A stretch of 64,000 bases of DNA from Virgibacillus phasianinus (GTDB lineage: Bacteria > Bacillota > Bacilli > Bacillales > Amphibacillaceae): the NCBI RefSeq assembly GCF_002216775.1, contig NZ_CP022315.1, forward strand, positions 1,054,001 to 1,118,000, read 5' to 3'. This document shows, piece after piece, positions 1 to 64,000 of this stretch (its first letter is position 1; each line of letters starts with the position of its first letter). The notes beneath the pieces are model-generated. The model saw nothing but the letters and a program-made list of their open reading frames with translations. It did not search any database and was not told where the DNA came from. The position numbers and the translations under genes are program-made.

Positions 1-732
1 TTGAACAGGGATTTTGCGTAATGCCTGCTGGATAAAGATAACACCAACAGTAACTGCAATAACAACTAACACAATCATAGCTACAATCACCACGTTGATA
101 AACAATTCATCGCCAGGATCAATGAAATACTGGCTATATAATTGTTTTACCCCATTAGGAACTGCAGCCACGATACCAGCAAAGATTAGAATGGATATTC
201 CATTGCCGACACCATTTGCAGTTATCTGTTCCCCGATCCACATTAAAAAAGTTGTACCACTTGTTAATACAATGGCAATAACAATAAATGTCAGAACACC
301 GGGATTTTGAATTAATTGGCCGCCTGCCATTGCGTTAAACCCAATGGACATGGCGATTGCTTGAACAAATGCGAGCGCAACTGTTCCATATCTGGTGATT
401 TGAGCCAGTTTTTTCCGGCCCATTTCTCCTTGTTTCTTCCACTCAGAAAATTTCGGTACAACATCCATTTGAAGTAATTGCATGATGATCGATGCTGTGA
501 TATAAGGCATTATCCCCATTGCAAAAATAGAGAAGTTCTGTAATGCCCCACCACCAAATGTGTTTAGAAAACCAAAAACATTTTGTTGATTCATAAAATC
601 AATTGCTTCTTTATTTGTATATGGCACAGGAATAAACGTACCAAGACGGAAGATGATTAACATTAATAATGTGAAAACTATTTTCCGTCTGATGTCACCC
701 ACGCGCATAAAATTGGAGATTGTACGGAACAT
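1..732 (-). CDS. secY: Protein translocase subunit SecY (N-terminal part, cut by window edge)
   Basis: SecY is the pore-forming membrane subunit of the Sec translocon. The reading frame starts with ATG at 732-730 and runs off the window after 244 codons, so a little over half of a usual ~430-residue SecY is visible. The N-terminus [17 protein letters not shown] is typical, followed by alternating hydrophobic segments, including the plug-region glycines (GGGALQNF) and the IMPYITASIIMQLL segment. The start ATG shares one base with the rplO stop (TAATG), which implies translational coupling at the usual spc-operon position. SecE, its partner, is encoded at 28013-28186. Confidence 0.97.
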   Translation of the reverse strand, partial: MFRTISNFMRVGDIRRKIVFTLLMLIIFRLGTFIPVPYTNKEAIDFMNQQNVFGFLNTFGGGALQNFSIFAMGIMPYITASIIMQLLQMDVVPKFSEWKKQGEMGRKKLAQITRYGTVALAFVQAIAMSIGFNAMAGGQLIQNPGVLTFIVIAIVLTSGTTFLMWIGEQITANGVGNGISILIFAGIVAAVPNGVKQLYSQYFIDPGDELFINVVIVAMIVLVVIAVTVGVIFIQQALRKIPVQ

Positions 733-1169
733 TAGATCACCTCTGTCTGACCGCCCGCTGCTTCGATAGCTTCTTTAGCTGAAGCAGAGAACTTATGAGC
801 TTTTACAGTAAGTTTCTTTTCAACAGCACCATTGCCAAGTATTTTAATACCTGCTTTAAGTTTGCTGACTACACCCTCTTCAAGTAAGAGTTCTGGTGTA
901 ATTTCAGTGCCATCTTTAAATCGATTTAAAGCATCAAGATTTACTACAGCAAATTCTTTACGATGAATATTTGTAAATCCACGTTTAGGCAGACGTTGGA
1001 ATAAAGGCATTTGACCACCTTCAAAACCCGGACGAGTACCTCCGCCTGAGCGTGCCTTTTGTCCTTTATGTCCTCTTCCGGAAGTTTTACCGTTACCAGA
1101 AGATGTTCCACGACCTACACGGTTACGTTCTTTACGGCCTTCTGCTGCTTTCAATTCATGAAGTTTCAT
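732..1169 (-). CDS. rplO: 50S ribosomal protein L15 (uL15)
   Basis: This 145-residue protein binds 23S rRNA late in 50S assembly. The N-terminus [20 protein letters not shown] and the glycine/arginine-rich stretch that follows ([19 protein letters not shown]) are characteristic of uL15, and the length matches the family. It sits between rpmD and secY as in other Firmicutes, with its stop overlapping the secY start by one base. A good Shine-Dalgarno sequence (GGAGG) lies just upstream of the ATG. Confidence 0.98.
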
Positions 1170-1200
1170 ACGAGCACCTCCTCTTTACGCTAATGTGTAA

Positions 1201-1383
1201 TTAAACTTCTTTAACCGTCACGAGATGGGATACTTTGTTAACCATACCGCGAACGGCTGGAGTATCTTCACGGACTACGGACTGACGAATTTTTTTAAGT
1301 CCTAATGACTGAACAGTTTGCTTTTGAGCCTCTGCTCTACCGATAACACTGCGCGTGAGGGTGATTTCTAATTTTTTAGACAT
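1201..1383 (-). CDS. rpmD: 50S ribosomal protein L30 (uL30)
   Basis: A 60-residue L30 of the short bacterial type. The sequence starts [20 protein letters not shown] and carries the conserved [19 protein letters not shown] core. It lies between rpsE and rplO, its invariant place in the spc operon, with a GGAGG ribosome binding site upstream. Length, order and sequence agree, so there is little doubt. Confidence 0.98.
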
Positions 1384-1396
1384 AGTATTTCCCTCC

Positions 1397-1900
1397 TTAT
1401 CCTAACAGTTCTTCTACAGACTTTCCGCGTAGTTTAGCAACTTCTTCTGCGCGTTTTAAGTTTGTTAGTCCGTTTAATGTTGCGCGAATCATATTAATTG
1501 GTGTGTTTGAACCAAGTGATTTAGTCAAAATGTCACCAACACCTGCAAGCTCTAAGATTGCACGGACAGGGCCACCAGAGATAACTCCTGTACCTTCTGT
1601 AGCTGGTTTCATTAATACATTACCTGAACCAAATCTTCCGTGAATCTCATGTGGAATAGTAGTTCCAACGATTGGTACAGTAATTAAGTTTTTCTTAGCG
1701 TCATCAACAGCTTTTTTAATTGCCTCTGGCACCTCTTGCGCTTTACCAGTACCAAATCCTACGTGACCATTTTTATCTCCAACTACAACCAATGCAGCAA
1801 AACGGAAACGGCGTCCACCTTTTACAACCTTTGCAACACGGTTTATTGTTACAACACGTTCTTCAAGATCTAATTTATTCGGATCTATGTTTGTACGCAT
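1397..1900 (-). CDS. rpsE: 30S ribosomal protein S5 (uS5)
   Basis: S5 helps decoding accuracy and mRNA unwinding at the entry channel. The 167-residue product has the N-terminal double-stranded RNA-binding fold and the C-terminal S5 domain. The loop KVVKGGRRF, where spectinomycin-resistance changes occur in other bacteria, looks wild type. I chose the ATG at 1900-1898. The TTG directly before it would sit only four bases from the GGAGG, while the ATG is seven bases away and matches the B. subtilis N-terminus. Confidence 0.97.
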
Positions 1901-1920
1901 CAATGTCCCTCCTTTATCAA

Positions 1921-2283
1921 TTAAAATTCAAGACCTGCCTCGCGGGCAGCATCTGCCAATGCTTTTACACGTCCATGATAAAGGTAGCCTCCGCGATCGA
2001 ACACAATCGATTTGTAACCTTTATCTTGGGCACGTTTAGCAATCAATTCTCCGATTTTTTTAGCAGCTTCAACATTCCCAGCAGCTTCAACGTTTAAGTC
2101 TTTTTCAGCAGTAGAAGCGCTTGTTAGTGTAACGCCATTAATATCATCAATTAATTGTACATAAATGTTCTTGTTTGAACGATATACGTTTAAACGTGGG
2201 CGCTGTTCTGTACCAAAAAGGTTTTTACGAACACGCTTTTGTCTTTTCTTACGCAATACATTTTTGTCAGGCTTTGTGATCAT
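1921..2283 (-). CDS. rplR: 50S ribosomal protein L18 (uL18)
   Basis: A 120-residue 5S rRNA-binding protein that helps deliver 5S rRNA to the large subunit. It shows the basic N-terminus [11 protein letters not shown], the [20 protein letters not shown] core and the C-terminal [28 protein letters not shown] motif in two blocks, both diagnostic for the family. It lies between rplF and rpsE in the spc cluster. Confidence 0.98.
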
Positions 2284-2315
2284 CTAGGTCACTCCTTTCT
2301 GCTCCCTAACCAATC

Positions 2316-2852
2316 TTACTTAGCAGTTTTACCTTCTTTACGGCGTACATATTCACCTTCGTAACGAATACCTTTACCTTTATAAGGCTCTGGCGGGCGG
2401 ATAGCACGAATTTTAGCAGCAACTGCTCCGACTAGTTCTTTGTCAATTCCTTTAACAATCAATTGAGTGTTTTTAGGAACTTCTATATCAATACCATCTC
2501 TTTTTTCAATTTCAACCGGGTGTGAATAACCTGCGTTAAGCACGACTTTTTCGCCTTGCTTTTGTGCACGATAACCAACCCCAACAAGTTCAAGGTTTTT
2601 TGTAAAGCCTTTATGAACTCCTTCAACCAAATTATTAATGATGCTGCGTGTTGTTCCATGCAATGCACGGTGTTCTTTGTGATCACTTGGACGTTCAACA
2701 GTTAGCACGTTATCATTAATAACAACTTTCATATCATCATGAATCGTTCTAGTTAATTCACCTTTTGGTCCTTTAACTGTAACGTTATTTCCAACTAATT
2801 TAATTTCCACTCCATCTGGAATTACAATTGGCTTAAGTCCTATACGAGACAT
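2316..2852 (-). CDS. rplF: 50S ribosomal protein L6 (uL6)
   Basis: L6 lies near the factor-binding site of the 50S subunit. The 178-residue product has the usual duplicated L6 fold: an N-terminal half beginning [17 protein letters not shown], and a C-terminal half ending in [15 protein letters not shown] and VRRKEGK. Length matches the bacterial family. It sits between rpsH and rplR, with a GGAGG-type ribosome binding site. Confidence 0.98.
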
Positions 2853-2883
2853 TTAAGTGCACCTCCTGTCTTATAAATGTTAA

Positions 2884-3282
2884 TTACCAAACATACGCTA
2901 GAACTTCGCCGCCAACAGCTTGAGTGCGTGCTTCCTTGTCAGATAACACACCTTTAGATGTTGATACGATAGCAATGCCTAAACCGTTAAGTACACGTGG
3001 CACCTCATCAGCCTTTGCATAGACACGTAGTCCTGGTTTACTTATACGTTTGATACCTGTAATTACTCGTTCGCTACTTACACCGTACTTAAGGAAAATA
3101 CGCAGAACACCTTGCTTGTTATCTTCAATGAATTCATAATCACGGACGAAACCTTCACGTTTCAAAATATCTGCAATTTCTTTTTTCATCTTAGAAGCCG
3201 GAAGCTCTAATTTTTCATGGCGTACCATGTTTGCGTTACGAATGCGAGTAAGCATATCTGCGATTGGATCTGTCATAACCAT
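2884..3282 (-). CDS. rpsH: 30S ribosomal protein S8 (uS8)
   Basis: S8 binds the central domain of 16S rRNA and organises the platform. The 132-residue protein contains [14 protein letters not shown] at the start and [13 protein letters not shown] near the end, both family hallmarks. The upstream GGAGG is nine bases from the first ATG and fifteen from the second in-frame ATG, so I kept the first (MVMTDP). In E. coli S8 represses the spc operon; I see no such site here and do not claim one. Confidence 0.97.
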
Positions 3283-3311
3283 TACTCATTACCTCCTTCC
3301 CAAATCGGGGT

Positions 3312-4066
<755 letters not shown>

Positions 4067-4092
4067 CATGTCGCCCTCCTTTCGTCGCTAAA

Positions 4093-4404
4093 TTATTTAT
4101 CTAATGCTTCACCGGATTTTTTAGCGATGCGGACTTTCTTTCCGTCACGTACTTCGAATCCAACACGAGTTGGCTCTCCGGATTTAGGATCAATTGGCAT
4201 TACGTTAGAAACATGAACTGGTGCTTCCTGATTCAGAATTCCACCTTGAGGGTTATCCTGAGAAGGTTTAGCGTGTTTTTTAACCATGTTAATTCCTTCA
4301 ACAAGTACACGGTCCTTTTTCGGATATGCTTCTAAAATAGTACCTTGTTTTCCACGGTCTTTACCGGAAATAACTTTAACTTTATCACCTTTTTTTACAT
4401 GCAT
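4093..4404 (-). CDS. rplX: 50S ribosomal protein L24 (uL24)
   Basis: A 103-residue assembly-initiator protein that binds the 5' region of 23S rRNA. The N-terminal KOW motif ([18 protein letters not shown]) is clear. The middle [13 protein letters not shown] and the C-terminal [10 protein letters not shown] segments are typical of bacterial L24. It lies between rplN and rplE. Confidence 0.98.
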
Positions 4405-4440
4405 GCTTGACGCACCTCCCTACGCGCAATTCATTCCTAC

Positions 4441-4854
<414 letters not shown>

Positions 4855-4858
4855 TTAA

Positions 4859-5122
4859 TTATATAATTACCGCTTCTTCCACAACTTCTACCAAACGAAA
4901 ACGTTTTGTAGCCGATAGTGGACGAGTTTCCATGATACGAACTACGTCACCAGTTTTAGCTTGGTTATTCTCATCATGCGTTTTGAATTTTTTAGAGTAT
5001 TTAACACGTTTACCATATAATTTATGAAATTTATATGTTTCAACTAATACAGTAATTGTTTTATCCATTTTGTCAGATACAACACGGCCTGTGTACTCTT
5101 TACGATTATTACGTTCACTCAT
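4859..5122 (-). CDS. rpsQ: 30S ribosomal protein S17 (uS17)
   Basis: An 87-residue primary 16S rRNA-binding protein with an OB fold. The stretch [17 protein letters not shown], followed by KLYGKRVK and [22 protein letters not shown], is the family signature. It is preceded by rpmC and followed by rplN. Confidence 0.98.
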
Positions 5123-5149
5123 TTTGAGGCTAACCCCCTCTCTAAGGTT

Positions 5150-5792
<643 letters not shown>

Positions 5793-6434
5793 TTATTTTG
5801 TAGTTTTAGTTGGAAGGACTTCTCCACGATAGATCCACACTTTAACACCTAATTTACCGTAAGTAGTATCAGCTTCTGCTGTACCATAATCGATATCAGC
5901 ACGTAATGTGTGTAGTGGTACTGTTCCTTCGCTATAATGTTCCGCACGGGCGATGTCCGCTCCACCTAGACGGCCGGAAACTTGTGTTTTAATTCCTTTT
6001 GCTCCACCGCGTATAGCGCGTTGAATAGATTGTTTCTGAGCACGACGGAATGAAATACGGTTTTCTAATTGACGAGCAATATTTTCAGCAACCAATGTTG
6101 CGTTAATATCAACCTTTTTAACTTCAACGATATTAATATGAACACGTTTGCCAGTTAAACTGTTTAATGATTTACGTAAAGCTTCAACCTCAGATCCGCC
6201 TTTACCAATTACCATACCAGGCTTACCAGTATGAATTGTAATGTTTACACGGTTTGCTGCACGTTCGATTTCGATAGAAGAAACAGCAGCAATACGTAAG
6301 CGGTTCTCCAGATATTCTCTGATTTTGATATCTTCGTGTAGTAAGTCTGCATAATCTTTGCCAGCATACCATTTTGACTCCCAGTCACGAATGACGCCGA
6401 CACGAAGACCCACTGGATTTACTTTTTGACCCAC
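5793..6434 (-). CDS. rpsC: 30S ribosomal protein S3 (uS3)
   Basis: S3 lines the mRNA entry tunnel. The 213-residue product has the N-terminal [20 protein letters not shown], a KH domain with the [22 protein letters not shown]-binding loop, and the C-terminal S3 domain ending in [18 protein letters not shown]. It starts four bases after the rplV stop. Confidence 0.98.
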
Positions 6435-6437
6435 TGA

Positions 6438-6779
6438 CTATCCCTCCTTCTTTTCTGATACAACCAATGTTACATGGCTTGAGCGTTTATTAATTTTACT
6501 TGCACGTCCTTGTGCACGTGGACGAAAACGTTTCAATGTTGCACCTTCATTTACAAATGCCTCTGAAACAATTAAATTGTCTGGATCCATTTCGTAGTTG
6601 TGTTCTGCGTTTGCAATTGCAGATTTTAGAACTTTCTCTACGACTGGAGAAGCACCGCGTTGAGTGAGGCGTAATATTGCCATCGCTTCACCAACATTTT
6701 TTCCTCGAATTAAATCAACTACTAAGCGTACTTTACGAGGAGCAATACGAACAGATTTTGCAACGGATTTAGCTTGCAT
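6438..6779 (-). CDS. rplV: 50S ribosomal protein L22 (uL22)
   Basis: L22 contributes a long beta-hairpin to the peptide exit tunnel. The 113-residue product contains [17 protein letters not shown] and the hairpin tip sequence [19 protein letters not shown]. No deletion of the kind linked to macrolide resistance is evident. It lies between rpsS and rpsC. Confidence 0.98.
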
Positions 6780-6797
6780 GCCGGAGTCCTCCTCTCA

Positions 6798-7076
6798 TTA
6801 GCGTTTTGTTTTCTTGTCATCGCCAGCGTGTCCTTTGTACGTACGGCTTGGCGCGAATTCACCTAATTTATGTCCGACCATATCTTCTGTAACATAAACC
6901 GGAACATGTTTGCGTCCGTCATATACAGCCACAGTGTGTCCGATAAATGTAGGGAAAATAGTTGAACGACGTGACCATGTTTTTAGAACCTGCTTTTTGT
7001 CGTCTTCATTAAGTTTATCGATCTTTTTCAATAGATGGTCATCTGCAAAAGGTCCCTTTTTTAAACTACGACCCAT
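6798..7076 (-). CDS. rpsS: 30S ribosomal protein S19 (uS19)
   Basis: A 92-residue head protein next to the A-site tRNA. It starts [15 protein letters not shown] and contains [20 protein letters not shown] and [20 protein letters not shown], which are unmistakable for the family. It lies between rplB and rplV. Confidence 0.98.
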
Positions 7077-7131
7077 GGATAAACCTCCTTTCAGAGTTAA
7101 GAGACGGGTTACTTCCCGCCACTACATTCCG

Positions 7132-7962
7132 TTATTTTTTACGCTTACGAACGATAAATTTATCGGTAGGTTTGTTGCGTTTACGAGTCTTATATCCAAG
7201 AGTTGGTTTACCCCAAGGAGACATAGGTGATTTACGTCCGATTGGCGCGCGTCCTTCACCACCACCATGCGGGTGATCATTAGGGTTCATAACAGAACCA
7301 CGTACAGTAGGGCGCTTGCCTAACCAACGAGAACGTCCTGCTTTACCAATTTTGATAAGCTCGTGTTCAATGTTTCCGACTTGACCGATCGTTGCGCGGC
7401 AAGTAGAAAGAATTAAACGCACTTCTCCAGAAGCTAAACGTACTAACGTATATTTCTCTTCACGTCCAAGAATTTGTGCCTCAGCACCTGCAGATCTTGC
7501 TAGCTGGCCACCGCGTCCTGGCTTCAATTCAATGTTGTGAATAATAGTACCCACTGGAATGTTTTGAAGTGGAAGTGTGTTTCCTAGTTTAATATCTGCA
7601 TCTTTGCCGGATTCAATTTCCTGACCTACTTTGATTCCTTTAGGAGCTAAGATATATCTCTTCTCTCCATCAACATAATTAATTAATGCAATGTTAGCTG
7701 AACGGTTTGGATCATATTCGATCGTAGCAACGCGTCCGCGTATTCCATCTTTATCACGTTTGAAATCAATCATACGGTATTGACGTTTATGACCGCCACC
7801 TTGATGACGAACAGTTAATTTTCCTTGGTTATTACGTCCACCGCGTTTATACAACGGGCTTAACAAGGATTTTTCTGGAGTATCTGTTGTAATCTCTGCG
7901 AAATCAGAAGTTGTCATTCCGCGTCTACCGTTTGTGGTAGGTCTATACTTTTTAATCGCCAT
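7132..7962 (-). CDS. rplB: 50S ribosomal protein L2 (uL2)
   Basis: L2 is needed for subunit association and peptidyl transferase activity. The product is 276 residues from the chosen ATG at 7962 ([17 protein letters not shown]). A GGAGG stands eight bases before it, and the six upstream in-frame codons include that ribosome binding site. The [19 protein letters not shown] segment contains the conserved histidine near the catalytic centre. It lies between rplW and rpsS. Confidence 0.98.
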
Positions 7963-7994
7963 CTTTTTTCCCTCCTTCACATGTTACCTAGTAT

Positions 7995-8282
7995 TTAGCC
8001 TTCAAAGAAGTCTAGCTCTTTGCTATCCTCTGAAAGCTGTACAATAGCTTTCTTGCGATCAGAACGGTATCCGCCGTAACGACCCATTCGCTTGAATTTA
8101 CCTTTTAGATTCATTGTGTTTACTTTAACTACTTTTACACCAAAAACTAATTCAACAGCGTCTTTAATCTCTGTTTTATTTGCTTTTGGGTAAACTTCAA
8201 ACGTATATTTTTTGTCTGCCATTAAATCAGCAGTATTTTCTGTAATGACAGGGCGCTTAATAATATCACGTGGATCTTTCAT
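7995..8282 (-). CDS. rplW: 50S ribosomal protein L23 (uL23)
   Basis: L23 sits at the tunnel exit and is the docking point for trigger factor and SRP. The 95-residue protein starts [20 protein letters not shown] and has the [17 protein letters not shown] segment of the bacterial form. Its ATG overlaps the rplD stop by one base (TAATG), suggesting coupling. Confidence 0.98.
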
Positions 8283-8905
8283 TATGCAAGCACCTCCCCT
8301 GCTTTTTCAGCTGCCTCTTTAGTCAAGATCAGCTTGTCATGCGTAAGCAAGTCTAAGACATTAACTTGTTCAACAGTAAGTACTTTTACTGATTGAAGGT
8401 TGTTAGCAGAACGAATTACATTCTCGTCTTTGTCTGCTGTTACAATTAACACTTTAGTATCAACTTCAAGTGCTGTTAGCATATTAACTACTTCTTTTGT
8501 TTTAGGTGCATCGATTGCGATGTTTTCTAAAACTACCAAATTCTCTTCCTTCACTTTTGAAGAGTAAGCAGATTGAAGCGCTAAGCGACGAACTTTTCTA
8601 GGAAGCTTATAGCTGTAGCTTCGTGGCGTTGGGCCAAATACAACTCCCCCACCAACCCATTGCGGTGAACGGATTGAACCTTGACGAGCACGACCTGTGC
8701 CTTTTTGACGCCATGGTTTACGACCACCGCCGCGAACGTCAGAACGATTTTTAACCGCATGTGTACCTTGACGCAGTGATGCTTGCTGCATTACTACCGC
8801 ATCATGCAATACATGTTCATTTGGCTCGATGCCAAACACGGAATCATTCAATTCTACTTCTCCAGCTTTGGAACCATCTTGTTTTAATAGTGCTACTTTA
8901 GGCAT
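8282..8905 (-). CDS. rplD: 50S ribosomal protein L4 (uL4)
   Basis: L4 reaches into the exit tunnel. The 207-residue product carries the extended loop [20 protein letters not shown] followed by [19 protein letters not shown]. Both regions are intact and look wild type for macrolide sensitivity. In E. coli L4 represses the S10 operon; the leader here (9904-10028) shows a hairpin but no recognisable L4 target. Confidence 0.98.
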
Positions 8906-8931
8906 GACATATCCTCCCTTCGTTTGTATGA

Positions 8932-9564
8932 TTAGTTAGCCCTTATTGCACTCGTGATTTTTACGAATGATTTTTTTGCACCAGGAACATTACCTTTAAC
9001 TAGTAATAGGTTACGTTCAGCGTCTACACTGACAATTTCTAAGTTCTGGATTGTTACAGTTTCACTACCCATTTGACCAGGCAATTTAGTTCCTTTGAAG
9101 ACACGTGCTGGGTCAGCCGCCATCCCCATTGAACCTGGACTTCTGTGGAAATGTGAACCATGTCCCATTGGACCACGTTGCTGATTGTGACGTTTAATAG
9201 CCCCTTGGAAACCTTTCCCTTTTGATTTTCCAGATACATCAATCTTATCGCCTGTCTTAAATACATCAACGCCAACTTCTTGACCTACTTCATACTCGTC
9301 AAGGTTTGCGTTACGGAATTCACGAACGTAGCGCTTAGTTTCTGTGTTTGCTTTTTCAGCATGACCTTTTTTTGCTTTATTAACATGTTTTCCTTTTGCT
9401 TCTGAAAAGCCAAGTTGAATAGCCTCATAACCGTCGTTTTCTAAGGTTCTTTTTTGTAGAACTACGTTTGGTTCAGCTTGAATCACTGTTACTGGCACTA
9501 ATTCGCCGTTTTCAGAGAACAATTGAGTCATGCCAATTTTACGACCTAAGATTGCTTTCGTCAT
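8932..9564 (-). CDS. rplC: 50S ribosomal protein L3 (uL3)
   Basis: L3 is an early assembly protein whose loop approaches the peptidyl transferase centre. The 210-residue product starts [16 protein letters not shown]. Its loop [20 protein letters not shown] contains the glutamine-free Gram-positive tip. It follows rpsJ with a CAC-CTCC type ribosome binding site on the minus strand. Confidence 0.97.
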
Positions 9565-9594
9565 CCGTTACACCTCCTATAATAAAACGTTATT

Positions 9595-9927
<333 letters not shown>

Positions 9928-10033
9928 TTATAATAGACATTCTCCGCGAAAATTTCTCAACCACCCGCCATGGCAAAGGGGCCGGGTGTATCGACAACCT
10001 TTCACTTCATCGCCTTTTATGACCAACATTCAT

Positions 10034-10062
10034 ATTATATAGAAAAAGTGTGGCCAATGCAA
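10034..10062 (-). promoter_or_regulatory. Promoter of the S10 operon, proximal
   Basis: On the minus strand, a -35 box TTGCAT (10062-10057) is followed after exactly 17 bases by a perfect -10 box TATAAT (10039-10034). Transcription would start near 10028, giving a leader of about 125 bases before rpsJ. Confidence 0.8.
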
Positions 10063-10099
10063 TACATATTTATAAAAAACATGATTAACACATCTATGT

Positions 10100-10128
10100 A
10101 TTATACTAACTTTATTCATAGAATGCAA
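10100..10128 (-). promoter_or_regulatory. Promoter of the S10 operon, distal
   Basis: A second TTGCAT (10128-10123), 17-base spacer and TATAAT (10105-10100) lie 66 bases upstream of the proximal promoter and use the same two hexamers. Tandem vegetative promoters fit the high expression expected for this long ribosomal protein operon. Confidence 0.75.
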
Positions 10129-10371
10129 GGGGTGCCCAGAATTTAACGTTTTTTGGATCAAGAAGACGTTAGAAAACAGCAGGGCTTCCTTTATAGAAGC
10201 GTACACATCAGCATGGAATCATAAGAACAAAATGGTTTGGTGTTCGTAGTTCATTGATTTTGTATCTGTTTCAGAGCACTGTGGCTAGACATAATTTATA
10301 GATTATTAATTAATTTAGAAGGGAGTATCGCATAGTTAGTTGGAATATCATCACTGTTGATAAAGATCCCT

Positions 10372-10860
10372 GATGGCCGCTGCTTAAAAAACACTGCGCT
10401 TTCCGTGGGCAGCTATAACTCGAGCTATGCTCGAGGGCACTGAAAATGTGGTGGATTTTTAAAATTTGGCTTTTCACCTTTACCTAGCATCTTGAATATA
10501 CCGAGACTCCTCGAAAAAGAATAAACACTTTTTCTTCGTGCGATGCCTATTCAGGGAAGCATTCCTTGTCCTGCGGGAAGTGAGAGATCGGCGAGACCCC
10601 GGAGGACGGAGTTAATGAAGCCCGACTAAAACCGCCCTTTGCGGGCAACGTCGGCTACCCCTTGCCGGGGCAAGGAGACTCGACACTCGCCCGCGGAAAG
10701 CGCAGTATATTCAAGATGCGATGATAGATCCACCTATTTTGTACTACATTTTACCTTTTTCAGTGGCCTCATCTTTGCTACCCTAGCAGGCTCAGCGCGA
10801 GCCCACGGAAAGCGTAATGTTTTTTCCGCAGCGGTCGCAGGATGCCGAACATGATTTTAG
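10372..10860. repeat. Composite intergenic repeat, two related modules in opposite orientation
   Basis: This noncoding stretch shares blocks with 62239-62460. The 33 bases at 10701-10733 are identical to 62328-62360, and the 20 bases at 10377-10396 are identical to 62239-62258. The right module contains a short palindrome (CCTTGCCGGGGCAAGG, 10660-10675) flanked by larger arms around GCCCGCGGAAAG. The left module carries GAGGGCACTGAAAA (10433-10446) and GCATCTTGAATATAC (10487-10501), which are near reverse complements of blocks in the other copy, so the two modules face each other. No transposase is present. It resembles the GC-richer interspersed repeats I recall from Bacillaceae genomes. Confidence 0.75.
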
Positions 10861-10950
10861 TTAGTTCGCAGTTTATGGATTTTGAAAAACAACAATCTTT
10901 TAGAAACCTATCTCGTAGACACCGGTATGATTGGGTTTCTTAAAAATGCA

Positions 10951-10985
10951 AAAAACAGGCAGCGTCGTCACGCTGCCTGTTTTCT
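10951..10985 (-). terminator. Rho-independent terminator after tufA
   Basis: An 11-bp perfect stem (ACAGGCAGCGT with its complement) and a CGTC loop are flanked by A and T runs. It lies 20 bases past the tufA stop. The symmetric flanks mean it could terminate in both directions. Confidence 0.93.
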
Positions 10986-11004
10986 ATTAACATTTAACAT
11001 TTAC

Positions 11005-12195
<1,191 letters not shown>

Positions 12196-12295
12196 TTATA
12201 GTTCCTCCTTTAAATAAATAAAAGTGTTTTGTTTTAGTCATTACTAAATATAACCCTACAATAAATGTTATACGTTAGATTTTCCAAAAAATCAA

Positions 12296-14374
12296 TTATT
12301 CACCAGCATTTTTTTTGATAATTTCTTCAGAGATGCTTTTTGGCACTTCTTCATAATGATCAAAATGCATCGTGAATGTTCCGCGTCCCTGTGTGTTTGA
12401 ACGTAATGCTGTCGCATAACCAAACATTTCTGAAAGTGGAACAAATGCTTTAATTGATTGAGCTGGTCCTCGCGCTTCCATACCTTCTACACGTCCACGG
12501 CGAGATGTTACGTCTCCCATGATATCTCCCATGTATTCTTCTGGAATTACGATTTCAACTTTTTCAATCGGCTCAAGCAATACCGCCTTACATTTGCTTT
12601 TAGCGGCTTTTAGCGCCATTGAACCAGCTATCTTAAATGCCATCTCGTTTGAGTCAACATCATGATAACTACCATCGTAAAGTGTTGCTTTGATATCAAT
12701 TAGTGGGTACCCAGCTAATACACCAGTTTCTGTTGCTTCTTTAATACCAGTTTCAACAGAACCAATGTATTCACGCGGTACAGTTCCCCCAACGATTTTA
12801 TTAGTGAATTCAAAGCCAGCGCCTTCTTCGTTTGGTTCAAATTTAACCCAAACGTGACCGTATTGTCCACGTCCGCCTGACTGACGTACGAATTTACCTT
12901 CGACTTCAGCTGAACCACGGAACGTTTCACGGTATGCAACCTGTGGAGCTCCGACATTGGCATCTACTTTAAATTCACGTTTCAAACGGTCTACGATAAT
13001 ATCAAGGTGAAGTTCACCCATACCTGAGATAATAGTTTGACCAGTTTCTACGTTAGTTTCCGTTCTAAAAGTAGGATCTTCTTCAGCTAGTTTTCCTAAA
13101 GCAATTGCCATTTTATCCTGGTCGGCCTTTGTTTTAGGTTCAATTGCAACCCCAATAACTGGTTCTGGGAAGTCCATTGATTCAAGAATAACAAGATTCT
13201 TCTCGTCACAAAGTGTATCCCCAGTTGAAGTATCCTTCAATCCTACCGCTGCAGCAATTTCACCTGAATAAACAGTTGATATCTCTTCACGGGAGTTAGC
13301 ATGCATTTGCAGGATACGACCTACGCGCTCACGCTTATCTTTCACAGAGTTTTTCACATAAGATCCAGAATCCAAAGTTCCAGAGTATACGCGGAAGAAT
13401 GTTAATTTACCAACGTAAGGGTCTGTCATAACTTTAAATGCTAGAGCTGAGAAAGGTGCTTTGTCATCTGATGCACGTGTAACTTCTTCTTCTGTGCCTG
13501 GTACGATACCTTCAATTGGAGGAACGTCAGTTGGTGCAGGCAAGTAATCAATTACACCATCAAGCATCAATTGAACACCTTTATTTTTAAATGCTGAACC
13601 ACAAAATACCGGGTAGAATTCAACATTTAATGTAGCTTGACGAATTGCTTTCTTAAGCTCTTCGTTCGAAATCTCTTCACCTTCAAGATATTTCATCATT
13701 AAATCTTCGTCTAATTCAGAAACTGCTTCGATTAAGCCAGCGCGTAATTCTTCTGCTTTGTCTTTGTACTCAGCAGGAATTTCGCGGGAATCTGCACGTG
13801 TGCCCAAATCATCTTCATAGTAAAATGCTTTCATTGTTACTAGATCAATGATACCTTCAAAATCATCTTCAGCTCCAATAGGAAGCTGTACTGGATGTGC
13901 GTTTGCACCCAAACGTTCTTTTAGCGTTCCTGTAGAGTACAAGAAGTCTGCACCGATTTTATCCATTTTGTTAATGAATACAGTACGCGGTACACCGTAT
14001 GTTGTGGCTTGACGCCATACTGTTTCTGTTTGTGGTTCTACACCTGATTGCGCATCAAGTACTGTTACCGCACCATCAAGTACACGCAATGAACGTTCCA
14101 CTTCAACTGTGAAATCGACGTGGCCTGGTGTATCAATGATGTTTATGCGATGTTCTTTCCATGCGGCTGTTGTTGCAGCAGACGTGATTGTGATTCCACG
14201 TTCCTGCTCTTGTTCCATCCAGTCCATCTGTGATGCACCTTCATGGGTTTCACCAATTTTATGAATACGTCCTGTATAGAAAAGAATACGCTCAGTAGTA
14301 GTGGTTTTACCTGCATCAATGTGCGCCATAATACCAATATTACGTGTCTTTTCCAAGGAGAAATCTCTAGCCAT
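12296..14374 (-). CDS. fusA: Elongation factor G
   Basis: EF-G is the translocation GTPase and works with RRF in ribosome recycling. The 692-residue product has [15 protein letters not shown] (P-loop), [23 protein letters not shown] and the [13 protein letters not shown] segment of domain IV. Length and motifs match bacterial EF-G and no fusidic-acid resistance change is obvious by eye. It lies between rpsG and tufA. Confidence 0.99.
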
Positions 14375-14427
14375 GTATTCTTCTCCTTCCTGTAAAAAGC
14401 TTTTTTTAGGATTTTTCTTGCCTGTTT

Positions 14428-14453
14428 AGCATAAGCGCTTAGGCGCTTACGCT
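14428..14453 (-). other. Hairpin in the rpsG-fusA spacer
   Basis: The spacer RNA can form a stem of AGC-TAAGCGC with GCGCTTA-GCT around a few loop bases, with one internal mismatch. No T run follows in the direction of transcription, so it is not a standard terminator. It starts five bases after the rpsG stop and may be a processing or stabilising element. Confidence 0.5.
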
Positions 14454-14457
14454 TTTC

Positions 14458-14928
14458 TTACCAGCGGTAGTGAGCAAATGCTTTATTTGCTTCTGCCATT
14501 TTGTGCATTTCCTCGCGTTTTTTAACAGCTGCTCCAGTATTGTTTGAAGCGTCAAGAATTTCATTAGCAAGACGTTCTTCCATTGTCTTTTCCCCGCGCA
14601 AGCGTGAGTAGTTTACAACATAACGAAGTCCTAATGCCTGACGACGTTCAGGACGTACTTCCATCGGTACTTGGTAGTTAGAACCACCAACCCGGCGTGC
14701 ACGTACTTCTAATACTGGCATTACATTTTTCATTGCCTGTTCAAAAACTTCCATTGCATTTTGACCACTGCGTTCTTGAATCAGTGTAAATGCATTATAA
14801 AGAATCTTTTGTGCCTTTCCTCGTTTTCCGTCAATCATGATTTGGTTAATCAAACGAGTCACTAATTTTGAGTTATAAAGTGGATCCGGCAAGACATCGC
14901 GTTTAGGTATTGGTCCTTTACGTGGCAT
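14458..14928 (-). CDS. rpsG: 30S ribosomal protein S7 (uS7)
   Basis: S7 nucleates 30S head assembly. From the ATG at 14928 ([20 protein letters not shown]) the product is 156 residues, the usual length. A GGAGG lies just upstream. The longer in-frame extension would include that ribosome binding site and has no family counterpart. It lies between rpsL and fusA. Confidence 0.98.
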
Positions 14929-15040
14929 ATGTCCCCCTCCTTTCCTTGTTCTAGTTGTTATCTCTCTGTCTCTCATCTTACATGCATTGGCCAATGCTTT
15001 TTAAATTTTGTTCATTAAATCAATAACTTTTCTAACGCTA

Positions 15041-15454
15041 TTATTTCTTAGGGCGTTTTGTACCGTATTTAGAACGGCCCTGTGCACGTCCCTCTACACC
15101 CGCTGTATCCAACGCACCACGAACTACATGGTAACGCACACCTGGCAAGTCTTTTACACGACCACCACGGATTAATACAACACTATGTTCTTGCAAGTTG
15201 TGTCCAATCCCAGGGATATACGCAGTAACTTCCATGTTGTTAGATAAACGAACACGTGCATACTTACGAAGTGCTGAGTTTGGTTTCTTAGGTGTCAACG
15301 TACCAACACGAGTGCAAACACCACGCTTTTGCGGTGAGTTTTCATTCGTTAGTTTCTTTTTGAAACTGTTGTACCCTCTGTTAAGTGCAGGAGAGTCAGA
15401 CTTTCTTGGTTTGTTTACGCGACCTTTGCGTACAAGTTGATTAATAGTAGGCAT
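15041..15454 (-). CDS. rpsL: 30S ribosomal protein S12 (uS12)
   Basis: S12 is the decoding-centre protein of the 30S subunit. The 137-residue product shows [18 protein letters not shown] and [17 protein letters not shown], the two segments where streptomycin-resistance changes occur. The lysines there are wild type, so sensitivity is inferred. It follows rplGB, from which it is separated by 143 bases with possible RNA structure. Confidence 0.98.
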
Positions 15455-15497
15455 TATAGTTATCCTCCCTTCTAATTTTCATATTACTAGAAAAATA

Positions 15498-15552
15498 AAC
15501 CTGGCAACCACCGAAATTATTCTGTTTTGTAATCCCACATATCCAGGTGGTT
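15498..15552 (-). other. Possible alternative RNA structures upstream of rpsL
   Basis: In the rplGB-rpsL spacer, AACCACC (15552-15546) can pair with GGTGGTT (15512-15506). The overlapping ACCTGG (15548-15543) can instead pair with CCAGGT (15504-15499). The two helices share bases and exclude each other. A short T-rich run (TTTATTTTTC) follows the second. This layout could be an attenuator, but no known family is recognised. Confidence 0.3.
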
Positions 15553-15597
15553 CATCTTTGAGCAAAAAACAAAGCTTCAGCGAAAAAAACGCCAAAA

Positions 15598-15852
15598 CTA
15601 ACCTTTTTTAATTGCTACAGCAGATGCGCCAACGTCTATGCCACAAGCAGTTCCCAGCTTTTTCATCGAATCTACGCGCAGACACGGGATATCTAGCTCG
15701 CTAGCTAAATCAGCTATCTTTTCAGTTAGCTGTTTATCCGCATCATCAGCAAGAAACACTTCACTTACAACGCCATTTTTCATAGCTTTGAGTGTTTGCT
15801 TTGTCCCGATTATTAAACGTGACTGATCTTTGGTTACTTTTTCATAAGACAT
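15598..15852 (-). CDS. rplGB: L7Ae-family RNA-binding protein (YbxF/RplGB)
   Basis: An 84-residue small member of the L7Ae/L30e family, which binds kink-turn RNA; its B. subtilis counterpart associates with the ribosome. Start chosen at ATG 15852 (MSYEKVTKDQSRLIIGTKQT), eight bases after GGAGG; the upstream in-frame region is AT-rich and unlike the family. Core motifs SRLIIGTKQTLKAMKNG and GTACGIDVGASAVAI are present. It stands first in the str cluster just after rpoC, as in B. subtilis. Confidence 0.95.
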   Translation of the reverse strand: MSYEKVTKDQSRLIIGTKQTLKAMKNGVVSEVFLADDADKQLTEKIADLASELDIPCLRVDSMKKLGTACGIDVGASAVAIKKG

Positions 15853-15984
15853 CAGTATATCCTCCAAAGCAACAAGTATAATCAGAAGCACCCTGAATAT
15901 AGTATCATTCTGGTTTTTTAATGTCAACATAAATTTCACTATTTTTGGTGCTTCTGACAATAACATCACTTGTTTAACTTTATT

Positions 15985-18900
15985 TTAGTTTACTGTTTCT
16001 GTTTCGACTTCTTCAGTCTCATCAGCTTCTGTAGACAAATCATCCAGTGAAGCTTGAATCTTACGGTAACGCTGCATTCCTGTACCAGCAGGAACAAGTT
16101 TACCAATGATAACATTTTCTTTCAATCCTAACAGTTCATCGCGCTTACCTTTGATTGCAGCATCTGTTAATACCCGGGTAGTTTCCTGGAATGATGCAGC
16201 AGATAAGAATGAATCTGTTTCAAGTGAAGCTTTTGTAATACCTAGCAATACTGGTTTACCAACAGCAGGCTGTTTACCTTCATTAAGAATGCCGTGGTTA
16301 GCATCCTTAAACTGATGGATTTCAAGTAGTGACCCTGGTAATACACTTGTGTCGCCTGAGTCAACAACACGCACTTTTCGAAGCATTTGACGAACCATAA
16401 CCTCAACGTGTTTGTCACCAATTTCAACACCCTGCATACGGTATACGCGCTGAACTTCGCGAAGTAAGTAGGTTTGAACACCATCAACACCTTGAACTTG
16501 AAGAAGTTCTTTTGGATCAACGGAACCTTCAGTTAGTTCCTGACCAGCAATAACTTCGTCTCCCTCTGCCACTTTAATACGGGCATTATATGGAACAGTA
16601 TAGGCGCGTTGTTCAACCTCACCCTGGACAACAATTTCCTGCTTATCCTTCACTTCTTTTATTTCATGAATTGTACCCTCAACTTCACTAATGACAGCCT
16701 GCCCTTTTGGATGGCGCGCTTCAAAAATTTCTTGGATACGTGGCAAACCTTGTGTAATATCGTCACCAGCAACCCCACCAGTGTGGAAAGTACGCATAGT
16801 TAACTGTGTACCTGGTTCACCAATTGATTGAGCAGCAATAATACCAACTGCTTCACCTACTTCAACCTCATCACCTGTTGCCAGGTTACGTCCATAACAT
16901 TTTTGACATACGCCATGCTTCGTATTACATGTAAATGCTGAACGGATTATTACCTCTTCAATTCCAGCATCAACAATAGCCTTGGCTTGATCTTCTGTAA
17001 TCACGGAGTCATTCTCAACAATCACGTCACCAGTCTTAGGATTGCGGACCGTTTCAAATATTGTTCGTCCGATTAGACGGTCGATCAATGGTTCAATCAT
17101 TTCTGCTCCGTCCTGAATTGCAGATACTTTAAGACCTCTATCAGTACCACAGTCTGCTTCTCGAACAATTACATCCTGTGCGACATCAACTAAACGACGT
17201 GTCAGGTAACCTGAGTCAGCAGTCTTAAGCGCGGTATCTGCAAGTCCTTTACGAGCCCCGTGTGTAGAAATAAAGTATTCGAGTACTGTTAACCCTTCAC
17301 GGAAACTTGACTTGATCGGCAACTCAATAATACGTCCAGCTGGGTTGGCCATCAAACCACGCATGCCAGCAAGCTGAGTAAAGTTGGATGCGTTACCCCG
17401 CGCTCCTGAATCACTCATCATAAAGATAGGGTTTCGGCTATCCAAGGACTTCATTAGTTTAGCCTGGATGGCGTCTTTCGCTTGTGACCACACAGCAATT
17501 ACCCGGTCATAACGTTCTTCTTCCGTTATTAAACCTCTGCGGAACTGTTTCTGAACTTTATCGACCTTGGATTGCGCTTCATCAAGAATTATTTCTTTTT
17601 CTTTCAACACCACAATGTCCGATATACCAACTGTCATACCAGCCTTTGTTGAATAGCTGAAACCAAGATCTTTCATCCGATCAAGCATTTTGGATGTTTC
17701 ACTGATTTTAAATCGTTTAAATACTTCCGCAATAATGTCTCCAAGGATACCTTTCTTAAACGGCAAGATGGTATCGCGCTTTTTAATTTCTTCCCTGGCA
17801 TTTGATCCCTTTTCAACAAAGTAATGTGCCGGAGTACAAACTTCAAGATTACTATTTGTCGGCTCATTAATATAAGGGAATGATTCTGGTAGAATTTCAT
17901 TGAAAACCAGCTTACCAACTGTTGTTAACAGCAATTGACTTTGCTGTTCCTCTGTAAATGTTTTGTTATTTAAACTGCTTGCTTGAACCGCTATTCTGGT
18001 ATGCAAATGAACATAACCATTTTGGTATGCAATCAAGGCTTCATTCGTATCTTTAAATACACTGCCTTCACCAACTGCATTCTCGCGTTCCATTGTTAGG
18101 TAATAGTTACCTAATACCATATCCTGCGATGGTGTAACTACTGGTTTACCGTCTTTTGGATTAAGAATATTTTGAGCAGCAAGCATTAAGATACGAGCCT
18201 CTGCTTGTGCTTCAGCAGATAATGGAACGTGTACTGCCATTTGGTCACCATCAAAATCGGCATTGTATGCCGTACAAACAAGCGGATGCAAACGAATTGC
18301 GCGCCCTTCTACCAATGTTGGTTCAAAAGCCTGAATACCCAATCGGTGCAATGTAGGTGCCCGGTTAAGTAATACTGGGTGTTCGCGGATAACTTCTTCC
18401 AAAACATCCCATACCTCTGGATGGACACGTTCAATTTTACGTTTAGCTGACTTAATATTATGTGCTAATCCACGTTCTACTAGTTCTTTCATAACGAACG
18501 GTTTAAATAACTCAAGCGCCATTTCTTTTGGCAATCCGCACTGGTACATCTTTAAATGTGGACCCACAACGATAACGGAACGACCTGAATAGTCAACACG
18601 TTTTCCTAATAGGTTTTGACGGAAACGACCTTGTTTTCCTTTCAGCATGTGTGAAAGTGATTTTAAAGGTCTGTTACCAGGACCGGTAACTGGACGTCCG
18701 CGGCGACCATTATCAATCAATGCATCAACTGCTTCTTGCAGCATACGTTTTTCGTTTTGAACGATGATGCTTGGTGCACCAAGATCAAGCAAACGTTTCA
18801 GGCGATTATTACGGTTTATTACACGACGGTATAAATCGTTTAAATCTGACGTTGCAAACCGTCCACCATCAAGCTGAACCATTGGACGAATTTCTGGGGG

Positions 18901-19602
18901 TATAACAGGAAGTACGTCTAATACCATCCATGATGTATCATTTCCAGAGTGACGGAATGATTCCAATACTTCCAAACGCTTAATCGCACGAGTTCTGCGT
19001 TGCCCTTTAGCTGTTTTCAATTCTTCTTTTAATGCACTAACCTCTTTTTCAAGGTCGATATCATGTAAAAGTTTACGAATTGCTTCAGCACCCATTTGAG
19101 CTTTAAAAGACTTACCGTATTTGTCGTAATAAGCACGGTATTCCTTTTCTGACAGTAATTGTTTTTTCTCAAGAGGTGTATTACCTGTTTCTGTCACGAT
19201 ATACGCTGCAAAATAGATAACCTCTTCAAGTGCCCGTGGTGACATGTCTAACACAAGTCCCATGCGGCTTGGAATTCCTTTGAAATACCAAATGTGTGAA
19301 ACAGGGGCTGCAAGTTCAATGTGTCCCATGCGCTCCCGGCGAACTTTTGCTTTTGTAACCTCTACGCCGCAACGGTCACAAACAACGCCTTTATAGCGTA
19401 CTCGTTTGTATTTTCCACAATGACATTCCCAGTCTTTTTGCGGTCCAAAGATCCGTTCACAAAATAAGCCGTCTTTTTCTGGTTTTAATGTGCGGTAGTT
19501 AATTGTTTCAGGCTTCTTAACCTCACCGTAAGACCACGAACGAATTTTTTCTGGTGATGCTAAACCGATTTTCATATACTCAAAATTATTTACATCTAGC
19601 AA
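15985..19602 (-). CDS. rpoC: DNA-directed RNA polymerase subunit beta'
   Basis: The beta' subunit holds the catalytic magnesium site ([14 protein letters not shown]) and the N-terminal zinc ribbon ([19 protein letters not shown]). I start it at the TTG at 19602: it is eight bases after GGAGG and gives [14 protein letters not shown], the B. subtilis start, for 1205 residues. An upstream start would place the ribosome binding site inside the coding region. The C-terminal tail is acidic. It is co-transcribed with rpoB. Confidence 0.98.
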
Positions 19603-19719
19603 GGGGCCTACCTCCCTTTTAGTGTCCGAATTTACCATTTGCAAAAGAATTTATATGATAAAGCCGGAGATGTTAACTCCTATAACATTAATACAGAAGT
19701 TAACGCTCCTTTGCTTTTA

Positions 19720-22700
19720 TTACTTCTCTTCGACTTCTAAATTAAGCTTAGTTGCTGCTTCGGTTTCTTCTTCTTCCAGTTCACGTAATTCTATTTCCTG
19801 CTCATCGCTGGAAAGCATTTTAACATCCAGTCCAAGGCTTTGCAGTTCTTTTATTAATACCTTAAATGATTCTGGAACCCCAGGCTCCGGAACATTATCG
19901 CCTTTTACAATGGATTCATACGTTTTTACACGTCCGACAATGTCATCCGATTTAACAGTAAGAATCTCCTGCAAGGTGTATGCAGCTCCATATGCCTCAA
20001 GTGCCCATACCTCCATCTCACCAAAACGTTGTCCGCCAAACTGTGCTTTACCACCAAGTGGCTGCTGCGTAACAAGTGAATATGGTCCTGTTGAACGAGC
20101 ATGAAGTTTATCATCAACCATATGTGCCAGTTTAATCATGTACATGACACCGACAGATACACGGTTATCAAATGGCTCTCCAGATCGTCCGTCATAAAGG
20201 ATTGTTTTGGCATCTTTAGGCATGCCTGCTTCTTGTAATGTTTCCCAAACGTCTTCCTCGCCTGCACCGTCAAATACAGGTGTTGCTACGTGGATTCCAA
20301 GTGCACGTGCGGCCATTCCAAGATGCAATTCAAACACTTGTCCGATATTCATTCGTGAAGGAACCCCTAATGGATTCAGCATGATATCGACCGGCGTTCC
20401 ATCTGGCATAAACGGCATATCTTCTTCCGGTAATATTTTTGAGATTACACCTTTGTTACCATGACGTCCGGCCATTTTATCGCCTTCATGAATTTTACGC
20501 TTCTGAACGATGTAAGCACGGACTAATTGGTTAACACCGGGTGGCAGTTCATCTCCATCTTCCCGGTTAAATATCTTAACATCCAAGACAATTCCACCCG
20601 CTCCATGCGGCACGCGCAAGGATGTATCACGAACCTCACGAGCCTTTTCGCCGAAAATCGCGTGCAGCAGGCGTTCTTCAGCAGAAAGTTCGGTAACCCC
20701 TTTTGGTGTTACTTTTCCAACTAAGATATCTCCATCAGAAACTTCAGCACCAACACGGATAATTCCATGTTCATTCAAATCTTTTAATGCTTCTTCACCA
20801 ACGTTTGGAATATCGCGGGTAATTTCTTCAGGCCCAAGTTTTGTATCACGAGCTTCTGATTCGTATTCTTCAATGTGAATAGATGTGTATACATCATCTT
20901 TCACAAGACGCTCACTCATGATAATCGCATCTTCATAGTTATACCCTTCCCATGTCATAAAGCCAACCAGTACATTTCTGCCTAATGCAAGTTCGCCATC
21001 TTCCATCGAAGGACCGTCAGCAAGAATTTCACCTTTTGTTACACGGTCGCCTTTGCTTACAATCGGGCGCTGATTGTAACAGGTTCCTTGATTGGAACGA
21101 ATGTATTTCTGTAAACGATAGCGTTCAAGATCACCTTTTACTTCCTTACCGTCTACTTCTGAAATACGACGTACGTGGACTTCTTTCGCTTCTACATGTT
21201 CAACAATACCAGGGTTTTGACAAATAACCGCCGCTCCGGAATCCTTGCCGGAGACATATTCCATTCCAGTCCCAACAAGTGGTGCTTCAGGCTGCATTAA
21301 TGGTACTGCCTGCCGTTGCATGTTTGCTCCCATCAACGCACGGTTGGAGTCATCATTTTCAAGGAACGGGATACACGCTGTCGCTGCTGAGACAACCTGT
21401 TTCGGCGACACATCCATATAATCTATATTTTCACGTGGCACCGCAGTGTTCTCCCCACGGAAGCGAGCGATAACTTCATCATCGATAAAATGGCCAGTTT
21501 CATCTAATCTGGCATTTGCCTGTGCCACTACATAATTATCTTCTTCGTCAGCTGTCAGGTAATCAATATGTGCTGTTACCAAACCGGTTTCAGCATCAAC
21601 TCGGCGATATGGTGTTTCAATAAAACCGAACCTATTCACCTTTGCATAACTTGATAATGAGTTAATCAGCCCAATGTTCGGACCCTCCGGCGTTTCAATC
21701 GGACACATACGGCCATAATGCGAGTAATGAACATCACGAACTTCAAAACCAGCACGTTCACGGGTTAACCCGCCCGGCCCAAGCGCAGACAAACGGCGTT
21801 TGTGTGTTAGTTCCGCTAATGGATTTGTCTGGTCCATGAACTGTGAAAGCTGGGAGCTGCCAAAGAACTCTTTAATAGATGCAATCACTGGACGAATATT
21901 AATTAATTGTTGCGGTGTTACACTTGAAGTGTCTTGAATAGACATACGTTCGCGTACAACACGTTCCATTCTTGATAATCCAATTCGGAATTGGTTTTGC
22001 AATAGCTCTCCAACTGAGCGAAGGCGACGATTTCCAAGATGATCAATGTCATCTGTATCACCAACACGGTGGAGTAAGTTAAAGAAATAACTAATTGCAG
22101 ATAAAATGTCAGCTGGTGTGATATTCTTAACACTTTTATCGACACTAGCATTACCAATTACATTCAACTCGCGCTCCCCGCTTGGATCAGTCGGATCAAC
22201 AATTTTAATTGTTTGCAGCTTAATCGGGTCTTCCAGCACACCCTCTTGAGGTTCAATCTCGTGTTCGCCGGCTTTATCTTCCTCTTGCTCCAAGTATGGG
22301 ATAATTTTATTTAGTAATTTCCGCTCTAATTTATCACCTTTTTGTGCAAGAACTTCACCTGTTTCAGGATCAACGATTGGTTCTGCGAGCACTTGGTTGA
22401 ATAAGCGGTTTTTAATGTTTAGTTTTTTATTCATTTTATAACGACCAACATGTGCCAGGTCGTAACGTTTCGGATCAAAAAAACGTGAAACTAATAGGCT
22501 TTTGGCATTATCAACTGTAGGCGGTTCACCTGGGCGAAGTCGCTCATAGATTTCTAACAATGCTTTTTCAGTAGTCTCGGTATTATCTTTATCTAAGGTG
22601 TTTTTTAAGTATTCGTTCTCTCCTAATAGATCAATAATTTCCTGATCTGTACTAAAGCCAAGAGCTCTAAGTAGCACTGTAATAGGCAACTTCCGTGTGC

Positions 22701-23256
22701 GATCGATACGGACATAAGCAACGTCTTTTGCATCTGTTTCAAACTCCAGCCATGCTCCGCGGTTCGGAATCACGGTTGCAGTAACGCCACGTTTACCATT
22801 TTTATCGATTTTTTCATTATAATAGACACTTGGTGAACGGACGAGCTGTGATACAATAACACGCTCTGCACCATTGATAACAAATGTACCTGTGCCTGTC
22901 ATAAGTGGGAAGTCTCCCATAAACACTTCCTGCTCTTTCACTTCACCGGTTTCATTATTAATTAAACGAACCTTCACGCGAAGCGGAGCGTTATACGTCA
23001 CATCCCGATCCTTCGATTCATCTACAGGATACTTAGGATCCTCCAGCGTATAATCAACAAATTCCAGTGATAGATTACCCGTGAAATCTTCAATAGGTGA
23101 AATATCCTTGAACATTTCCTTCAAACCTTCTTCTAAAAACCATTGATACGAAGCGGTTTGTATTTCGATTAGATTTGGTAATTCTAACACCTCGCTGATG
23201 CGTGCGTAGCTCCTGCGTTGGCGGTGCCGTCCATACTGAACTAGTTGACCTGTCAA
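19720..23256 (-). CDS. rpoB: DNA-directed RNA polymerase subunit beta
   Basis: The beta subunit forms half of the catalytic cleft and the rifampicin pocket. The pocket segment ([18 protein letters not shown], then [14 protein letters not shown]) reads as wild type. Start set to TTG at 23256, eight bases after an AGGGG ribosome binding site, giving [13 protein letters not shown] as in B. subtilis (1178 residues). A GTG three codons earlier would abut the ribosome binding site. A ~500-base leader without a gene precedes it. Confidence 0.98.
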
Positions 23257-23357
23257 CTGCTTCACCCCTCAAATCAAACATCTTTCAACTTTCCCTAAAA
23301 AGGTTCTGGTGAAAAATGAATATTATATTAGAAAAACAAAACCAAAACTATACTCCT

Positions 23358-23387
23358 ATTTTAGTAATGTTTTTCGGATCTTAACAA
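23358..23387 (-). promoter_or_regulatory. Candidate rpoB promoter
   Basis: TTGTTA (23387-23382), an 18-base spacer and TAAAAT (23363-23358) lie about 100 bases before the rpoB start. Each hexamer matches five of six or four of six consensus bases, so this is a plausible but unproven sigma-A promoter. Confidence 0.45.
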
Positions 23388-23605
23388 TGTCTTGCAAATC
23401 AAGCTTGATAATTCGTTGTTCGGCAAAGCAATTTCAAAAGAACACTTTAAAAAATCCTGCAAAATCAGTAATGTTACAGGCTTTCTTTTAAAAGTTTCGT
23501 AACGTACCATCTCTATTTTCATAGTAATAGCTTCATCGGCGCAAAAAATCAACTGCTTAAGGATAACTCTTACACAATTGATCTACGAATTTCTTTAACT
23601 TTTAA

Positions 23606-23637
23606 AAAGAAAAAAGGCTTTTTAATGAAAAAAACCC
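23606..23637 (-). terminator. Weak candidate terminator after the rsmC-type gene
   Basis: The RNA can pair GG-TTTTT with AAAAA-CC around a CATT loop with one mismatch, followed by a run of six Ts and more. GC content of the stem is low, so efficiency is doubtful. Confidence 0.35.
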
Positions 23638-23771
23638 AATGTGTTTACTTTTTCACTTTACCATTGTCTCCGAATACCGATGAAATATACGTTTCTTTAT
23701 AATGAAATTTCTTCTTGACAAAGAAACTCCATATTAGCATTTTATTATAATATCATAAGTGGTTTACAAGG

Positions 23772-24374
23772 TCAAACATTAATGGCCTTTAACAGAAAAT
23801 ATCCCTTATCCCTTGCAACTACTTCTGCGTTTCCAAACACATCCATAAGTTTTTCCTTGGCCGAGGGTGCACCTTGCTTCTTTTGAATAACTACCCACAA
23901 CTCACCATTCTTTTTTAATGCAGATTTACTTTCTTCTATCATAGCATGCACAACTTTCTTGCCGGCCCTGATTGGAGGGTTTGTAACAATAGCTGCAAAG
24001 GTGTATTCAGTTAGATTCGAAAATCGGTCACTTGATATACACTGAACATTTTTAACCCAATTTTGCATTGCATTTTGCTCCGCAAGCTGAAGTGCCCGCT
24101 CATTCACATCCGCCAGCACCACACGGCGATCAGGATACGCGTTCGCAATAGCTATACCGATCGGACCATAACCGCAACCAAGGTCAAGAACATCCCCCGA
24201 AACTTTCGGCTCAGTTAACTTTGTTATTAATAATCGCGAACCATAATCAATTTCATTTTTTGAAAAAACACCATAGTCACTTGTAAATGTATATTCTTTT
24301 TCTCGTAACCGGTAACTCCATGTCTTGGGTGAACTTTTAGATTGAGGTTTTTGTGAAAAGTAATGCTCTGACAT
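23772..24374 (-). CDS. Class I SAM-dependent methyltransferase, RsmC-like (YbxB)
   Basis: The 200-residue product has a Rossmann methyltransferase fold. Motif I is VLDLGCGYGPIGIAIA, an acidic motif II VVLADVNERALQLA follows, and the catalytic motif IV is NPPIRAGK, typical of enzymes that methylate the exocyclic amine of guanine in rRNA (RsmC/RlmG type). It lacks the N-terminal duplicated domain of E. coli RsmC, as does its B. subtilis counterpart YbxB. It sits between rplL and rpoB, as in B. subtilis. The exact rRNA target is not known to me. Confidence 0.9.
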   Translation of the reverse strand: MSEHYFSQKPQSKSSPKTWSYRLREKEYTFTSDYGVFSKNEIDYGSRLLITKLTEPKVSGDVLDLGCGYGPIGIAIANAYPDRRVVLADVNERALQLAEQNAMQNWVKNVQCISSDRFSNLTEYTFAAIVTNPPIRAGKKVVHAMIEESKSALKKNGELWVVIQKKQGAPSAKEKLMDVFGNAEVVARDKGYFLLKAINV

Positions 24375-24417
24375 TCCAGCACCTACTTCGTTGTGATTTG
24401 TAAGAGAAGATAATAGA

Positions 24418-24448
24418 TAAAGCCCGTCGTTAACGACGAGCTTTATTT
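24418..24448 (-). terminator. Terminator after rplL
   Basis: AAAGC-CGTCGTTAACGACG-GCTTT forms a near-perfect stem directly downstream of the rplL stop, with a modest TTTAT tail. The methyltransferase gene begins within 50 bases, so read-through is possible. Confidence 0.7.
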
Positions 24449-24454
24449 ATAAAA

Positions 24455-24817
24455 TTACTTAACTTCTACAGTTGCGCCTGCTTCTTCAAGTTTACCTTTA
24501 ACTTCTTCAGCATCTTCTTTTGAAACGCCTTCTTTGATTGCTTTAGGCGCGTTATCTACTAAGTCTTTAGCATCTTTAAGTCCAAGACCAGTGATTTCGC
24601 GAACTGCTTTAACAACTTTGATTTTAGATGCTCCAGCACTTTCAAGTACTACATCAAATTCAGTTTTCTCTTCTGCCTCTTCTGCTCCAGCTCCACCTGC
24701 TACTGCTACTGGTGCTGCTGCAGTTACTCCGAATTCTTCCTCGATTGCTTTAACAAGATCGTTTAATTCTAAAACTGACATTTCTTTGACCGCTTCAATA
24801 ATTTGTTCGTTAGTCAT
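24455..24817 (-). CDS. rplL: 50S ribosomal protein L7/L12 (bL12)
   Basis: The 120-residue stalk protein recruits translation GTPases. It has the N-terminal dimerisation helix pair ([20 protein letters not shown]), an alanine/glycine-rich hinge ([18 protein letters not shown]) and the C-terminal domain ([20 protein letters not shown]). It follows rplJ, which anchors it on the ribosome, and the pair is controlled by the L10 leader. Confidence 0.99.
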
Positions 24818-24879
24818 TTATATTTCCTCCTATTTTACATGCGATTTTCGACAAGACCATAAATTACCTTTTAGCAATA

Positions 24880-25383
24880 TTATGCTCCTTGCTGTTCTTC
24901 TTTTTGTTCTGCGATAGCTTTTGTAGCATATGCCAAGTTGCGGATTGGTGCTTGAAGCACGCTTAGAAGCATAGATACTAGACCATCGTAGTTTGGTAGT
25001 TCGGCAAGTTCACTTAATTGTTCAAGTGTAGCCACTTTACCTTCAATTACGCCGCCTTTAATTTCAAGAGCTTTATGTGCTTTAGCAAATTTGCTAAGGA
25101 TTTTAGCCGGAGCAACTACATCTTCGTTGCCAAATGCAATAGCTGTAGGGCCAACTAATGTATCACTCAACTCATTTAATTCAGCCTGTTCAACAGCACG
25201 ACGTGTCATTGTGTTTTTGTAGACTTTGAATTCGATGCCTTCTTCACGTAATTGTTTACGAAGTTCTGTAACTTCAGCAACATCAAGGCCACGGTAATTA
25301 ACTAATACAGTTGATTGGCTGGATTGAAGTTTATCAGCAATTTCTTGAACAACTTGCTTTTTTGATTCGATAACGGTTGACAT
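24880..25383 (-). CDS. rplJ: 50S ribosomal protein L10 (uL10)
   Basis: L10 forms the base of the stalk and carries L12 dimers on its C-terminal helix. The 167-residue product contains [20 protein letters not shown] and [20 protein letters not shown]. The L10-L12 complex is known to repress its own operon by binding the leader RNA, which is present upstream at about 25462-25606. Confidence 0.98.
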
Positions 25384-25461
25384 TGTTCCACCTCCTATAA
25401 AAAAATCATTATACCGGACAACGAAAAGTGGATAGGCGCTGCAGCCAAACCAGGGTCATAA

Positions 25462-25606
25462 GAAAAACCTCCATGCAGACATGGAGGTTTTTATACAAAT
25501 CATAACCTATATAGATTATTTCATTTGCTTTTAAACACCTCGGCAGGATATTAAGCGATTGTTTCGCACCTGCTGTCTACGGTACAACGTATTCATATTT
25601 ATAACG
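25462..25606 (-). promoter_or_regulatory. Ribosomal protein L10 leader with attenuator hairpin
   Basis: The RNA upstream of rplJ contains the blocks ACCGTAGACAGCAGGTGCGA and AATATCCTGCCGAGGTG, which I recognise as the conserved L10 leader core bound by L10-L12. Downstream, CCTCCATG-TCTG-CATGGAGG followed by TTTTT (25493-25463) is a strong terminator hairpin. This arrangement is the known Bacillus autoregulatory attenuator: excess L10-L12 would favour termination before rplJ-rplL. Confidence 0.9.
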
Positions 25607-25612
25607 TGATAA

Positions 25613-25641
25613 ATTATATCGAATCACGTTTTAAAAGTCAA
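25613..25641 (-). promoter_or_regulatory. Promoter of rplJ-rplL
   Basis: TTGACT (25641-25636), a 17-base spacer and TATAAT (25618-25613) give a near-consensus sigma-A promoter just after the rplA stop. Transcription would begin near 25606 at the 5' end of the L10 leader. Confidence 0.85.
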
Positions 25642-25655
25642 TGGTTAAATCTGAC

Positions 25656-26348
25656 TTAGCGGTAATCCGAAACATCAACTTTTACACCAGGTCCCATTGT
25701 AGATGTTACGGATACGTTGCGCATGTAAACACCTTTTGAAGCTTGTGGTTTTACCTTCACAAGTGTTTCTGTAATTGCTACAAAGTTTTCAAATAGTTTT
25801 TCATCATCAAACGAAATTTTTCCGATTGGAACATGAATGTTAGCTGATTTATCAACGCGATATTCTACTTTACCAGCTTTAATATCATTAACAGCCTTCT
25901 CAACTTCAAAAGTTACTGTTCCTGTTTTAGGGTTAGGCATAAGTCCTTTTGGTCCTAATACACGACCTAATTTACCAACTTCAGCCATCATATCAGGAGT
26001 CGCAACGATTACATCAAAATCGAACCATCCTTGATTGATTTTGTTAATCATTTCTTGATCTCCAACGAAGTCAGCTCCAGCTGCTTCTGCCTCTTTCGCT
26101 TTTTCACCTTTAGCAAACACAAGTACTCGTTGTGTTTTACCAGTGCCGTGCGGCAATACCATTGCTCCACGGATTTGCTGGTCAGCTTTCTTCGGATCGA
26201 CCCCTAGACGAAAAGCTACTTCTATTGTTTCATCAAAGTTTGCTCGGGAAGCTTTTTTCAACAAAGAAATAGCTTCTTTTGCATCGTATGATTTTGCACG
26301 ATCAACAAGCTTAAGTGCTTCTTGATACTTTTTACCTTTTTTAGTCAT
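25656..26348 (-). CDS. rplA: 50S ribosomal protein L1 (uL1)
   Basis: L1 forms the mobile stalk at the E site and is an autogenous repressor in many bacteria. The 230-residue product shows [20 protein letters not shown]-like and [12 protein letters not shown] segments and the typical C-terminal [10 protein letters not shown]. It lies downstream of rplK, but the 276-base spacer holds a terminator and a candidate L1-binding hairpin, so its expression may be controlled separately. Confidence 0.98.
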
Positions 26349-26370
26349 ATTATTGTTTCCTCCTCAGGTT

Positions 26371-26396
26371 GTGGTTGTAGCGGTAATACCTCCCAC
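26371..26396 (-). promoter_or_regulatory. Candidate L1-binding hairpin before rplA
   Basis: In RNA sense: GUGG, then GA, an upper stem GGU-AUU-ACC, a seven-base 3' internal loop, then CCAC. This is the same plan as the rplK hairpin at 27078-27104. It lies 23 bases before the rplA start. Confidence 0.5.
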
Positions 26397-26467
26397 TTAT
26401 AAAAGCAGCCTGGCTTTTACAAAGCATACCCTGACGTCGTTACAGTGACGTCCGTGTTTCATTAGAA

Positions 26468-26511
26468 AATCTTGGCTTATCGCCAACAACTGATGGCGAA
26501 AGCCTTAGATT
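26468..26511 (-). other. Long hairpin in the rplK-rplA spacer
   Basis: AATCT...GGCTT.TCGCCA pairs with TGGCGA.AAGCC...AGATT, giving a long stem with small internal loops. There is no T run next to it, so a processing site or leader element for rplA is more likely than a terminator. Confidence 0.5.
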
Positions 26512-26557
26512 CTTTTATACTTTATACCGATAAAAGTTTATACTTTCTCAAAGTGCG

Positions 26558-26595
26558 AAAAAGGTTGCGAGAAATGGAATCCCACTATCGCAACC
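26558..26595 (-). terminator. Terminator between rplK and rplA
   Basis: An 8-bp GGTTGCGA/TCGCAACC stem followed by five Ts lies about 30 bases after the rplK stop. A short inner TGG/CCA helix may extend it. It should end or attenuate the rplK transcript. Confidence 0.75.
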
Positions 26596-26624
26596 CAGTT
26601 CGTATCTTAACAAACATAAATGCA

Positions 26625-27050
26625 TTAGTCTTCTATCGTAATACCCATGCTGCGAGCAGTTCCTTCAACCATGCGCATCGCTGCATCTACATCAGCGGCG
26701 TTTAGGTCAGGCATTTTTGTTTCCGCAATTTCTTTAACTTTATCGCGTTTAACAGTTGCTACTTTATTACGATTAGGTTCACCGGAACCGGATTCGATAC
26801 CAGCTGCTTTTTTCAACAATACTGCAGCAGGTGGAGTTTTTGTAATAAATGTAAATGAACGGTCTTCAAAAACCGAGATTTCAACCGGGATAATCATACC
26901 AGCTTGATCTTGCGTACGAGCATTAAATTCCTTACAAAATCCCATAATGTTAACACCTGCTTGACCTAATGCTGGTCCTACTGGCGGTGCTGGATTAGCT
27001 TTACCAGCTGGGATCTGCAATTTTACAATCTTAATTACTTTTTTAGCCAC
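26625..27050 (-). CDS. rplK: 50S ribosomal protein L11 (uL11)
   Basis: L11 binds the GTPase-associated centre of 23S rRNA and is needed for RelA activation. From the GTG at 27050 the product is 141 residues ([20 protein letters not shown]), the family length, and GGAGG is eight bases upstream. Thiostrepton-region prolines in the N-terminal domain ([15 protein letters not shown]) are intact. An upstream ATG would add 18 residues encoded by the leader hairpin and is rejected. Confidence 0.98.
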
Positions 27051-27077
27051 GAGACACACCTCCTTAAAGTCCGTGAT

Positions 27078-27104
27078 GTGGTAATAGGGTTTGTACCCTC
27101 CCAC
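27078..27104 (-). promoter_or_regulatory. Candidate L1-binding hairpin before rplK
   Basis: In RNA sense: GUGG, GA, GGGU, loop ACAA, ACCC, UAUUA, CCAC. Two four-base helices are separated by an asymmetric internal loop. Its form and place fit the L1 autoregulatory target known upstream of rplK in many bacteria, which imitates the L1 site on 23S rRNA. Confidence 0.65.
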
Positions 27105-27153
27105 TCATTATTAGCCATTTCCCTCAAATACTGAGGACATAAATAACAAAAGA

Positions 27154-27182
27154 ATTTTAGCATGAATTAGAGAATAATGCAA
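27154..27182 (-). promoter_or_regulatory. Promoter of rplK
   Basis: TTGCAT (27182-27177), a 17-base spacer and TAAAAT (27159-27154) in the nusG-rplK gap. The leader of about 100 bases includes the candidate L1 hairpin. Confidence 0.75.
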
Positions 27183-27250
27183 GGTTTTAACGAAAACAAG
27201 AAAATCAAAAAAACAAAAGATCTCTTATTATACGTGTGAAAACATGAATT

Positions 27251-27784
27251 CTATAATTTTTCAATCTGAGAGAAATCAAGTTCTACAGGAGTTTCCCTGC
27301 CAAACATATTAACATGAACCTTCACTTTTTGTTTATCCATATCGATATGTTCGATTGATCCGGTGAAGTTGGCAAACGGCCCATCATTCACGCGAACATT
27401 TTCTTTTAGATCGAAGTCAATTTGGGTGACAGATTCTGTTACGCCCATCCGTTTCAATACTGCATCTACCTCATCTGGTAATACCGGAGTCGGTTTTGAA
27501 CCATGCCCGCTTGAACCAACAAAACCAGTTACGCCAGGTGTATTTCTCACAACATACCAGGAATCATCCGTCATTATCATTTCGGCTAAAACATAGCCAG
27601 GGAAAAATTTCTTTTTAACTACTTTCTTTTTCCCATTTTTAATTTCTGTTTCTTCGTCCTCCGGAACAATCACACGAAAGATTTTATCTTCCATGCCCAT
27701 TGATTCAACACGTTTTTCTAAATTCATTTTTACTTTGTTTTCATATCCGGAATACGTATGAATAACATACCAATTTTTCTCCAT
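27251..27784 (-). CDS. nusG: Transcription elongation/pausing factor NusG
   Basis: NusG binds RNA polymerase through its N-terminal NGN domain (MEKNWYVIHTYSGYENKVK) and carries a C-terminal KOW domain (ENVRVNDGPFANFTGSIEHI). From ATG 27784 the product is 177 residues and matches B. subtilis NusG in length and register. No Shine-Dalgarno sequence stands at normal distance; the only good one is about 27 bases upstream, beyond a small hairpin (see 27785-27817). Confidence 0.97.
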   Translation of the reverse strand: MEKNWYVIHTYSGYENKVKMNLEKRVESMGMEDKIFRVIVPEDEETEIKNGKKKVVKKKFFPGYVLAEMIMTDDSWYVVRNTPGVTGFVGSSGHGSKPTPVLPDEVDAVLKRMGVTESVTQIDFDLKENVRVNDGPFANFTGSIEHIDMDKQKVKVHVNMFGRETPVELDFSQIEKL

Positions 27785-27817
27785 TTGTACAGGACAAGTT
27801 GTTTGCCCTTCCCTCCC
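27785..27817 (-). promoter_or_regulatory. Unusual ribosome binding site of nusG, possibly hairpin-bridged
   Basis: A strong GGGAGGG (27817-27811) is followed by AA, then a hairpin GGGCAA-ACAAC-TTGTCC (27808-27792), then TGTACAA and the ATG. Linear spacing is far too long. If the hairpin folds, it removes 17 bases and leaves a spacing near ten. No alternative in-frame start lies between. Confidence 0.5.
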
Positions 27818-27924
27818 TTTATAGTTAAATATAACACCCAACTTATTTCTTTAGATAAGAAAAATGGAGGGCTAATCTATCAAAAAGCCCAAGCACGTCA
27901 TAGACAATAAATTTCTACAATATT

Positions 27925-27952
27925 AAAAAACCCGTTAAGCCCGGGTTTTTTT
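27925..27952 (-). terminator. Terminator between secE and nusG
   Basis: AAAAAACCCG and CGGGTTTTTT-type arms around a short loop form a stem flanked by A and T runs, suitable for termination in both directions. It lies about 60 bases past secE and 140 before nusG, so nusG expression needs read-through or an unseen promoter. Confidence 0.75.
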
Positions 27953-28012
27953 GAAAAAACGTTATTTATCTTCATTATAACATAACATTAGCCTTTTTAT
28001 TCAAAAATATAT

Positions 28013-28186
28013 TTAAAAGTTATTTAATACCAACGTAATCAACTGATCTATAATCGTGAAAAAGATTGCTACAAATACAACTGTTGATATAACAGTAATC
28101 GTGTAACTAGTTAACTCTTTTCCTTTAGGCCAGCTAACCTTTTTCATCTCACGCGAAACATTTTTAAAAAACTTGATAAGCTTCAT
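28013..28186 (-). CDS. secE: Protein translocase subunit SecE
   Basis: SecE is the small essential clamp subunit of the SecYEG channel. The 57-residue product (MKLIKFFKNVSREMKKVSWP, then KGKELTSYT) has the conserved amphipathic segment with VSWPKGKEL, followed by one membrane helix (ITVISTVVFVAIFFTII). It lies between rpmG and nusG, its standard place. Confidence 0.96.
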   Translation of the reverse strand: MKLIKFFKNVSREMKKVSWPKGKELTSYTITVISTVVFVAIFFTIIDQLITLVLNNF

Positions 28187-28222
28187 GGTAGTACCCCCAA
28201 ACTATACCCGAACGGATGCGTC

Positions 28223-28372
28223 TTATTTAGTTTCACGGTGCAGTGTATGTTTCCCGCATGTTTTGCAGTATTTTCGAACTTCCAAGCGGTTAGATTGTGT
28301 GGATACATTTTTATTAGTTGAATAATTTCTACTTGAACATTCTGCACACGCTAAAATTATCTTTTTATTCAA
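28223..28372 (-). CDS. rpmG: 50S ribosomal protein L33, zinc-binding type (bL33)
   Basis: A 49-residue L33 with two CxxC pairs (CAEC near residue 9 and CKTC near residue 37), the zinc-binding form. The start is TTG at 28372, preceded at suitable distance by GGGGTGAT. The end [13 protein letters not shown] is typical. In B. subtilis a paralogue (rpmGB) occupies the same place before secE. Confidence 0.93.
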
Positions 28373-28407
28373 TTCTATCACCCCAAATCAGGGTTTTTGC
28401 TTCTATT

Positions 28408-28436
28408 AATGTAGCATTGTTACATTAATGTGTCAA
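28408..28436 (-). promoter_or_regulatory. Promoter of rpmG-secE
   Basis: A perfect -35 box TTGACA (28436-28431) and TACATT (28413-28408) with a 17-base spacer lie 35 bases upstream of the rpmG start. Confidence 0.85.
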
Positions 28437-28472
28437 TGCCTGTTTCAATCTTCTCCCTCTGCAGGATCAGGC

Positions 28473-29123
28473 TCACAGGGTTATTTCCCGCGACTCTAGT
28501 AACTGTTCAAACTTCCGTTTTACACGTTGAAGGGCATTGTCAATAGACTTCACATGCCGTTTCAATTCTACTGATATTTCCTGATAGGACCGTCCATCCA
28601 AATAGAGGTGCAACGCCTTTTTCTCTAATTCGCTCAATAATTCCGACAATTTCGTTTCCATGTCGGCAAACCTTTCACGATTTATGAGTAATTCCTGTGG
28701 ATCTATCGCCCTGGATCCCGCTATAATATCTAATAGAGTTCTATCAGATTCTTCATCATAGACTGGTTTATCAAGCGACACATACGAATTGAGCGGGATG
28801 TGTTTTTGTCGTGTTGACGTTTTTACTGCTGTAATAATTTGTCTCGTAATACACAATTCAGCAAAAGCCTTAAATGAGGACAGCTTGTCCGAATCAAAAT
28901 CCCGAATAGCTTTATAAAGGCCAATCATGCCTTCTTGCACAATATCTTCCTTATCCGCCCCAATTAAAAAATAGGTGCGTGCCTTGGCCCGCACAAAATT
29001 TTTATATTTGTGAATCAGATAATCAAGCGCACGGCTATCGCCTCGATGAATCGACTGAATAATAGTATCGTCATCAAGCATGTTTAAGTTATCGTTTTCT
29101 GTCTCGAGCTGCTTGACGTTCAC
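28473..29123 (-). CDS. sigH: RNA polymerase sigma-H factor
   Basis: Sigma-H directs transition-state, competence and early sporulation genes in Bacillaceae. The 216-residue product has region 2 (DYLIHKYKNFVRAKARTYFL, then IGADKEDIVQEGMIGLYKAI) and a C-terminal region 4 with DGRSYQEISVELKRHVKSID. I start at the GTG at 29123, about eight to ten bases after a GGGGG run; an upstream TTG overlaps that run. It is followed by rpmG-secE with a separate promoter. Confidence 0.96.
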   Translation of the reverse strand: MNVKQLETENDNLNMLDDDTIIQSIHRGDSRALDYLIHKYKNFVRAKARTYFLIGADKEDIVQEGMIGLYKAIRDFDSDKLSSFKAFAELCITRQIITAVKTSTRQKHIPLNSYVSLDKPVYDEESDRTLLDIIAGSRAIDPQELLINRERFADMETKLSELLSELEKKALHLYLDGRSYQEISVELKRHVKSIDNALQRVKRKFEQLLESREITL

Positions 29124-29166
29124 AAAAAAGACCCCCCGGCACAAAAGCCTGTCAATATATAGAATT

Positions 29167-29196
29167 ATTATACAGGAAGCGTTTCCACATAGTCAA
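29167..29196 (-). promoter_or_regulatory. Promoter of sigH with an internal cre-like site
   Basis: TTGACT (29196-29191), an 18-base spacer and TATAAT (29172-29167) form a good sigma-A promoter. The spacer holds TGGAAACGCTTCCT (29187-29174), which fits the CcpA cre consensus TGNAARCGNWWWCA at 12 of 14 positions. Confidence 0.8.
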
Positions 29197-29241
29197 TATT
29201 CAATCTACCAGAATCAGGCATTATATCAGTATTTTATAGCT

Positions 29242-29751
29242 TCATTCGTTACCACGGCGCCATTTTTCAAACTTTTCCAAAACATCATCCGTTAATGGAA
29301 TTTTAATGTTCTTTCTTGCCTTTTTATGTTGCTTTATACTTTTTTCAATTTCTGTTTCCATGTCCAGTAATTCTATATGTAATTCCCTAGCCGATTTTCT
29401 TAGCGCCCCTCTGCCAAAAATGGTACGTTGCTCCGCATAATCCGAGGTAGCAACGTATACCTGATTTACGACATTCTTCAACTCCGTTACTATCTTTTCA
29501 ATCCGCTCATCAGCAGTCTCATGTTCCTTCGTATAAATAATTTCCACCTTGTATTCACTTACCGCATTTGAAATTCCAGGAACATAATAAGCATCAAAAA
29601 TAATAATAACCCGATAACCACTGACAGCTTTATACTCGGCCATTTTTTCAATTAGACGGTTGCGTGCCTGTTCCAGATCAATCTCTTTTAATTGTTTCAA
29701 TTCATCCCAATCTCCGATGATATTATAACCATCTACAACTAGTACATCCAT
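29242..29751 (-). CDS. rae1: Ribosome-associated endoribonuclease Rae1 (YacP, NYN domain)
   Basis: A 169-residue PIN-like/NYN nuclease. In B. subtilis Rae1 enters the ribosomal A site and cleaves certain mRNAs during translation. The start MDVLVVDGYNIIGDWDELK carries the first catalytic aspartate, IIIFDAYYVPG the middle motif and VYVATSDYAEQRTIFGRGA the later acidic motif. It lies three bases after rlmB in the cysS-mrnC-rlmB-rae1 run. Confidence 0.94.
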   Translation of the reverse strand: MDVLVVDGYNIIGDWDELKQLKEIDLEQARNRLIEKMAEYKAVSGYRVIIIFDAYYVPGISNAVSEYKVEIIYTKEHETADERIEKIVTELKNVVNQVYVATSDYAEQRTIFGRGALRKSARELHIELLDMETEIEKSIKQHKKARKNIKIPLTDDVLEKFEKWRRGNE

Positions 29752-29754
29752 TCT

Positions 29755-30498
29755 CTATTCTCCTAACGGAAACCTTTTCCGGAATACTTCATAGAGTAAT
29801 AAGCTGCATGCCACGGATGCATTTAGTGAAGAAACCTTTCCTTTTAATGGCAAACTGACGGTCCAATCGCATTTTTCCTGTACTAGACGGCTCATTCCTT
29901 TACCCTCATTTCCAATGACTAACGCAAGCGACAGTGTTCCGTCAAGTGCCCGATAATCCTCAGTGCCATCCGCTGCAGTTCCGACTACCCACACGTTTCG
30001 GCTCTTTAACTTTTCAATTGTGGCTACAATATTCGTTACACGTGCTACCGGAATATGTTCAATAGCACCAGCAGATGTTTTTGCAACGGTTGCCGTCAGT
30101 CCAACTGAACGCCGTTTGGGAATTATAACACCGTGTACCCCAGTTGCATCAGCTGTTCGTAAGATAGACCCTAAATTATGCGGGTCCTCAAGTTCATCCA
30201 GGATAATAAAAAATGGTGCCTCATTTTTAGTTGACGCCACTTGAAATAAATCCTCCAATTCAGCGTATTGATACGAGGCAACATAGGCTAGGATTCCTTG
30301 ATGATTCCCATCCACCAGTTGGTCAAGTTTACTTTTTGGCACCTTTTGAACGATTGTATTTGCGGTCTTTGCCAATTGATTCACTTTTTTACTAGCATTT
30401 ATGTTCAGTTGATCGGATATTAGTACTTTGTTAACTGAGTGACCTGACGTTAACGCCTCAAATACCGGATTTTTTCCAATAATGATTTCGTGATTCAA
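29755..30498 (-). CDS. rlmB: 23S rRNA (guanosine-2'-O-)-methyltransferase RlmB
   Basis: A SPOUT-family methyltransferase of 247 residues that modifies a loop of 23S rRNA. It has the N-terminal L30e-like substrate-binding domain (EIIIGKNPVFEALTSG) and the knot motifs LDELEDPHNLGSILRTADAT, LVIGNEGKGMSRLV and LPLKGKVSSLNASVACSLLL. The TTG at 30498 is the best start: it is eight bases after AAGGGAG and one base past the mrnC stop. Confidence 0.95.
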   Translation of the reverse strand: MNHEIIIGKNPVFEALTSGHSVNKVLISDQLNINASKKVNQLAKTANTIVQKVPKSKLDQLVDGNHQGILAYVASYQYAELEDLFQVASTKNEAPFFIILDELEDPHNLGSILRTADATGVHGVIIPKRRSVGLTATVAKTSAGAIEHIPVARVTNIVATIEKLKSRNVWVVGTAADGTEDYRALDGTLSLALVIGNEGKGMSRLVQEKCDWTVSLPLKGKVSSLNASVACSLLLYEVFRKRFPLGE

Positions 30499-30499
30499 T

Positions 30500-30898
30500 T
30501 CAGACACTCCCTTCCTCAATAAATTGTATTGCATGTTCTACTAGTTCTGTTAACCGCTCCTGATTGTTTAGTAAGTGATGGTATCCTATTAGAGCTTCAA
30601 AAGCTGTACTGTAACGATACGTTTGAACGCTGGTGTTCTTCGGTATTGATCCTGATTTAGCATTTCTGCCCCGTGCAACAATGCGTTTCTCTTCATCAGA
30701 AAGAAACTTAACGTCCAGCCAATGTAAAATAACTTTAGCTTGTCCCTTTGCTGACACAAAGGCAATTGCCTGTTTATGAAGATCGTTCGGCTTCACTTTC
30801 CCTAAGCGGATTAAATGTTCGCGAACACTCACTTCATAAACAGCATCACCCATATAGGCCAGTGCAAGGCTTTTCAGCTGATTAACATCCAATTTCAT
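30500..30898 (-). CDS. mrnC: Mini-ribonuclease III
   Basis: A 132-residue RNase III catalytic domain without the double-stranded RNA-binding domain. Mini-III trims the ends of 23S rRNA precursor in B. subtilis. Motifs: [20 protein letters not shown] with the catalytic aspartate, and [14 protein letters not shown] with the second acidic residue. It fits with the two 23S genes in this window. Confidence 0.96.
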
Positions 30899-30905
30899 AT
30901 ATTAA

Positions 30906-32306
30906 TTAACCCCTTTTCCATCTTGTACCTTGGGGGGTGTCTTCTAACCAAATCTTCTTTTCCTTTAACGTATCACGGATTTCATCAGCCCGTTTAAAGT
31001 CACGATTGCTGCGAGCATCATTACGCTCTTGTATCAATGCATCTATATCAGCATCAAGTAATTCCTCAGTTTGTTCTATTTGGATTCCAAGGACAGCAAG
31101 AATAGTCGCAATACTATCCTCGAACGATTGAATAACCTCTGTTGATGTATGCTTCGCTTTCAAATATAGATTTGCTTCTTTGGTTAAATCAAATAATACT
31201 GAAATTGCATTTGCCGTATTAAAATCATCATCCATTGCCTCTTCAAAACGCCGATTCAAGTTAGCAACCTTCAAAAGCCATTCATCCGCCTGCTTATCAA
31301 AGTTTGTACTTGATTTTTTTCGATGCACTAGGTTATCGTACGCGTTTTTTATTCGCTCATAGCTGTTTTTAGCAGCCTCTAACAATTCTTCACTGAAATT
31401 AATCGGATTTCGGTAATGCACACTTAACATAAAAAAGCGGATCACAGATGGGTCATGCTGCTCAATTAATTCCTTGGTTAACACAAAGTTTCCTAGTGAT
31501 TTAGACATTTTTTCATTGTCAATATTAATATATCCGTTATGCATCCAGTACCTGGCGAACGACTTTCCATTCCCTGCTTCGGATTGGGCTATTTCATTTT
31601 CATGGTGAGGAAATGTTAAATCCTGACCACCTGCATGAATGTCAATCGTATCACCCAGATACTTTTTAGCCATGGCAGAACATTCAATATGCCAGCCAGG
31701 TCTTCCTCGCCCCCATGGAGAATCCCAAGCTATTTCCCCATCCTTTGCTTTTTTCCATAACGCGAAGTCAAGTGGGTCTTTCTTTTTCTCACCAATTTGA
31801 ATTCGCGCTCCAGAACGTAACTCATCAATCGACTGATGGGAAAGCTTGCCGTAACCATCAAATGAACGTGGTTTAAAATACACGTCTCCATCGACCGCGT
31901 ACGCAAATCCTTTATCAACTAATGCAGCAATAAACGCGATGATGTCGTCCATCGTTTCAGTTACCCGTGGATTATATGTTGCTTCTTTAACACCAAGTGC
32001 TTCAATATCTTCCTGATAAGCATTGATAAAACGATTCGTAAGTTCTGGTATCGCTTCATTTAATTCATTGGCAACCTTGATAATCTTATCGTCAACGTCA
32101 GTAAAGTTTAAGACATAGTCAACCTTATACCCTTTATATTCAAGGTACCTTCTCACGGAATCAAAAACTATCGCTGGGCGGGCATTACCAATATGAATGT
32201 AATTATATACTGTCGGGCCGCATACATACATGCTGACCTTTCCTTCTTGAAGTGGCTTAAACGGTTCCTTTTGCCTGGTTAACGTATTATAAATGGTGAT
32301 GGTCAT
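30906..32306 (-). CDS. cysS: Cysteinyl-tRNA synthetase
   Basis: Class I synthetase of 466 residues. The HIGH-type motif reads [11 protein letters not shown], the KMSKS loop [11 protein letters not shown], and zinc ligands appear at MYVCGPT and near HIECSAM and [13 protein letters not shown]. The start overlaps the end of cysE by 20 bases. Both genes are under the upstream T-box, so cysteine supply and charging are controlled together. Confidence 0.98.
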
Positions 32307-32955
32307 TCGTATTACCCTCTTTCAATTTAGCTATTTCTGCAGTCAATAAGCGTATTTCAGTTTCCAACTGATTGCAACGGTCTGACACTGGATCTGGCAG
32401 TTTATTGTGATCTAAATCCCGTCTTACTTTTTCTCCATTTTGAACAACAACCCGACCTGGTATACCAACAACAGTCGAGTTATCCGGTACGTCGTGTAAA
32501 ACGACAGACCCACCTCCGACTTTTGAATTTTCCCCAATCACGATTGCGCCTAATACCTTAGCGCCTGTTGCAATTAAAGCATTATCTTTGACAGTCGGGT
32601 GCCGTTTACCTTTCTCTTTCCCGGTTCCACCCAACGTTACCCCTTGATAAATGGTCACGTTATTTCCAATTTCACATGTTTCGCCAATTACTACACCCAT
32701 ACCATGATCAATAAAAAATTTATCACCAATTTGTGCACCAGGGTGAATTTCAATCCCTGTTAAGAAACGGCTGATTTGTGAAATGACCCGCGCTATAAAA
32801 AACCATTTCCGTTTATAGAAAGTATGTGCAATTCGGTGCGACCATATCGCATGTAACCCTGAATAAGTTAAAAATACTTCAAAATAAGTTCGAGCTGCTG
32901 GGTCCTGTTCGAATACCACATCCATATCTGATTTCATCCGTTTCAACAATCCCAA
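32287..32955 (-). CDS. cysE: Serine O-acetyltransferase
   Basis: CysE makes O-acetylserine, the precursor that CysK turns into cysteine. The ~222-residue product has the N-terminal helical domain ([17 protein letters not shown]) and hexapeptide repeats with the catalytic [17 protein letters not shown] and [16 protein letters not shown]. The start is uncertain: TTG at 32955 gives [10 protein letters not shown] and good spacing from GGGGGTGG. Longer versions up to 32994 are possible. It is preceded by a cysteine T-box. Confidence 0.95.
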
Positions 32956-33030
32956 CTTTTCCACCCCCATCATTAGAAAATCTCGCTTTAGCACTGGAGC
33001 TAGACTTATTAAAAACCTTCTTTAATCGAA

Positions 33031-33290
33031 AAAATAAAAGCGCCCCCGTGTATAATAAATACACAGAGACGCTTACCGCGCGGTCCCACTCTGTTTAGAG
33101 CATGTTCAAGCTCTCAACTTTCTCTACTAACGGAAGAGTCCCCGCTGTTATATACTAGCTTCCATAACAGACTCAAAGGTGCATTTCGGAAACTTCGCTT
33201 AGAATCACTTTCAGCCGGTGATGATTCTCTCTGCATAAGCCAGCGGTTTCCTACTTCTCCTTATCAACGATCGATATTGTATTATTACTA
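33031..33290 (-). promoter_or_regulatory. T-box riboswitch, cysteine-type, controlling cysE-cysS
   Basis: The T-box core AGAGTGGGACCGCGCGG lies at 33092-33076. It is followed by a terminator stem ending in a T-rich run (33074-33031). Upstream is the long stem I. Its specifier region GAAATGCACC contains TGC (33183-33181), a cysteine codon, in the usual sequence context. Uncharged tRNA-Cys should stabilise the antiterminator and switch on cysE-cysS. The same arrangement is known upstream of cysES in B. subtilis. Confidence 0.93.
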
Positions 33291-33319
33291 TATTACATTT
33301 CTAATTAAATGTGAACAAA

Positions 33320-34789
33320 TTAAGCTTGCAGATCCCGAAGCACTTGATCCAAACGCTTCACAATCACATCTTTCCCTAATAATTCAATTGCCATTGGAAG
33401 TTCCGGTCCATGAGTTTGGCCGGTTGTTGCAACCCGAATAGGCATAAACAGTTTCTTCCCTCTATGCTTGGTTTCCTTCTGTGTTTCTTTAATCGCTGCC
33501 TTAATATTATCTTTATGAAACTCATCCATATGAATTAATTTATCTGTATAGACCTGCAATACTTCAGGAACCTGCTCTCCCTGAAGGACTTCCTTTGCAT
33601 CTTCATCATATTCAATCTGATCATTAAAAAATAACTCGGATAACTCAACGATTTCAGCACCGTACCTGAGCTGTTCCGCATATAACGATATTACTTTTTC
33701 TGCCCATTCTCTTGTCTCATCGTCCATATCCTTTGGTAAACGTCCCGCTTCAATCAGGTGCGGCAGGGTCAGGTTAACGATCTCGTCATGATCAAGCTCT
33801 TTAATATATTGATTATTCATCCATTTTAACTTTTGCGGGTCAAAAATAGCCGCCGAAGTAGACAGACGCTCAGGATCAAATATTTCTATCAATTTGTCCC
33901 GATCAAATATTTCCTCTTCACCAACTGGTGACCAGCCCAGCAATGTTATGAAGTTAAACATTGCTTCAGGCAAATATCCCAGGTTATGATATTGCTCGAT
34001 AAATTGGATAACATGCTGATCGCGTTTACTTAACTTTTTGCGCTCTTCATTTAATATCAGTGTCATATGGCCAAAGGTAGGTGCCTCCCAGCCAAATGCA
34101 TCGTAAATCATCATTTGCTTAGGCGTATTTGAAATATGCTCTTCACCGCGCAATATATGTGTGATGCGCATTAAATGATCATCAATAGCAACCGCAAAGT
34201 TGTAAGTTGGAATACCATTCTTTTTCACAATAACCCAATCGCCAAAGTCGCTTGACTCAAACGTGATCGTACCACGGACAATATCATCGAAGGTATACGT
34301 TTTGTTTGCAGGAACGCGCATGCGGATACTTGGCTTACGGCCTTCCTGTTCAAACGCTGCAATTTGCTCATCTGTAAGATTGCTATGGGCACCCGAGTAT
34401 TTGGGAACTTGTCCATTAGCTTTCTGTTCCTCGCGCTCCGCATCCAATTCTTCCTCTGTCATGTAACATTTGTATGCTAGGCCTTTTTCCAGCAGTTCAT
34501 TTATATATTTCGTATATAAATCAAGGCGTTCCATTTGGCGGTATGGACCATACTCCCCACCAATGTCAGCTCCTTCATCCCATTCAATTCCAAGCCATTT
34601 CAAAAATGACAGTTGGCTTTCTTCGCCTCCAGCTACATTTCGTTTGTCATCTGTATCTTCAGTTCTAATAATAAATTTACCGTCAAAGTGTTTGGCATAA
34701 AGATAATTAAATAATGCTGTGCGCGCATTTCCAATATGTAAATGGCCTGTTGGACTTGGCGCATATCGTACACGGACATCGTTTGTCAT
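33320..34789 (-). CDS. gltX: Glutamyl-tRNA synthetase
   Basis: Class I synthetase of 489 residues from ATG 34789 ([20 protein letters not shown]), with GGAGG eight bases upstream. It has the HIGH-type motif HLHIGNART and KLSKR in [11 protein letters not shown]. In Bacillus GltX also charges tRNA-Gln with glutamate, which is then amidated; I infer the same here. It lies between yacL and cysE. Confidence 0.98.
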
Positions 34790-34830
34790 GATGTTACCCT
34801 CCACTAATTTTTTAATGTTTCACCGTACAC

Positions 34831-34864
34831 CAAAAAGCGATAACAGATATGTTATCACTTTTTG
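34831..34864 (-). terminator. Terminator after yacL
   Basis: AAAAAGTGATAACA and TGTTATCGCTTTTT form a 14-bp stem with one wobble pair around TATC, ending in a T run. It lies between the yacL stop and the gltX start, so gltX probably has another promoter or depends on read-through. Confidence 0.85.
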
Positions 34865-34888
34865 TTTCCTTTATAAGTTATACCCTTT

Positions 34889-35989
34889 TTACTGTGCTTT
34901 TTCAAGTAATTTTGGTTTTGCGAAGATCATTCTTCCTGCAGATGTTTGCAGAACGCTTGTAATTAACACTTCTATTGTTTTACCAATATAATTACGTCCT
35001 TCTTCCACTACAATCATTGTACCATCATCTAAATATGCAATACCCTGATTCTGCTCCTTGCCATCTTTGATTACCTGAACCATTAACTCTTCACCTGGTA
35101 AGACAACCGGCTTAACAGCGTTTGCTAAGTCATTAATGTTTAGTACATGTACACCTTGAAAATCACAAACTTTATTCAAGTTAAAATCATTGGTTACTAC
35201 GATTCCATCAATTACTTTGGCAAGCTTAATCAGCTTACTGTCAACTTCGGGGATTTCCTCAAAGTCTCCTTCATAGATTTCAACGTTCACTGGTATCTCT
35301 TTCTGGATCCGGTTTAAGACATCAAGTCCCCGCCGGCCCCTGTTTCGTTTCAGAACATCAGAGGAATCAGCAATATGCTGTAACTCACCTAAAACGAACT
35401 GCGGGATAACAATCGTTCCTTCCAAAAAGCTAGTTTGGCAGATGTCAGCAATACGTCCGTCAATGATTACGCTAGTATCCAATATTTTTGCTTTCGGCTG
35501 AATCTTTTCGATAGAATCAGGATCTTCCGACTTTCTGCGTTCTCGATCTTTTTTGTTAACCGTTAATAAATTTAAAAATTCATCGCGACGTCTAAATCCT
35601 ACCTGGAACCCAAAATAACCTAGGAAAAACGTTAAAAATAGCGGAATAACTTGTGAAACCAATTCGATTTGAATATCAGTTAGCGGAATATTAATCAAAA
35701 AGGCGATTACCAAACCAATTATTAATCCTAGACTCCCAAAGAATAAATCACCTACAGGCAACTTGATAAGTGTATCTTCTGTCCATCGCAGGAACCCTAC
35801 GATGTAATCTGTTATCCAATATGTGATAAGAAATAAAATAATTGCACCTAACAATAAGCCTAAATAGGGGGATGCCACCCACTTCGCATTGTCGAAGTTT
35901 AACAATCTAACAATATCTGGGATATATAAATATCCAATGGTACCTCCGGCAATAAGAAAAAATAAATGCACAATTTTTTTCAGCACCAT
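34889..35989 (-). CDS. PIN/TRAM-domain membrane protein (YacL)
   Basis: About 366 residues. The N-terminal ~120 residues hold four hydrophobic membrane segments. A PIN-like nuclease domain follows, beginning [20 protein letters not shown] with the conserved aspartates and [14 protein letters not shown] later, and a C-terminal TRAM domain covers about the last 60 residues. The B. subtilis counterpart is yacL between radA and gltX; its function is not firmly known. Start ATG 35989 or GTG 35986 are both possible after AGGAGG. Confidence 0.9.
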
Positions 35990-36072
35990 GTTCACCTCCT
36001 GTCCTTTAGTATTACCTATTTATTTAAAAAATAACCACTTATCAAGCTATATATAGTATTACATGTACCTAA

Positions 36073-36101
36073 AGAATAGCACAATCGTTATTTTCAGTCA
36101 A
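36073..36101 (-). promoter_or_regulatory. Promoter of yacL, proximal
   Basis: TTGACT (36101-36096), a 17-base spacer and TATTCT (36078-36073) about 85 bases before yacL. Confidence 0.65.
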
Positions 36102-36116
36102 TTTAGTAAACACTAA

Positions 36117-36145
36117 ATTTTATCACAATAGTGCTTAAGTGTCAA
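36117..36145 (-). promoter_or_regulatory. Promoter of yacL, distal
   Basis: A consensus TTGACA (36145-36140), a 17-base spacer and TAAAAT (36122-36117). Together with the proximal site this gives tandem promoters in the radA-yacL gap. Confidence 0.75.
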
Positions 36146-36181
36146 ATTGTGTTTATCTAAAAGATGCTTTTATACTACACA

Positions 36182-37561
36182 TTATCTGGAAACACCGATA
36201 TCTAGTGCTTCTTGCACAGTATTTACACCAACTATTTGAATAGAGGACGGTGGCGTCCATCCACCAAGATTCCTTTTCGGGCAAAACACTCGTTTGAACC
36301 CAAGTTTCGCCGCTTCCTGAACCCGTTGTTCTATTCGTGAAACTCGTCTTATTTCTCCGGTTAAGCCCACTTCCCCAACAAAAATATCATCTGGCTTTGT
36401 TGGCTGATCACGGAAACTTGACGCAATACTCACAGCTATGGCTAGGTCAATTGCAGGCTCGTCCAGTTTCACCCCGCCAGCAACTTTTACATATGCATCC
36501 TGATTTTGCAGCATCAGCCCTACCCTTTTTTCGAGTACCGCCATCAATAATGGAACCCGATTGTTATCGATTCCCGTTGCCATACGCCTTGGGTTACCAA
36601 AACTTGACGGTGAAATTAGTGCCTGAATTTCCACTAGTACTGGTCTTGTTCCTTCCATTGAAGCGACAACCGTTGAGCCAGCCGCCCCTTGTGATCGCTC
36701 CTCCAGAAATATTTCGGAAGGATTCATGACCTCCTTTAGCCCTTCTTCCTTCATTTCAAAAATACCCATTTCATTGGTACTTCCAAAGCGGTTTTTCACA
36801 CCGCGCAATATTCTATATGTGTGATGGCGCTCACCCTCAAAATAGAGCACAGCATCCACCATATGTTCGAGTAATCGTGGCCCAGCAATAGACCCTTCTT
36901 TTGTTACGTGCCCGACGATAAATATCGGAATTCCATTCGACTTGGCAATTTTCATCAGTTCACTTGTGCATTCGCGAACCTGCGAAACACTGCCGGGAGC
37001 ACTGGTAACTTCCTCTTTAAAAATAGTTTGAATCGAATCAATAACAACAAAAGATGGTTTCAAGATAGAAATTTGATTCGATATATCATATAAATTTGTC
37101 TCAGCCAGAACATACAGCAAATCTGACTTTATCGCTAAACGATCCGCCCTTAGCTTTGTTTGTTTAGCAGATTCTTCACCAGATATATATAATACTGGTA
37201 ATTGCTTGTCCGCCAATTGAGAGGAAATCTGTAAAAGCAATGTAGATTTACCAATCCCAGGGTCGCCCCCAATTAGCACTAATGAGCCTGGTACAACCCC
37301 ACCACCAAGTACACGATTGAATTCTTTCATTTTGGTCGTAATCCGCGGCTCTTTATCGGATTCTATTGTTGTTATTTTCTCCGGTCTACTTTGCGGATTT
37401 AAACTGCTGCCTATAGAGGTATGCCGACCATTCTTAGATGGAGAGTCTACTTCTTCCACAAGCGTATTCCAATTATTACAGCCAGGACATTTCCCCATCC
37501 ACCTAGCTGACTCATAGCCGCATTCCTGACATACATATTTCGTCTTGCGCTTTGCCAACAT
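36182..37561 (-). CDS. radA: DNA repair ATPase RadA
   Basis: RadA is a RecA-like branch-migration helicase in recombination. The 459-residue product has the N-terminal zinc finger ([18 protein letters not shown]), the Walker [13 protein letters not shown], the RadA-specific [11 protein letters not shown] and a C-terminal Lon-protease-like domain. A terminator separates it from clpC, so it probably has its own promoter, which I could not identify clearly. Confidence 0.98.
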
Positions 37562-37732
37562 GATTCATCCCTTTCAACCGTGTCTCTCTATTGTATACGA
37601 AATACCCACCCTGTAGGTTACAGGTTTCTATCAATTTTCTTAACTTCTTCCCACACTTATGCCACATTTTTATGTTATGTCATCCGGCCGAAAAACATTA
37701 TCTAAATAACCAGCTTCCACGCCTTTCAGGGT

Positions 37733-37770
37733 GAAAAAGCTAGAAGGATTAGCCCTTCTAGCTTTTAAAA
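37733..37770 (-). terminator. Terminator after clpC
   Basis: AAAAGCTAGAAGG-GCTAA-TCCTTCTAGCTTTTT is a 13-bp stem with a T tail right after the clpC stop. It closes the ctsR operon. Confidence 0.93.
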
Positions 37771-37779
37771 ACCAATTAT

Positions 37780-40209
37780 TTACGACAGCACAATAAAGTC
37801 ACCTTTGTTATTTAGGCCTATTTTTACTATCTCCCCTTTTGAGATAGTCTCTTTTAGCAATTCTTCTGATAGTAGGTCCTCAATATTTTTTTGAATCGAC
37901 CGACGCAATGGACGTGCGCCATATTCGGGGTCAAATCCATCATTTGCAATCTTTTCAACTGCTTTATCTGTTAACGTAAAGTCAATATCATTTTGCTTCA
38001 GGCGCCGTTGGAGCTGCTGAAGCATTAGAGATACAATATCCTTCATATGCTTTTTCTCTAAAGAGTGGAAAACGATGATTTCATCAATCCGGTTTAAGAA
38101 TTCTGGGCGGAATGCCTTCTTCATTTCTTCGGTGATCTTGGCCTTCATGTCTTTATAATCCCGGCCCTCTTCCTCCAGATTAAAGCCTACATGGTTATTC
38201 CTTTTCAATTCACTGGCTCCAACATTCGAGGTCATAATAAGCACGGTATTGCGGAAATCAACCAAACGTCCTTTTGAGTCCGTTAATCTACCATCCTCTA
38301 ATACTTGCAGTAAGATATTAAAGACATCTGGATGCGCCTTCTCCACCTCATCCAGCAAGACAACCGAATATGGCTTACGGCGAACCTTTTCCGTTAATTG
38401 CCCACCTTCTTCATATCCCACATAACCTGGAGGTGAACCAACCAATCTAGAGGTTGAGTGTTTTTCCATATACTCAGACATATCAATCCTAATCATAGCA
38501 TCCTCATCACCAAACATTGATTCCGCTAAGGCACGAGCAAGTTCTGTTTTCCCTACACCTGTTGGACCAAGGAAAATAAATGAGCCAATCGGACGTTTTG
38601 GATCCTTAAGTCCGGCCCGTGCACGACGAACTGCTTTTGAGATAGCCTTTACTGCTTCTTCCTGACCTATTACGCGGCTATGAAGGGTATCCTCCATGTT
38701 AAGCAATCTTTCACTTTCATCTTTTGTCAGTTTCGACACAGGAACCCCAGTCCAAATGGAAACGACTGATGCAATATCCTCTACTGTAACCTCTGAATCT
38801 TCTTGTCCTTGCTTTTCTTTCCATTGATTTTTCGTTTTTTCCAATTCCTCGCGCAGCTTTTGCTCAGAATCACGTAATGATGCAGCCTTTTCAAATTCCT
38901 GGCTCTGTACTGCTGCATCTTTTTCCTTACGCACTTCCTCCAGCTTTTGCTCTAAATCTTTTAAATTTGGCGGAATTGTATAAGAACGCAGGCGGACTTT
39001 CGAACCGGCTTCATCAATCAAATCAATTGCTTTATCTGGTAAAAAGCGATCTGTTATATAGCGATTTGACAAATTAGCAGCCGCTTCAATCGCATCATCT
39101 GTAATGGTCACGCGGTGATGCGCTTCATAGCGGTCACGAAGTCCGCGTAATATCTTAATTGTTTCTTCCAGTGTTGGCTCATCAACTTGAATCGGTTGGA
39201 AGCGGCGCTCTAATGCAGCATCTTTTTCAATATATTTACGGTATTCATCAAGTGTAGTTGCACCAATACATTGCAACTCGCCACGGGCAAGCGATGGTTT
39301 TAAGATATTTGAAGCATCAATTGCGCCCTCTGCGCCACCTGCACCGATTAATGTATGAAGTTCGTCAATAAATAATATAATATTGCCAGCTTGCCTGATT
39401 TCTTCCATAACCTTCTTCAGACGATCTTCAAATTCACCGCGATATTTTGTACCTGCAACTACAGTACCCATATCTAGTGTCATTACCCGCTTGTCACGAA
39501 GGGTTTCTGGTACTTCATTATCAATAATTTGCTGCGCCAGCCCTTCAGCTACTGCAGTTTTACCAACACCTGGCTCACCAACGAGCACTGGATTATTTTT
39601 TGTGCGGCGGCTAAGTACTTGAATCACTCGTTCAATTTCTTTACCTCGGCCTATCACTGGATCCACATTACCTTCTTTAGCAATGGAAGTTAAGTCACGT
39701 GCCAATGAATCGAGTGTGGGTGTGTTTGCATTTGCCGCCTGGCCCGAGCGTCCCTGACGATTGGATTGTGATTCATTACTGCCAAGTAACTGTAAAACCT
39801 GTTGTCTGGCCTTATTTAAACTTACTCCTAGATTATTTAAGACACGCGCTGCCACGCCTTCACCTTCACGGATAAGACCAAGTAAAATATGTTCAGTACC
39901 GACGTACGAATGACCGAGTTTTCTGGCTTCATCCTGTGAAAGCTCAACAACCTTTTTAGCACGCGGGGTGTAGTGTATTGTCTGCATTGGCTGCTTCCCA
40001 ACTCCAATAAGCTGTTCAACTTCCTGCTGGATTTTATCAATTTCTAGACCTAATGATTGTAATGCCTTGGCAGCAATACCTTCTCCTTCACGAACTAGCC
40101 CAAGCAATATATGTTCTGTCCCAATATTATTATGTCCAAGTCGAACTGCTTCTTCTTGTGATAATGCCAATACCTTTTGAGCTCTTTCTGTAAAACGTCC
40201 AAACATCAT
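37780..40209 (-). CDS. clpC: ATP-dependent unfoldase ClpC
   Basis: ClpC unfolds proteins for ClpP, including substrates marked by phospho-arginine from McsB. The 809-residue product has two N-terminal Clp repeats ([40 protein letters not shown]), AAA1 with Walker [14 protein letters not shown], a middle domain with the UVR motif that binds MecA/McsB, and AAA2 with [13 protein letters not shown]. It is the last gene of the ctsR-mcsA-mcsB-clpC operon. Confidence 0.98.
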
Positions 40210-40225
40210 ATGGCTTTTCCCCCTA

Positions 40226-41290
40226 CTAATTTTCTAATTGTAATCGCTCACGAATGAGTGTAGCTCTTAATACATCCCGTTCCTTTGGAGTTAATGTCCC
40301 CTTAGCATATTGCTGCAGGAAGCCGGGTTGTGTCAGAACCATTAATTCATTAAGTATGTTTCTTGAAACATTTTCAATCATGCCTAAATCAATTCCAAGC
40401 CTAACATTTGATAAGCATCTTGCTGCCTCTGTCGATTCAATCACCCGGCTGTATTCCAAAGTTCCATAAGAACGGAATATTCGATCCTCAAGACGTGTAC
40501 TCGATTGTTCCATAAGTCTGTTTCTAGCTGTTCTCTCCTGTTCAATCAATTGCTGTACAACACTTTGTAAGTCTTGAACAATATCCTCTTCGGACTTACC
40601 GAGTGTGATTTGGTTGGAGATTTGAAAGACATTGCCTACCGCTTCACTTCCTTCTCCATAAATTCCGCGTACAACAAGCCCCAACTGATTTATCGCTGGA
40701 ATCATGCGATTTATTTGTTGTGTAAGTGTTAATGCTGGAAGATGCATCATAACAGAGGCTCTCATACCAGTCCCCACATTGGTTGGGCAACTGGTTAAAT
40801 ACCCCCTCGTTTCATCATATGCATAATTAATTTTCTCTTCCAGCCAATCATCAAATTCAAAAGCTTTCTCCAGTGCCTTACTTAATTGAAAACCTGGAAA
40901 ATATAGCTGAATTCGGATATGATCCTCCTCATTAATCATCACTGAAACCTGTTCACTTTGTGAAATTAAGGTCGCGGCTGTTTCAGCATGCTTAGCGAGG
41001 TGCGGACTAATTAAATGTTTTTCAACCAAAACACGTTTTTCTGCTGCACTTAAATCACGAATAGACACAAATTGAAAATCTTCGTAATCCTGAAATGACT
41101 GATGTTCATATTCCTGTTGAAAGAAATCATGAATTTTTTCCAATTCCTCATTCTCAGCAATGATTGGGAAAGCTGCGTATGCAAAATTACGTGCTAACCG
41201 GATCCGGCTGCTTAAAACAATATCGCTATCCGGTCCATCCAAACGCATCCATGGGCTGATTGCCTCGTTCATAAAATGCTGCAATGTCAT
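40226..41290 (-). CDS. mcsB: Protein-arginine kinase McsB
   Basis: McsB phosphorylates arginines on CtsR and damaged proteins, tagging them for ClpCP. The 354-residue product is a phosphagen-kinase homologue with [34 protein letters not shown] (the cysteine-containing catalytic loop) and the C-terminal RIRLARN-like nucleotide-binding elements. Its ATG overlaps the mcsA stop by four bases. The activator McsA is encoded directly upstream. Confidence 0.97.
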
Positions 41291-41835
41291 TTTTGATCAC
41301 CATCCCCGGTCTGAGGCATTTCTTTTTCAAGGTCACGAATCTTATCCCTGATTTCTGCAGCCTCTTCAAAAGCCTCATCTTCAATTAGATGTGTTAACTT
41401 TTCTTTATATTCATCAAGTCGCTTTCTGGTGTGTAAATTTCCACCCTGCCGTTTAGGAATTTTTCCATGATGCTTAGTATTTCCACTATGAACGCGACGA
41501 AAAATTGAATCCAAACGATTGGAAAATGTGTGATAACATTCCGCACATCCAAACTTGCCAGCACGTTTAAATTCGGAGAACGTCATTTCGCACTTTGGAC
41601 ATTGCAATTCCTTTGTTTGATTAGCAGTGGATGAATTTTGTGTGCTAATGGAAGAAGTATCAAAATTAAAAAGTCCTGTTAATAAGCTGTGAAGCGAGTA
41701 CCCTTCCTCAGGGTATGTCATATATCCTTTTTCTTTTGCACAAATCTCACAAAGATGTATTTCAGTCTTATTTCCATTTATAACCTGTGCGAAGTGTAGT
41801 GATGCAGGACGTTTATTACATTCCTGACATTCCAT
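41287..41835 (-). CDS. mcsA: McsB activator McsA
   Basis: A 182-residue zinc protein that activates McsB. Four CxxC motifs are visible: CQEC near residue 3, CEIC, CPKC and CAEC, forming two zinc-binding units. A C-terminal UVR motif ([20 protein letters not shown]) resembles that in ClpC. It is coupled to mcsB by a four-base overlap. Confidence 0.96.
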
Positions 41836-41849
41836 AAGTCCCCCTCCTT

Positions 41850-42317
41850 TTATGAATTCAAATATTTTAATGTTGATAACATAGCGGTTAAAACCCTTGC
41901 CCGAACCTCATCCCGAAGTGGTAATTGAAATGCTAAAACATTGCGGTCCATAGCACTGAGAATAATTTTGGCTTCCCTCTCTGTGATTAATTCTTCCTCC
42001 AGTAAGCGTTCTAAAATATCAACAGATGCTTGCTGGGTGACAGCGGGATTGATCATTTCAATAATTTCATCAATTAAATCTGACTTTTCCTGGTATTTAA
42101 TACGAATAATACGTATATACCCTCCACCGCCGCGTTTACTCTCTACAATATATCCCTTTTCCACAGTGAAGCGCGTATTAATCACATAATTTATTTGTGA
42201 TGGAACACATTGAAATTGATCAGCAATCTCACTTCGTTTTATCTCAATAGCATCCTGCCTGGCAGCTTCCAATATCTTTTTTAAATGTTGTTCAATGATA
42301 TCAGATATATTACTCAA
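41850..42317 (-). CDS. ctsR: Class III stress gene repressor CtsR
   Basis: CtsR represses clp genes at normal temperature and is released on heat or protein stress. The 155-residue product starts at TTG 42317 after GAGGAGGAG and shows the winged-helix DNA-binding half (SEIADQFQCVPSQINYVINT, RFTVEKGYIVESKRGGGGYI), including the heat-sensing glycine-rich tip. It heads its own operon behind a CtsR operator, so it is autoregulated. Confidence 0.97.
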   Translation of the reverse strand: MSNISDIIEQHLKKILEAARQDAIEIKRSEIADQFQCVPSQINYVINTRFTVEKGYIVESKRGGGGYIRIIRIKYQEKSDLIDEIIEMINPAVTQQASVDILERLLEEELITEREAKIILSAMDRNVLAFQLPLRDEVRARVLTAMLSTLKYLNS

Positions 42318-42389
42318 AACTGCTCCTCCTCGTTTTATCTAAATGATGTTGTATCTCCTTTAACTGTATAATCATTTTGTATTACTGAC

Positions 42390-42406
42390 TTTGACTATCT
42401 TTGACT
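42390..42406 (-). promoter_or_regulatory. CtsR operator
   Basis: Two AGTCAAA heptads separated by GAT (read on the minus strand, 42406-42390) match the known CtsR tandem GGTCAAA-NNN-GGTCAAA site with one change per half. The site covers the expected transcription start of the ctsR promoter. Confidence 0.93.
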
Positions 42407-42414
42407 TTACCTAT

Positions 42415-42443
42415 ATTATACGCAAAAAGAGAGCAGATGCAAA
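42415..42443 (-). promoter_or_regulatory. Sigma-A promoter of the ctsR operon
   Basis: TTTGCA (42443-42438), a 17-base spacer and TATAAT (42420-42415). The CtsR operator lies immediately downstream, so bound repressor would block initiation. Confidence 0.8.
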
Positions 42444-42593
42444 TACATTGTTCAATCCTATTTTCGCCAATAGAAATAGAATTAAAACGAAAAATTAAGA
42501 ATAAAACAGAAAAGCAGCCATTTGTTATCTACGTACGGGCAATTTCCGTATCTAAAACATGCGTCAAGGGGGATAGCCGCATGGTATAGCTAT

Positions 42594-42627
42594 AATGCAC
42601 CTGCCCTTATTAGGTAGCACGTGCATT
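42594..42627 (-). other. Hairpin at the end of the MgtC-family gene
   Basis: AATGCAC and GTGCATT pair over seven bases around a loop that can pair further. There is no T run downstream, so termination is uncertain. Confidence 0.35.
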
Positions 42628-43324
42628 AATCTCTTTCAATAATATTTTTTACTTGCTCCACCTTCGATATTTCTTCAAATAACGCCACCCGGTCCAGATT
42701 AGCATTTTGCTCAATTTTTATAAAAATATTGCGTGTATCCTTGTCGATTCGTTCAATCTCTACCTTTTTAATTATTAAGTCAAATGATTCAAAAATGGAC
42801 ACAATATTATTAACCTGAAGTCCTGGTAAAGCAACGATTTCAATTAAATTAGAGTAGACACCCTTCTTAAACAACTTTTCAAAGTTGTTTAAGAACACTA
42901 AACTAAGCAATATCACTAATGTAGTAAAAACCGCAGTTGCGTACATTCCTACGCCAACAACCAAACCCAGTCCGGCAACAGTCCATATAGATGCCGCTGT
43001 TGTTAATCCGCGAATTGTCATGCCATTAACCATAATGGTTCCGGCACCAAGAAACCCAATGCCACTTATAACGTAAGAAGGTATTCTTGCTGGATCAAAA
43101 CGTATATTATCAGACGATCCAATAAAGGCTTCAAATCCATATAAAGATAGAAGCATCATTAAGCATGAACCGACTCCCACCAGAATATGCGTACGAAACC
43201 CAGCGGAATGATTTTTTAACTCCCGCTCAAACCCAATTAATCCCGAAAGGATCAATGCAATAAGTACCCTGGTCATGATTACGAAAAAATGGTCACCAAA
43301 AATTTGACCAATATGTTCACCCAT
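42626..43324 (-). CDS. MgtC/SapB-family inner membrane protein
   Basis: The 232-residue product begins at ATG 43324, eight bases after GGGG. The N-terminal ~140 residues hold several membrane helices and the family signature GFERELKNHSAGFRTHILVG, then GSCLMMLLS, with GIGFLGAGTIMVNG and GLTTAASIWTVAGLG. A soluble ACT-like C-terminal part follows. Family members are linked to magnesium limitation or virulence in other bacteria, but the role of this one is not known. It lies alone between ctsR and the rRNA operon, where B. subtilis has no such gene as far as I recall. Confidence 0.9.
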   Translation of the reverse strand: MGEHIGQIFGDHFFVIMTRVLIALILSGLIGFERELKNHSAGFRTHILVGVGSCLMMLLSLYGFEAFIGSSDNIRFDPARIPSYVISGIGFLGAGTIMVNGMTIRGLTTAASIWTVAGLGLVVGVGMYATAVFTTLVILLSLVFLNNFEKLFKKGVYSNLIEIVALPGLQVNNIVSIFESFDLIIKKVEIERIDKDTRNIFIKIEQNANLDRVALFEEISKVEQVKNIIERD

Positions 43325-43412
43325 TTGCAACACCCCAATAATAAACTATATGTATTTTTATTTTACAATATAATGCTGTCAATATATAGATGGTATTGCA
43401 CCCTAAGCAAAT

Positions 43413-43453
43413 TAAAAAAGTGGAGATACGTTTAAACGTATCTCCACTTTATT
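43413..43453 (-). terminator. Terminator of the rRNA operon
   Basis: AAAGTGGAGATACG and CGTATCTCCACTTT form a very stable 14-bp stem around TTTAAA, just after the 5S gene, with A/T flanks suited to termination in both directions. Confidence 0.95.
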
Positions 43454-43456
43454 GTG

Positions 43457-43573
43457 CCTGGCGGCGTCCTACTCTTGCAGGGACAAAGTCCCAACTACCA
43501 TCGGCGCTGGAGAGCTTAACTGCTGTGTTCGGCATGGGAACAGGTGTGACTTCTCCGCTATAACTACCAGACC
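43457..43573 (-). rRNA. rrf: 5S ribosomal RNA, downstream operon
   Basis: About 117 bases. It contains the invariant CCGAACACAGCAGTTAAGCT block and the closing stem GGTCTGGT...CGCCGCCAGGC. Ends are placed by comparison with B. subtilis and may be off by one or two bases. Identical to the copy at 49340-49456. Confidence 0.95.
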
Positions 43574-43689
43574 ATATTAAATTTAAGGACAAAATATATT
43601 ATAGTCATATTTCTTTCGAAATGCAAGACCTTTTTTCATTTTATACCCTAAAAACTAAATAAGAGCTTAAATAGATGACAATCAATGGT

Positions 43690-46611
<2,922 letters not shown>

Positions 46612-46840
46612 CTTTATGATTAAGAACTTACGTTTTTGATGTCGTTGTCTATCTTGCTCTTATTTAGTTTTCAAGGTACAAAAAGAGAGATTCGCATCCC
46701 TCAAAACTGAACAAACAACCTGATATGTCAAGGCCTACATAATAGTAGGGCTTACGCCCCCGGATAACCAGCAGGTTATCACAGGGATTCCGTTAAACAG
46801 GTCAGCTTCCACTACATGTAGCTTCTCGCTTCCTGTTTTT

Positions 46841-48412
<1,572 letters not shown>

Positions 48413-48522
48413 AGTTTGAATAGAATCGACACCAATCAATTCTATCGTTGGTCTTAGCTTTGTTTCGTTGCTTGACATATTACTTGGTTGTTGTTTGTTC
48501 AGTTTTCAAGGAGCAAATTTAA

Positions 48523-48598
48523 TGGTGGAGCCTAGCGGGATCGAACCGCTGACCTCCTGCGTGCAAGGCAGGCGCTCTCCCAGCTGAGCTAAGGCCCC
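48523..48598 (-). tRNA. tRNA-Ala(TGC)
   Basis: 76 bases with encoded CCA. The cloverleaf has anticodon TGC in CTTGCAC and the G-U pair typical of alanine acceptor stems. Last of the nine tRNAs, directly before the downstream 16S leader. Confidence 0.97.
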
Positions 48599-48616
48599 AT
48601 AAAATATAGTTTTAAA

Positions 48617-48693
48617 TGGTCGGGAAGACAGGATTCGAACCTGCGACCCCATGGTCCCAAACCATGTGCTCTACCAAGCTGAGCTACTTCCCG
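48617..48693 (-). tRNA. tRNA-Pro(TGG)
   Basis: 77 bases with encoded CCA. Anticodon TGG in TTTGGGA, and acceptor stem CGGGAAG/CTTCCCG. Confidence 0.97.
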
Positions 48694-48696
48694 AAA

Positions 48697-48773
48697 TGGC
48701 GCGCCCGAGAGGAGTCGAACCCCTAACCTCTTGATCCGTAGTCAAACGCTCTATCCAATTGAGCTACGGGCGC
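48697..48773 (-). tRNA. tRNA-Arg(ACG)
   Basis: 77 bases with encoded CCA. Anticodon ACG in CTACGGA, and acceptor stem GCGCCCG/CGGGCGC. The A34 would be read as inosine after TadA deamination. Confidence 0.97.
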
Positions 48774-48776
48774 ATA

Positions 48777-48865
48777 TGGTGCCGAGGGCCGGACTCGAAC
48801 CGGCACGATAGTTACCTATCGCAGGATTTTAAGTCCTGTGCGTCTGCCAATTCCGCCACCCCGGC
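48777..48865 (-). tRNA. tRNA-Leu(TAA)
   Basis: 89 bases with a long variable arm and encoded CCA. Anticodon TAA in CTTAAAA. Confidence 0.97.
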
Positions 48866-48873
48866 ATGGGAAT

Positions 48874-48948
48874 TGGAGCGGAAGACGGGATTCGAACCCG
48901 CGACCCCCACCTTGGCAAGGTGATGTTCTACCACTGAACTACTTCCGC
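48874..48948 (-). tRNA. tRNA-Gly(GCC)
   Basis: 75 bases with encoded CCA. Anticodon GCC in TTGCCAA, and acceptor stem GCGGAAG/CTTCCGC. Confidence 0.97.
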
Positions 48949-48967
48949 GTTGTTATTAGATGAATGA

Positions 48968-49049
48968 TGCGGGTGAAGGGACTTGAACCCCCACGTCAAA
49001 AGACACTAGATCCTAAGTCTAGCGCGTCTGCCAATTCCGCCACACCCGC
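48968..49049 (-). tRNA. tRNA-Leu(TAG), CCA end not encoded
   Basis: 82 bases with a long variable arm and anticodon TAG in CTTAGGA. After the acceptor stem CACCCGC and discriminator A, the genome reads TCA rather than CCA, so the CCA end must be added by nucleotidyltransferase. The other eight tRNAs in the cluster encode CCA. Confidence 0.95.
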
Positions 49050-49059
49050 ATAGCATAAA

Positions 49060-49135
49060 TGGTGAGCCATGAAGGATTCGAACCTTCGACCCTCTGATTA
49101 AAAGTCAGATGCTCTACCAACTGAGCTAATGGCTC
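49060..49135 (-). tRNA. tRNA-Lys(TTT)
   Basis: 76 bases with encoded CCA. Anticodon TTT in CTTTTAA, and acceptor stem GAGCCAT/ATGGCTC. Confidence 0.97.
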
Positions 49136-49158
49136 GTACTATTTAACAATGATGTCAA

Positions 49159-49234
<76 letters not shown>

Positions 49235-49248
49235 TAATTATGTGAAAA

Positions 49249-49324
49249 TGGTGGAGGATGCAGGGCTCGAACCTGCGACCCCCTGCTTGTAAGGCAGGTG
49301 CTCTCCCAGCTGAGCTAATCCTCC
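49249..49324 (-). tRNA. tRNA-Val(TAC)
   Basis: 76 bases with encoded CCA. Anticodon TAC in CTTACAA. First of the nine tRNAs, only about 15 bases after the upstream 5S gene and with no terminator between them. Confidence 0.97.
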
Positions 49325-49339
49325 GGGACATATGTACGG

Positions 49340-49456
49340 CCTGGCGGCGTCCTACTCTTGCAGGGACAAAGTCCCAACTACCATCGGCGCTGGAGAGCTT
49401 AACTGCTGTGTTCGGCATGGGAACAGGTGTGACTTCTCCGCTATAACTACCAGACC
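49340..49456 (-). rRNA. rrf: 5S ribosomal RNA, upstream operon
   Basis: Same sequence as 43457-43573, shifted by 5883 bases. No terminator follows; the tRNA cluster begins about 15 bases downstream. Confidence 0.95.
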
Positions 49457-49572
49457 ATATTAAATTTAAGGACAAAATATATTATAGTCATATTTCTTTC
49501 GAAATGCAAGACCTTTTTTCATTTTATACCCTAAAAACTAAATAAGAGCTTAAATAGATGACAATCAATGGT

Positions 49573-52493
<2,921 letters not shown>

Positions 52494-52722
52494 CTTTATG
52501 ATTAAGAACTTACGTTTTTGATGTCGTTGTCTATCTTGCTCTTATTTAGTTTTCAAGGTACAAAAAGAGAGATTTGCATCCCTCAAAACTGAACAAACAA
52601 CCTGATATGTCAAGGCCTACATGATAGTAGGTCTTACGCCCCCGGATAACCAGCAGGTTATCACAGGGATTCCGTTAAACAGGTCAGCTTCCACTACATG
52701 TAGCTTCTCGCTTCCTGTTTTT

Positions 52723-54294
<1,572 letters not shown>

Positions 54295-54432
54295 AGTTTG
54301 AATAGAATCGACACCAATCAATTCTATCGTTGGTCTTAGCTTTGTTTCGTTGCTTGACATATTACTTGGTTGTTGTTTGTTCAGTTTTCAAGGAGCAAAT
54401 TTCAATCGCCGTCTCAATTTGGCGACTTTATT

Positions 54433-54461
54433 AATATACCACTTAGAAATAATAAAGTCAA
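54433..54461 (-). promoter_or_regulatory. Promoter of the double rRNA-tRNA operon
   Basis: TTGACT (54461-54456), a 17-base spacer and TATATT (54438-54433), with an A/T-rich UP-like stretch upstream (54467-54488). The start point would be the G near 54426, in line with the GTP-sensing rRNA promoters of B. subtilis. Downstream are a TCGCC/GGCGA hairpin and boxA GCTCCTTGAAAACTGAAC. A weaker second promoter (TTGTCT/TATTTA, about 54493-54521) may exist. Confidence 0.88.
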
Positions 54462-54489
54462 TAACCTTTTATTTATTTTTTTAAAGCAA

Positions 54490-54710
54490 TTCGTAAATAA
54501 ATAGTTCGTTTGTTTAAGACAACGTAAACTAATTTACCATGATTCCATGATGAAAGCAAGCAGAATTAAAAAAAGAAATAATTGAAAATACTTTTTGCAA
54601 TAAATTGGTTTGTAAAAAACTTACCTATAGCCCCCGGAAACACGGGAATGGGCTATTCTTAAACTGGAATCAGAAGCTTCTTTAAGCAGACCAATCAGGT
54701 ATTGGGAAAT
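54490..54710. other. Spacer between the rRNA promoter and the lysS terminator
   Basis: AT-rich and noncoding. The one visible element is a hairpin TAGCCC-CCGG...CGGG-GGGCTA (54634-54659) without a T run. It may be a fallback terminator remnant or DNA-level element; I cannot assign a role. Confidence 0.4.
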
Positions 54711-54763
54711 AAAAAAAGACATCCCGGAAAACACCCTACAAAAAGGGTATTGCCGAAATATCT
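54711..54763 (-). terminator. Terminator after lysS
   Basis: An 11-bp outer stem (AGATATTTCGG with CCGGGATGTCT, including wobble pairs), an inner ACCC/GGGT stem and a following run of seven Ts lie about 25 bases past the lysS stop. It insulates the rRNA promoter from lysS transcription. Confidence 0.85.
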
Positions 54764-54785
54764 TCTTTGTAAACCTATTTCCTAA

Positions 54786-56285
<1,500 letters not shown>

Positions 56286-56342
56286 TTAGCTATGTCCATG
56301 CCAATCGTTTATCGTTCATTATATAAGAAATAGGATATTATT

Positions 56343-56492
56343 TCATGCATTTACATTATTATAACATGCAGCTCGTTTACGCATTTCAAGAAGTGCGACT
56401 TTTACAACCTTGTGCTTAATCAGTCGATCCATGTGAAGCATACATGCATCTATTTTTTCTTTGGGGCTGGGAGCGTGATACACCTTCTGAAA
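56343..56492 (-). pseudogene. dusB: Remnant of dusB (tRNA-dihydrouridine synthase), C-terminal fragment
   Basis: Directly after the yazB stop, a 49-codon frame without a start reads through the blocks YHAPSPKEKIDACMLHMDRL, IKHK..KVALLEMRK and RAACY, then TGA. These align, as I recall, with the C-terminal part of DusB: P-T-P-x-EKI, the LHM-RLI helix and EMRKHAAWY. The gene order yazB-dusB-lysS of B. subtilis predicts dusB exactly here. All of the catalytic barrel and the last ~30 residues are missing, and the histidine and tryptophan of the EMRKH-W motif are changed. Two TATAAT sequences (56363-56358, with an extended TG, and 56323-56318) in and after it may now serve lysS. Confidence 0.7.
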
Positions 56493-56494
56493 GA

Positions 56495-56722
56495 TTACTT
56501 TACTCCCTGGATATGTTCGTCTTTGCCGATTAATTCTTCTTTTGATACAGACAGGGTGAGTGCAACTTTATCCAGAAGCACATCAGGTGCCTCCTTCATT
56601 CCCCGTTCCACATCACGAAGTTCTGTAATCGACACATGCAAAACCTTAGCAAAATCTATTTGTGTATATCCTTTTAATTTACGAAATGCTTTTACTCGCC
56701 TGCCGATTCTTGCGGTGTCCAT
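56495..56722 (-). CDS. Xre-family HTH protein (YazB-like)
   Basis: A 75-residue helix-turn-helix protein (IGRRVKAFRKLKGYTQIDFA, then KVLHVSITELRDVERG). It overlaps the end of folK by 31 bases, as yazB does in the B. subtilis folate operon. Its target genes are unknown to me. Confidence 0.88.
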   Translation of the reverse strand: MDTARIGRRVKAFRKLKGYTQIDFAKVLHVSITELRDVERGMKEAPDVLLDKVALTLSVSKEELIGKDEHIQGVK

Positions 56723-57204
56723 TTTCTAACATCCTTTACATCTTGGTCCGTCAAATCATCCACATAATCCGACACACATTTACCCTGAGCACCAATAGGT
56801 AACTCTGGGTTTAATTCTTTTAAGGGTATAAGTACAAATGCTCGTTCATACAACCGTGGATGCGGCACATTTAATCGTTCTGTTTTTATATTTTCATCAT
56901 TATAGATTAAAATGTCAAGGTCTATTGTACGGGGGCCGAATCTGATTGCACGTTTTCGTCCCAGTCCCTCCTCAATTCGCTGGCATCTCTCCAATAAAGC
57001 GAAAGGAGTAAGTGGCGTTTCAATTTGGATAGCCATGTTTAGAAAATCAGCCTGGTCTGTATAACCTACCGGCGCCGTCTCATAAATAGACGATTCACTC
57101 TTAATCGTAATATGTTCATTTGTTCGCAGTTCATGTAATGCCTTTTGTAAATGGGTGTATCTCGGTTCAATATTAGTTCCGAGTGCTAGGAAAACATTAT
57201 TCAT
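56692..57204 (-). CDS. folK: 6-hydroxymethyl-7,8-dihydropterin pyrophosphokinase
   Basis: HPPK activates the pterin for coupling to PABA. The 170-residue product has FLALGTNIEPRYTHLQKALH, SSIYETAPVGYTDQADFLN and the signature GRKRAIRFGPRTIDLDILIY. Its ATG overlaps the folB stop by one base. Confidence 0.97.
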   Translation of the reverse strand: MNNVFLALGTNIEPRYTHLQKALHELRTNEHITIKSESSIYETAPVGYTDQADFLNMAIQIETPLTPFALLERCQRIEEGLGRKRAIRFGPRTIDLDILIYNDENIKTERLNVPHPRLYERAFVLIPLKELNPELPIGAQGKCVSDYVDDLTDQDVKDVRKWTPQESAGE

Positions 57205-57566
57205 TATTTTTTCTCCCTAAAAATTTCTACAGCTACCGATTCGTAATGACCGCGAATTGGCGGGTCTGGTTTCACAACCTTCACAAGGATAGCTTGTAAT
57301 AAATCAAAATTGGATAAGAGACTCTTAGCGATATCTTCTGCCACAGCCTCAATCAGGTTTTTTGGATCACCTTCGACAACTGTTTGTATAAGTTCATAAG
57401 CGTGTCCATAATGAATGGAATCTTCCATCCTGTCACTTTCTCCCGGCTGCTTTAGATCCACCAGTAATTCTACATCAACATGAAATCGTTGCCCCAATTT
57501 GTTTTCTTCTGGAAGTAGTCCATGATATCCATAAAACCGCAAACCTTTAAGTATAATTTTGTCCAT
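57204..57566 (-). CDS. folB: Dihydroneopterin aldolase
   Basis: The 120-residue enzyme splits dihydroneopterin to give the folK substrate. Motifs: LKGLRFYGYHGLLPEENKLG with the catalytic glutamate, and the C-terminal VKPDPPIRGHYESVAVEIFR with the conserved proline/lysine. Tightly packed between folP and folK. Confidence 0.97.
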   Translation of the reverse strand: MDKIILKGLRFYGYHGLLPEENKLGQRFHVDVELLVDLKQPGESDRMEDSIHYGHAYELIQTVVEGDPKNLIEAVAEDIAKSLLSNFDLLQAILVKVVKPDPPIRGHYESVAVEIFREKK

Positions 57567-57567
57567 C

Positions 57568-58392
57568 TTATTTACCTCCAGCTAGCATCCTGTCCATCAT
57601 CTTTGCTAATTCAGCGGTTCGTTTTACATCGTGGACCCGGACAATTTGCACGCCTTTTTGAATCGCCATACAGGTGGTTGCCCCTGTTCCATTATCCCTT
57701 TCCGCTGGCGGAACATCCAAAATGTGTCCAATAAAGGATTTACGCGATGCCCCAAGCAAAACGGGATAACCCATTTCCACGAATTTTTCCAGATGATTCA
57801 TGGTAACTAGATTATCCGTTATCGTTTTAGCAAATCCAATTCCCGGATCAAGAATAATATTGTCTCTCCTTACACCGGCTTTTAATGCAATCTCAATGCT
57901 ATCGTGCAAATCTTGTTTCATATCATCAATTAGCGAAAAGTAGTTTTTATCCGTACGGTTATGCATTATTATTAGTGGAACATCATATTCCGCTGCAACA
58001 TCTGCTATTTCAGGTTCCCTTTTTGCTCCCCATACGTCATTAATAATTGAGGCACCAGCATCAATTGCTGCTCTGGCTGTTTCAGCCTTATACGTATCAA
58101 TTGAAATCGGAATCGTTACAGCTTCCTTTACCGCTTTAATTGCTGGTACAATCCGTTTGATTTCCTCTTCTTTCGATATTGCCTGGTGATTCGGCCGGGT
58201 TGATTCACCACCAATATCAATGATATCAGCTCCCAGTTTTTCCATCTCAACTGCCTGTGCAACAGCATTCTCTACTGTTATATAACTTCCGCCATCCGAA
58301 AAAGAGTCAGGCGTAACATTTAAAATTCCCATGATATGTGTTCGTTCTGATAAATTGTATGTCATTGCTTTTGTTTTCAAAAACGCCTGCAT
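57568..58392 (-). CDS. folP: Dihydropteroate synthase
   Basis: Joins the pterin pyrophosphate to PABA; the sulfonamide target. The 274-residue TIM barrel shows MGILNVTPDSFSDGG, DIIDIGGESTRP, NDVWGAK, LDPGIGFAKT and LLGASRKSFIGH. I prefer ATG 58392 (MQAFLKTKAM), seven bases after GAAGG; 58395 is also possible. In B. subtilis pabB-pabA-pabC precede it, but here cysK and its terminator lie upstream. Confidence 0.97.
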   Translation of the reverse strand: MQAFLKTKAMTYNLSERTHIMGILNVTPDSFSDGGSYITVENAVAQAVEMEKLGADIIDIGGESTRPNHQAISKEEEIKRIVPAIKAVKEAVTIPISIDTYKAETARAAIDAGASIINDVWGAKREPEIADVAAEYDVPLIIMHNRTDKNYFSLIDDMKQDLHDSIEIALKAGVRRDNIILDPGIGFAKTITDNLVTMNHLEKFVEMGYPVLLGASRKSFIGHILDVPPAERDNGTGATTCMAIQKGVQIVRVHDVKRTAELAKMMDRMLAGGK

Positions 58393-58441
58393 CATCAAAC
58401 CTTCTTCCAGTCTTCTTATTCTGTATAATCGTATCACAATG

Positions 58442-58477
58442 AAAAAAAAAGGACTAGTACGGATTCGCTACTAGTCC
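58442..58477 (-). terminator. Terminator after cysK
   Basis: GGACTAGTA and TACTAGTCC form a 9-bp stem followed by nine Ts on the minus strand. It separates cysK from folP, which must have its own promoter in the short gap. Confidence 0.95.
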
Positions 58478-58487
58478 CTAATACAGG

Positions 58488-59420
58488 CTACTTTTCAATT
58501 TCATCAAAGTCATATAATGGTGTTGAAAGGTATCGTTCTCCATTACTTGGTATAATGGCTACAACCTTTTTGCCTTTGCCTAGCTTCTTGGCTACCTTTT
58601 TAGCAGCAGCGATGGCAGCACCCGACGATATCCCGCCAAGGATACCATCCTTTTTGGCAACCTCACGCGAAGTAGAGAAAGCTTCCTCATTTGTAATCCG
58701 GATAATTTCATCATAAATATCTGTGTCTAATACCTTTGGAACAAAGCCTGCGCCAAGTCCCTGTATTTTATGTGGTCCAGGAGAGCCGCCGGATAATATA
58801 GCAGAATCAGATGGTTCAACTGCATACAGCTTAACATCACTGAAATGTTCTTTTAATACCTTGCCTGCTCCGGATATCGTTCCGCCAGTGCCAATTCCTG
58901 AGACAAACCCATCTAATCCATCTTTCATTTGTTCAACGATTTCTTTCCCGGTAGTACGAGCGTGCACATCAGGATTAGCCATATTATTAAACTGCTGTGG
59001 CATAAAGTAACCATTTTCTTCTTTTAATTCTTCTGCCTTTTTAATTGCTGTGTTCATTCCGCCTGACCCCGGGGTTAAAACTAATTTAGCTCCATAGGCA
59101 CGCAACAGATTTTGACGTTCTTTACTCATTGTATCTGGCATAACTAATACCGTTTTATAACCTTTAGCGGCGCCGACCATCGCAAGGCCAATTCCCGTAT
59201 TACCACTTGTCGGTTCAATAATAGTGTCGCCTTCTTTTAATATGCCTTCCTCTTCTGCAGCTTCGATCATCGCTAATGCAATTCGATCTTTAACTGAACT
59301 TCCCGGATTCATATACTCTAACTTCAAATAAATATCTGCACTATCTGAATCTGCCGAACGATTCAATTTAACCATTGGTGTTTCACCAATTAAACCTGCA
59401 ATAGTATCAGCAACTCTCAT
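58488..59420 (-). CDS. cysK: Cysteine synthase A (O-acetylserine sulfhydrylase)
   Basis: PLP enzyme of 310 residues that makes cysteine from O-acetylserine. Motifs: [16 protein letters not shown] with the PLP lysine, [15 protein letters not shown] and the phosphate loop [12 protein letters not shown]. Start ATG 59420 follows AGGAGG by nine bases; the GTG just before is less likely. It works with CysE, encoded at 32287-32955. Confidence 0.97.
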
Positions 59421-59466
59421 CACTAACTTCCTCCTAATTCATAGTGTTTTAATAGGATTTATTTAT

Positions 59467-59495
59467 AATGTACGTGGTAAAGTGGGAATTGTCAA
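59467..59495 (-). promoter_or_regulatory. Promoter of cysK
   Basis: Consensus TTGACA (59495-59490), a 17-base spacer and TACATT (59472-59467), 45 bases before the cysK start. In B. subtilis cysK is controlled by CymR; I could not identify a CymR site with confidence. Confidence 0.82.
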
Positions 59496-59514
59496 ACAAA
59501 ATATTACATTGCCG

Positions 59515-60426
59515 CTATTCTTCATCTTCATCATAAATCCATTCAATATCTAATTTATTCCAAAGTGGCTCGGTGGTTAACGACTGATCCAACTTATCCA
59601 TTGCCAGTTCCCTTTTTAAGTATGGTTTAATTTCCTTATAGGTGAAATTAATATCCGGCAGCATGCGGTGAAGGAAGATGATTGCAACACCCGTATCACT
59701 TTTGAATGGTTCACTATAAGTTCCTTCTTCCATTTTTTTAGCTGTATCCACGTATCCTGTTGGTAAGAACTGACTGTTGGTTTGAAAATAGCCCAAATAT
59801 CCGCCATCTTTTTTAGTATCCTCATCAATTGAGTATTCTTTTGCAAGTAAGGAGAAGGATGCACCATTGTCCAACTCTTTTTCGACCTTTTCAGCTGTTT
59901 TCATATTCCTTACGATAATATGCGATACTTTTATTGATGCAGTAAAATTATACTGATTCTTATATACATCGTAATAGGACTTCATCTTTTCTTCAGGAAC
60001 AGACGTATCCATCGTAAGCAGTGCACCTAATTGATAACGGTAAATAATATCCTTACGCCACTCTTTTTCCTTTTGCTTTGCTTCCTTGGGTGTCATTGGG
60101 CCTTGGCTACCATTTAATAAGGCAAGTTCACGTTTAATTACTTTATCACTTATTTCAATTCCCTTTTTATCAGCCAGCTTGTCGACAATTTCCGAATCAA
60201 CCATTCGTTTCAGCTGCTCTTTCCCATGCTCAGCACGAAGTTTTGACATCCATGCATCATATGAAATCGTTTCGCCATCCACTGTAGCAACTGGCTCCTT
60301 GGCATTAACCGCTTTCTTCCCGTCATCCAATACGACTTTTTCTCCTCCTTTATTCCAAAAGAAGAGTGTAGCCACATTTGTAATCAACAGTATAACAATT
60401 ATCCCAAGTAATAATTTCTTTGACAT
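59515..60426 (-). CDS. Membrane-anchored parvulin-type peptidyl-prolyl isomerase (YacD/PrsA-like)
   Basis: The 303-residue protein has a short basic N-terminus and one membrane segment (LLLGIIVILLITNVATLFFW) without a lipobox cysteine, so it is anchored rather than a lipoprotein like PrsA. A helical SurA_N-like part follows, then a parvulin domain from about residue 165 (KVSHIIVRNMKTAEKVEKEL, DGGYLGYFQ, SEPFKSDTG). It should help fold secreted proteins outside the membrane. It follows hslO as yacD does in B. subtilis. Confidence 0.88.
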   Translation of the reverse strand: MSKKLLLGIIVILLITNVATLFFWNKGGEKVVLDDGKKAVNAKEPVATVDGETISYDAWMSKLRAEHGKEQLKRMVDSEIVDKLADKKGIEISDKVIKRELALLNGSQGPMTPKEAKQKEKEWRKDIIYRYQLGALLTMDTSVPEEKMKSYYDVYKNQYNFTASIKVSHIIVRNMKTAEKVEKELDNGASFSLLAKEYSIDEDTKKDGGYLGYFQTNSQFLPTGYVDTAKKMEEGTYSEPFKSDTGVAIIFLHRMLPDINFTYKEIKPYLKRELAMDKLDQSLTTEPLWNKLDIEWIYDEDEE

Positions 60427-60452
60427 ATAGAACTCCCTATCCTGTTAGTAAT

Positions 60453-61322
60453 CTATTGCTTTAATGATTCAAGTTCCTTTTCACTGAATTGGTAAACCTC
60501 ATTGCAAAAGTGACACGTTGCCTCTGCACCGTGGTCTTCATCAATCATTTTCTGTATTTCCTCATTACCCAGTCCGCTGATTGCGTGTTCAATCCGTTCC
60601 TTTGAACATTTACATGTAAAGGAAATAGGCAATGTTTCATGCATTTTTATTTCTTCATTACCAAACAATCGTTGCAGGATCTCTTCAGGCGAATTTCCTT
60701 CTCTGATCAATGTGGAGATTGCTGGAAACGACTGAATTTGTGCTTCTAACCGTTCAATAATTTCCTCATCAGCACCAGGCATTACTTGGACAATAAACCC
60801 TCCCGCGGCTAGAACTGAATGATCCGGATTTATAAGAACCCCCGCTCCTACGGCTGAAGGGACTTGTTCTGAATTGGCAAAGTAATACGTAAAATCTTCA
60901 CTAATTTCACCAGATACAATCGGCACCTGACCAGTAAAATAATCCTTTAATCCTAAATCTTTGGTAACACTTATTGTTCCTTCTGTTCCCACTGCACGGG
61001 CAACATCCAATTTTCCTTTATCATTTAAATCAAAATCAACATGCGGGTTGGTTACATAGCCGCGGACCTCACCATGTGGATTGGCATCAGCAATCATTGG
61101 GCCAATCGGGCCATCCCCTTCCACTTTTACAGTTAGGGAATCATCACCTTTTAACATGGCACCCATCATCGCAGTTACTGTAATTGTTCGGCCTAATGCT
61201 GCTGAGGTGGTTGCCCAGGAATCGTGACGGCGCTGTGCTTCACTTACTGTTTCCGTGGTTACACTTGCATAGGCACGAACCATTCCGCCGTATGTTGTAG
61301 CCTTTACTAAGTAATCTGTCAT
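60453..61322 (-). CDS. hslO: Redox-regulated chaperone Hsp33
   Basis: Hsp33 becomes an active holdase on oxidation and unfolding. The 289-residue product has the C-terminal zinc switch CKC...CHFC with about 30 residues between the pairs (near residues 235-270), and the N-terminal fold ([20 protein letters not shown]). It starts 12 bases after coaX stops, so the two are co-transcribed. Confidence 0.97.
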
Positions 61323-61334
61323 AACAAACTCTCC

Positions 61335-62111
61335 TTACTTCATTTCCTGGTTCCGTTTATAAATAATATACAATCCCTTCAACGTCAGGTTTGTATCAAC
61401 ATGGTCTATTGTCTTGGAATCATCTGCAATTAATTTTGCGAGACCACCAGTCGCAACAACTGTGGGCATTTCATTTGCCTGCTCTTTAATTCTTGATACG
61501 ACCTCATCAACTTGTCCAATATACCCATAATATATTCCTGCCTGCATTGCTTCGACAGTAGATGTTCCAATTATACTGGATGGGCTGGTAATTTCCACCT
61601 TAGGAAGTTTTGACGCCTTACTGTATAACGCCTCCAGTGATATATGAATACCCGGCGCAATTGCACCGCCTTCATATTCTTTCTTCTCGTTCACATAGCA
61701 ATACGTTGTAGCAGTTCCAAAATCAATGATCACCAATGGTGAACCATATTCTTCAATAGCACCAACAGCGTTTACAATTCTGTCAGCACCAATTTCTTTC
61801 GGATTTGGATATTTCATCGGTAAAAAAGATTGAACATCATCTTTGCCAATAACTAATGCTTCCTGATGAAAATACTTTCTGCACATCTTTTCGAGAGCAA
61901 ACATAATTGGTGGAACAACAGACGAAATAATAATTCCGGTAATGTCTTTGAATGAAATGCCTGTATGCTCCAATAAGGACTTAATCAGCATACCAAATTC
62001 ATCCTCAGATTTATAGCGATCCGTTTTAATTCGCCACTCATGTGTTAACTGATCATTTTTAAAGACACCTAAAACAGTACTTGTATTTCCAACATCCAGT
62101 ACAAAAAGCAT
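61335..62111 (-). CDS. coaX: Type III pantothenate kinase
   Basis: First step of coenzyme A synthesis in bacteria lacking CoaA, not feedback-inhibited. From ATG 62111 ([20 protein letters not shown]) it has 258 residues, the family length. The ASKHA phosphate-binding motifs [30 protein letters not shown] and [10 protein letters not shown] are present. An upstream ATG adds four residues but abuts the ribosome binding site. Confidence 0.97.
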
Positions 62112-62238
62112 TGTTAAAATCATACCTTTCTATTATCCGTATTATAAACATTATATATGGCTGCTCCAGCATAGTTTGTTGCTACTATCACCACAGTTGA
62201 TATAAACTGGGACATAACTTTGTATGAGCGTTAATCCA

Positions 62239-62460
62239 CCGCTGCTTAAAAAACACTGCACTTTCCGCGGGCAACGCCGGATACTCCTTGCCGGGGCAAG
62301 GAGGCTTGGCACTCGCCCTAAGGTGCGCGCAGTATATTCAAGATGCGATGATAGATCCACATATTTGTGTATTAGCTACACCTTTTTCAGTGCCCTCAGC
62401 GTAAGCTCAAGGGGGCCATGAAAGCGTAGATTTTTCCTTAGCGGTCGCCATGGGGCCAAA
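62239..62460. repeat. Intergenic repeat, single copy of the element seen near tufA
   Basis: It lies between ftsH and coaX. It shares a 20-base start (62239-62258) and a 33-base block (62328-62360) with 10377-10396 and 10701-10733. At its centre is a perfect palindrome CTCCTTGCCGGGGCAAGGAG (62284-62303) inside larger imperfect arms. No coding potential of its own; the open frame across it follows from the repeat sequence. Confidence 0.75.
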
Positions 62461-62532
62461 AAATTCTATCTTTTAGAAAACAGCTTTATATATTTAAATA
62501 TATCATAATTTCTTTCCGCACATAATCCACAA

Positions 62533-62575
62533 TACAAAGAACAACCCCTCATCCATCTGAAGGGTTGTTCTTTTA
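62533..62575 (-). terminator. Terminator after ftsH
   Basis: AGAACAACCC and GGGTTGTTCT form a 10-bp stem with a loop of about 13 bases just past the ftsH stop. The tail is TTTGTATTG, so strength is moderate. Confidence 0.8.
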
Positions 62576-62584
62576 TAGAAAACA

Positions 62585-64000
62585 TTATTCCTTATTGTTA
62601 TCCTCATCAGTTTGGGAAGATTCATCTTGCTCATCCTGACGTTTCTTTTCTAATTCTTCCCGCGCTTTCTCTTTTGCTTCGTCATAGGTTTCCGGGGTAT
62701 CATCATCGTCCTTCGGTTGGATATTTACCCGAAGATCCTTATCTTCTCCAGTTGTTGTTGTAATGTTTACATCGTCAGCTGGTTCAGGAAGGACACCATC
62801 CTCAAACAATCCTTTGATTTGTTTCGCATCTAGTGTTTCCACCTTCAGAAGCGTTTGCGCCATGAGTTCTAGCTTATCCTTATTATCTGTGATGATTTGT
62901 TTTGCTCGGTCATAACAGAAGTTAATAAAGTTCTGCATTTCCTGATCAATATCATGAGCAATTTCATCACTATACGTTTGTTCATTTTGAATATCGCGAC
63001 CAAGAAATACCTGGTTGCCTCCACCAGAAGTGAATTGCAATGGACCAATCTTATCGCTCATACCATATTCAGTAATCATCTTGCGGGCGATTGCTGTAGC
63101 GCGCTGGAAGTCATTAGATGCTCCAGTACTTACTTCACCGAAGAAAACTTCCTCTGCAACGCGTCCGCCAAGCAGTCCGGTAATTTTATCGAACAGTTCT
63201 GGCTTAGTCATAAAGTAACGATCTTCTCTAGGAAGCATAACGGCATAACCGCCGGCTTGCCCGCGAGGCACAATGGTAACTTTATGTACCATATCTGCAT
63301 CATCTAAAACCATACCAATAATAGTGTGTCCACTTTCATGATAGGCGACAATATTCCGCTCTTTTTTCGATATGACCTTGCCTTTCTTGGCAGGACCAGC
63401 AATAACGCGGTCAATCGCTTCATCCACGTCAAGCATATCAATCGTTGATTTATTCGCACGCGCAGCCACCAAAGCTGCCTCGTTCAGTAAGTTTTCTAAA
63501 TCCGCACCTGAAAAGCCTGGTGTACGCATCGCAACTGTCTTTAAATCAACTGTACTATCCAGTGGTTTATCTTTTGCATGAACTTGTAATACCTCTTCGC
63601 GTCCTTTCACATCTGGACGGTCCACGGTAATTTGACGGTCAAAACGACCCGGGCGTAGTAATGCAGGGTCAAGAATATCCGGACGGTTAGTCGCAGCGAT
63701 AATAATAATTCCCTCATTTACGCCAAATCCATCCATTTCAACAAGTAATTGGTTTAATGTTTGTTCACGTTCGTCGTGACCACCGCCGAGACCAGCCCCA
63801 CGCTGTCGACCAACGGCGTCGATTTCATCAATAAAGATGATACACGGTGCGTTTTTCTTCGCATTTTCAAATAAATCACGTACACGAGATGCACCAACAC
63901 CGACAAACATTTCAACGAAGTCCGAACCACTAATAGAGAAGAATGGTTTTCCAGCTTCCCCAGCTACGGCTCGTGCTAACAACGTTTTACCAGTACCTGG
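62585..64000 (-). CDS. ftsH: ATP-dependent zinc metalloprotease FtsH (C-terminal part, cut by window edge)
   Basis: Membrane AAA protease for quality control. The frame enters the window inside the Walker A motif ([17 protein letters not shown]). Walker B reads [11 protein letters not shown], the second region of homology [20 protein letters not shown], and the zinc motif HESGH in [14 protein letters not shown]. The acidic, charged tail ([16 protein letters not shown]) is typical. The N-terminal membrane segments lie outside the window. Confidence 0.98.

Follow-up and report, generated by a model that had tools for sequence, protein, structure and literature searches.

In the window (the whole stretch of 64,000 nucleotides that was analysed), a short degraded frame lies on the minus strand between two intact genes. 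Its upstream neighbour is a helix-turn-helix gene (56495..56722, minus strand; HTH_3, E 1.8e-8), which is also found in the sister genome G001 and which we take to be yazB. Its downstream neighbour is lysS (54786..56276, minus strand; TIGR00499, 742.5 bits), with a start at 56276, and upstream folK (56692..57204, minus strand; TIGR01498, 155.2 bits) backs the synteny. The minus-strand frame immediately past the yazB stop reads APSPKEKIDACMLHMDRLIKHKVVKVALLEMRKRAACYNNVNA and terminates at the stop at 56343-56345. When positions 55900-57300 were compared with Rfam, one sub-threshold match to a plasmodium snoRNA was returned and nothing else. Downstream of lysS, a cluster of nine tRNA genes occupies window positions 48526-49324, between two rRNA operons.

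A dusB1 relic between yazB and lysS

Within the open frame (56343..56492, minus strand), the 43 residues encoded from 56483 to 56355 (feature 56355..56483, minus strand) align with positions 248-290 of the 329 of DusB1, so that roughly codons 248-290 remain, covering the linker and the start of the C-terminal helical domain. The DusB model TIGR00737 was the sole family match of the frame in NCBIfam, at 17.8 bits with an E value of 0.0015 and aligned over profile positions 247-286 of 319, and a Pfam search gave no match at E values up to 10. From intact DusB1 proteins of family relatives, 30 in all, we made a profile that scored 50.9 bits on the window spacer, and the relic shows a top identity of 76%, over 37 residues, to these 30 proteins. 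With the same profile, no reverse strand among 122 loci and none of 2440 dinucleotide shuffles scored 5 bits or more. Against this stand the brevity of the match, 43 residues, and its low score of 17.8 bits when the public TIGR00737 model alone is used. The initial annotation had described a C-terminal fossil of dusB at this place, and the dusB1 relic is confirmed as real.

Like B. subtilis DusB1 (BSU00810), the relic belongs to this sequence family, and it stands before lysS as in intact relatives; unlike it, the relic has only 43 of ~329 residues and lacks the start, the catalytic barrel and the C-terminal end (the last ~38 codons). Ahead of codon 248, nothing in the window spacer matched DusB1 at 5 bits or above. 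The C-terminal helical domain is itself incomplete, being represented by positions 248-290 of 329 with the second half absent. Not all that was first said of this frame holds to the letter. It had been described as having no start codon, and there is an in-frame GTG at 56483, but no ATG ahead of the conserved stretch and no convincing start. It had also been explained by a large internal deletion; the barrel is indeed gone, but the loss is not internal, as it extends from the start codon to ~247 and takes the end of the gene as well. The intact DusB1 proteins of the profile contain NMGCP, which we assume to be the active-site motif of the Dus TIM barrel, and the relic is without the barrel that carries this motif. 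Judged by its 17.8 bits against the curated, whole-protein cut-off of the equivalog model TIGR00737 (293.3 bits), the relic is not a working member of DusB1.

The dusB1 locus in relatives

Forward frames from yazB to lysS were searched in 122 loci, a non-random choice made up of the window, the sister and 120 fetched loci (102 from genomes without DusB1, 2 with broken copies and 16 with intact ones). Not fetched were 7 of the 111 DusB1-less genomes, in which lysS is missing, partial or broken (G051, G063, G082, G106, G113, G125 and G138). A recognisable yazB is missing from the ~2 kb upstream of lysS in 28 of the 122 loci, four intact-dusB1 loci among them, and for these 28 the 1200 bp ahead of lysS were searched instead.

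Intact dusB1 precedes lysS in 16 of the 122 loci, with a recognisable yazB upstream in 12 of the 16, and the relic shares its place and strand with these intact genes, in agreement with the earlier statement that synteny puts dusB here. We take dusB1 to be yacF in B. subtilis, where dusB1 presumably also lies before lysS. Sister species had been named as a check on the fossil, and the loci of relatives, apart from the intact ones, show differing stages of decay. Two hold near-full-length, frame-broken copies (L057 of G131 and L130 of G075, with frameshifts in both and stops also in one), 30 hold relics, for which a score of at least 8 bits was required, 3 are marginal at 5-8 bits and were left out of the relic count, and 71 gave nothing at 5 bits. 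The sister retains dusB1 codons 1-40 directly past yazB (59.9 bits), so the two species hold complementary remains.

Four relics (L154, L148, L088 and L149) retain the two ends of the gene and have lost the barrel. The lysS-proximal C-terminal part is kept in 25 of the 30 relics and the yazB-proximal N-terminal half in 9 of the 30, in loci that are related; selective retention of the C-terminal end is one possible reading. Stops or frameshifts occur in the C-terminal remains of L078, L148, L154, L085 and L127; the matched C-terminal stretch is free of stops in L152, L070 and L110. The moment of deletion is visible in neither the window species nor the sister. In L154, from G050, codons 1-43 run on, in frame, into codons 258-327, as a single clean deletion of the barrel would leave them, and a later stop lies in the C-terminal part. 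In L130 (G075:C28:54972-58441), dusB1 carries a frameshift at about codon 270, and its genome has no DusB2; the frameshift would be either an error or a sign of another double-loss candidate. A DusB1 match holding four internal stops, apparently a recent pseudogene, was seen in a different family of the order (G183:C2:54612-55358).

On a lysS tree, dusB1 changed state at least 16 times, or 40 times under losses only with midpoint rooting. As a quick single-gene tree inflates the latter figure, we argue for repeated loss from the mixed states in seven genera, each of which contains intact as well as lost dusB1. That one of two redundant tRNA-modifying enzymes can be lost is already known; what this locus contributes is a set of physical remains, and their gradation between fixed neighbours (near-full-length but broken, two-ended, one-ended, bare spacer) makes repeated gene loss traceable at one place.

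Between the relic and lysS lies a non-coding block of 52 bp (56303..56354, minus strand), 85% identical to that of sister G001. It holds a promoter-like ATGAAA-N17-TATAAT at 56346-56318, common to the window and the sister with 10 of 12 consensus matches in each, which is possibly the lysS promoter. Taken alone, the promoter scan is at chance level, with 2 promoter-like sites found against 1.7 expected. Promoter-like pairs that agree with the consensus at 11 or more of 12 positions occur within 220 bp upstream of lysS in 35 of the 122 loci, which are related and not independent, against 0.6% of shuffles. From such motifs, lysS may have a promoter of its own, likely placed in the spacer across the family. 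Only 3 of the 16 intact-dusB1 loci reach 10 of 12 matches, and the strongest sites among them (L160 and L170) lie 109-112 bp ahead of lysS. Together with the 10 of 12 matches in the window and sister, this indicates that a promoter alone is insufficient to account for the bias towards C-terminal retention.

DusB1 and DusB2 across the family

Of 146 family genomes, 35 have a DusB1 above the TIGR00737 cut-off, two of these being broken copies; in an order-wide draw, with at least 7 members of the window strain's family among its 199 genomes, the number is 144. DusB2 (at least 74% identity) is present in 136 of the 146. The ten genomes without it are G007, G043, G044, G052, G075, G079, G092, G099, G118 and G100, its absence from G079 and G118 being based on a best E-value of ~1e-15, the level of DusB1 cross-matches. 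DusB1 was found in nine of the ten, with a frameshifted copy in G075; the exception is G100. Absence of DusB2 is thus associated with presence of DusB1 (Fisher p 9e-6 for 146 genomes; p 1e-4 on 137 tree rows with G075 taken as broken). The lysS tree excludes G089 and G105, both with DusB1 over the cut-off, and 15 other DusB1-bearing rows have a partial lysS. On this tree, DusB1 was opposite in ~6 and the same in 0 of 8 independent pairs differing in DusB2 (median p 0.03). In the reverse test, with 11 pairs differing in DusB1, DusB2 was opposite in ~5, the same in 0 and unchanged in 6 (median p 0.06); DusB1 can therefore be lost while DusB2, in most cases present in any event, stays as it is. 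Second, partial DusB2 matches were seen at G049:C1:3127583-3128287 and G074:C14:3943-4179.

According to PMC11162810, B. subtilis DusB1 (BSU00810) makes dihydrouridine at tRNA positions 17, 20, 20a and 47, and DusB2 at positions 20 and 20a, overlapping with DusB1 at a high enzyme level; D17 and D47 are assigned to DusB1, and single as well as double dus mutants grow more slowly at 23 C. The same paper states that Gram-positive genomes mostly contain one of dusB1 and dusB2 and ~40% both, with dusB2 only in Staphylococcus and dusB1 only in Mollicutes (PMC11162810). The family studied here resembles this either/or retention in that one paralogue is lost and the other kept, and departs from it in offering physical remains of many losses within one family and one genome apparently without both.

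That genome, G100 (3.6 Mb, 99% complete, ~150 contigs), appears to have lost dusB1 as well as dusB2. At its dusB1 locus the gap between yazB and lysS is just 91 bp, and at its dusB2 locus rlmD and the next gene of the relative G135 lie on one N-free stretch from which dusB2 is absent. Searched with the DusB1 and DusB2 profiles, these empty, contiguous loci (L203, G100:C16:32111-36487; L157, G100:C39:29811-33280) contained no remnant, and a DNA search of G100 with the dusB2 of G135 gave chance matches only. The best whole-genome match to Pfam Dus, a 307-aa frame at 43.5 bits, is near the score of the window genome's dihydroorotate dehydrogenase (40.3 bits). Among 149 genomes at least 95% complete, G100 alone is without a TIGR00737 match at 1e-15.

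Judging from its genome size, G100 is probably free-living. We lean towards the view that the family's dusB1/dusB2 pair decays reciprocally and that the decay would be complete in at least one full-sized species, G100, a bacillus without a known tRNA dihydrouridine synthase. A passage of PMC4014445 implies that Dus is absent from some Mollicutes, other than laidlawii, so Dus-less bacteria are not new in themselves; those Mollicutes are likewise bacteria without a Dus gene, but they are small-genome parasites, in contrast to the 3.6 Mb of G100. In G100, a bacterium whose genome is full-sized, the need for tRNA dihydrouridine could be examined without mutant construction. In the open-licence literature, we found no paper linking dusB, lysS and pseudogene, or Lentibacillus with dihydrouridine; the excerpts of PMC3674756 mention gene loss twice, both times for eukaryotes.

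The dusB2 gene of the window strain and the loss of dusB1

The genome of the window strain is a single contig of 4.07 Mb, in which no intact dusB1 was found elsewhere. A second Dus paralogue had been suggested as the reason why dusB1 became dispensable, and the genome-wide count supports this: there is one other recognisable Dus, DusB2 (C1:516485-515527), split into two frames in the assembly (locus L008:4495-5486 of G000:C1). Its two parts are 86% and 83% identical to the DusB2 of the sister, with a one-base length change at a G run around C1 position 516,245, the lesion being a single base lost within this short run. The search for Dus genes turned up no intact frame in this assembly. Another candidate, L002, which scores 40.3 bits with Pfam Dus, was rejected as a dihydroorotate dehydrogenase; the other Dus-like hits in the genome are weak and partial.

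To the sister's frames, 224 kb of the window strain's genome were compared, with mechanically listed, uncurated frames of at least 100 aa as queries. Three of the 186 matched queries are split by a frameshift (an ABC transporter, a TatD-family and a lectin-like gene); two of five split queries lie inside a large-subunit rRNA gene and were left uncounted. The ABC transporter and lectin-like genes have lost one base within a G run, as has dusB2, and in the TatD-family gene the lost base is beside the run, not within it, which makes a true dusB2 lesion slightly less improbable. In the reverse comparison, of the sister against the window strain, 1 of 193 queries is split. Since the splits of three other genes also fall at G runs or next to them, we read the split of dusB2 as a probable sequencing or assembly error of the homopolymer type, and not as proving that the strain is without dihydrouridine.

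We hold with high confidence that the relic is an eroded pseudogene of dusB1, the gene for tRNA dihydrouridine synthase B1, in an ancestral folK-yazB-dusB1-lysS order, and that its barrel was deleted in a loss made tolerable by DusB2. A deletion would have taken the start and the FMN-binding catalytic barrel and left part of the lysS-proximal end, which would have decayed afterwards; this sequence of deletion and erosion is suggested by the range of decay stages among relatives. The loss would be tolerable because DusB2 acts on most of the tRNA positions that DusB1 modifies, and, with DusB2 as the one other recognisable Dus in the genome, the second paralogue is the likely reason why dusB1 was dispensable. 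As dusB2 is frame-split in the assembly, that DusB2 works and compensates in the window strain is something we infer. By analogy with B. subtilis, D17 and D47 would be reduced or missing in this strain. The relic is an ordinary pseudogene in a known pattern of dusB1/dusB2 loss.

Other explanations of the relic fare poorly. It is very improbable that it encodes a small functional protein, a lone part of the tRNA-binding helical domain of Dus: the bias towards C-terminal parts in the 30 relics and the three stop-free stretches would fit such a protein, but stops and frameshifts interrupt the C-terminal remains of five relatives, the sister has no C-terminal part and the window lacks the second half of the domain, and on the evidence of the relatives and the sister we reject it. 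Chance resemblance in an unrelated spacer is less probable still, practically nil; the brevity of the match and its weakness with the public model are outweighed by the score with the family profile and by the position and strand shared with intact dusB1, and the shuffle and reverse-strand controls rule chance out.

A more serious alternative, although an unlikely one, is that working Dus enzymes are entirely missing from the window strain, with dusB1 a relic, the frameshift in dusB2 true and the tRNAs without dihydrouridine. The assembly offers no intact Dus frame, G100 suggests that both genes can be lost, and runs of 5-6 G or C are not depleted overall in the assembly, so a general homopolymer fault lacks demonstration. 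The lesion itself is of the kind that recurs in two of the three other split genes, however, and one-base gaps in G/C runs, at 4 deletions to 1 insertion against the sister, lean the same way in numbers too few for significance. Moreover, dusB2 compared with the sister's gene has a dN/dS of 0.08 ahead of the lesion and 0.19 past it, with no further stop. A real frameshift would make this strain a second case without Dus.

Between the sisters (L008 and L023), the synonymous divergence of dusB2 is ~0.5, below that of folK (0.86), lysS (2.1) and yazB (2.2).
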